A stretch of DNA of 37,332 nucleotides from Spirochaetia bacterium. GTDB taxonomy: Bacteria; Spirochaetota; Leptospiria; Turneriellales; JAOUFE01. The translations under genes and the position numbers were made by a program. The first letter of the stretch is position 1, and every line of letters begins with the position of its first letter. Below are positions 1 to 37,332 of this stretch, piece by piece. The stretch spans positions 1 through 37,332 of the forward strand of contig JAOUFE010000007.1 in NCBI GenBank assembly GCA_029858425.1, read 5' to 3'. The notes under the pieces are model-generated. The model ran no database searches. It had not been told where the DNA came from and worked only from the letters and a program-made list of their open reading frames with translations.

Positions 1-519
1 GTGATATTTTTCATACGTCGGAAAAGAGGGCAGCAAATTAGGGAATACCTTGTCTTGAACTCAGTAAGTCCCCTGAAATTTGTTTTATGGCAGATCGCCA
101 TGATTGTTATTTATTATTTTACAAACTACATTACAGAAAAAATGTCGGTACCTCAGCCGGATTTTATGAATGTTATGCGCAACATAGCCGCTTCAGAATC
201 TGTATTCAATCTCGCATTGTTGGCGGCAGCCCTTGTACTAACGGCTCCTCTTTTTGAAGAAATCATGTTCCGTGGATTTATGTTTACAGGATTGGCGTCT
301 TCGAGGGCAGGCGTTGTCGGCGCGGCAATGATTCCGGCGCTTCTCTGGTCGCTGGTGCATTTTCAGTATGAATGGATATGGGTGGCGATCATATTTTTTA
401 TGGGATTGGCTTTTGCTCTTGCCCGATATACAACAGGCTCGATTTATACTGTTTTCTTTATGCACGCCATAAACAATTTCCTGTCGTTTCTGGAAGTGAT
501 AAAAACAAATACGCAATGA
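1..519 (+). CDS. CPBP-family intramembrane metalloprotease (5' end probably outside window)
   Basis: Multi-pass membrane protein of the CPBP (CAAX protease / bacteriocin-processing, Abi) family, predicted to cleave peptide bonds within the membrane. The visible 172 residues carry the family motifs in order: EEIMFRG (the EExxxR glutamate/arginine motif) at about residues 87-93, a histidine in HFQY at about 120, and HAINN near the C-terminus. Hydrophobic segments lie between them. The frame is open from the first base (a GTG), so the true start is probably upstream and the N-terminal membrane segments are missing. The stop overlaps the next ATG by four bases (ATGA at 516-519), so the two genes are translationally coupled. 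Substrate unknown. Confidence 0.85.
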   Translation: MIFFIRRKRGQQIREYLVLNSVSPLKFVLWQIAMIVIYYFTNYITEKMSVPQPDFMNVMRNIAASESVFNLALLAAALVLTAPLFEEIMFRGFMFTGLASSRAGVVGAAMIPALLWSLVHFQYEWIWVAIIFFMGLAFALARYTTGSIYTVFFMHAINNFLSFLEVIKTNTQ

Positions 520-1280
520 AAAACCCTTTAAGATTGTTTAAGAAGCCGTGGTTCTGGTTTATCGTTGTGTTTGCCCTCGCTGGAGCGGCATTTAATTATA
601 TTATAGAAACCCGCACCAATAACACCGAGATAACCGTAATATGCTATCATTCTTTTTTTGGCAGTAAGAAATACCCAACCGATTTCAGTCTTGATGAACT
701 CCGGGAGCAACTCAATGTGATGCGCATACGGGGATACAAATTCATAAGTTTTGATGATATCGAAAACGGCATTGTAACGGGAGACAAGAACATTCTGGTT
801 ACCATTGATGATGGCAATAAGTCGGCTTTTCGCGCCTATGAAGAAGTTTTCAAACCGGAGAAAATAAAACCCCTTTTTGCAATTTACACCTATGCCGTCG
901 GGCACAATCCCTTTATGACATGGGATCAGGTTCGTACATTAAGCGACGACGGATGTGAAATTGCCTCGCATGGACATAAACACAGACCGCTTACGGACAA
1001 TCGGCTGTCCGTTCACCCCGACCATATCCTGGAAGAACTTTTGTTTTCCATGAAAGTTCTGGAAAAAAATCTGGGGAAACCGGTGCGGGTTTTTGTATAC
1101 CCATACGGCCAGTCTGGACGCTTGACAAAAAAACTTGTTGAAATGTCAGGATATGAAATGGCCTTTAATTTAAGCCATGGCAATGTCAGGGTACCCATGG
1201 AAAACAATCCGGACATGTATTTGCTCCCAAGGTATATGCTGACCCGGATCAGCGCAACGAAATTTCTGGAAAAATTATAG
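516..1280 (+). CDS. Membrane-anchored polysaccharide deacetylase (NodB/CE4 family)
   Basis: A 254-residue protein with one N-terminal membrane anchor (about residues 11-30, PWFWFIVVFALAGAAF) and an extracytoplasmic CE4 deacetylase domain. Metal and catalytic motifs are visible: the paired aspartates IDDG at 97-100, SHGHKH at 151-156 giving the H-xxx-H zinc ligands H152 and H156, and YPYG at 195-198. The family removes acetyl groups from N-acetylated sugars of peptidoglycan or surface polysaccharide; the substrate here cannot be told from sequence. The ATG at 516 overlaps the stop of the protease gene, which fixes the start better than the longer open frame from 372. Confidence 0.85.
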   Translation: MKNPLRLFKKPWFWFIVVFALAGAAFNYIIETRTNNTEITVICYHSFFGSKKYPTDFSLDELREQLNVMRIRGYKFISFDDIENGIVTGDKNILVTIDDGNKSAFRAYEEVFKPEKIKPLFAIYTYAVGHNPFMTWDQVRTLSDDGCEIASHGHKHRPLTDNRLSVHPDHILEELLFSMKVLEKNLGKPVRVFVYPYGQSGRLTKKLVEMSGYEMAFNLSHGNVRVPMENNPDMYLLPRYMLTRISATKFLEKL

Positions 1281-1292
1281 GACTTTTTGAAA

Positions 1293-1310
1293 GGGGAAAA
1301 GTCTTTCCCC
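1293..1310. repeat. Small hairpin after the deacetylase gene
   Basis: Inverted repeat GGGGAAA (1293-1299) and TTTCCCC (1304-1310) with a 4-nt loop, 13 bases after the stop at 1280. No T-run follows on the plus strand, so a classical intrinsic terminator is not supported. Confidence 0.4.
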
Positions 1311-1340
1311 TGCGGCGCAATCTTTGCAGGCAAAGGGTTG

Positions 1341-1428
1341 CGTGAGTACCAACTTGATCCGGTAGGTTTGTTTTTTTGCCCCCCACGGGGGGCAAAAAAA
1401 CACTAACTACGAACCAGGCGTACTCGTG
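1341..1428. repeat. Family 1 palindromic MITE-like element, copy 1
   Basis: An 88-bp element. Its core is a perfect inverted repeat: seven T, G, six C (1371-1384), AC, then six G, C, seven A (1387-1400). The ends are similar inverted repeats, CGTGAGTACC at 1341 against CACGAGTACG read inward from 1428. It is flanked by near-identical octamers, AAGGGTTG (1333-1340) and AAGGATTG (1429-1436). A further 12-bp inverted repeat, TGCGGCGCAATC at 1311-1322 with its complement at 1432-1443, lies outside. Related copies are at 27218-27304 and about 17589-17648. No coding capacity. Confidence 0.7.
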
Positions 1429-1511
1429 AAGGATTGCGCCGCACCCCAAACGTAAAGTTCATGATAAATTTTTTCCTCATGCAACATACGGTTTCCATCG
1501 AGAATATATCA

Positions 1512-2144
1512 ATGAACGATTACGACTTTGGAAAGTATTACAAAAACAAACAAAATTCCGCTTCGCGCAACATTGCAGATTCGGGTCTGCAAAAACTATA
1601 CAGAAAATTATCGATCGGGTTGATTGCAGGACTGGTAATTTTTTTTGCAGGTTTAATGACAGGAATACACTTCCAAAAAAACAAGATCACAGGAAAAACT
1701 TCGGTCGCTGAAACAGAAAATTCCGAAGTAATCAATACCGCCGATATATCGCCAAATGCAATGCCCAACATGCCCAATACATTGCAAAAAGAAGCCCCGA
1801 AAGCAGAAGATACAGATAAGGAAACGCCCGCAGAAAATGCAGACAATACATTTGAAAAAAGCGCAAGTCAAAACCTGAAGAAAACGCTAATGAATCCCGC
1901 CAATGAATACATAATTTTGGCGCGCCGTTATAATGATACTTCCAAAGACCGCGCCTTGTATTATGCCGGGGTTTTGAACAAGATTACCAGGGACTACAAT
2001 TATGAAGTTATTCCATCCATTCGGGGAAAAAATATCAAACTGTACGTTGGCCCAATGAAGGGAAAAGCAAACGCCGAAAAAATGCTGGCCAGAGTAAAAA
2101 GTATTCCTGAATTTGCAAATAGTGCCATATTATACAAAAAGTAA
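1512..2144 (+). CDS. SPOR-domain-like membrane protein
   Basis: A 210-residue bitopic protein: a short cytoplasmic N-terminus, one membrane helix (about 34-54, LSIGLIAGLVIFFAGLMTGI), a long Pro/Ala/Glu/Asn-rich linker (about 60-130), and a C-terminal module of about 75 residues whose ending (IKLYVGPMKGKANAEKMLARVKS) follows the SPOR pattern. SPOR domains bind glycan strands lacking stem peptides at division septa, so a cell-envelope or division role is likely but inferred. The ATG at 1512 is preferred because it directly precedes the natural N-terminus. The open frame reaches 1434, and an in-frame ATG at 1479 is an alternative. The 3' end overlaps the next gene. Confidence 0.7.
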   Translation: MNDYDFGKYYKNKQNSASRNIADSGLQKLYRKLSIGLIAGLVIFFAGLMTGIHFQKNKITGKTSVAETENSEVINTADISPNAMPNMPNTLQKEAPKAEDTDKETPAENADNTFEKSASQNLKKTLMNPANEYIILARRYNDTSKDRALYYAGVLNKITRDYNYEVIPSIRGKNIKLYVGPMKGKANAEKMLARVKSIPEFANSAILYKK

Positions 2145-2628
2145 TCAAACGCCCACAGCCGATGATCCCCATTTGCGATACGGAAAAATTTCCGATATAG
2201 ATTTCATACAAAAATTGCTTGTTCCCTATGCAGAACAGGGAATAATGCTCTATAAAGACAAAAAGAAAATAGAAAAAGATTTACCCGGAACAGTTGTGTG
2301 CGAATTAAGTGGCAATATTATCGGGGTAGCCAATTTGCATAAATATGAAGAGACGTTGTATGAATTGCGGGGGTTGACAGTCCATCGTGATTATCAAAAA
2401 CAGGGATTTGGCAAGAAAATGATACACAAGCTAACAAGCGACCTGAAAGGAGAGTTTCCACAAATAGCCATTACTATATTTGCTCTTACCGTTGTTCCGG
2501 ATTTTTTCAGGGCAATGGGGTGGGTTGACGTGGTCAAGGAAAAGTTTCCGGCCAAGATTTTTGATGACTGCTCATATTGCGTAAAGCGGGATCATTGTTT
2601 CGAAGATGCGGTAGAAACAACCTTATGA
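2122..2628 (+). CDS. ArgA-like GNAT N-acetyltransferase (N-acetylglutamate synthase type)
   Basis: Single GNAT domain of about 168 residues. The acetyl-CoA loop is visible as LTVHRDYQKQGFGKKMI. The C-terminal part, FALTVVPDFFRAMGW followed by the cysteine motif DCSYCVKRDHC, matches the short ArgA-type N-acetylglutamate synthases that acetylate glutamate to begin arginine synthesis. The start is uncertain: the frame has TTG at 2113, GTG at 2122 and TTG at 2173, all without a convincing ribosome-binding site. GTG 2122 is given here. The gene overlaps the SPOR gene and is followed by hisI through an ATGA overlap. Specific substrate not proven. Confidence 0.75.
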   Translation: MPYYTKSNQTPTADDPHLRYGKISDIDFIQKLLVPYAEQGIMLYKDKKKIEKDLPGTVVCELSGNIIGVANLHKYEETLYELRGLTVHRDYQKQGFGKKMIHKLTSDLKGEFPQIAITIFALTVVPDFFRAMGWVDVVKEKFPAKIFDDCSYCVKRDHCFEDAVETTL

Positions 2629-3038
2629 ATTCCCTCGAAGAAGATGAAAACCTGCGGCTTGACTTTGAAAAGGTCAAGAAAGCGCTATTAAAATACGAAA
2701 ATATAATACCCGTAATTGTACAGGATGTAAAAACCCTGCAGGTACTGATTTTGGCATATGTAAATGAGACGGCGCTGCAAAAATCGCTCAGCAGCGGCGT
2801 GGCCACATTCTGGAGTACATCGAGAAACGAGCTATGGATCAAGGGCGCGACTTCCGGGCAATATCTGGATATCAGAGAAGTTCGCGTAAACTGCGAACAA
2901 AACTCCCTGTTGTTTCTGGTAGAAATCAGAGAAGAAGGCGCCTGTCACACGAAAAATAGCGTCGGGAAACACCGGTATTCGTGTTATTACCGGTATATTG
3001 AAGACGGAAAACTGAAGTTTGTGAAAGGATTAAAATAA
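2625..3038 (+). CDS. hisI: Phosphoribosyl-AMP cyclohydrolase
   Basis: HisI opens the adenine ring of phosphoribosyl-AMP, the third step of histidine synthesis, in the cytosol. The 137-residue protein shows TFWSTSRNELWIKGATSG at 61-78 and the three zinc cysteines C90, C107 (ACHT) and C120 (SCYY). The usual Mg-binding DxDxD around the first cysteine (DCDGD) reads N-C-E-Q-N at 89-93. From memory this NCEQNS variant recurs in some HisI lineages, so it need not mean loss of function. There is no HisE domain. The ATG at 2625 overlaps the upstream stop (ATGA), and its own TAA overlaps the next ATG by one base. Confidence 0.88.
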   Translation: MNSLEEDENLRLDFEKVKKALLKYENIIPVIVQDVKTLQVLILAYVNETALQKSLSSGVATFWSTSRNELWIKGATSGQYLDIREVRVNCEQNSLLFLVEIREEGACHTKNSVGKHRYSCYYRYIEDGKLKFVKGLK

Positions 3039-5215
3039 TGAGCAATTTGGAAAACGAAGCATTCGTGATAAACCCGGGCGTGAACCATCTTCCAAGAGGC
3101 GGGTATGTAGTGCCCAGCTCCAGCGGGCTGATACAGTTTGGAGCGCCGCCTGAAACAATTAAAGATACAATGATTTTACCGGAAAAAGTTCCGCGAATTT
3201 TTGTTTTACCCGATCAAATGTTCAGTATTGAAAAGGGAATTGCCGTAGCCGAACTCGAATTTCCTATTTATTACAACCATTTTTTATGCCAGAAAAAGAC
3301 CTACATACTGGGCACGAAGGAACAGCAGGAACAATTGACCGTTGTGTTAAAGGAATCGGTCTTTGGGCCGGAAAAAGTAGATTTAAGCAGCGAATATCCC
3401 GAAGGTGAAAAATCCGAGGGGTATCCAAATATAAAAGCTGAAATGGATTTTTTTCGCGGCAATCGAACGCTGGACGACCTGATTCATTTTGCGGTTTTTA
3501 AAAAAAACCGCATTCAAATAAACAATGTCATTATCGACAGAGATGAAAAAAAAGGGTTTCTGGTTTATGACGAAGGAAAACTCATTGCCGAAGTTCCTCT
3601 CACGATTGAGTACCGCATCAAGCACGATGTGGGGGCAAGACTTCCAGAGCCGTATGAAGCGCCGGAATTCGGGATTACATGCCTGGGGCCAAGCCACGGA
3701 TTTGACCCGAGCGACAACACATCCGGTTTTATAATCTGGGTCAATGGGCGGGGCATTATGATCGATCCGCCGGTAAACTCGACAGAGTGGCTGCGAAGTT
3801 CCAATGTGAATCCAAAGTTGATCGACCATATTATTCTAACGCATACCCATGCCGACCATGACGCCGGAACATTTCAGAAAATTCTGGAGGAGTTCCCGGT
3901 AACAATTCATACAACAGAAACCATTATGGATAGTTTTATCCGCAAGTATACGGCGCTTACCAAAATGACCAAAAAGCAGCTTTATAATCTGTTTAACTTT
4001 CAACCGGTAATATTAAATACTCCCCTTTATATTGAAGGGGCAAAATTTATTTATCATTACAGCCTGCATTCGATTCCAACGATCGGGTTTAGAATGCACT
4101 ATCAAAATCAGTCTTTTGTTTATACATCAGATCACCTGAATGATCCGGCAACCATTGACAAGCTAAATGAGCTCGGCGTTTTTCCAAAGAACCGCCATGA
4201 GTTCCTAAAAGCCTTTCCGTGGCATTACAATATTATTTACCATGAAGGGGGAATTCCTCCGCTTCATACGCCCGTTTCCTATCTGGCGAGCCTTCCCGAA
4301 GAAATTCAGAAAAAAATAACCGTTTACCATATTGCGCGAAAAGACTTTCCCGAAAAGTCTCATTTAAATATGGCAAAGTTCGGGATTCAAAATACGTTGT
4401 ACCCGGAAATTATATCGGCAAAATATTCAAGCGCAATAAAAATCCTGGATGTATTAAATCATGTGGATCTTTTCAGGGATTTTTCCATAACAAAAGCGCG
4501 CGAAATTTTAATGGTGATCAATGAAGTGCAATACAAACGCGGCGATTTGATTATACACAAAGATACGGCGGGAGATAAATTTTATGTTATTATTTCAGGA
4601 AATGTTTCGGTTTCTGGTATTGATTCTGATGTGAAAAAAACTTACGGAAAATATGAATATTTTGGCGAGGCTTCGATTATTACCGGAGAGAACAGATCTG
4701 CGGATATTATTGCCGAAACCGACGTTTATGCCCTGACTATTGAAAGATCGGCCTTTTTAAACCTGATTGCCGGAACCCAGTTGGAAACCGAATTGCGAAA
4801 ACTGATCGACGCCCGCAAATCCAACTCATGGGATGTTTTATCCAAGTCCAAAATATTTGGCTCCATGACTTCGCACCAGAAAACACAAATTGAAAGTTTA
4901 ATGAAACTGACCAATGTTAAAGGCGGCAGCAATCTCATTGAGTACAATAAAACCGCTGAAATGGGTTATATTTTAATCAAGGGAACCGTTAATTTAATAA
5001 AAAACAACAAGGTAAAACACGAATTTCTGCCGGGCGATTTTATTGGAGACATTTTTGGATTGTTAAAGAACATTAAATCCACTTTTACGGCGCGCGCTGT
5101 AAGCGATGTTGAAATTTACTGCATAGACCATCAGGATATGTCGGCATTTATTCAAAAAAATCCGGGCATTTACATGCGTCTGGTAAGATTCCATGAGGAA
5201 ATTATCGGGGATTAA
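3038..5215 (+). CDS. MBL-fold hydrolase fused to two cyclic-nucleotide-binding domains
   Basis: A 725-residue cytosolic protein with no signal or membrane segment. An N-terminal region of about 210 residues without a recognised motif precedes a metallo-beta-lactamase domain (about 215-460) with the metal motif HTHADHD at 269-275 and later TSDH and HEGG pieces. Two cyclic-nucleotide-binding domains follow (about 475-590 and 600-720). The first has a good phosphate-binding cassette, FGEAS...NRSA; the second lacks the arginine and looks degenerate. I recall homologues in spirochaetes annotated as cAMP/cGMP-dependent phosphodiesterases; that is memory, not shown here. The TAATG junction couples it to hisI. 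Its stop overlaps the stop of the converging prenyl synthase gene. Confidence 0.8.
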   Translation: MSNLENEAFVINPGVNHLPRGGYVVPSSSGLIQFGAPPETIKDTMILPEKVPRIFVLPDQMFSIEKGIAVAELEFPIYYNHFLCQKKTYILGTKEQQEQLTVVLKESVFGPEKVDLSSEYPEGEKSEGYPNIKAEMDFFRGNRTLDDLIHFAVFKKNRIQINNVIIDRDEKKGFLVYDEGKLIAEVPLTIEYRIKHDVGARLPEPYEAPEFGITCLGPSHGFDPSDNTSGFIIWVNGRGIMIDPPVNSTEWLRSSNVNPKLIDHIILTHTHADHDAGTFQKILEEFPVTIHTTETIMDSFIRKYTALTKMTKKQLYNLFNFQPVILNTPLYIEGAKFIYHYSLHSIPTIGFRMHYQNQSFVYTSDHLNDPATIDKLNELGVFPKNRHEFLKAFPWHYNIIYHEGGIPPLHTPVSYLASLPEEIQKKITVYHIARKDFPEKSHLNMAKFGIQNTLYPEIISAKYSSAIKILDVLNHVDLFRDFSITKAREILMVINEVQYKRGDLIIHKDTAGDKFYVIISGNVSVSGIDSDVKKTYGKYEYFGEASIITGENRSADIIAETDVYALTIERSAFLNLIAGTQLETELRKLIDARKSNSWDVLSKSKIFGSMTSHQKTQIESLMKLTNVKGGSNLIEYNKTAEMGYILIKGTVNLIKNNKVKHEFLPGDFIGDIFGLLKNIKSTFTARAVSDVEIYCIDHQDMSAFIQKNPGIYMRLVRFHEEIIGD

Positions 5216-6357
5216 ATTTGCATAAGCTTTTTTATCTGACTCTCAATTTTGGTTTTGAAAGGATGGGCTGGCAATTGATCAATAAGGGATAACAGCTTTA
5301 TTTCTTTGTGTTTTAGTTTTTCAAGGCAAATTTCTCTGGCCTGGTTTTTTTCAAGCAAACCCAGAAAACGCGCAATAGTATTTTTGTCTTTTCTTGCTTT
5401 TGTTTCCAGATTAAAGTATTCTAACAATTCGTCTCTGTCTTCCCGTCCCATTTTATCTCTGACTAAAAGGATGGGAAGGGTAAACAAACCATTCTCAAAA
5501 TCCTGGTATGGCGGTTTGTTTAGCAAAGCGCTGTTAAAGTAATCCAGATAATCATCGCGCATTTGAAAAAGCATGCCCAGCAATTTTCCGATTTCAGCGC
5601 ACAGGGTGATCTCATCCGGCGAACGCTTCATATGAATGGCAATTCCTTCGCAGGCAGTTTGAAACAAGGATCCGGTTTTTCCATAAATAATTTGCAGATA
5701 ATTTTCCATGGTAATATCCGGTTTTCTTTCATATTCCAACTGTAGAAGTTCAGCCACCGAAAGATCTCTGATGACCCTTGTAAAAATATCCATCAGCGCA
5801 GGATTTTCAAAATCATTTAACGACCGGATGGCGGTTGCAAACATATAATCGCCGCCGAGAATTACTTCTTTGGAACCAAAAATATTTTTTCCGCTGGGTT
5901 TGCCCCGGCGGGTATCGGCATCATCAAGTACGTCATCGTGCAGTAAACTGGCGGCATGGATAATTTCAACGATGGCTGAAATTTTATGAGCATCCCGGCT
6001 GATTCCCGAAAACATTTCTGCAAAATAACATGCAATGATGGATCTGACCCGTTTTCCGCCGCTTTCTATAACAAACGTTACCAGTTTGTTCAGGATAGGC
6101 AATTCATTGCCCAGAATTTCAGAAATCCGGGCGCTTGTTTCATGAACAATTTCTTCATTTTCTATTGCTCCCGATTTCATCATGTTGAGGGATTTTCGGC
6201 AATTTGCCTTTATTACGTCAACTGTTTTGATCTGTCCATCTATGATCTGTCCATCAATGGGGGGTTGGCTCGCAACGAGCCTGGGCAGGAACTCAGGCGT
6301 TAGTTCATCAAAAACTCCGTGCATCCTGATGGCTTGCGCAGGCTTTTCCTGGCGCAT
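5212..6357 (-). CDS. Polyprenyl diphosphate synthase (trans-isoprenyl, IspB-like)
   Basis: Adds isopentenyl units to an allylic diphosphate to make the quinone or lipid side chain. Both aspartate-rich motifs are present: DDVLD at 141-145 after HAASLLH, and DDYLD at 268-272 after FQMR. GGKRVRS at 100-106 is the usual substrate-binding stretch. At 381 residues it is about 60 longer than typical members. The extra N-terminus contains a tandem 15-bp duplication (6228-6257) encoding repeated DGQI. The ATG at 6357 has GGAG spaced well upstream; internal ATGs at 6183 and 6180 would give the usual length but lack a ribosome-binding site. It lies next to complex I, which fits a respiratory-quinone role (inference). 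Product chain length unknown. Confidence 0.85.
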   Translation of the reverse strand: MRQEKPAQAIRMHGVFDELTPEFLPRLVASQPPIDGQIIDGQIKTVDVIKANCRKSLNMMKSGAIENEEIVHETSARISEILGNELPILNKLVTFVIESGGKRVRSIIACYFAEMFSGISRDAHKISAIVEIIHAASLLHDDVLDDADTRRGKPSGKNIFGSKEVILGGDYMFATAIRSLNDFENPALMDIFTRVIRDLSVAELLQLEYERKPDITMENYLQIIYGKTGSLFQTACEGIAIHMKRSPDEITLCAEIGKLLGMLFQMRDDYLDYFNSALLNKPPYQDFENGLFTLPILLVRDKMGREDRDELLEYFNLETKARKDKNTIARFLGLLEKNQAREICLEKLKHKEIKLLSLIDQLPAHPFKTKIESQIKKLMQI

Positions 6358-6379
6358 CCGTGTCTCCGTGGTGAACTTC

Positions 6380-6440
6380 CGACTTTTTGGACAATCCCAA
6401 AACTGCGCATTTTACTGCATTTTGACATGGATTTGAATCC
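6380..6440. repeat. Family 2 dispersed repeat, copy A
   Basis: About 60 bp between the divergent prenyl synthase and nuoA genes. It contains CCCAAAACTGCGC (6396-6408) followed by ATTTTACTGCATTTTGA. The same core occurs at 17530-17543, 18542-18554 and, more diverged, near 23920. The left side gives an imperfect hairpin with CTTTTTGGA. No clear flanking direct repeat. Confidence 0.55.
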
Positions 6441-6474
6441 GCCTATCCTCGGAGGCCTCTTGATTCATTTCTAA

Positions 6475-6503
6475 TTGACAAGATATCCGTTCGAAGTTCT
6501 TAT
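6475..6503 (+). promoter_or_regulatory. Sigma70-type promoter of the nuo operon
   Basis: TTGACA (6475-6480), a 17-bp spacer and TCTTAT (6498-6503), about 32 bases before the nuoA ATG at 6536. A G-rich ribosome-binding site, GAGGGG, lies about 12 bases upstream of that ATG. The -35 is a perfect match to consensus and the -10 matches four of six. Confidence 0.6.
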
Positions 6504-6535
6504 GGTATCCTTTTTCAGAGAGGGGTGGTACCATC

Positions 6536-6976
6536 ATGTTGCGGGAATATGGAGCAGTTTTATTATTTAGCGTACTTTCTATTGGATTTATATTTGTAAC
6601 GTTGCTTGCAAGTAAAATCATTCGTCCAAATCATCCCAATCCTGTAAAAAACTCGCCATATGAGTGTGGCGAAGTTCCCGTTGGCAATGCCTGGGTGAAT
6701 TTTAATATCCGGTATTATGTTCTGGCCTTGATATTTCTTTTATTTGATGTAGAAATTGTTTTGATTTTGCCTGTTGCCGCTGTTTATAAAGAATGGCTTA
6801 ACACCGGATTTGGGCTCTTGGCTCTATCCGAACTTCTCTTGTTTATTGCTATACTTGTCGTAGCTCTGATTTATGCCTGGGGAAGAGGCGACCTGAACTG
6901 GATTAAAACCTACGAGCGCGCAAATGCAATGGATGAGTTAAAAAACGCCGGGGATTACCCTCTGGAGGAAAAATGA
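6536..6976 (+). CDS. nuoA: NADH-quinone oxidoreductase subunit A
   Basis: Small membrane subunit of complex I, 146 residues with three hydrophobic helices. The conserved loop NSPYECGEVPVGNAWVNFNI between helices one and two, and FLLFDVEIVLILP in helix two, are diagnostic; the loop lies near the quinone site. First gene of an operon whose next gene starts inside its stop (ATGA at 6973-6976). Confidence 0.95.
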   Translation: MLREYGAVLLFSVLSIGFIFVTLLASKIIRPNHPNPVKNSPYECGEVPVGNAWVNFNIRYYVLALIFLLFDVEIVLILPVAAVYKEWLNTGFGLLALSELLLFIAILVVALIYAWGRGDLNWIKTYERANAMDELKNAGDYPLEEK

Positions 6977-7449
6977 GCCTTTACCATGAAATGCCGGAAA
7001 ATATTTTTGTAACCAGCGTCGATCAGCTTCTTGGATGGAGCAGGAAACATTCTTTATGGTGGCTTTTATTTGGCCTTGCCTGCTGCTCCATTGAACTTAT
7101 GCACACCGGCGGTCCGCGCGCTGATATTGAGCGTTTCGGTTCGGCTCCCCGCGGAACCCCGCGACAGGCCGATTTGATTATTATTGCCGGTACGCTTACT
7201 TACAAAATGGCGTCGCGGTTAAAATTACTTTATGAACAAATGGCAGAACCCAAATACGTGATATCCATGGGAAGCTGCTCGAACTGCGGAGGGTTGTTTG
7301 ACAAGGCATATTCAGTAGTAAAAGGCGTCGATCAAATAATGCCGGTGGATGTTTATTTGCCTGGATGTCCGCCGCGTCCCGAAGCTCTTCTGGAAGCGCT
7401 TGTGATATTACAGAAAAAAATTCAAAAAGAAAAATATTTAAGAAAGTAA
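6973..7449 (+). CDS. nuoB: NADH-quinone oxidoreductase subunit B (N2 cluster)
   Basis: Peripheral-arm subunit of 158 residues that carries the terminal 4Fe-4S cluster N2, which passes electrons to quinone. The ligands are visible: adjacent C37 and C38 in LACCSIEL, C102 in MGSCSNCGG and C132 in PGCPPRPE. The extra cysteine C105 in GSCSNCGG replaces the more usual threonine or alanine and is not a known ligand. The protein is short, lacking the longer termini of many homologues. Overlaps nuoA; three bases separate it from nuoC. Confidence 0.95.
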   Translation: MSLYHEMPENIFVTSVDQLLGWSRKHSLWWLLFGLACCSIELMHTGGPRADIERFGSAPRGTPRQADLIIIAGTLTYKMASRLKLLYEQMAEPKYVISMGSCSNCGGLFDKAYSVVKGVDQIMPVDVYLPGCPPRPEALLEALVILQKKIQKEKYLRK

Positions 7450-7452
7450 AAT

Positions 7453-8007
7453 ATGAACTTCCCTGCTGCACATCTTGAAAAACTTGCGAAACTTGTTGAT
7501 TCTGTCTATAATGGAGCGGTCTCGTCTGAAATTGTTCAAGCCGATACAAAAATTCCTGTATTAAAGATAAATTCCCGGGATATTCGCAAAGTTGTGGAGC
7601 TTGTTGTACATCATAAAGACCTTGGATTTACCTATTTAAATACCATTTCCGGCACGCACCTTGCGGAAACCCGCGAAGACGAATCGCTTGATTTAAAGGG
7701 TTTTGAAATGTTTTATGTGTTCAGCAACAGCCAGGATTTCTCCAGCCTGGCCATAAAAACAACTCTGCCAGAAAACAATCCTGAAATTGATACCATCGAC
7801 GATTTCTCCGGAAGCGCAAACTGGTTTGAACGCGAAATTTTTGACTTGCTTGGAGTGAACTTTAAAAATAGTCAGGATTTAAGAAGAATTATGCTTCCGC
7901 CAGACTGGGAGGGGCATCCATTGCGAAAAGATTTTAAAGAAGGTTCACATTACAACGGAATACCAACCACCAGGTCAAGCGAATTAGAGGCCATAAGGAT
8001 AGAGTAA
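7453..8007 (+). CDS. nuoC: NADH-quinone oxidoreductase subunit C
   Basis: The 30-kDa subunit of the complex I hydrogenase-like module, 184 residues. The signature near the end, RRIMLPPDWEGHPLRKDF, and WFEREIFDLLGVNF before it are typical. It is a separate gene, not fused to nuoD as in enterobacteria. It helps hold NuoB and NuoD together and binds no cofactor itself. Confidence 0.93.
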   Translation: MNFPAAHLEKLAKLVDSVYNGAVSSEIVQADTKIPVLKINSRDIRKVVELVVHHKDLGFTYLNTISGTHLAETREDESLDLKGFEMFYVFSNSQDFSSLAIKTTLPENNPEIDTIDDFSGSANWFEREIFDLLGVNFKNSQDLRRIMLPPDWEGHPLRKDFKEGSHYNGIPTTRSSELEAIRIE

Positions 8008-8013
8008 TCACCC

Positions 8014-9180
8014 ATGACGTCTGCTACAAGAGAAAAGGAATTAAAACCAAGGGTAGAAATCACCCAGATCAGCGGAACCGAAATTGAAGTCAATATGGGG
8101 CCGCATCACCCCTCTACTCACGGGGTAATTCGTTTTATATTGTTTATTGACGGAGAAATTGTTGTAAGAGCTGTACCCGATGTTGGCTACTTGCATCGCT
8201 CTATTGAAAAAATTGCAGAAAGTATGCCGTATTCATTTTTTATGCCATATACCGACCGCGTTGATTATGTGGCAGCTATCAATTGCAATCTGGGTTATGC
8301 GCTGGCCATTGAGGCCATGGGCGGACTGGAAGTTCCCGAACGAGCCACCTGGCTTCGCATGATTGGCGTTGAGTTGAACCGCATTATGTCACACCTTGTG
8401 GGAGTAGGCGCTCTTCCTCTGGATCTTGGAGCATTTACCCCTTTTGTTCACGCCCTTCGGGAACGCGAACATATGATGGATCTTCTTGAAATTTTAACCG
8501 GAACCCGGATGAACAACAATTACATTCGTTTTGGCGGAGTATGCCAGGATGTAGACGATGAATTTTTAAAAAAGCTTGAAAAGTATCTGGATCACTTTGT
8601 TCTTTTTCTGGAAGAGTATGACCGTCTCATTGGAACCAATAAAATTTTTATTGAAAGGCTGAAAAATGTCGGAATCGTCAGCGGGGAAAAAGCATTATCC
8701 TATTCATTTTCAGGACCCAACCTCCGCGCGTCGGGAATTGGGCTGGATCTGAGAAAAGTTGATCCTTATTGTTTTTACAATGATATGAAGTTTGATGTTC
8801 CCGTTGGCAAAGGAATCAAGGGTACTGTGGGGGACTCTTTTGACCGGTATATTGTTCGTATCGAAGAAATGGCCGAGTGCGAAAAAATCTTGAGGCAAAT
8901 ATTGTCCAAAATTAAAGAAGGACCCATTCAAAGCAAGGTTCCCAAAAAGCTCGTACTGCCTGCCGGCGAAGCCTACCACCATACCGAATCGGCGCGGGGA
9001 GAGCTTGGCTACCATATTATCAGCGACGGAAAAAGCGCCAGCCCATATCGCATTAAAATCCGCACAGGATCATTTGCATCCATGACATCGCTGGCTGAAA
9101 TTTTTAAAGGGATGATGGTGGCCGACGTAATTGCTTATTTTGCAAGTCTCGATATCGTGGCTCCTGAGGTAGACCGATGA
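8014..9180 (+). CDS. nuoD: NADH-quinone oxidoreductase subunit D
   Basis: The 49-kDa subunit of 388 residues, which forms the quinone-binding cavity with NuoB. Recognisable stretches are MGPHHPSTHGVIRF near the N-terminus (the HxxxH of the quinone site), GYLHRSIEKIAE, RTEWLR-like RATWLRMIGVELNRI, and the C-terminal DIVAPEVDR. It derives from the large subunit of NiFe hydrogenases but lacks the Ni ligands. Its TGA overlaps the nuoH ATG (ATGA at 9177). Confidence 0.95.
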   Translation: MTSATREKELKPRVEITQISGTEIEVNMGPHHPSTHGVIRFILFIDGEIVVRAVPDVGYLHRSIEKIAESMPYSFFMPYTDRVDYVAAINCNLGYALAIEAMGGLEVPERATWLRMIGVELNRIMSHLVGVGALPLDLGAFTPFVHALREREHMMDLLEILTGTRMNNNYIRFGGVCQDVDDEFLKKLEKYLDHFVLFLEEYDRLIGTNKIFIERLKNVGIVSGEKALSYSFSGPNLRASGIGLDLRKVDPYCFYNDMKFDVPVGKGIKGTVGDSFDRYIVRIEEMAECEKILRQILSKIKEGPIQSKVPKKLVLPAGEAYHHTESARGELGYHIISDGKSASPYRIKIRTGSFASMTSLAEIFKGMMVADVIAYFASLDIVAPEVDR

Positions 9181-10334
9181 CACAATTTATTTATATGTTT
9201 ATTTTTGCCGTGATTTATTTATTGTCCATTGCCGTTGCCGCCGGTTTTTTAACCGTGGTTGAACGCCGAATTGCCGGCAGAATGCAGTCCAGGATTGGAC
9301 CAAACCGTGTTGGACCCCAGGGAATTGTTCAATGGATTGCCGATGCGGTGAAAGCTCTTCAAAAAGAAGATATTATTCCAACAGATGCCCATTCATTTTT
9401 ATTTAAAATTGCCCCGTACCTTGTTTTTATGGGCGTATTTTTGACTCTTGTTCCCATTCCCTTTGGCGCTTACACTCTTATGGAAAATCTGGACACAGGA
9501 ATATTTTATGTTCTGGCGATGGCGTCCTTTGTGGTGATTGGAGTTATGATGGGCGGCTGGGCGTCCAACAACAAATGGTCGCTTCTTGGCGGGATGCGCT
9601 CAGCAGCCCAGATGATCAGCTATGAAGTTCCCGCAGCGCTGGCTGTGTTCGTCGTTGTTGTCATGGCAGGTACATTAAATTTCCAAAAAATAGTTTTTTC
9701 GCAAGGAGCCTCGCCCGTAGACTGGTATGTGTTTCGCAATCCATTTGCATTTATTGCCTTTAATATTTTTTTTATTGCCGCTCTTGCCGAAGGCAACAGG
9801 GTTCCTTTTGATATTCCTGAAGCCGAAAGCGAGCTTGTTTCCGGCTATAACACAGAATACAGCGGCATGCGGTTTTTGTTTTTCTTCCTTGCCGAATGGG
9901 GAAATCTGGTGGTCATAGGCGCGCTCGTAAGCACCCTGTTTTTTGGAGGGTGGAATTTCTGGTTTGAGTATACCCTTGAATTTTCGGTTCCAGGTAGATA
10001 CCCCATTCGCTTCGAGGTTTTGGGGTTTTTGTGGTTTCTATTCAAGGTATCGATATTTGTTTTTATCATTATCTGGATTCGATGGACTCTGCCGCGTCTC
10101 AGAATAGATCAGTTAATGGATATTTGCTGGAAATATATGGTTCCAATCGGTTTATTTGCTTCTATAGGAATTCTTCTGTGGATGTATTTTGTTCCTGAAA
10201 AGTCCCTTGCTGATACAATAATGCGTTATTCAATGACCTCGTTCGGTGGTCTAACGATCTTGTATTTTTTCTACCGGGTGTTTCAAAATCTAAGGGTGAC
10301 AAAGGCGAAAATTTACGCAAATCCGTTTGTATAG
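9177..10334 (+). CDS. nuoH: NADH-quinone oxidoreductase subunit H
   Basis: Membrane subunit of 385 residues and about eight helices at the joint between the peripheral and membrane arms. It lines the quinone tunnel and links it to proton transfer. The family stretches ERRIAGRMQSRIGPNRVGP and EGNRVPFDIPEAESELVSGYNTEYSG are intact, the latter including the glutamates of the E-channel. It starts within the nuoD stop. The C-terminus runs somewhat longer than many homologues. Confidence 0.95.
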   Translation: MTQFIYMFIFAVIYLLSIAVAAGFLTVVERRIAGRMQSRIGPNRVGPQGIVQWIADAVKALQKEDIIPTDAHSFLFKIAPYLVFMGVFLTLVPIPFGAYTLMENLDTGIFYVLAMASFVVIGVMMGGWASNNKWSLLGGMRSAAQMISYEVPAALAVFVVVVMAGTLNFQKIVFSQGASPVDWYVFRNPFAFIAFNIFFIAALAEGNRVPFDIPEAESELVSGYNTEYSGMRFLFFFLAEWGNLVVIGALVSTLFFGGWNFWFEYTLEFSVPGRYPIRFEVLGFLWFLFKVSIFVFIIIWIRWTLPRLRIDQLMDICWKYMVPIGLFASIGILLWMYFVPEKSLADTIMRYSMTSFGGLTILYFFYRVFQNLRVTKAKIYANPFV

Positions 10335-10341
10335 GGAAAAC

Positions 10342-10899
10342 ATGACGACATACTTGAAAAATATATGGGAAGCTTCTGCCACCGTTTTTGAAGGGATGGC
10401 CATTACGTTCAGCTACCTGCTGCAAAGGCCAATTACGGTTCAATATCCTGACCGCTTAAAAGAGCCTGTGCCAAAAACGTTGCCGAAAAACTATCGGGGC
10501 AGGCTTATGGTAGATACCGAATTGTGTACTGCCTGTGCTTTATGTCAAAAGGCATGCCCCATAGATGTCATTGAAATGAAAGGAGCGCGAACCGAAAGAA
10601 AAAAAGGGCTCACCTTGATTTATTTTAATATTTATCACGGCAAATGTATGTACTGTAATTTGTGTGTAGAAGCCTGCCCCGCCGAAGAAGGCGATGAGGA
10701 GGCGCATCATACGGCCATTTACTTCAAGAAAGACTTTGAAGGATCCGGTTACGAGCTTAAAGATCTTGTAGAGCAATTTATTCCGCGCGAGGAGGCAATC
10801 CAGCGCTTAAAGGAAGCCGAAGAAACGGCCGCCAAAAGAGCAGCCAAAGCTGCTGCAGAAAGCGCCCCGGCGGAGCCCAAAAAAGAAGGAAATGCATGA
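10342..10899 (+). CDS. nuoI: NADH-quinone oxidoreductase subunit I (2x 4Fe-4S)
   Basis: Ferredoxin-like subunit of 185 residues that holds clusters N6a and N6b and passes electrons to N2 in NuoB. All eight ligands are present in two CxxCxxCxxxCP motifs: C62, C65, C68, C72 and C102, C105, C108, C112. The C-terminal tail is unusually rich in Glu, Lys and Ala (about residues 150-185). The ATG at 10342 is chosen over the upstream TTG at 10327, which lies inside nuoH and would add five residues. Its stop overlaps nuoJ (ATGA). Confidence 0.94.
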   Translation: MTTYLKNIWEASATVFEGMAITFSYLLQRPITVQYPDRLKEPVPKTLPKNYRGRLMVDTELCTACALCQKACPIDVIEMKGARTERKKGLTLIYFNIYHGKCMYCNLCVEACPAEEGDEEAHHTAIYFKKDFEGSGYELKDLVEQFIPREEAIQRLKEAEETAAKRAAKAAAESAPAEPKKEGNA

Positions 10900-11423
10900 A
10901 AGACGGTATTTTTTTATGTATAGCGGCTGTAACGGTGTTTGGAGCTTTGGTAACCGCTTTTAGCCGAAGCATCATTAATGCGGCTCTTGGTTTGTTGCTT
11001 GCTCTTGTTGCCATCGCGGGTCTTTATATTTTCTTAAGCGCAGATTTTGTCGCGGTCTCCCAGATCTTAATATATGTTGGCGGCGTGATGGTTTTGCTTT
11101 TATTTGGTATAATGCTTACCAGCGGCGGCGACAATATTTTCAGCAATAACCCGATTATGGGGGCGGTTCCAGCGACATTGATCACCACAATTTTTGGTCT
11201 TTTGGGGATTTACGTTGTAAATACTTCCGGGTTAACCTTTTATCAGGGCGCATATCGCGCTACAACCCGCGATATAGGTCATTTTTTATTAAGGGAATAC
11301 ATACTTCCTTTTGAACTTGTTTCGGTTCTCATTGTAGTTTTAATTGTAGGCGCGGGCGTTATGCTTCGAAAAGAACTTGTCATAGTCAGGCAAGCCCCTC
11401 AAAAAAAGGAAGGAAAAAAATGA
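10896..11423 (+). CDS. nuoJ: NADH-quinone oxidoreductase subunit J
   Basis: Membrane subunit of 175 residues and five helices. The third-helix stretch ISQILIYVGGVMVLLLFGIML is the conserved pi-bulge region that transmits conformational change towards the antiporter-like subunits. It starts within the nuoI stop and ends within the nuoK start. Confidence 0.93.
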   Translation: MKDGIFLCIAAVTVFGALVTAFSRSIINAALGLLLALVAIAGLYIFLSADFVAVSQILIYVGGVMVLLLFGIMLTSGGDNIFSNNPIMGAVPATLITTIFGLLGIYVVNTSGLTFYQGAYRATTRDIGHFLLREYILPFELVSVLIVVLIVGAGVMLRKELVIVRQAPQKKEGKK

Positions 11424-11758
11424 ATTTTCTTTTTTTTGAGGGTATTTCTCAAAATCCCAATTCTTACTTGATACTTGCCATTATAATATTTTGCGCCGGA
11501 ATATTTACTGTGCTTACCCGGAAAAATATTATTGGTATTTTATTGGGGATTGAACTTATGCTAAATGCCGGAGCCTTGAACTTTATTGCATTTTCTTTTT
11601 TCAGACATGAAAGCGCGGATTATTCAGGGCATGTATTTGCCATTTTTGTAATTGTACTGGCTGCCGCAGAAGCGGTTGTTGCCCTGGCTATTTTATTGGC
11701 GGTCTATCAACAGCGTCGCTCTGTATCAACGGATGATATTTCGGATTTGAAGGGATAA
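11420..11758 (+). CDS. nuoK: NADH-quinone oxidoreductase subunit K
   Basis: Small three-helix subunit of 112 residues, slightly longer than the usual 100. The conserved ILLGIELMLNAGALNFIAF carries the helix-two glutamate, and AEAVVALAILLAVYQ carries the helix-three glutamate; both belong to the hydrophilic axis for proton transfer. Coupled to nuoJ by ATGA. One base separates its TAA from the nuoL ATG. Confidence 0.93.
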   Translation: MNFLFFEGISQNPNSYLILAIIIFCAGIFTVLTRKNIIGILLGIELMLNAGALNFIAFSFFRHESADYSGHVFAIFVIVLAAAEAVVALAILLAVYQQRRSVSTDDISDLKG

Positions 11759-11759
11759 T

Positions 11760-13802
11760 ATGGATCAAATGGCAAATTACATCTGGATAATTCCCGCAGC
11801 TCCTCTTCTGGGATTTATGATAAATGCGGGTGTGTCCTTTTTTTATGGCGCAGATGCTCCGGCTGGCTTGAAAAAACTGTCTGCATTGCTATCGCCAGCG
11901 GTTATTCTTGTATCGTTTTTCATTGGTCTTGGAATTTTTTTGGAGATGCTGGGTCACGGCGAATCAGAACGAGCGGTTTCGCAAAACCTGTACACCTGGA
12001 TAAAAGCCGGAACGCTGGAGGCCAACGCAACGCTGTATTTGGATCAACTTTCCATTGTATTTGTCCTTATTATTACAGGCGTCGGATTTTTAATTCATCT
12101 TTACTCCACCGGATATATGGACCATGACCGATCCATGATTCGCTATTTTGCCTATTTAAATCTTTTTACCTTTGCCATGTTAATTCTTGTTATGGCAGAT
12201 AATATATTACTTTTATTTGTGGGCTGGGAAGGCGTAGGGCTTTGTTCCTATCTGCTCATCGGTTTCTGGTTTGCCGTTCCCAAATATGCATCTGCCGGAA
12301 TGAAAGCATTTATAGTAAACCGCATTGGCGATTTTGGCTTTATTATCGGATTTTTTATGCTGTTCTGGGGAGTATTTCATTATTCCGGGACAACAAACAT
12401 TGCGTTTGATTCGCTGAAAAGCGTTGTGGGAAGCTTGCCCGGATGGTATCTGACAACCATAAGTCTTCTATTCTTTTTTGGCGCAACAGGAAAATCTGCG
12501 CAAATACCGCTTTATGTATGGCTACCGGATGCCATGGCCGGTCCGACTCCTGTTTCAGCGTTGATTCATGCAGCCACAATGGTAACAGCAGGCGTGTATA
12601 TGATTGCACGCATGAGTTTTATTTTTATAGCCACCCCATTCACATTAACAGTAATTTCAATTGTTGCGGCTTTAACGGCTTTTGTGGCGGCAACCATTGC
12701 CATAACCCAGAATGATATCAAAAAGGTTCTCGCATATTCTACTGTAAGCCAGTTAGGTTACATGTTTTTAGCCATTGGCAGCGGAGCATTTACGGCGGGA
12801 GTCTTTCATGTAATGACGCACGCCTTTTTCAAGGCGTTGTTGTTTCTTGGCGCTGGTTCGGTAATTTTATCGGCGCACCATGAGCAAAATATTTTACTCA
12901 TGGGCGGGCTGAGGAAAAAAATTCCTGTCACATTCATTACCTTTTTTATTGGCACTTTGGCCATTGCCGGCATACCCGGCCTTTCGGGTTTTTTCAGCAA
13001 AGATGAAATACTCTGGAAAGTGTACAGTACGCCTAACGAATTTTTCCCGGAATTGCCTTTGTTTTTGTGGCTTACCGGTTTAATTACGGCAGGCATTACT
13101 TCGTTTTACATGTTCCGGCTTTTGTTCTTAACATTTTTTGGGAAATTCAGGGGCGATGATGAAGAAGCATATGAAGAAGTTCATGAATCGCCATTGACCA
13201 TGACGATTCCGCTTATGATACTGGCAGTATTATCTGCTGTCAGCGGTTATATTGGATTACCGGAATCTCTTGGCGGGCAGAATCTGATACATAAATGGCT
13301 TGCCCCGGTTTTAGCATTAAAAGAAGAACCTGTCGTTAACCATGAGATGGAAAGTCATTTAATGAATTTGTCGATTCTTGTTTCGTTTGCAGGCGCTTTT
13401 ATGGCCTATGTTTTGTATATTTTAAAACCTGCAACACCGGGAGTTATTGCAAAAACCTTTGCGCCCATTTATAAACTATTGTACGGTAAATATTTTGTAG
13501 ATGAAATATATGAAGCTGTGATCGTAGCCCCGCTGCTCAAGATTCGATTGATGCTCAATACTTTTGATCATAAGATTATAGATGCATTTGTAAATTTAAC
13601 TGCGGTGGTCACGAAGGCAATTTCACGTTTGCATGGCATATTTGATCGCGTGTTTGTGGATGGCGCAGTAAACAATGTAGCGACCTTTACCCAGTATCAG
13701 GCTGGTATCATGCGCAACCTGCAAAATGGATCGATGAATCGATATTTGTATTATATCGTGGGCAGTTTTATTATGATATATGTTTTTATAAGGATATTGT
13801 AG
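11760..13802 (+). CDS. nuoL: NADH-quinone oxidoreductase subunit L
   Basis: Distal antiporter-like proton pump subunit of 680 residues with about 16 helices. Typical stretches are LLFVGWEGVGLCSYLLIGFW (conserved glutamate of helix 5), PLYVWLPDAMAGPTPVSALIHAATMVTAGVYMI (helix 7-8 lysine/histidine region), AYSTVSQLGYMF and LSGFFSKDEI. The C-terminal part carries the long lateral-helix region that runs along the membrane arm. The gap to nuoM is 66 bp and has no visible hairpin. Confidence 0.95.
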   Translation: MDQMANYIWIIPAAPLLGFMINAGVSFFYGADAPAGLKKLSALLSPAVILVSFFIGLGIFLEMLGHGESERAVSQNLYTWIKAGTLEANATLYLDQLSIVFVLIITGVGFLIHLYSTGYMDHDRSMIRYFAYLNLFTFAMLILVMADNILLLFVGWEGVGLCSYLLIGFWFAVPKYASAGMKAFIVNRIGDFGFIIGFFMLFWGVFHYSGTTNIAFDSLKSVVGSLPGWYLTTISLLFFFGATGKSAQIPLYVWLPDAMAGPTPVSALIHAATMVTAGVYMIARMSFIFIATPFTLTVISIVAALTAFVAATIAITQNDIKKVLAYSTVSQLGYMFLAIGSGAFTAGVFHVMTHAFFKALLFLGAGSVILSAHHEQNILLMGGLRKKIPVTFITFFIGTLAIAGIPGLSGFFSKDEILWKVYSTPNEFFPELPLFLWLTGLITAGITSFYMFRLLFLTFFGKFRGDDEEAYEEVHESPLTMTIPLMILAVLSAVSGYIGLPESLGGQNLIHKWLAPVLALKEEPVVNHEMESHLMNLSILVSFAGAFMAYVLYILKPATPGVIAKTFAPIYKLLYGKYFVDEIYEAVIVAPLLKIRLMLNTFDHKIIDAFVNLTAVVTKAISRLHGIFDRVFVDGAVNNVATFTQYQAGIMRNLQNGSMNRYLYYIVGSFIMIYVFIRIL

Positions 13803-13868
13803 ATTAATGTGCCGCAGAACCGCTCCAATGGGGAGGATCGAGGGCTTAGTATTTTAAGGAGATTTTAA

Positions 13869-15431
13869 ATGGACAATCATATTTTATCGGCGATTACTTT
13901 TTTTCCGCTTATAGGGGCTGTTTTGATATTATTAATGCCTTCAAAAAGCTTTAAGCTGATGAGGTGGACTTCGGTGGTATTCACCGGTATTCCTTTACTG
14001 TTGTCCGTGCGGTTGTACCAGCTTTTTTCCCCGGCAAGTACGGGAATGAATCAGGCAGAATTGTATCAATTTGTGGAAAAATATCCCTGGATCAGCACAT
14101 TTCATATTAACTATTATCTTGGCGTGGATGGTCTTTCTGTAACAATGGTTATTCTCAGCGCTCTGATTTCGTTTATTGGGGTGTTTGCATCTTTTAATAT
14201 TCAAAAAGCTGTCAAGGGTTATTTTGCTCTTTATCTGCTGCTGGCGACTGCCATGACAGGCGTTTTTTTATCTCTGGATTTTTTCCTTTTTTATGTCTTT
14301 TGGGAAGTCATGCTTTTGCCAATGTATTTTTTAATTGGAATTTGGGGCGGCCCAAGACGCGAATATGCCGCCATCAAATTTTTTCTTTATACGTTGTTCG
14401 GATCGGTTTTTATGCTTTTGGTTATGCTGGTGTTTTATTTTTCGGCAAATACTTTTTCCCTCGTCGAACTCTCATCAATTATGATTTCAAAAGATTATCC
14501 GGGATATTTAAATGTCAGCGTTATTCGTAATGCGGCCTGGATTTTGCTTTTTATTGGTTTTGCCATCAAGATTCCGGTGTTCCCATTTCATACATGGTTG
14601 CCCGATGCCCACGTAGAAGCCCCAACGGCCATTTCGGTAATTCTTGCCGGAGTGCTTTTAAAAATGGGTACTTATGGAATTTTAAGAATCTCATATCCAT
14701 TGCTTCCGGAAGAAACCATGAAGTATGCGCCCTATGCGCTTGGGTTTCTTGGCGTTGTGAACATTGTTTATGGAGCTTTTGTCGCAATGGCGCAAAACGA
14801 TTTAAAAAAACTCATTGCATATTCCAGTATCAGCCATATGGGCTATGTTATGCTCGGTATGGCATCATTAAATGTAGAGGGGATGAACGGGGCAATCTTC
14901 CAGATGTTTAACCATGGAATAATCACATCCATGTTGTTTATTCTGGTGGGCGTAATTTATGACCGGGCTCATCACCGCGACATTCATGCGCTTGGGGGGC
15001 TTATTCAGCAAATGCCGCGATATGCTTCATTTACAGCCTTTGCATTTTTTGCCGGTCTTGGTTTGCCGGGATTAAGCGGTTTTATTTCAGAAGCCCTTGT
15101 TTTTCTGGGAGCATTCAAGGTGTATTCCATCTTGACGATTATTGCCGCATCCGGTATTATTTTAACGGCTGCTTATTTACTTTGGGCATACATGCGAGTA
15201 TTTTTTGGAAAGCTGCACGAGCAGCACAGAGAATTTCCTGACATTAATGCCATAGAAGTAATTTCCATTCTGCCGGTGGCCATTTTAATATTGTTGTTGG
15301 GAGTTTATCCTGCGCCATATTTAAATGTGGTAGAACCAACAATGCAAAAAATGGTTTCGATATTTTCAGATTCATCTGGACTTGCATTTAATCTGATCAA
15401 CCAGATGTCGCATTATTTATTCAGGGGCTGA
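13869..15431 (+). CDS. nuoM: NADH-quinone oxidoreductase subunit M
   Basis: Antiporter-like proton pump subunit of 520 residues. Diagnostic stretches include LFYVFWEVMLLPMYFLIGIWGG (helix 5 glutamate), FPFHTWLPDAHVEAPTAISVILAGVLLKMGTYG and KKLIAYSSISHMGYVMLG. A strong AAGGAG ribosome-binding site lies eight bases before the ATG, which makes this start secure despite the 66-bp gap after nuoL. Confidence 0.95.
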   Translation: MDNHILSAITFFPLIGAVLILLMPSKSFKLMRWTSVVFTGIPLLLSVRLYQLFSPASTGMNQAELYQFVEKYPWISTFHINYYLGVDGLSVTMVILSALISFIGVFASFNIQKAVKGYFALYLLLATAMTGVFLSLDFFLFYVFWEVMLLPMYFLIGIWGGPRREYAAIKFFLYTLFGSVFMLLVMLVFYFSANTFSLVELSSIMISKDYPGYLNVSVIRNAAWILLFIGFAIKIPVFPFHTWLPDAHVEAPTAISVILAGVLLKMGTYGILRISYPLLPEETMKYAPYALGFLGVVNIVYGAFVAMAQNDLKKLIAYSSISHMGYVMLGMASLNVEGMNGAIFQMFNHGIITSMLFILVGVIYDRAHHRDIHALGGLIQQMPRYASFTAFAFFAGLGLPGLSGFISEALVFLGAFKVYSILTIIAASGIILTAAYLLWAYMRVFFGKLHEQHREFPDINAIEVISILPVAILILLLGVYPAPYLNVVEPTMQKMVSIFSDSSGLAFNLINQMSHYLFRG

Positions 15432-15442
15432 CCGGGAGTATC

Positions 15443-16897
15443 ATGTTAGAAAGTACGAGAGCCATACTACCCGAGTTAATCCTTGTTTTTACGACATTCT
15501 ATATTACTGTGCGATCCGCAAGCGGACGTGCGGCTCGCGATTCTTTGTTTATCGAGGCGCTTACAGGAGCGGCAATTGCTCTGGCTGTTCTCTTGTTTTA
15601 CTCAAATCAGTACATGAATTTCAAAGGGTTTTATGACATGATCCTTCTGGACAAAACAGCGTACTTTTTCAGGGCTTTGTTTATTGCTCTTGGCATCTTT
15701 GTAATCATAATGACAAAAAATTCTGTAGAAATCAGCGACTATCTTTTTGGGGAATTTCTGGTCGTTACTCTCAGCATCACGGCAGGAACATGTTTTCTGG
15801 CCTCTTCTATTGACCTGTTGATGGTTTACCTTTCTCTTGAATGGATATCTTTAAGTTCCTACCTTTTAACAGGATTTATTGCACGCAAAAGAATCGCCGG
15901 CGAAGCCGCCATGAAGTATGTGCTTTTTGGGGGAATTGCTTCGGCGGTTATGCTGTTTGGAATCTCCTGGCTTTTTGGAATTACCGGCTCGCTGAGGCTT
16001 GCTGATATTGCCGGAGCTTTTGTGGATTCACAGCAGGGCGCCATGATGTTTGCGCTGGTATTGATTCTTGTGGGTTTTGCGTTTAAAATATCTGCCGTTC
16101 CTCTGCATTTCTGGGCGCCGGATGTGTATCAGGCGGCTCCAACTCCGGCAACCACGCTGTTTTCTATTGGTCCCAAGGCCGCCGGTTTTGCCATTTTAAT
16201 TCGCATGTTTTACTATTCCATGTTCAAGGACAATGCGGGGGCAATGGAGTCTATCCGGCCTGATATTGAAACCATACTTTGCGTAATGGCAGCCATTACC
16301 ATGACTGCCGGAAATCTTTTGGCCTTGAGGCAGGAAAATATCAAGCGGCTCCTTGCCTATTCATCGATTAGTCACGCCGGTTTCTTGCTCATGGGTGTTG
16401 CAGCTCTGAGCGACCGCGGAATTGAGGCGCTGCTGTTTTATCTGTTTGCCTATTTACTGATGAATGGCGGCGCTTTTTTTGTAGTAAATTTCATAATAAA
16501 TAAATGGAATAGCGAAAATATAAGCGACTACGAAGGGCTGGCCTGGAGGGGTGGGAGTCACGCCTATCTTGCAGTTACGCTGTCAGTTTTTCTTTTTTCT
16601 CTGGCGGGCTTGCCGCCGTTTGCCGGATTTATCGGAAAATGGTATATTTTTGCTGCAGCCGTGGAAAAAAAACTCTACTGGCTTGTTATTGTAGCTCTGA
16701 TTAACATTGTTATTGCTCTTTATTATTATGCAAGAATTGTCAAGGCTATGTATCTCGTACAGGATATCAGTAAAAAAGAATCTTTTAAAATACCTTTCAA
16801 TGAAACCTTCTGGATGGGGTCTCTGGGTTTTTTAACTATATATTTTGGTATTTTCTTTTCTCCTTTTTTTGTATATCTGGAAAGTATTCTTCGCTAA
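15443..16897 (+). CDS. nuoN: NADH-quinone oxidoreductase subunit N
   Basis: Third antiporter-like subunit of 484 residues and about 14 helices. LLMVYLSLEWISLSSYLLTGF, SAVPLHFWAPDVYQAAPTPATTLFSIGPKAAGFAIL and KRLLAYSSISHAGFLLMG are family signatures. It is the last nuo gene; nuoE, nuoF and nuoG do not occur in this operon or elsewhere in the window. The short gap after it contains a hairpin before the SUKH-like gene. Confidence 0.95.
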   Translation: MLESTRAILPELILVFTTFYITVRSASGRAARDSLFIEALTGAAIALAVLLFYSNQYMNFKGFYDMILLDKTAYFFRALFIALGIFVIIMTKNSVEISDYLFGEFLVVTLSITAGTCFLASSIDLLMVYLSLEWISLSSYLLTGFIARKRIAGEAAMKYVLFGGIASAVMLFGISWLFGITGSLRLADIAGAFVDSQQGAMMFALVLILVGFAFKISAVPLHFWAPDVYQAAPTPATTLFSIGPKAAGFAILIRMFYYSMFKDNAGAMESIRPDIETILCVMAAITMTAGNLLALRQENIKRLLAYSSISHAGFLLMGVAALSDRGIEALLFYLFAYLLMNGGAFFVVNFIINKWNSENISDYEGLAWRGGSHAYLAVTLSVFLFSLAGLPPFAGFIGKWYIFAAAVEKKLYWLVIVALINIVIALYYYARIVKAMYLVQDISKKESFKIPFNETFWMGSLGFLTIYFGIFFSPFFVYLESILR

Positions 16898-16920
16898 AAT
16901 CTGCTGGATTTGCTGTTCAT

Positions 16921-16944
16921 TTATCGGAGTCCGGTATCCGATAA
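16921..16944 (+). promoter_or_regulatory. Hairpin just before the SUKH-like start codon
   Basis: Perfect 8-bp inverted repeat TTATCGGA (16921-16928) and TCCGATAA (16937-16944) with an 8-nt loop, ending seven bases before the ATG at 16952. The only ribosome-binding-like GGAG (16926-16929) lies inside the stem. It could limit translation, or be the end of the nuo transcript. No U-run follows. Confidence 0.45.
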
Positions 16945-16951
16945 TAACATA

Positions 16952-17482
16952 ATGGCGTCATTTTCAAAACGATCCGGAAAAAAAAAGGTTGAAAAAACAG
17001 AAGACCCTGCGGCATTCGCATATGAAGAACAGCTTCAACTGATTAAAAAAAATCTTTCAGCGCACAATGAAAAAGTGGAATTTCACGAGGCCAGTCACCA
17101 TGATTTATTTTATCTTCAATCTTGCAATATCCCGGAATCGATTATTGAGTTTTACAGAACTGCCGAGCCAGATGATGTTGTTGAAATTAACGATGCCCGA
17201 ATCTGGCCGGTTTCTATTTTAAAGCTGGAAAATGAAAAAATGGAACCAGGGAAAACCCTTTTTCCGTTTGGTTTTTTTGTAATTGGAACCACTCTCTATG
17301 GCGATTGCTATTGTCTGAATCTCAACAGCAAAAAAAAAGATGCGGAAGTCATTCTAGCCTGCCACGATGAGGTCGATGCTTATAACTCCATAGAGAACAT
17401 TCTTTCGAGCATAAAATTCGTGGCGCCGTCATTTCAGCATTTTCTGACCCTTTTTTCAAAATCAAAATTAAAAGTGGATTAA
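16952..17482 (+). CDS. SUKH (SMI1/KNR4)-like protein
   Basis: A 176-residue soluble protein. After a basic, low-complexity start (KRSGKKKVEKTED), the pattern IPESIIEFYR, WPVSILKLENE, FGFFVIGTTLYGDCYCLNL, a variable turn and SFQHFLTLF follows the SMI1/KNR4 (SUKH) fold. That family includes immunity proteins against contact-dependent toxins and other binding proteins. No toxin gene lies nearby, so an immunity role is not supported. The ATG at 16952 is used; the open frame extends to a TTG at 16910 inside poorly conserved sequence. The assignment is by pattern only. Confidence 0.55.
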   Translation: MASFSKRSGKKKVEKTEDPAAFAYEEQLQLIKKNLSAHNEKVEFHEASHHDLFYLQSCNIPESIIEFYRTAEPDDVVEINDARIWPVSILKLENEKMEPGKTLFPFGFFVIGTTLYGDCYCLNLNSKKKDAEVILACHDEVDAYNSIENILSSIKFVAPSFQHFLTLFSKSKLKVD

Positions 17483-17510
17483 TTTATTGGCGCAGGTATT
17501 GCCAGAATAA

Positions 17511-17587
17511 GCGCGAGTGGCGCGAAGCCAGTCCCAAAACTGCGCTAATTTAATCATATTGAGTGAATTTCAAGTTCATGCCCAGGC
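17511..17587. repeat. Family 2 dispersed repeat, copy B
   Basis: Contains GCGCGAAGCCAG followed by TCCCAAAACTGCGC and, further on, TGAATTTCAAGTTCATGCCCA. These match copy C (18465-18595) closely. The left arm is degenerate (AATAAGCGCGAG), so the palindrome is partial. It directly abuts the family 1 copy at 17589. Confidence 0.6.
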
Positions 17588-17588
17588 G

Positions 17589-17648
17589 CTTTTTTTTTGC
17601 CCCCAAGAGAGTAAGAGAACATAAACTACGACTGAGTCGATAGTCATG
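17589..17648. repeat. Family 1 palindromic element, copy 2 (partial)
   Basis: Nine T and GCCCCC (17590-17604), then AACATAAACTACGACTGAG and a right end GTCATG at 17648. This parallels the right halves of the copies at 1341-1428 and 27218-27304. The palindromic core is broken here. It lies between the converging SUKH-like and CheX-like genes. Confidence 0.5.
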
Positions 17649-18092
17649 TTATTCGGTTCCGACAACAAGATATGATTTATGGCTTTTCCATTCAAACGGG
17701 ATAGTGAAGACAGGAATTTTTAGAGGAAGGTGAATATTGTGGTTTGGCCCGGTAATTACCATGGGTACCGAAATCAGAAAATTATGTCCAAAAAAATGCT
17801 CTGCATTTCCTGAGATATTATTGGCTACCTCGCCGATGGCATCAAGGCGCAGGGTTTCGCTGGCTGTGCCAAGGTGCATGTCCTTGATCAGATCGTCCAG
17901 CATGCCCAGTGATGCCGTGACATAAATGCAGCCTTTTCTGTCGCCTGAAATTCCTATGACGCCGGTATAATCCAGAAAGACAAAATTATCATGTTGGGGA
18001 AAAGGAACGCCTACTGTCGGTTCTGCTCCGTCAAACTGACTAAAGTAGTGCATCACACCTTGAATAAATATTTTTAATTCTTCCTGTTTCAT
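17649..18092 (-). CDS. CheX-like chemotaxis-type phosphatase
   Basis: A 147-residue protein of the CheC/CheX/FliY fold. The catalytic ExxN motif is visible in DAIGEVANNISGN, with E88 and N91, and the second helix motif of CheC-type proteins is absent, as in CheX. CheX removes phosphate from CheY-like regulators. It is the last gene of the minus-strand operon, one base after the response regulator stop, so its likely partner is that regulator (inference). A G-rich ribosome-binding site precedes the ATG. Confidence 0.78.
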   Translation of the reverse strand: MKQEELKIFIQGVMHYFSQFDGAEPTVGVPFPQHDNFVFLDYTGVIGISGDRKGCIYVTASLGMLDDLIKDMHLGTASETLRLDAIGEVANNISGNAEHFFGHNFLISVPMVITGPNHNIHLPLKIPVFTIPFEWKSHKSYLVVGTE

Positions 18093-18093
18093 T

Positions 18094-18453
18094 TTATCCC
18101 CCGATTACTTTTTTTAACGTGTCTGTTAATTGATGCGCCTGTAGTGGCTTGATTAGATAAGCGGCGGCTCCTGCATTGACGGCTTTCACTACGGTAGCTT
18201 TGCTGGTCAAAGCCGAAATCATAATAATTTTGGCATCCGGATTAATTTCCAGCATTTCTTTGAGCGCCGCAAGGCCGTCCATCTCGGGCATGGTGATATC
18301 AAGAGTTACAATATCGGGTCTGTGAAATTTAAACAGCTCAATAGCTTCTCTTCCATTGGAGGCCTCGGCTACAATTTCCAGATCCGTAAGCTTCAAGTAG
18401 CGCTCTATCACCATTCTTACTATGGTAGAATCATCTACAATCATGACTTTCAT
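18094..18453 (-). CDS. CheY-like single-domain response regulator
   Basis: A 119-residue receiver domain with no output domain. All phosphorylation residues are present: acidic pair D7 and D8, phospho-acceptor D52 (TLDITMPEMDG), S80 and K102. It has a strong AAGGAGG ribosome-binding site (complement of 18458-18464). It lies between the histidine kinase and the CheX-like phosphatase, giving a full phosphorylation and dephosphorylation set. With no DNA-binding domain it probably acts through protein contacts. Confidence 0.92.
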   Translation of the reverse strand: MKVMIVDDSTIVRMVIERYLKLTDLEIVAEASNGREAIELFKFHRPDIVTLDITMPEMDGLAALKEMLEINPDAKIIMISALTSKATVVKAVNAGAAAYLIKPLQAHQLTDTLKKVIGG

Positions 18454-18464
18454 TTTTCCTCCTT

Positions 18465-18595
18465 ATCTTTCAGCCGGGGCATGAATTTCAATATTCACTT
18501 CAGAATCTATTAAAATGCGCAGTTTTGGGGCGCGAAGCCAGCCCCAAAACTGCGTTAGTTTACATCATTCTGACTGAATTTCGAGTTCATACCCA
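18465..18595. repeat. Family 2 palindromic MITE-like element, copy C (complete)
   Basis: A long imperfect inverted repeat. The perfect inner arms are CGCAGTTTTGGGG (18518-18530) and CCCCAAAACTGCG (18542-18554), with loop CGCGAAGCCAG. Homology continues outward, pairing the left arm from about 18476 with the right arm to about 18595. The direct octamer TCCTCCTT flanks it at 18457-18464 and 18596-18603. The right arm encodes the last residues and TAA (18555-18557) of the kinase gene; the left flank is the ribosome-binding site of the regulator gene. Confidence 0.7.
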
Positions 18596-20600
18596 TCCTC
18601 CTTTGAAGCGCCTTTGCTGGAAATATAATGTCAAATTCAGTAAATTTGTCGTGACCAAAATTTACTTTCAAATGCCCTCCCAGATTTCTGATTCTTTGCT
18701 TGATAATGTCCATGCCCATTCCTCGTCCTGAATGAAGCGTGGATTTTGCCGCAGTTGTAAAGCCTGGCTCAAAGGTTAACTTAATTAATCTGGATGTGTC
18801 CCATTCTGCAACGTCTGATTGTGATCCTTTTCCCATGGCCACAGCCTTTTGGCGAATTTTGTCAAAGTCAAAAGAACGGCCATCATCGCGGTAATATAGA
18901 TAAAAATCTTCTCCTTCAGGTTTCATCTTGAGATGAATCACTCCGGTTTCTTCTTTGCCCGACTTTAGTCTTGTTTCTGGATCTTCTATGCCATGCATTA
19001 ATGCGTTGCGCGTTAATTGAACCAGGATATCGCGCAATACATAGGCGTACTTGTTTGATACGCCTGTAAAATCAATTTCATCTGCAATTAACCGGACTTT
19101 TTTTCCGGATTCTGAGGCAATATTTTGCGCAAATTTATCTATTGCCCCGGGTAAGGCGGATAACGCAGATTTTGTATCAATTCCTTCCCTGCTTTGAAAT
19201 AGTTGAATACGCTTTATCAAATCTTTTAACTGACCATAAACTTCCTGGATTTTTGCCAGCTCATAAGCAACCGACAGAAAATTTTCCCAGGTCAAATTCT
19301 TGTTATCCCGCAGAAGGATAATTTGCTCTTCAAAGTCGTTGGCTTTTTTGGCAAGAAATTTTAATTCCAGCAAAGCGGCATTACCTTTTAAAGAATGAAC
19401 TGAGCGGAATATCGTTTCAATGGCAGCTTCCAGATTTTTATGATATTTCTCATCGCGTAAAACAGATTCAATTACATTAATTTCGGCTTCCACCCCATCC
19501 ATAAAGTCCTGCAGCAAAGCCGGGCCAATGTGCAGTATGGACAGCATCATCTGACTTTCCTGTTCGGCCTTGATTTCATTTTCACGCAATTGTCTTTCCA
19601 TTTGAACTTCTTTTGAAACATCTTTTACGCTGATTAAAAAATCTGAATTCTGGCGGGACTCTGAAATGCGCTTAAAGTTAAACTCCAGAAACTTGCTGAC
19701 ACCGCTTAACCCCGAAGGGATTGCGGCTTCTTCGCGCTCAAGAGGGTTTAAGTCGTGAATCATGGCTTCGTCGATATTGGGCTTTGAAAGCATGGAAAGG
19801 TATTCGTTCAGCTCTTCGATTTTTTTGGGGGGAAAATAGGACGACAATATATCAGTAAAATTATTCCCGGACAATTGGGAGTTCTCCAGGATCTTTTTTA
19901 CAGAATCGGACTGGTGCTCCCCGATAATATACTTGTCGTCGGTTTTATGAATGATAAATAAACCCTCATCCACCGAATCCATGATCGTGTCCTGTTCTTT
20001 TTTGGCCGCTTTCAACTGCCTGTTTGTAAAAAATTCTTTCCGGATCAGTTGAAAATGCACGCGATTAATGGCGACGGCAATGACAGCGGTGGAGGCCAGA
20101 AAATAAAGATTATTGACCAGAATATTTCTGTGGAATGGATTTGGAAAAATAAAATTAAGCCCCAGATAACTGCCTGATATTATCAGAGCGTTGATAACGG
20201 CATGATCAAATCCCCAGGGAATTAGAACTATAACGGCGATCGTAACAAGGTTGAGTCCGGCGTAATAACTTGAATCAAAACCTCCCAACTCCTGGGTCAT
20301 CCAGGAGATCATTAATCCAACTGCCGAAGCAATAAAATATCCATGTAGCGGCGCATATCTGGATGGTTTTGTTATACGCAAAAGTCCGTATTGAAGTACA
20401 AGCAAACATGTGATCAATGCCCGCCAAAATGCAAAATTTTTCAGCCATTCCGGCGGGATCATAAAGTAGTCCAGTACCAAAAATAATGGGATTAAAACAA
20501 AACCCAGTACGGTAAGAGTTTTTAACCAACTATGACGTATATCATTCAGATATTCCTTAAAGTCGTCCGTATCAGGAATGTTGCTTTTGCTATTCTTCAT
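18555..20600 (-). CDS. Six-TM sensor histidine kinase with Hpt and CheA-like ATPase domain
   Basis: A 681-residue membrane kinase. Six hydrophobic helices fill residues about 28-178 with little periplasmic sequence, suggesting it senses a lipophilic or membrane-borne signal. A PAS-like region (about 204-330) and a coiled linker follow. An Hpt-type histidine, H402 in RSVHSLKGNA, precedes a CheA-like catalytic domain: N-box RNALMHGIEDP (531-541), DDG at 572-574 and GRGMGMDI (625-632). The cognate regulator is the next gene. The start overlaps the methyltransferase stop (TAATG). The final 13 or so residues come from an inserted palindrome and are probably not ancestral. Confidence 0.85.
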   Translation of the reverse strand: MKNSKSNIPDTDDFKEYLNDIRHSWLKTLTVLGFVLIPLFLVLDYFMIPPEWLKNFAFWRALITCLLVLQYGLLRITKPSRYAPLHGYFIASAVGLMISWMTQELGGFDSSYYAGLNLVTIAVIVLIPWGFDHAVINALIISGSYLGLNFIFPNPFHRNILVNNLYFLASTAVIAVAINRVHFQLIRKEFFTNRQLKAAKKEQDTIMDSVDEGLFIIHKTDDKYIIGEHQSDSVKKILENSQLSGNNFTDILSSYFPPKKIEELNEYLSMLSKPNIDEAMIHDLNPLEREEAAIPSGLSGVSKFLEFNFKRISESRQNSDFLISVKDVSKEVQMERQLRENEIKAEQESQMMLSILHIGPALLQDFMDGVEAEINVIESVLRDEKYHKNLEAAIETIFRSVHSLKGNAALLELKFLAKKANDFEEQIILLRDNKNLTWENFLSVAYELAKIQEVYGQLKDLIKRIQLFQSREGIDTKSALSALPGAIDKFAQNIASESGKKVRLIADEIDFTGVSNKYAYVLRDILVQLTRNALMHGIEDPETRLKSGKEETGVIHLKMKPEGEDFYLYYRDDGRSFDFDKIRQKAVAMGKGSQSDVAEWDTSRLIKLTFEPGFTTAAKSTLHSGRGMGMDIIKQRIRNLGGHLKVNFGHDKFTEFDIIFPAKALQRRMGMNSKFSQNDVN

Positions 20601-22036
20601 TATTTTTCTCTTTGTATTATGGTGAACATTTGAGATCTCGTTGGTTCAAATTCGAGGGTGCATGTACTATTTTCCAGATCTTTTGACAATGCCAGAAATT
20701 CTTCCTCATTCCGGTAACACAGAACCCAGTCCAGCCAGTATTCCATATACGTGCGGCTGGGGTTATTTATATGATAATTTCCAATAGTCAGATGGCCTCC
20801 CGGTTTGAGCATTTGGTACAAATGTTCTGTCAGACGTTTGGCCATTCGATCGGCAAGATAGTCGTAGAGTCCCATGCTGTAAATAAAATCAAACTTCCCG
20901 ATTCCATTTTCCGGATGTGCAACACGCATTATTGTTCTGACAGATTCCATGTGAAAAATATAATGTACTTTTTTTGAAAATTTTTGCTCAATGCGGTTGA
21001 TGGTTTCCTTCGCATCCAGAAGAGCATTGTTGTCCTGATCGAGAAACGTAAAACTGTAACGATCAAAATCTTCCGGACTACGCAATAATTCTTCAAGTTC
21101 CCGGACAGGCCCGCATGCAATAGAAAGAATTTCAAGTTTTGTTTTATTTGAAGGACGCAGCTTGCTGTGCAATTCATTAATTTGATCGGCAATAAAAGTT
21201 TTGCGATTTCGTACAGCAGCTGCGGCCGGGGCTTCCAGGGGATGTTTGTGAAGCAATCTTGAAAAAATATTATCCCCAACATATTCATTATCATATATCA
21301 AATTGAGGGTAGCAGAATCTCCAGGATATCCCCTTGGTTTGGTATTGGTTCGATATAGTATTTTGGACATTGTAATAAAACTCCAAAATTGCCGCCGTAG
21401 ATAATAAGCATGGGTTTGATGTTCTGCGGGCGTGTAGTTTTTTGTCAGATTCTCTAATTCTGCCAGTTTTTCATTTAAAAACGAAAAAAACTTTTTACCC
21501 TCTTTTTGATAAATGATATTTTCAATTTTTTCATATATTTCTGCTTCCTCGCCGCAATAGTCAAGATATATCCTGTCAAAAAAACTTTTATAGGCATTTA
21601 GATCATAGTTTAAACCGCTTGTATAATCTTTGAACTTTGCATTTACTTTTGTCTTTTGCTGTAATATGAAGGGAAGGGTTGAGAAATATGTATTCAAATT
21701 GACTACTTTTTCTTCTGAGAATAATTCGCCTATATCATATACCTCATTTGTAAAGATTAAACGACCATCGAAATATGCATTTGGAGGCGGGGTAATAAAA
21801 CTGCATTGGCCTAATTGAACTTTGTTGTGTTTTAACTGAATTTCAATGGAAGTGAAACTTTGAGCATTCTCAGGGAATGCGCCGCTTCTATGTTTAAATA
21901 ACAGGGAACTTTTTGAGGCAAAGGCAACTTCTCCTTCAACGCATGTATCAGCACTTATTAATTTGGCCGGACATGTAAAACTCTCAGCAGAAGAAGGTTC
22001 TTGTAAACCTCCGGCGTTTTGGATATTTTTTTTCAT
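20600..22036 (-). CDS. PhcB-like SAM-dependent methyltransferase with PilZ-like N-terminal domain
   Basis: A 478-residue cytosolic protein. The N-terminal part (about 20-120) resembles the PilZ-like domain found in front of such enzymes (GRLIFTNEVYDIGELF, LPFILQQKTKVNAKFKDY). The C-terminal part is a class I methyltransferase: RGYPGD at 235-240 with AAAVRNRK after it, SAM-binding SIACGP at 305-310, LDQD at 332-335 and LKPGGHL at 410-416. RGYPGD and its surroundings are, from memory, a hallmark of the enzymes named for 3-hydroxypalmitate methyl ester (PhcB) synthesis. It is first in an operon with a kinase and regulator, as in phcBSR. The product is inferred. Confidence 0.72.
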   Translation of the reverse strand: MKKNIQNAGGLQEPSSAESFTCPAKLISADTCVEGEVAFASKSSLLFKHRSGAFPENAQSFTSIEIQLKHNKVQLGQCSFITPPPNAYFDGRLIFTNEVYDIGELFSEEKVVNLNTYFSTLPFILQQKTKVNAKFKDYTSGLNYDLNAYKSFFDRIYLDYCGEEAEIYEKIENIIYQKEGKKFFSFLNEKLAELENLTKNYTPAEHQTHAYYLRRQFWSFITMSKILYRTNTKPRGYPGDSATLNLIYDNEYVGDNIFSRLLHKHPLEAPAAAAVRNRKTFIADQINELHSKLRPSNKTKLEILSIACGPVRELEELLRSPEDFDRYSFTFLDQDNNALLDAKETINRIEQKFSKKVHYIFHMESVRTIMRVAHPENGIGKFDFIYSMGLYDYLADRMAKRLTEHLYQMLKPGGHLTIGNYHINNPSRTYMEYWLDWVLCYRNEEEFLALSKDLENSTCTLEFEPTRSQMFTIIQREK

Positions 22037-22363
22037 AGGCAGAAATCCTCATCACGTATCTCATACTATTAGTATATACTTGCAAGAATATATAACCATT
22101 TTTTTTTAAATTCACAACTGCCTTTTATTACAGAATTATGGAATGACAGAATTATGGCATGAATGAGGACGGGGATGAGCATCTATGCGCGTCTATGTTA
22201 TCCCGTTAGGAGTGCAATGAACAAGTAAAAAAATATGGATGGAAAGCTTGTAGAAAAAAATTGCTTTTAACCCAAAATATAACTTATATAATGGTTTCCA
22301 GATGGATATCGTTTCTTGTCCGCTCGGTGTAGAGCATGACAGGATAGAGACAAGGAGAAAATT
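22037..22363. other. Divergent intergenic region between methyltransferase and MORN genes
   Basis: 327 bp without a gene. It holds interlocking small palindromes ATACTA/TAGTAT (22063-22075) and AGTATATACT (22071-22080) close to the methyltransferase start, which could be an operator. It also holds an A/T tract (22098-22110), a tandem 16-bp repeat (ACAGAATTATGG plus four bases, 22130-22161) and a TATAAT at 22287 before the MORN gene. No RNA gene was recognised. Confidence 0.4.
22287..22357 (+). promoter_or_regulatory. Probable -10 and ribosome-binding site of the MORN gene
   Basis: Perfect -10 hexamer TATAAT (22287-22292); the best -35-like TTGCTT (22261) gives a long 20-bp spacer, so the -35 is weak. 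AAGGAG (22352-22357) sits six bases before the ATG at 22364. Confidence 0.45.
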
Positions 22364-23860
22364 ATGAAAAAAGTTATGATAACGTTGGCTATGATGCTCA
22401 TTAGCGCTTCCATTTACGGGGAAGGTAAGTGTGCAGAAGCCGGAGGTTGTAAAGACGGGAAAGGAAAATATATTTTTAATGACGGGGTTTACGAAGGTGA
22501 GTTTAAAGACAGTAAACTGAACGGTCATGGAAAATATACTTATTCTGACGGCAGGATTTACGATGGTTCGTGGGTGAACAGCGAGCCATCCGGAAAGGCG
22601 AAATATACTTTTAAAAACGGCGATATTTATGAAGGGGACTTTGTAACTGGCAAAATGACAGGAAAAGGCAAGATAACCTTTAAAGCCAATGGTAAATATG
22701 AAGGCGACTTTATCGACGGTAAAAAATCAGGTAGCGGAGTCTACACAACGAAAGAAGGCGAAGTATATTCCGGACAGTTTCTAAATGACCTGAGAAATGG
22801 AAAGGGGAAATATTCCTATAAAGATGGTAGCATTTATGAAGGTGAGTTTAGCAATGATAAAATCACCGGTAAAGGTAAAATAACCTATAAAAACGGCGAT
22901 GCTTATGAAGGCGACTTTGTCGACAGTCAAAAGGAAGGCAAGGGGAAATATAGCTACAAAAACGGCGATGTTTATGAAGGCGACTTTAAGGCAAACAACA
23001 TTACTGGCAAAGGCAAATTTATCTATAAAACAGCCGCTCAGATTTATGAGGGTGATTTTCTGGAAGGTAAACAAACCGGGTTTGGCAAATTAACCTATAA
23101 AAACGGCGATACCTATGATGGTCAATTCTTAAACGATTCAAAAAATGGCAAAGGAAAATATACCTACAAGAATGGCGATGTGTATGAAGGTGATTACCTG
23201 GACAATAAGAGAATTGGGCATGGAAAGCTTGCCTTTAAAAGCGGCAATACCTATGACGGTGAATTTGCCGATGAAAAGATGACCGGAAAGGGAAAATATA
23301 TTTTTAACGATGGCCGCATTTATGAAGGCGATTTTGTCGATGGGCAATGGAACGGTCGAGGAAGATATACGTTAAAAACCGGCGATGTTTACGAGGGCGA
23401 TTTTAAAAATGGCGTCCAGGAAGGCAAAGGAAAATATACCTTTAAAAGCGGCGATATTTACGAAGGCAATTTTCTTGCAGATCAAATTACCGGGCATGGG
23501 AAATTAACTTTTAAGAGCGGCAATGTTTACGATGGGGAATTTAAAAATGGCAAACAAAATGGCGCTGGTAAATTAATTTATAAAAGCGGTGATTCTTACG
23601 AGTGTACCTGGATAGAGAATCAATGTGCTGGCGGGAAAGGGAAATATACCTGGGCAGATGGAAATGTATATGAAGGCGATTTTAAAAATGATATCCCGGA
23701 TGGGAAAGGTACATTAACTTACAAAAGCGGCACTGTTTACGAAGGCGGGTTTAAAAATGGCAAACAAAATGGCGCCGGTAAATTAATCTACAAAAGTGGA
23801 AAAGTTGCAGAAGGTAACTGGAAAGACGGGGTAAAGCAAAAGGTGGATATTAATTTTTAA
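22364..23860 (+). CDS. Secreted MORN-repeat protein (20 repeats)
   Basis: A 498-residue protein with a likely signal peptide (MKKVMITLAMMLISASIYG). The rest is about 20 MORN repeats of 23 residues, of the form GKGKYTYKNGDVYEGDF plus a six-residue turn. MORN repeats make an extended beta-hairpin rod and serve as scaffold or lipid/protein-binding surfaces; no enzymatic domain is present. Repeats 16-17 and 19-20 share FKNGKQNGAGKLIYKSG almost base for base (about 23539-23589 and 23749-23799), a recent internal duplication. A strong AAGGAG fixes the start. The gene stands alone. Location after export (periplasm or surface) is not clear. Confidence 0.85.
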   Translation: MKKVMITLAMMLISASIYGEGKCAEAGGCKDGKGKYIFNDGVYEGEFKDSKLNGHGKYTYSDGRIYDGSWVNSEPSGKAKYTFKNGDIYEGDFVTGKMTGKGKITFKANGKYEGDFIDGKKSGSGVYTTKEGEVYSGQFLNDLRNGKGKYSYKDGSIYEGEFSNDKITGKGKITYKNGDAYEGDFVDSQKEGKGKYSYKNGDVYEGDFKANNITGKGKFIYKTAAQIYEGDFLEGKQTGFGKLTYKNGDTYDGQFLNDSKNGKGKYTYKNGDVYEGDYLDNKRIGHGKLAFKSGNTYDGEFADEKMTGKGKYIFNDGRIYEGDFVDGQWNGRGRYTLKTGDVYEGDFKNGVQEGKGKYTFKSGDIYEGNFLADQITGHGKLTFKSGNVYDGEFKNGKQNGAGKLIYKSGDSYECTWIENQCAGGKGKYTWADGNVYEGDFKNDIPDGKGTLTYKSGTVYEGGFKNGKQNGAGKLIYKSGKVAEGNWKDGVKQKVDINF

Positions 23861-23876
23861 AACTTAATCAAAATGG

Positions 23877-23904
23877 GGGCATGAGATCCATGGTCGTCAT
23901 GCCC
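23877..23904. repeat. Inverted repeat after the MORN gene
   Basis: GGGCATGA (23877-23884) and TCATGCCC (23897-23904), 8-bp perfect arms with a 12-nt loop, 17 bases after the MORN stop. No T-run follows, so terminator function is uncertain. Confidence 0.4.
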
Positions 23905-23910
23905 TCGTCC

Positions 23911-23972
23911 GTTTCCGGGCAAAAACGCGCATTTTAATACATTTTGATCTGATTATTGAGATCCTGCCCATG
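23911..23972. repeat. Family 2 dispersed repeat, copy D (short)
   Basis: Contains AAAAACGCGCATTTTAATAC then ATTTTGATCTGATTATTGAG, parallel to copy A (AAAACTGCGCATTTTACTGC). The direct repeat CTCGTCC flanks it at 23904-23910 and 23973-23979. Only part of a left arm remains. Confidence 0.5.
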
Positions 23973-24049
23973 CTCGTCCTTTATGCAATACACAAAGTTT
24001 TGTACATCTTTCTTCTTGACAGGGCGATTTTATATCAAGGTATACAAAT

Positions 24050-24691
24050 GTGTACCGGTTTATTAAAATTTGTGGCCTGACAAATTCTGAAGATGCCCGA
24101 GCGGCTGTATTAATGGGAGCTGATATTCTGGGCATGGTGATGCACCCACAAAGTCCCCGCTTTTGCAAACAGGAACAGGTTCTGGAAATATCCAGGAATT
24201 ATTATTTCAAGGTCAGGGTTCTGGTTTTTGCAGATAATCCGGTAAGTTATGCAGAAAATTTATTAAATCATCTGGATGATAAATTTACCCTTTTTCAGAT
24301 TCCCCTCGAAACGGAGCTTTTTGGTTGGGCGAACGGCAAATTTCATCCAGAAAAAATTATTCCCGTAATTTCAGTAGGGATAGAATCAGATATCCAAGTC
24401 CGTCATAAATTGAAAAATTTTCCCTGGGTGATTTTTGATACGGGCGGAGTTAAAAATGAAGCCGGAGAGTTTTTATACGGGGGAACCGGACAAGTATTTG
24501 ACTGGAATATTTTACAGAATATTCACAGAAAATATTTTCTTGCAGGCGGACTGAATCCGGAAAATATTTATACTGCAATTTCGGCTGCAAATGCTCCCGG
24601 TTTTGATGTGTCCAGCGGAATTGAAAAATATGCCGGAAAAAAGGATTATACCAAAATGAAATTGTTCATTGATACGGTGAGAAAAACCTGA
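24050..24691 (+). CDS. trpF: Phosphoribosylanthranilate isomerase
   Basis: TrpF carries out the Amadori rearrangement of phosphoribosylanthranilate in tryptophan synthesis. The 213-residue TIM barrel shows IKICGLTN at the N-terminus (catalytic cysteine C8), IFDTGG with the catalytic aspartate, GGTGQVFDW, and the phosphate-binding end LAGGLNPENI...GFDVSSGIE...GKKDYTKM. The start is a GTG at 24050 with AAGG nine bases upstream. Other trp genes are absent; it is followed three bases later by mutS, an unusual pairing. Confidence 0.9.
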   Translation: MYRFIKICGLTNSEDARAAVLMGADILGMVMHPQSPRFCKQEQVLEISRNYYFKVRVLVFADNPVSYAENLLNHLDDKFTLFQIPLETELFGWANGKFHPEKIIPVISVGIESDIQVRHKLKNFPWVIFDTGGVKNEAGEFLYGGTGQVFDWNILQNIHRKYFLAGGLNPENIYTAISAANAPGFDVSSGIEKYAGKKDYTKMKLFIDTVRKT

Positions 24692-24694
24692 CCT

Positions 24695-27196
24695 ATGATC
24701 GACAAGACGCAATCTGCCGCTCAATACAATACCCCCATGATGCGCCAGTACATGGAAATCAAGTCCAAACACAAAACCGAGATTTTATTTTTCAGGATGG
24801 GCGATTTTTATGAAATGTTTTTCGATGATGCGGTTTATGCTTCCAAAATTCTTGGCATAGCGCTTACAAAACGTCAAGATGGCATTCCCATGTGCGGCGT
24901 CCCGTACCATGCTGTAAACAATTACGTTCATCCGATTCTTGAAGATGGAAAGAATATTGCCGTTTGTGAACAAATGGAAACTCCGGCGGAAGCGGAAGGT
25001 CCGATTGTTCGGCGGGAGGTTGTGCGTATTTTGACTCCCGGAACGATATATGAGGAACACCTTCTGGGAAAATCAGAAAGCAGATTGATTGCTTCTGCTG
25101 TAATACATAACGGCAACTCTGTCCTGGCATTGGCAGATATTTCAACAGGAGATATTTGGATAGAAAAAGAAGAGGGATTGATGCAGCCTGGTCTTCTTGC
25201 TGTGAAGGGAATCCGGGAAGTTGTTCTGGAAGAAAGTCGCCAAAAATTATATTCGAACGAACATACTCTTCCTCTATATTATCGGAGATTACCGTCGGAA
25301 GACAAAGCGCTGTCTATTATCAAAAAGACATTTCACCTTGAGAACGTTCAGGTTCTGGAATTATCCGACCCAGAATTAAATGCGCTCGGATTGTTGTTTA
25401 TTTATATTTACGAAGTTATACCGCAATTGGCTATTTCCTGGAAAAACCCTGTTAAAGAATATTTGCGCAGGATCATGCATCTTGACGAAACCGTGGTTAA
25501 AACGCTTGAAATAATTACCTCGCAATCCGGGGAAAAAGAAAGCTCGCTTCTCGGGGTTATGGATAAAACAATAACCGCATCCGGGCGCAGATTGCTGATT
25601 CAATTCTTGATGAAGCCTTCGACCGATCTTGATGAAATCAGGCATAGACAAAATGCTGTCAAATACTGCCTTGCAAACGCGGATCTTGTAGAAAATATTA
25701 AAAACCAGCTTCGGCATGTATATGACATAGAGCGTCTGATTTCATCGCTTCAAAATCATCCCGAGGTGCGACATCTTGGAAATATTTTCATTACTCTTCA
25801 GGTGATCCTGCAAATTTTACGGGAATTTTCCGGGCTTGCTGATCTTCCCGAAATATTCCGCAAGTACTGGCAGAAAACGGATTTTCCGGAAAACCTTTAC
25901 CAGTTGCTGAAAGCTACTCTGTATATGCAAGACTTGCCTCCGTTACTGGATGAACGGCGTTTTGTCAGCCCGGGGCAAAATGCGGAACTTGACGATCTTT
26001 TCTCTCTGGGGGGGGCGTCTGGAGATATAATTCTGGATTTTGAAAAGCGCGAAAAAATGCGTCTTGATATTCCTGCATTAAAGGTGAGGTATAACAAGGT
26101 TATCGGGTACTATATTGAAATTTCCAAAGGGCAGGCCAACAAGGCTCCGCCAGAGTATTCGCGTCGGCAGACCCTGGTCAATGCGGAGCGCTATACATGC
26201 GAAGAGTTAAAAAATCTTGAGGATAAAATTCTTGGGGCCCGCGAGCGTATTATTGATTTACAAAGGATCATTTTTGACAATATTGTTGAAGAAGTTTTAA
26301 AACACATTGCCATGTTGCGTTACTGGGCGCAGGCCACCGCTTTTCTGGATGTTATTTTTTCTTTTGCAAAAACTGCGTTTGAAAGCCGCTTTGTTTGTCC
26401 CGAAGTAAGCGACAACGGACTATTGTTTGTAAAAAATTCCCGCCATCCGGTAGTCGAAAGCCTGTTTAAAACCGAAGTGTTTGTTCCCAATGATATTCAC
26501 CTGAACAATGAAAATCGACATCTTGCAATATTGACAGGGCCAAACATGGCAGGAAAATCTACCTATATCCGCCAGGTGGGGATACTTCAGATTCTGGCAC
26601 AGACCGGATCTTTTGTGCCTGCTGAAATGGCGCATGTAGGTCTTGTAGACCGTATATTTACGAGAATAGGCGCTTTTGACCGCCTGGCGCGCGGCGAGAG
26701 TACTTTCTATGTGGAGATGTCGGAATGCGCAAAAATATTCCGAAACTTTACGTCGCGCTCCTTGATTCTTCTCGATGAAATCGGAAGAGGAACTTCTACT
26801 TTTGACGGAATCAGTATTGCCCGCGCCATGATTGAATTCCTGAATAATACCGCGAATGGTCGACCTAAAATTCTCTTTGCCACGCACTATGCCGAGCTGA
26901 GCAGCCTGATTGAGTCCGACCGCGGTATTATAGGCCTGACGGTAAAAATTCTCGAAGAAAAGGATAAAATTATTTTTCTTAGAAAAATTATAGAAGGCTC
27001 GGCCGATAAATCATACGGAATATACGTTGCGCAGCTTGCCGGTATTCAGGATAGTATCATACAACGCGCATCGACTCTGTTAAAAGAGCTGGAACAAGAC
27101 GGTATCTGGTCAAAGGAACCCGTATTCCAGGAAATAAAAAATACTCCCAAACCCAAAAAAGAAAACTCGATTCAAGACCAGTTATCCATGTTCTGA
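24695..27196 (+). CDS. mutS: DNA mismatch repair protein MutS
   Basis: Mismatch-recognition ATPase of 833 residues. The mismatch-contacting F-Y-E motif is at 38-40 (GDFYEMF). The core and clamp domains precede the ABC-type ATPase with Walker A TGPNMAGKST at about 614-623, DEIGRGTSTFDG (Walker B and signature region) and ATHYAEL. The C-terminus ends in SIQDQLSMF, similar to the usual beta-clamp-binding peptide. No mutL is near. Probably co-transcribed with trpF. Confidence 0.96.
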   Translation: MIDKTQSAAQYNTPMMRQYMEIKSKHKTEILFFRMGDFYEMFFDDAVYASKILGIALTKRQDGIPMCGVPYHAVNNYVHPILEDGKNIAVCEQMETPAEAEGPIVRREVVRILTPGTIYEEHLLGKSESRLIASAVIHNGNSVLALADISTGDIWIEKEEGLMQPGLLAVKGIREVVLEESRQKLYSNEHTLPLYYRRLPSEDKALSIIKKTFHLENVQVLELSDPELNALGLLFIYIYEVIPQLAISWKNPVKEYLRRIMHLDETVVKTLEIITSQSGEKESSLLGVMDKTITASGRRLLIQFLMKPSTDLDEIRHRQNAVKYCLANADLVENIKNQLRHVYDIERLISSLQNHPEVRHLGNIFITLQVILQILREFSGLADLPEIFRKYWQKTDFPENLYQLLKATLYMQDLPPLLDERRFVSPGQNAELDDLFSLGGASGDIILDFEKREKMRLDIPALKVRYNKVIGYYIEISKGQANKAPPEYSRRQTLVNAERYTCEELKNLEDKILGARERIIDLQRIIFDNIVEEVLKHIAMLRYWAQATAFLDVIFSFAKTAFESRFVCPEVSDNGLLFVKNSRHPVVESLFKTEVFVPNDIHLNNENRHLAILTGPNMAGKSTYIRQVGILQILAQTGSFVPAEMAHVGLVDRIFTRIGAFDRLARGESTFYVEMSECAKIFRNFTSRSLILLDEIGRGTSTFDGISIARAMIEFLNNTANGRPKILFATHYAELSSLIESDRGIIGLTVKILEEKDKIIFLRKIIEGSADKSYGIYVAQLAGIQDSIIQRASTLLKELEQDGIWSKEPVFQEIKNTPKPKKENSIQDQLSMF

Positions 27197-27217
27197 TTTT
27201 TGCCATTACTGTTTCAG

Positions 27218-27304
27218 CCGGAGTACCGATTTTGTTGGGTAAGCTGGTTTTTTTGCCCCCACGGTGGACAAAAGAAATTTACACGGACTGAGACAGCGCT
27301 CATG
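27218..27304. repeat. Family 1 palindromic MITE-like element, copy 3
   Basis: An 87-bp element between the converging mutS and nucleosidase genes. It starts CCGGAGTACC, has the core of seven T, GCCCCCAC, GGTGG, CAAAAGAAA, and ends CGCTCATG. The exact octamer TGTTTCAG flanks it at 27210-27217 and 27305-27312, consistent with an 8-bp target duplication. The right octamer overlaps the stop of the minus-strand gene. Confidence 0.7.
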
Positions 27305-27308
27305 TGTT

Positions 27309-27917
27309 TCAGAAAACTTTTGGAGATACATTTTTAAATATTCTCCTTAATTCTTCCTGTAATACTTTTCCTGCCTGAATATAATTTTCTTTCCACTCCT
27401 GCCTTGAGCGGGAGCCAAGAGCGTTTGTGCAGCAAAGTAATGCCATAAAGGGAATTTTTCTTTTGTAACAAATCCAGGATAACGAAAGCGCTTCCATATT
27501 TTCCCAGGCCGGGAGCATACATTCAGAAAAATGCTTTGTGTTCTTTGAAATACCAAAACTGGAATAAACGGGCTTATCTAAATATGCCCTGCATATACTT
27601 TCAGGCAGAAAACTCTGTGTTGACCATTTCTCCGGTAGAAATTCAGGCAGTTCTTCAAAAAGAAATTGCGGATACAAGAATTGATTCGTCAGACATACCT
27701 TGAATAGATCGTCCGAATCCGGAGAGCCCGCTGTTCCTGCCAGTAAAATTCCAGCAGGGAGTTCTGCTGCCTTGCATAGAGTTTCGCTGAAATGATATAC
27801 GGATTCCAAAAGCCCAATACCACATACATGGAACTCGGCTTCAATATCAAATTTGATTAAACTATCAATTAATGGAATTTCTTTTTGATCTGCGACGACA
27901 ATCCAGTATTTTTTCAT
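27309..27917 (-). CDS. Nucleosidase-family protein, futalosine hydrolase (MqnB)-like
   Basis: A 202-residue member of the purine nucleosidase/phosphorylase fold. LLAGTAGS (58-65), ENMEAL with the glutamate pair at 139-142, and IPFMALLCCTNALGSRSRQEW (155-175) match MTA/SAH nucleosidases, most closely futalosine hydrolase, where the last stretch usually reads NxVGxRDxxxW. Here the usual general-acid aspartate position is S171. It may be a divergent MqnB in the futalosine route to menaquinone, or an altered relative. Downstream of the HAMP-domain gene with 13 bp between them. The stop lies within the repeat flank at 27305-27312. Confidence 0.55.
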   Translation of the reverse strand: MKKYWIVVADQKEIPLIDSLIKFDIEAEFHVCGIGLLESVYHFSETLCKAAELPAGILLAGTAGSPDSDDLFKVCLTNQFLYPQFLFEELPEFLPEKWSTQSFLPESICRAYLDKPVYSSFGISKNTKHFSECMLPAWENMEALSLSWICYKRKIPFMALLCCTNALGSRSRQEWKENYIQAGKVLQEELRRIFKNVSPKVF

Positions 27918-27930
27918 ACCAAGCGAAAAA

Positions 27931-28731
27931 TTATTCCATGCTCAAATGTCTCAATAATGAACTGTTGCTTACATAGTCCAGTTCTTTTAGAATGGCGCCT
28001 ACAAAGCCGCCTCTCTCGATGTGCAGTTTTTTTACTTCATCGTATTGCGCCTGGCTAATTTCGTCATCTTTAAGAAGGGAATCCATAAGGCGTTGTTCTT
28101 CAGGGGTGAAATCCTCAAGCTGGAATTTCCTCATCTGGTATACAGTAAAAGCCTGCTTTATCATGGCGATATTTTCAACATTGTCTTTAAGAAGACGCTG
28201 TTCCAGTTGAAAATGTTTTTGAAGTTCTGGCAGCAAGCTGAGCTTCGTTTCCAGAAATATGGAAGCTCTTTCAAACGCTGCATGCATCTGCTTTAGCTGA
28301 ACAATAATTTCCTGAAGATTGACGGTAAGGTCGTTTATTAAATTACCAAGATCCGAAATTTCGTCTTTGGATTTCATTGTCAGACTTACGCTCAGATCTC
28401 CTCCGGCGATCTTTTTGGCTTTGTTAATCATGTATTGTATTGGCGATGCAATTTGAATGACAAACAAAAATAAAACAATGGCGCTTACCAGAATAAGAAT
28501 ACCAACCATATACACGAATTTTTTTGTTAAATTATCCAGTAACGGGAAAATCGCCTGTTCTGTTTTTTCTCCATTTTTTATTTGAACTACAGTTTCAATT
28601 ACCTTGCTGCGATATTTGTCGCTGCGAATTTCAACGAGCAGCTCGATGCCAACAAAAATATTGGCAACGGCAACAAGAAGAAAATAAAATACCATTTTCC
28701 TTTTCAGCGATGTTTTACTGCGTATTTCCAA
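27931..28731 (-). CDS. HAMP-domain membrane protein with MshEN-like C-terminus
   Basis: A 266-residue inner-membrane protein: helix one (about 14-34), a short periplasmic loop, helix two (about 71-95), then a HAMP domain (about 95-148, ASPIQYMINKAKKIAGGDLSVSL) and coiled coil. The C-terminal stretch DEISQAQYDEVKKLHIERGGFVGAILKELDYVSNSSLLRHLS resembles the MshEN/GspE-N module that binds c-di-GMP in secretion ATPases. No kinase, cyclase or chemoreceptor domain is present, so the output is unknown. The TTG at 28731 is preferred because GGAG lies six bases upstream; TTG 28743 and ATG 28695 are alternatives. Confidence 0.65.
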   Translation of the reverse strand: MEIRSKTSLKRKMVFYFLLVAVANIFVGIELLVEIRSDKYRSKVIETVVQIKNGEKTEQAIFPLLDNLTKKFVYMVGILILVSAIVLFLFVIQIASPIQYMINKAKKIAGGDLSVSLTMKSKDEISDLGNLINDLTVNLQEIIVQLKQMHAAFERASIFLETKLSLLPELQKHFQLEQRLLKDNVENIAMIKQAFTVYQMRKFQLEDFTPEEQRLMDSLLKDDEISQAQYDEVKKLHIERGGFVGAILKELDYVSNSSLLRHLSME

Positions 28732-28743
28732 TGTGTACTCCAA

Positions 28744-29055
28744 TTCGACCGATTCATTAGCTTATGTCTTAATCCATTCAAAATTTAATAAGGGTTTTAC
28801 CCGGCAATCTTTTTTTTCAAAATATATGAGAGGTCGGTTGCGACTGTCTAACAGGCCATAGGACGCCCGATTTATAGCCGCAGCCGGGGGAGAATTGATG
28901 ATCACGCCACCGGTAATTCTCCAACATCCACGTCGTATTTCTAAATTCAGTTGACGCTATATGTAAATATTCCCCATTTTCTTGTTGCAATAAATGCCAT
29001 TTGTTCATATATTACAAGATATACCAAATGGAACTTTGAAAGTAACCGGGTTGTT
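28744..29055. other. Divergent intergenic region with palindrome
   Basis: About 310 bp between divergent genes. It contains GGAGAATT (28889-28896) and AATTCTCC (28915-28922) with an 18-nt loop, in a locally more GC-rich stretch (about 28830-28935). A minus-strand open frame over 28817-29008 has no recognisable family and no start signal. Confidence 0.35.
28985..29013 (+). promoter_or_regulatory. Probable promoter of the acyl-CoA synthetase gene
   Basis: TTGCAA (28985-28990), a 17-bp spacer and TATATT (29008-29013), about 43 bases before the ATG at 29056. Confidence 0.45.
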
Positions 29056-30984
29056 ATGCATAAAAATATTGTTGAAGTAATACATTCCACCTTTCGCAAA
29101 TATCCCTTAAAAACCGCCTATTCATGGCGGGAAAACAAAGAAATAAAAAGTGTCACATATTCTGAAGTGGCGGATGCGGTGAAAAAAATTTCTGCAGCCT
29201 TGATAAATATCGGAGTAAAACAGGGCGATCGGGTAGGTCTGATTGCCGATGTTTCTTATTACTGGATACTGGGAAATTTATCCATTCAAAACATTGGAGC
29301 GGTGGATGTTCCCAGGGGAACTGATTCCACTGGACAGGAGTTAGCATATATTTTAAGCCATTCCGGATGCGGCGTAGTGATGGCGCAGAACGCAGATCAA
29401 ATTTCTAAAATTGAATCCTGCCTGAAAAGTGAAAAAAAATATAAGGTAAAAAAGTATATTGTGCTTTCGGGCGCTCTGGAAGAAAAAGCATCCGCCAGAA
29501 TTGTGGCTCTGGAGGATATCCTGAAAAATAACAGCGAAATTTTGAAAAGGGGCTCCGGGAAAAAAGCGATCAACTTTGACCGGGAACTGGAGTTACGCCA
29601 CAAAGAACTGGATCGCGATTCCGTGGCCTCCATAATATATACTTCAGGAACCACCGGGCAACCAAAAGGTGTGATGCTTACCCAGGGAAATCTTGTATCC
29701 CAGATCAATCTTCTGCCAGGACCCTTTGAGCTTTCCAGCGGCGACCGTATGCTGACATTGCTTCCTCCCTGGCATGTTTTTGGTCGCGTTCTTGAATATC
29801 TTTTTTTTGAAGCCGGGGCGAGCATCAACTATACCGATGTAAAAAATCTGGGCGATGATTTAAAGCGCATTAAACCAACGTATATGCCTGCCGTGCCAAG
29901 GGTTCTGGAAGGAATTTACAATAAAATTATGGCTAACGTTAAAAAAGGCGGAAAGGAAAATATATTTAATATTTTTAAAAATATTTCCCTGTTTCATTAT
30001 CGCTGCCTGAAGATTGTGCTTGGACAGGAAAGGCGTTTTTTGCCCAGAAACCCAATTGTGAATATCGCACTAAAATTTTTTTGTTTTATCGCCATAGGGT
30101 TGTTAACTCCTCTCAAGATTGTGGGGCATTTTCTTGTTTTTCGCAAAATTATTGCAGCCACCGGCGGTAAACTGAGAGGCTCTATTTCTGGCGGAGGAGC
30201 GCTTCCGGAATATATTGATGAGTTTTTTGCCGCCACAGGAATTCATATTTACGAAGGATACGGCCTGACTGAAACCAGCCCTGTTTTGGCAGTAAGACTT
30301 CCCGGAAGAATTATTCCCGGTACAGTTGGACCGCCTGCTCCCATGACCCAAATCAGAATAATTTCTCTGGAAGGTCGCGATGTGACCAATATTCCCGGAG
30401 CAAAGGGTACTTTGTTTGTCAGAGGACCGCAGGTTATGAAAGGCTATTATAAAGACGACAAGAAAACAAAGAGTGTGCTGGATTCTTCGGGATGGTTAAA
30501 CACCGGGGATCTTGTACAGATTACTGTAACAGGAGAAATAAGTATTGTGGGGCGTTCAAAAGATACCATCGTTCTTCGAGGCGGTGAAAACGTGGAACCC
30601 GTTCCCATTGAAGAAAAGCTTCTCGAAAGCCCGTATATTGACAATCTCATGCTTACCGGCCAGGATCAAAAATCCATAAGCGCCTTGATTGTGCCGTCCA
30701 TGGAAGCCGTAAACGACTACTGCCAGAAACACCAATTGCCGCACAAATCGCTTGAAGATTGCGCGAATGATCCGCTTGTCCATAATTTAATTTCCAAAGA
30801 AATCGGACGTTTAAACAACAGCGCCAGCGGGTTTAAGGTTTACGAGAGAGTAACAAAATTTAAAATTTTGTCAAAACCATTTGAGGTTGGAGACGAAATG
30901 AGTCAGACCTTTAAAGTAAAAAGATTCGTGGTTACCGAGAAATATGCGCAGCTTATAAAAGAAATGTATGTCGGCGAAAAATAA
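29056..30984 (+). CDS. Long-chain acyl-CoA synthetase (AMP-forming)
   Basis: A 642-residue member of the adenylate-forming family. It activates fatty acids with ATP and CoA before beta-oxidation or lipid synthesis. The ATP-binding P-loop YTSGTTGQPKG is at about 195-205, YGLTETSP near 403-410, SGWLNTGDL follows, and GRSKDTIVLRGGENVEPVPIEEKL holds the hinge. A central hydrophobic stretch (IALKFFCFIAIGLLTPLKIVGHFLVF) may touch the membrane. The ATG at 29056 gives the normal length; the longer frame from 28951 is not conserved-looking. Its own promoter lies upstream. It fits the etf and thiolase genes later in the window. Confidence 0.88.
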   Translation: MHKNIVEVIHSTFRKYPLKTAYSWRENKEIKSVTYSEVADAVKKISAALINIGVKQGDRVGLIADVSYYWILGNLSIQNIGAVDVPRGTDSTGQELAYILSHSGCGVVMAQNADQISKIESCLKSEKKYKVKKYIVLSGALEEKASARIVALEDILKNNSEILKRGSGKKAINFDRELELRHKELDRDSVASIIYTSGTTGQPKGVMLTQGNLVSQINLLPGPFELSSGDRMLTLLPPWHVFGRVLEYLFFEAGASINYTDVKNLGDDLKRIKPTYMPAVPRVLEGIYNKIMANVKKGGKENIFNIFKNISLFHYRCLKIVLGQERRFLPRNPIVNIALKFFCFIAIGLLTPLKIVGHFLVFRKIIAATGGKLRGSISGGGALPEYIDEFFAATGIHIYEGYGLTETSPVLAVRLPGRIIPGTVGPPAPMTQIRIISLEGRDVTNIPGAKGTLFVRGPQVMKGYYKDDKKTKSVLDSSGWLNTGDLVQITVTGEISIVGRSKDTIVLRGGENVEPVPIEEKLLESPYIDNLMLTGQDQKSISALIVPSMEAVNDYCQKHQLPHKSLEDCANDPLVHNLISKEIGRLNNSASGFKVYERVTKFKILSKPFEVGDEMSQTFKVKRFVVTEKYAQLIKEMYVGEK

Positions 30985-30986
30985 AT

Positions 30987-31029
30987 GGGGAAAGCTATGG
31001 ACGGTTGTAGCGGCGCGCGCCGTTCCCCG
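30987..31029 (+). promoter_or_regulatory. GC-rich hairpin between acyl-CoA synthetase and CHAT genes
   Basis: GGGGAA and ACGG on the left pair with CCGTTCCCC (31021-31029) around the 12-bp palindrome CGGCGCGCGCCG (31011-31022). It ends 11 bases before the CHAT ATG. It could reduce read-through or translation. No U-run follows. Confidence 0.35.
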
Positions 31030-31040
31030 TTGATAAACTT

Positions 31041-32966
31041 ATGCTTACGACTATAATTGTTGATCGTGTCGGTAATACCAACGTTTTTAATGTTATCCAG
31101 AATGACGACAGGCAAATCATATCTGAAAGCAACAGCCTTCAGTCCATAACCGACGATGATTTGATTCAGGAATACTTGAGTGAATTGACGGATATTTCAA
31201 CCATGGCGCGATCCCTGACTCCGGCTCTGGAGGCAAAAAATACGGATGGAACCTCGATGTATCAACACATGGATATCCCCAGACGTCTGCATCAAATTGG
31301 CGAGACATTTTATCGCCAGTTTTTTCCTCCGGCGATTCAAAACGTATTTGCTGAAAAAAATAATGAATATATTTACTTCCATGTTGATTCCAAACTTGCC
31401 TCCATTCCGCTTGAAATATTATCCAATGGAAAATATTTTTTATGTGAAAAATTTTACATTGGTAAAAGTGTTAAAGGGGGACAGGTTTCTTCGCCGGATA
31501 CTTTGCCAAAAGACAATCTGAATATGCTGATTATTGCCGATCCAACGGAAGATCTTGCCTGGGCGCGCAGGGAAGGCGAGGAGCTTTTTGAACACCTGAG
31601 TACAAATTTCCCTGAAAAAAAACTTCAGATAGAGTTGATTTCCGGTCGGCATATTACAAAACTTTCGCTTTTAAACGATATTGTTGGTAAAGATCTGATT
31701 CATTACAGCGGACATCTGCATTATACAAATGACGCCGGGGAAAACGGCTGGGTTCTTTATGACGATAAAATTATTCATGCGCGTGAAATTCAAAAGTCCG
31801 GAGCCTCTCCGCTTTTGATTTTTTCAAACTCATGCGTAAGCGGTCGGGATATTCAGAACAAAACATCATGGTATGAAAATTTTGCCAGTTCATTTTTAAA
31901 ATCCGGAAAAACAAATTACATTGGTACTTTGTGGGAATTGCCCGATACCCGGCAGACGTTGAAATTTACTCTTCAACTCTATGACAATATATTTCAAGGT
32001 CATACCGTTGGTTCTTCACTACATACGGCCCGAATTTTTGCCAGAGAACAATTTACCCCCAATGATCTTACATGGGCCAGTTATTTGCTTATGGGGAGTC
32101 CCGTCACAAAAATATTTCAAAAAGAATCGAAGCTTCCCGATCTTTCACGCAATATACTTGATCCCGAAATTGTTCTGAAAAAATATCCGTTCCCGATAGC
32201 CCTGGCTTATCAAAAGGCTTATGCAATTGTAAATTCTGATAAACCGGATAGCATTGCCGAAAAATTCGAAAGCCTGTTTAATGTGTTTGAAAATACTGTT
32301 TTATTTTTATGCTCGTTAATTGTGGCAAACTACTCGTATTTAAACATTTCCAAGCCGATCAGTTTTAATCCTTTCAATCTTTACGGAACGGTAAATGCGG
32401 CTTTTCATGCCTTGAAAATTATGGGTTTGCTAAAAGTGGAGAATATGATTCCCCATCTCGAAGAAACTATGTTAACGCACAAAGAAGAAATATTCAAAAT
32501 TATAGACTGGAGACAACAATACGACAGGGGAGAAATTCGAAACAGCAGCATTGAAGGATATATGATTTCCCTGCAATATCTTCTTGAGCGTATTTTAATC
32601 GATATCGAGTATCTGAAAACTTTTGGCTTTTACCGCATTGTGGAACCCGGAATTATTCAGCTCTCGCTTTACGGTTTATCCGAATATCAAATGATGAAAG
32701 AAATCATTTTACCCACGCAGACAGATTCTCATATCCGGGAAGAACTCACTATTAGAACATCTGCCCTGATCGGAAAATGCGTTTTTTATATTCCCGTAAA
32801 AAGAATATTTTTTGACATGTCATCATTACTCGATATAAATATTTCCGAAGGCAAGGATTCCGCCCTGGATTATGAGGTTTTGTTTAAGGAGTATAGCACG
32901 GCCAATAAAATGCCTGCCGTTTTCAAAAAAAAGAGGCCATCGGATGACCTGTTACAAACCAGTTGA
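31041..32966 (+). CDS. CHAT-domain protease with unrecognised C-terminal domain
   Basis: A 641-residue soluble protein. The CHAT (caspase-like cysteine protease) domain covers about 60-360: the catalytic histidine lies in HYSGHLHY (H221-H225 region, H225 by family rule) and the catalytic cysteine is C265 in FSNSCVSG. GTLWELPD and ASYLLMGSP complete the pattern. The C-terminal 270 or so residues are largely helical and match no family I recognise. CHAT proteases often act with a partner in stress, cell death or defence; the substrate here is unknown. No clear ribosome-binding site precedes the ATG. It converges on the tRNA-Leu gene, one base after its stop. Confidence 0.78.
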   Translation: MLTTIIVDRVGNTNVFNVIQNDDRQIISESNSLQSITDDDLIQEYLSELTDISTMARSLTPALEAKNTDGTSMYQHMDIPRRLHQIGETFYRQFFPPAIQNVFAEKNNEYIYFHVDSKLASIPLEILSNGKYFLCEKFYIGKSVKGGQVSSPDTLPKDNLNMLIIADPTEDLAWARREGEELFEHLSTNFPEKKLQIELISGRHITKLSLLNDIVGKDLIHYSGHLHYTNDAGENGWVLYDDKIIHAREIQKSGASPLLIFSNSCVSGRDIQNKTSWYENFASSFLKSGKTNYIGTLWELPDTRQTLKFTLQLYDNIFQGHTVGSSLHTARIFAREQFTPNDLTWASYLLMGSPVTKIFQKESKLPDLSRNILDPEIVLKKYPFPIALAYQKAYAIVNSDKPDSIAEKFESLFNVFENTVLFLCSLIVANYSYLNISKPISFNPFNLYGTVNAAFHALKIMGLLKVENMIPHLEETMLTHKEEIFKIIDWRQQYDRGEIRNSSIEGYMISLQYLLERILIDIEYLKTFGFYRIVEPGIIQLSLYGLSEYQMMKEIILPTQTDSHIREELTIRTSALIGKCVFYIPVKRIFFDMSSLLDINISEGKDSALDYEVLFKEYSTANKMPAVFKKKRPSDDLLQTS

Positions 32967-32967
32967 T

Positions 32968-33051
32968 TACCGAAGGCCGGAATCGAACCGGCACGGGGTT
33001 ACCCCCACTGAATTTTGAGTCCAGCGCGTCTACCAATTCCACCACTTCGGC
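32968..33051 (-). tRNA. tRNA-Leu (CAA anticodon)
   Basis: An 84-nt class II tRNA on the minus strand. The acceptor stem is GCCGAAG paired with CTTCGGT, with a G-U pair at position 1-72. The anticodon loop CTCAAAA gives anticodon CAA, the variable arm is GGGG-TAA-CCCC, and the T-arm is CCGGTTCGATTCCGG. No CCA end is encoded. It lies 13 bases after the thioesterase gene on the same strand, so the two may be one transcript. Confidence 0.9.
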
Positions 33052-33064
33052 ATATGCTTAATGA

Positions 33065-33484
33065 TTAATCACCAAGCGGATCAATTTCAATATATTTTCC
33101 TTTGGCTCTTGCTATGATTTTTCCGATTTCATCTTCAAGCTCCGATCTGTTTTCAACAATTTTCTTGTTCTTTTTTACAAAGTAACCTCGCAAATAAAGA
33201 GGTTCGTTTGTTTTTGCCAGTTGCAGATATCTTACTGTAAGCTCTCCGGTATGAACTTCCAGGTTCATGGCCTGGTTTATATGCATCATCACTTCATCCA
33301 GTAAAACAGTAATAATACCCTGATGAACATATTCTGATTGATGTCCCTGGAAATGTACCGGGATAACAATTTCGCCGTAAGCAGTTTTTGTATCTTCATC
33401 GTATTCTAATTTGAGTTTCAGGCCAAACTCATTGTCGGGGCTGGTTCCAAAACTCAAATCTCTTTGTTTTCTTAGAACTTTCAT
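33065..33484 (-). CDS. Hotdog-fold (PaaI-type) thioesterase
   Basis: A 139-residue single hotdog domain. [16 protein letters not shown] at about 55-70 matches the HGGxxxxLLDxxM catalytic helix of PaaI-like acyl-CoA thioesterases (glycine replaced by glutamine); the aspartate is the usual catalytic residue. It probably hydrolyses an acyl-CoA; which one is unknown. A very good promoter places the transcription start at or near its ATG, so translation may be leaderless. A tRNA gene follows. Confidence 0.75.
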
Positions 33485-33490
33485 TGAGAT

Positions 33491-33519
33491 AGTATAATAT
33501 TATTGAATCAGGTTGTCAA
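33491..33519 (-). promoter_or_regulatory. Strong sigma70-type promoter of the thioesterase/tRNA unit
   Basis: On the minus strand, TTGACA (complement of 33514-33519), a 17-bp spacer and TATACT (complement of 33491-33496). The -10 ends seven bases before the ATG at 33484, so the expected start site falls on the start codon. Confidence 0.7.
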
Positions 33520-33555
33520 GTACTTTCCAAATCGCAAGTATGTAAGTTAAAAAGG

Positions 33556-33706
33556 AATGCTCCCAAACTCACGCAGGTAAAAAGCTCGCACCAATCTGAT
33601 TTTACTGTAAATTGAGATGAAATTATAGTATTTTGCCCTTTCTGGTTAAAAATTCCGGAGAAAGGCAAATATAATTTCAATTTACCTGCGTGAGTTTGGG
33701 AGCATT
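33556..33706. mobile_element. MITE with 26-bp perfect inverted ends and 8-bp target duplication
   Basis: A 151-bp non-coding element. Terminal repeats are 26 bp and perfect (33556-33581 and 33681-33706), beginning AATGCTCCCAAACTCACG. Inner arms 33609-33644 and 33655-33686 are also complementary with small gaps, so the whole element folds into a long hairpin. It is flanked exactly by TAAAAAGG (33548-33555 and 33707-33714). No transposase is present, so it is a non-autonomous element moved in trans. It lies between the divergent thioesterase and etfB genes. Confidence 0.88.
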
Positions 33707-33787
33707 TAAAAAGGCCAGACCGGAAAAAATCTTGATGGGACAGGCCACAATAAAAAGATGTTTTCTTGTTTTCAAAACCTGAAAAAT

Positions 33788-33827
33788 TTGTTATTTTGTT
33801 AGCAAAGACTTTAAATAAACTCTGGAG
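33788..33827 (+). promoter_or_regulatory. Possible promoter and ribosome-binding site of etfB
   Basis: TTGTTA (33788-33793), 17 bp and TTAAAT (33811-33816) make a weak promoter. GGAG (33824-33827) lies six bases before the ATG at 33834 and supports that start. Confidence 0.35.
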
Positions 33828-33833
33828 AATAAA

Positions 33834-34595
33834 ATGAATACACTTGTTCTGTTAAAGCAGGTACCTGATACCGAAACGCACATTAAAATTTCTGATGGAA
33901 AAATCAATGAATCATCTGTCAAATGGATAATATCCCCATATGATGAGATTGCCCTTGAGGAGGCAATTCGCATCCGCGAAAAAAGCGGAGGCAAAGTTAC
34001 AGTTGTTTCTGTTGGTCCGGAGCGCGTTTCTGCATCGTTGCGGACGGCTTACGCCATGGGAGCCGACGATGCTATTCATATCAAAGCCGACGACTATCAA
34101 ATGCTTGATTCTGCCACAATAGCCGAGGCCATTCTAAAAGCAACCGGCGATCAAAATTATGAAATTATTTTATGCGGTCGACAGGGCATTGATTCAGATA
34201 ACGGGCAGGTTCCCCTGATATATGCGGCAAAAAAAAATATATCGGCCATCATATGGGCTCGCAAAATAGAGATATCCGATTCTGGTGTGCTGGTTACCTG
34301 TGAAGGCGACGGCGGTGAGGCTGTTTATCAGGCTTCGTATCCGGTAGTGATTACGGCTCAAATGGGCATGAATGAACCAAGATATCCTTCTTTAAAAGGA
34401 ATTATGGCCTCCAAGAAAAAACCCATTATAACGAAAAATATTTCGGAGTTTGGATTGAATTTTGATAAATTGGAAATCGTTGGCTATGAAATGCCGCCGG
34501 AAAGACCGGCGGGGCGTATTATTGATGGAGGCAGTCCGGAAGAAAAAGCAAAGAAACTGGTTGTTGCTCTCCACGAAGAAATCAAGGTAATATAA
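33834..34595 (+). CDS. etfB: Electron transfer flavoprotein, beta subunit
   Basis: EtfB of 253 residues, which binds AMP and forms a heterodimer with EtfA. It carries electrons from acyl-CoA dehydrogenases to a membrane quinone reductase. The N-terminal LVLLKQVPDTE, NPxDE-like SPYDEIALEEAIRI and the signature PRYPSLKGIMASKKKPI are present. Followed by etfA after 10 bases with AAGGA upstream of the latter. Confidence 0.93.
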   Translation: MNTLVLLKQVPDTETHIKISDGKINESSVKWIISPYDEIALEEAIRIREKSGGKVTVVSVGPERVSASLRTAYAMGADDAIHIKADDYQMLDSATIAEAILKATGDQNYEIILCGRQGIDSDNGQVPLIYAAKKNISAIIWARKIEISDSGVLVTCEGDGGEAVYQASYPVVITAQMGMNEPRYPSLKGIMASKKKPIITKNISEFGLNFDKLEIVGYEMPPERPAGRIIDGGSPEEKAKKLVVALHEEIKVI

Positions 34596-34605
34596 GGATT
34601 AAATT

Positions 34606-35559
34606 ATGAGTAAAGCATTGGTTGTAGGCGAAATTAAAAACGAGCAAATTTCAAAAGTCACCCTGGAGATGGCTTCACGGGCAAAAGAACTTAAAATGGA
34701 CGTTTCGGTAATATTTTTTGGAGCGGGCGCTGAAAACGCTGCAAAGTCAAATTTATCGGGCGTTGCGCGGAGTTTATTCCATGAATCCTCCGATTATAAC
34801 GGCGAAGTGATTGCAGAGGCGGTCAGCAAGGTTGTAAAGTCCGGAAATTACGAGATTATATTGATTCCTCATACCTGGATGGGGCGAGATATTTCGGGTC
34901 GCATTGGAGCATTGCTGGATTCCTCCGTTATTTCAGATATCGTAGATCTTCAAAATGAGGGCGGCAAACTAATTGCCCGAAAACCAGTTTATGCAGGCAA
35001 GGCCTATGTAAAACTTGCGCATAAATCTGGAGTAAAAATTTTTTCTGTAAGACCAAACGTTTTTGCTGTGACGCAAAACAAAACAGAGCCGTCATCGGAA
35101 ACGCCGGAAAAAATAGAGGCAGACTATTCCAAGGCAAAAGCAAAAAGAGTGGAATTTAAATCATCGCAAGGAGCAAAAATCGGACTAACCGAAGCCAGTA
35201 TAATTATCTCCGGGGGTCGGGGAGTTAAAGGTCCGGAATATTTCCCCGTGCTTCAGGAATTGGCCGACATGCTTGGCGCAGCTCTTGGAGCTTCCCGCGC
35301 AACCGTAGATGCGGGCTGGATTGATCATTCGCATCAGGTTGGTCAAACCGGAAAAACTGTCTCGCCGATTCTTTACATCGCGGTGGGAATTTCCGGAGCG
35401 ATACAGCATCTGGCTGGAATGGGTTCGTCGAAATATATCGTAGCCATTAATAAAGATCCAGAAGCGCCCATTTTCAAGGTGTCAACCTATGGCATTGTGG
35501 ATGATTTATTTAACATTGTTCCGCCCCTGAAAAACGAAATCAAGGCGCTCAAAGGATAA
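34606..35559 (+). CDS. etfA: Electron transfer flavoprotein, alpha subunit
   Basis: EtfA of 317 residues, which binds the redox-active FAD. The C-terminal FAD domain is clear: [38 protein letters not shown], then [29 protein letters not shown] and [10 protein letters not shown]. The thiolase gene begins three bases after the stop, so the three genes form one operon. Confidence 0.94.
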
Positions 35560-35562
35560 CCC

Positions 35563-36909
35563 ATGAACTTTACAAAAGACAATGACAAGCTGGTAATTGT
35601 AGCGGCCGTAAGAACTCCGATTGGTCAGGCGGGGAAAAGTCTTTCTTCATATCAATCCCATGAGCTTGGAATCATGGTTGCAGAAGAAGCCATCAAGCGT
35701 TCCGGTATTGATAAAAAAAATATAGATGGCGTTGTTGCCGGAGAAATTGGGCAGTCTTCCAGAGCACCCAATGTAGCCAGAGTGATTTTGGTAAAGAATG
35801 AATTGCCATTGGAATCTACTGCAGTAACAGTTGCCAATAACTGCGTTTCTGGTTTTGAAGCAATTAACGAAGCCTGCCGAAGGATTCTTCTTGGCGAAAA
35901 TACAGTAGAACTTGTTGTCGGGCTGGAATCCATGTCCAATTTCCCGATTTATTTAAGCAAAGCGCAGCAGAACTCCAAAACAGCTACCGTTGAAAAAATC
36001 AGGCAAAACTGGCAAATGATCCCTGAAATTCCCGAAGTGGAAATGATCAGCGCAGTGGATGAGGGACTTGTTGATCCTGTAAGAAAAGCCAATATGGCAG
36101 AAACGGGGGAAGTTGTAGCCCAGATGCTTGGCTTGTCCAAAAAACAACTGGATGAATATGCGGCGGGTTCATATCGAAAAACTCTTGAGGCAATTCAGGC
36201 GGGAAAATACAAGCCCTGGTTAATGCCGGTAAAATCAGAAAAAGGATCTCTGGAAGACGACGAATTTATAATGTCTAAAACCGGTTTTGTGGAAAAACCG
36301 GAACGGTTTGAAAAAGCCGCAGCTATTTTTGATATGCCTCCCCATACCAACATGAAGGATTTTTATGCAAAATATGGGAAATGGATTGGAAAGCCTTATA
36401 CGGAATCTGTCAAAGGAGCGGTTTCTCTTTTTAATGCATGCCCGCGCTCTGACGGCGCTGGAGCATTAATGATTACCACCGAGTCCAGGGCAAAACAATG
36501 GAATTGCAAAATTCTGGCTCATATCAGAGGCTGGGGAAATTACGGTGTTGACCCCATTTACATGGGACTTGGGATCACCCATTCCATGAAAAAAGCTCTG
36601 GATAACGCAGGATTGTCCTGGAGCGACATGGATTCGTTTGAAATCCATGAGGCTTTTGCCGCCACCGCGCTTGGAAGCATCATGCAGACCAAAGATATTT
36701 ATGGATTTGACCTTTTTAGCAAACTTGGGCAGGGGAAAATTAACCCAAACGGAGGTACTCTCGCCATGGGGCATCCGCTCGGCGCCACAGGAATTCGAAT
36801 TGCCATGAACCAGATTATGGAAATGCAGTTAAACCCGGCGGTAAAATTATCCATAGGGGGTATTTGTGCAGGCGGAGGGGTGGGCGGAGCTCTGATTCTG
36901 GAGCGATAG
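35563..36909 (+). CDS. Thiolase (acetyl-CoA acetyltransferase / 3-ketoacyl-CoA thiolase)
   Basis: Cleaves or condenses 3-ketoacyl-CoA. The nucleophile is C94 in NNCVSGFEA, HEAFAA provides the histidine, NPNGGTLAMGHPLGATG follows, and GGICAGGGVGGALI carries the second cysteine. At 448 residues it is about 50 longer than typical thiolases, with an extra stretch around residues 210-290. With ETF and an acyl-CoA synthetase in the same window, a beta-oxidation role is likely; chain-length preference is unknown. No acyl-CoA dehydrogenase or hydratase is in view. Confidence 0.92.
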   Translation: MNFTKDNDKLVIVAAVRTPIGQAGKSLSSYQSHELGIMVAEEAIKRSGIDKKNIDGVVAGEIGQSSRAPNVARVILVKNELPLESTAVTVANNCVSGFEAINEACRRILLGENTVELVVGLESMSNFPIYLSKAQQNSKTATVEKIRQNWQMIPEIPEVEMISAVDEGLVDPVRKANMAETGEVVAQMLGLSKKQLDEYAAGSYRKTLEAIQAGKYKPWLMPVKSEKGSLEDDEFIMSKTGFVEKPERFEKAAAIFDMPPHTNMKDFYAKYGKWIGKPYTESVKGAVSLFNACPRSDGAGALMITTESRAKQWNCKILAHIRGWGNYGVDPIYMGLGITHSMKKALDNAGLSWSDMDSFEIHEAFAATALGSIMQTKDIYGFDLFSKLGQGKINPNGGTLAMGHPLGATGIRIAMNQIMEMQLNPAVKLSIGGICAGGGVGGALILER

Positions 36910-36942
36910 TTTCCGGCAAAATTAATACATTAACCATCTATT

Positions 36943-37332
36943 ATGATCCGCGGATATATTAATCTGTTAAAACCGGTTGGTTATTTAATTTTGTTAATTA
37001 TAACCGGATCGCTTGGTTTTTTCTTTATTGAAAACTGGAACATCGTAGATTCTCTTTTTATGACGGTGATTACAATTACGACCGTCGGTTTTGGCGAGGT
37101 TCACCCTCTAAGCCCGGCGGGACGATTGTTTACGATATGCCTTATTATTGCCGGTGTGGGCTTTTATGGACTTTCGATTAATGCATTTGTAAAGATATTT
37201 GTAGAACGAAACTTCAGGGTAATTATGGAAGAAAACAAACTAAAAGAAGCGTTAAAAAAAATTCGCAATCACTATATTATTTGCGGTGGCGGTAGAATGG
37301 CCATTGCCCTGGCGCATGAGCTTTCATACAAT
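36943..37332 (+). CDS. Potassium channel with RCK/TrkA-N domain (3' end outside window)
   Basis: 130 codons are visible. Two membrane helices (about 12-30 and 62-84) enclose a pore loop with selectivity filter TVGFGE at 47-52 (TVGYGD in most channels). A cytosolic linker leads to HYIICGGGRMAIALAHEL, the start of an RCK Rossmann domain with its glycine-rich nucleotide loop. This is the MthK/Kch-like two-TM architecture. The ATG at 36943 follows the thiolase stop by 33 bases with no terminator seen, so it may be co-transcribed. Confidence 0.85.
   Translation, partial: MIRGYINLLKPVGYLILLIITGSLGFFFIENWNIVDSLFMTVITITTVGFGEVHPLSPAGRLFTICLIIAGVGFYGLSINAFVKIFVERNFRVIMEENKLKEALKKIRNHYIICGGGRMAIALAHELSYN

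Follow-up and report, generated by a model that had tools for sequence, protein, structure and literature searches.

A putative self-signalling operon in a spirochaete: a PhcB/PhcS-related synthase and receptor with a chemotaxis-type output

What kind of signalling system is encoded by a methyltransferase, a membrane kinase, a lone receiver domain and a CheX-type phosphatase lying side by side in a spirochaete genome? The four genes occupy positions 17,649 to 22,036 of a 37,332-nucleotide stretch (the window; contig JAOUFE010000007.1 of a Spirochaetia bacterium), and a first-pass annotation made from the letters alone had read them as a PhcBSR-like quorum-sensing operon with an added CheX. Its inventory of genes agrees with the open reading frames, motifs and Pfam matches. 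In order of transcription, all on the minus strand, these are a SAM methyltransferase of the PhcB superfamily (MT; 20600..22036, 478 aa, with RGYPGD at residues 235-240 and SIACGP at residues 305-310), which is a putative signal synthase; a sensor kinase (18555..20600, 681 aa); a single-domain CheY-like response regulator (18094..18453, 119 aa; Response_reg 104 bits, cut-off 30.2) that has all phosphorylation residues (in DDS, LDITMP and YLIKP) and no output domain; and a CheX-type CheY-P phosphatase (17649..18092, 147 aa; PF13690, 58.5 bits, cut-off 27). The ExxN motif of the latter is intact (E88 and N91, in GEVANN), and both residues align with those of a solved CheX-like structure (7.5e-14). 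The kinase consists of a six-helix (6TM) receptor domain (residues 1-210; 19971..20600, minus strand), a PAS-like linker, an HPt domain (residues 362-464, PF01627; 35.2 bits, cut-off 24.6) with H402 in the motif HSLKGN, and a CheA-like HATPase domain (residues 524-662, with NALMHG and GRGMGMD; HATPase_c 33.2 bits, cut-off 26.4). Pfam finds neither a HisKA match nor a CheW-like domain in the kinase, whose phospho-acceptor is H402 of the HPt domain.

The genes had also been described as lying on one strand and joined by overlaps except at an inserted repeat. The shared strand stands, but the only overlap in the operon is a single base between MT and kinase (TAATG); there is one base between the receiver gene and the CheX gene, and 101 nt separate kinase and receiver (18454..18554, minus strand). 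This gap contains a 14-bp GC-rich hairpin (stem-loop ~18518-18554), a 66-nt stretch of it folding at -30.6 kcal/mol (z -6.3). No consensus terminator was called at the hairpin, which is possibly an attenuator or a processing site. A repeat is indeed present, in the form of two ~70-bp direct copies that bracket the CheY-CheX pair, one at 18529..18598 and one downstream of cheX at 17519..17587, made up of the kinase 3' end and half of the hairpin. Because the repeat core is found only twice in the whole genome, we rule out a dispersed element as its origin.

The likeness of the MT to PhcB, for which a profile search had been proposed as the check, is borne out at a distance. Against the PhcB set from phcBSRQ operons, hhalign returns probability 100 (E 2.2e-39, 27% identity over 288 columns), and BLASTP aligns 256 aa at 29% identity. 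Sequence comparison thus identifies the MT as a PhcB homologue at the level of the superfamily, while identity of only 27-29% means that its substrate and product may differ from those of PhcB. Its predicted structure (pLDDT 91.5) comprises an N-terminal beta-barrel, a helical middle domain and a C-terminal Rossmann domain. The barrel may be called PilZ-like by analogy with a distant family member (L103) whose N-terminus matches PilZ above the Pfam cut-off; the N-terminus of the window MT itself has no Pfam match, PilZ included. In the MT tree the Phc clade (support 100) has MTs of Polyangia as its nearest neighbours, and the window MT falls outside it, in a spirochaete SpoIIE-linked clade (97) and within a 50-row clade (100) that stands for the MT subfamily of the RsbW-STAS-MT-6TM-SpoIIE cassette. 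All 6TM-linked MTs lie on one side of a quick tree (support 92).

The receptor domain tells a similar story. The six membrane helices reported earlier are found in a model of residues 1-210 (mean pLDDT 94.1), and its predicted fold is most like the membrane domains of ImcA and adenylyl cyclases: the top Foldseek matches are ImcA (probability 1.00), Rv1625c (0.99) and human AC5 (1.00), with TM-scores by query of 0.67-0.68 to ImcA and human AC5. Note that the corresponding E-values are weak (0.005-0.07, best 0.0046). The suggested kinship with PhcS holds for this domain, in that a 6TM profile built without PhcS recovers 10 PhcS at 7e-7 to 9e-15 and finds the PhcS of one further locus (L153) at 2e-11. 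By tree the window 6TM belongs to class A, within a 50-row class A clade (96); it is not firmly grouped with the 6TM domains of local spirochaete 6TM-SpoIIE proteins, although such a grouping is not rejected (p-AU 0.12). A shared origin with the 6TM-CheA kinases of two other loci (L067 and L071) is ruled out, their 6TM domains being of class B. Cyclase membrane domains have been reported to be lipid receptors (PMC11606603, PMC12505454). Against the self-signalling reading set out below, methyl oleate was inactive on Rv1625c, where a free carboxyl seemed to be needed (PMC12505454).

In which company do such MTs travel elsewhere? A 6TM gene lies on the same strand in 62 of 80 homologous MT loci, and within 300 bp in 58 of them. 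The expectation that homologues should adjoin a sensor kinase therefore holds for the 6TM sensor but mostly fails for the histidine kinase, the usual neighbours being a PP2C phosphatase and partner-switch proteins. The nearest kin of the window MT are members of a cassette of the order RsbW-STAS-MT-6TM-SpoIIE, which is spread over about eight phyla and apparently undescribed: we found no description of it in the literature, and a 2026 quorum-sensing review names PhcB only for Ralstonia. Outputs at the equivalent position vary between SpoIIE, cyclase, MCP, HisKA hybrid and CheA-type proteins; 6TM-cyclases, for example, stand beside MT homologues in Bdellovibrionota, Myxococcota and Leptospirales. 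The two outcomes that had been named in advance as damaging to the earlier reading, an MT that groups with unrelated enzymes or homologues that usually do not adjoin a kinase and regulator, were not found outright. Apparent MT-6TM-output fusions in four high-GC loci (L081, L091, L099 and L104) proved on six-frame HMM mapping to be wrong-frame ORF artefacts. Plasmid searches with the MT returned mainly rhizobial stand-alone MTs, with no 6TM neighbour in the loci that were opened. MT and 6TM distances correlate well (r 0.79), but MT and RsbW distances do so equally (0.78), and these figures do not separate co-evolution from co-inheritance.

A six-frame search of the window yields no SpoIIE/PP2C, RsbW or STAS gene. 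The same genome does, however, keep the canonical set elsewhere, with MT, RsbW and STAS on one contig (C3) and 6TM-SpoIIE on another (C39), so two channels of this kind probably operate side by side in the cell. The transmitter half of the window kinase has different affinities. Residues 193-667 best match kinases that bear other sensors and are followed by CheY and then CheX, and this kinase-CheY-CheX order occurs, with no MT, at the three closest transmitters, all from spirochaetes. Because the PAS-HPt-HATPase half matches spirochaete kinases of this kind, the locus is a chimera: judged from sequence affinities, an MT-6TM pair derived from the RsbW-STAS-MT-6TM-SpoIIE cassette was joined to an existing three-gene spirochaete module that supplied PAS-HPt-HATPase, CheY and CheX. 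CheX therefore arrived with the kinase, and the idea that it is an addition must be abandoned in favour of a standing module. That the genes form a genuine PhcBSR-type operon to which CheX was added is accordingly very improbable. The MT and 6TM domains are homologous to PhcB and PhcS, as that reading demands, but the MT belongs to the SpoIIE-cassette clade, PhcR and PhcQ are absent, an HPt domain of CheA type replaces HisKA, and CheY and CheX travel with the transmitter; tree and gene content both contradict the placement.

How might such an operon work? We consider it slightly more likely than not that the four genes serve self-signalling, their synthase and receptor belonging to the PhcB/PhcS superfamily and their output having been exchanged. 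By extension from PhcB, the MT would make a membrane-soluble molecule, most plausibly a methylated (hydroxy) fatty-acid derivative, and the kinase 6TM domain would bind it. Binding would alter autophosphorylation of the HPt/HATPase unit at H402, from which phosphate would pass to the single-domain CheY. Going by known CheA/CheX biochemistry, CheX would then strip the phosphate from CheY, since kinases of the HPt type do not have the customary phosphatase activity. The putative ligand is likely a lipid signal used in autocrine or quorum fashion, and like the first-pass annotation we infer its fatty-acid origin from sequence. The putative fast-reset output through CheY and CheX, also proposed there, remains reasonable; because the genome encodes FliM, the flagellar switch is one candidate target of CheY. 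We know of no member outside the Phc systems with an established ligand, product or phosphotransfer.

Two scenarios retain the MT next to its receptor without any communication between cells, and we regard each as unlikely. The MT might be a CheR-like protein methyltransferase whose task is adaptation: in a circuit closed within the cell, it would adjust the neighbouring sensor or that sensor's partners. It has a weak Pfam CheR match (16.3 bits, below cut-off) and a weak match to CheR1 structures (E 0.009), MTs of the family nearly always adjoin a sensor, and some members bear regulatory domains that act inside the cell (PilZ or cNMP-binding, for example). However, the CheR likeness is confined to a Rossmann segment of ~45 residues common to many methyltransferases, the fold search returns mostly small-molecule methyltransferases, and PhcB proteins, the sole characterised relatives, reportedly synthesise 3-hydroxy fatty acid methyl esters (PMC6989110, PMC11960443). 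Alternatively, the MT might make a membrane-resident lipid or envelope modification, with the 6TM domain reporting membrane state (fluidity or the fatty-acid pool) rather than cell density, in the service of homeostasis. That adenylyl-cyclase 6TM domains answer to ordinary fatty acids (PMC11606603, PMC12505454) would fit, as would the fact that no export system was seen adjoining the operon. Against this, autoinducer systems typically pair each receptor with a dedicated synthase encoded nearby, and the one tested member, Ralstonia Phc, releases an MT product that acts on other cells (PMC6989110).

If self-signalling is the right reading, its reach extends beyond this locus. What ligands adenylyl-cyclase-type 6TM domains bind is a long-standing question. 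With an autoinducer-synthase homologue directly beside a cyclase-fold 6TM domain, gene order assigns to each receptor a candidate enzyme for making its ligand, and the question becomes testable. The occurrence of MT-6TM pairs with differing outputs across many phyla suggests a widespread, undescribed sensing of a self-made fatty signal. The evidence seems to us evenly balanced on the wider proposition that Ralstonia PhcB/PhcS belongs, as a single branch, to a large and so far undescribed signalling superfamily spanning about ten phyla. Its members would have a dedicated lipid-signal MT encoded beside an adenylyl-cyclase-type 6TM receptor and would swap outputs freely among PP2C partner switch, cyclase, MCP, histidine kinase and CheA-CheY-CheX. 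The window would then show such a swap directly, its synthase and receptor being the second pair of this cell and connected to a module of chemotaxis type. If true, methyl-ester-type cell-cell signalling would extend from one plant-associated proteobacterial group to many phyla, and the window would exemplify a receptor-synthase pair rewired to a new output.

Among known systems, phcBSRQ of Ralstonia and Cupriavidus shares with the window a homologous MT directly before a 6TM sensor kinase and downstream receiver proteins without a DNA-binding domain. The reference operons have the order phcB-S-R-Q, and PhcS is a HisKA kinase with its histidine at position 230, in agreement with published R. 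pseudosolanacearum (PMC11960443), whereas the window kinase is of HPt/CheA type. PhcR is a receiver-kinase and PhcQ an extended receiver; in the window only the single 119-aa CheY and CheX lie downstream, and the MT is of another clade. Compared with RsbU/RsbW/RsbV and SiaABCD, the cassette of the nearest MT relatives likewise has an RsbW-like ATPase, a STAS/SiaC-like protein and a SpoIIE phosphatase, but the classical modules contain neither MT nor 6TM receptor; at the window locus neither such a phosphatase output nor either of the partner-switch genes is present, a phosphorelay taking their place. CqsA and LqsA are PLP-dependent enzymes, not methyltransferases, and CqsS and LqsS have classical histidine-kinase cores, unlike the window kinase. 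The pairs CqsA/CqsS and LqsA/LqsS nevertheless resemble the window, by literature rather than by sequence, in combining a synthase with a 6TM receptor kinase that responds to a lipophilic signal (PMC4821796). With CheA-CheY-CheX of spirochaetes and Thermotoga the window has in common an HPt/HATPase kinase, a CheY and an ExxN-bearing CheX phosphatase, but its kinase is membrane-bound, with a 6TM receptor and PAS-like linker of its own in a protein without a Pfam CheW-like domain, and its operon includes an MT. Class III adenylyl cyclases (Rv1625c, mammalian AC5/8/9) and ImcA, finally, have a 6TM fold like that predicted for the window receptor; sequence likeness is weak, the output in the window is a phosphorelay kinase, and the adjacent gene encodes a putative synthase of the ligand.

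The operon at 17649-22036 on the minus strand encodes a 478-aa methyltransferase (MT), a 681-aa membrane kinase whose residues 1-210 form a six-helix receptor domain (6TM), a 119-aa CheY-like receiver and a 147-aa CheX protein. Hpt, HATPase_c, Response_reg and CheX all score above the Pfam cut-off, the HPt histidine of the kinase being H402 and the catalytic ExxN of CheX being intact (E88, N91); for the MT, Pfam names generic class I methyltransferase models. The motifs listed in the first-pass annotation are all found in these proteins. Its account of genes joined by overlaps except at an inserted repeat holds for the MT and kinase genes, which share one base, but not for the receiver and CheX genes, which are separated by one base. 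The 101-nt gap between kinase and receiver holds a 14-bp hairpin (z -6.3). The operon has two neighbours: divergent from it, 22364-23860 encodes a protein that begins like a signal peptide and consists almost entirely of MORN repeats (19 matches), and convergent with it, 16910-17482 encodes a member of the SMI1/KNR4 (SUKH-1) family, which is often tied to toxin immunity.

A scan for relatives of the METHYLTRANSFERASE, using one genome per species, yielded 80 named loci, in which we called 6TM neighbours with a 6TM-domain profile in six frames. Of the 80, 62 have a same-strand 6TM domain, no more than 300 bp away in 58, and 43 loci also contain an RsbW-like ATPase, a STAS/SiaC-like protein and a SpoIIE phosphatase. 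This SpoIIE cassette (RsbW-STAS-MT-6TM-SpoIIE) occurs in Thermodesulfobacteriota, Myxococcota, Neomarinimicrobiota, Spirochaetota, Bacteroidota, SAR324 and Pseudomonadota; note that Calditrichota is counted too, its locus ending after the 6TM domain. Other arrangements are MT-6TM-cyclase in Bdellovibrionota, MT-6TM-HisKA-receiver in Polyangia and, in one spirochaete of the same class, MT and 6TM-HAMP-MCP as a divergent pair. Three loci (L031, L116, L130) have no match to the 6TM profile yet carry a multi-helix membrane protein directly 3' of the MT. The MT tree places most of the MTs that lack a 6TM-type neighbour (cyanobacteria, mycobacteria, Gemmatimonadota, cNMP-binding fusions) on its opposite side.

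In a sister group of the MT (L032-L037, L156) an N-terminal cyclic-nucleotide-binding domain replaces the beta-barrel and there is no 6TM neighbour; these are apparently cNMP-regulated methyltransferases. One member (L103 5710-7176) has an N-terminal PilZ domain above the Pfam cut-off, which suggests that c-di-GMP may control MT activity in part of the family. Stand-alone relatives on Rhizobium and Sinorhizobium plasmids (L048, L049, L050) are divergent from an adjoining GGDEF/EAL protein gene, two stop codons break the MT gene of Leptospiraceae KatS3mg129 (L030 5882-7294) upstream of an intact cyclase gene, and a related MT domain (H59) lies within an annotated type I polyketide synthase on Enterobacter ludwigii plasmid NZ_CP134634.1 (121048-121830).

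Where, then, did the window operon come from? Over residues 193-662, its kinase shares 46% identity with that of another spirochaete of the same class; two kinases from the same order match it at 38-39% across roughly that region. The three closest transmitters (L199, L200, L201) show no match to the window-type 6TM profile, and downstream of all three kinases come CheY and CheX, in that order, so that CheX is not the addition it was first taken for. On these sequence comparisons, the operon is most simply read as a chimera in which a kinase-CheY-CheX module that already existed contributed the transmitter, and a SpoIIE cassette the MT-6TM pair fused to it. The repeat reported as inserted does exist, but it is a stretch of about 70 bp made of the kinase 3' end and half of the hairpin, with a second copy downstream of cheX. 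Direct repeats of the kinase tail (17519-17587 and 18529-18598) thus lie on either side of the CheY-CheX pair, and a genome-wide search found no other copy of the repeat core; the repeats may be what is left of the recombination event by which the modules were joined. The same parts have been joined a second time, in two spirochaetes where a divergent CheY-CheX-6TM(HPt kinase) set adjoins a SpoIIE cassette (L067 1494-4481, L071 10181-13135). Like the window operon, these sets combine 6TM, CheA-type kinase, CheY and CheX, whereas the 6TM class and the gene order differ.

The window genome, a 2.65-Mb draft in 220 contigs, also encodes a canonical MT on contig C3, together with RsbW and three STAS-like genes (L021 6425-9441), and a lone 6TM-SpoIIE gene on contig C39 (L045 4393-5730). 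The two are adjacent in a sister species (L023); the receptor gene has moved away from its MT set in the window genome. Since the two MTs of this genome are 43% identical and its two 6TM domains 47%, they likely constitute two parallel channels of different specificity in one cell.

The demonstrated part of the mechanism comprises homologies, gene linkage, intact catalytic residues and module composition. Beyond this, the MT would make a fatty-acid-derived signal and the 6TM domain would sense it, H402 would feed phosphate to CheY, and CheX would reset CheY. Since kinases of the HPt type lack DHp phosphatase activity, a dedicated phosphatase is a sensible part of such a system. As FliM is encoded in the genome, the operon may possibly control motility. 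In the AlphaFold model of the MT (pLDDT 91.5), a beta-barrel at the N-terminus is followed by a helical middle domain and then by a Rossmann domain; a rival view is that the MT is a CheR-like protein methyltransferase, and the top matches in its fold search are mostly small-molecule methyltransferases. Another rival would make the MT-6TM operon a membrane-homeostasis sensor. The 6TM domain is modelled as six helices (pLDDT 94), and Foldseek places ImcA, Rv1625c and human AC5 first, with AC8 and AC9 further down; the matches have weak E-values (0.005 to 1.5), but ImcA, Rv1625c, AC5 and AC8 reach a probability of 0.95-1.00, against 0.47 for AC9. Pfam AC_N matches two second-class 6TM proteins at 8e-5 and 0.0015, short of its cut-off. 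Cyclase membrane domains have been reported to be lipid receptors (PMC11606603; PMC12505454), and a cyclase can be driven by a quorum-sensing 6TM (PMC4821796). Methyl oleate, however, had no activity on Rv1625c (PMC12505454), which calls for caution.

We found no description of the MT-6TM-SpoIIE cassette, or of the family as a whole, in the open-access literature, and this superfamily view outweighs the window operon in importance. A known relative is the Phc quorum-sensing operon of Ralstonia and Cupriavidus, for which reference operons were identified by homology rather than by the Ralstonia name (L153 plus ten genomes of its family, L178-L187). Their order is MT, 6TM-HisKA kinase, receiver-kinase and PhcQ-like receiver, the contig of L179 ending after the kinase; in the L153 kinase the histidine that accepts the phosphate sits at position 230, in agreement with the published PhcS of R. 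pseudosolanacearum (PMC11960443). Profile comparison matches window-type MTs to the PhcB set with probability 100 (E 2.2e-39, 27% identity across 288 columns), a comparison that the first-pass annotation had proposed, and a 6TM profile built without PhcS matches PhcS at 7e-7 to 9e-15. By these profile matches, PhcB is a homologue of the MT, and the receptor domain shares its ancestry with PhcS. The label "PhcBSR-like" is right to that extent but does not extend to descent within the PhcB line: in the MT tree, a quick tree, the PhcB proteins make up a separate clade close to Polyangia and the window MT groups with spirochaete SpoIIE-linked MTs (support 97), and the window 6TM lies inside the SpoIIE-linked class A of the 6TM tree (support 96). 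The window operon is a variant, not described before, of a known kind of system.
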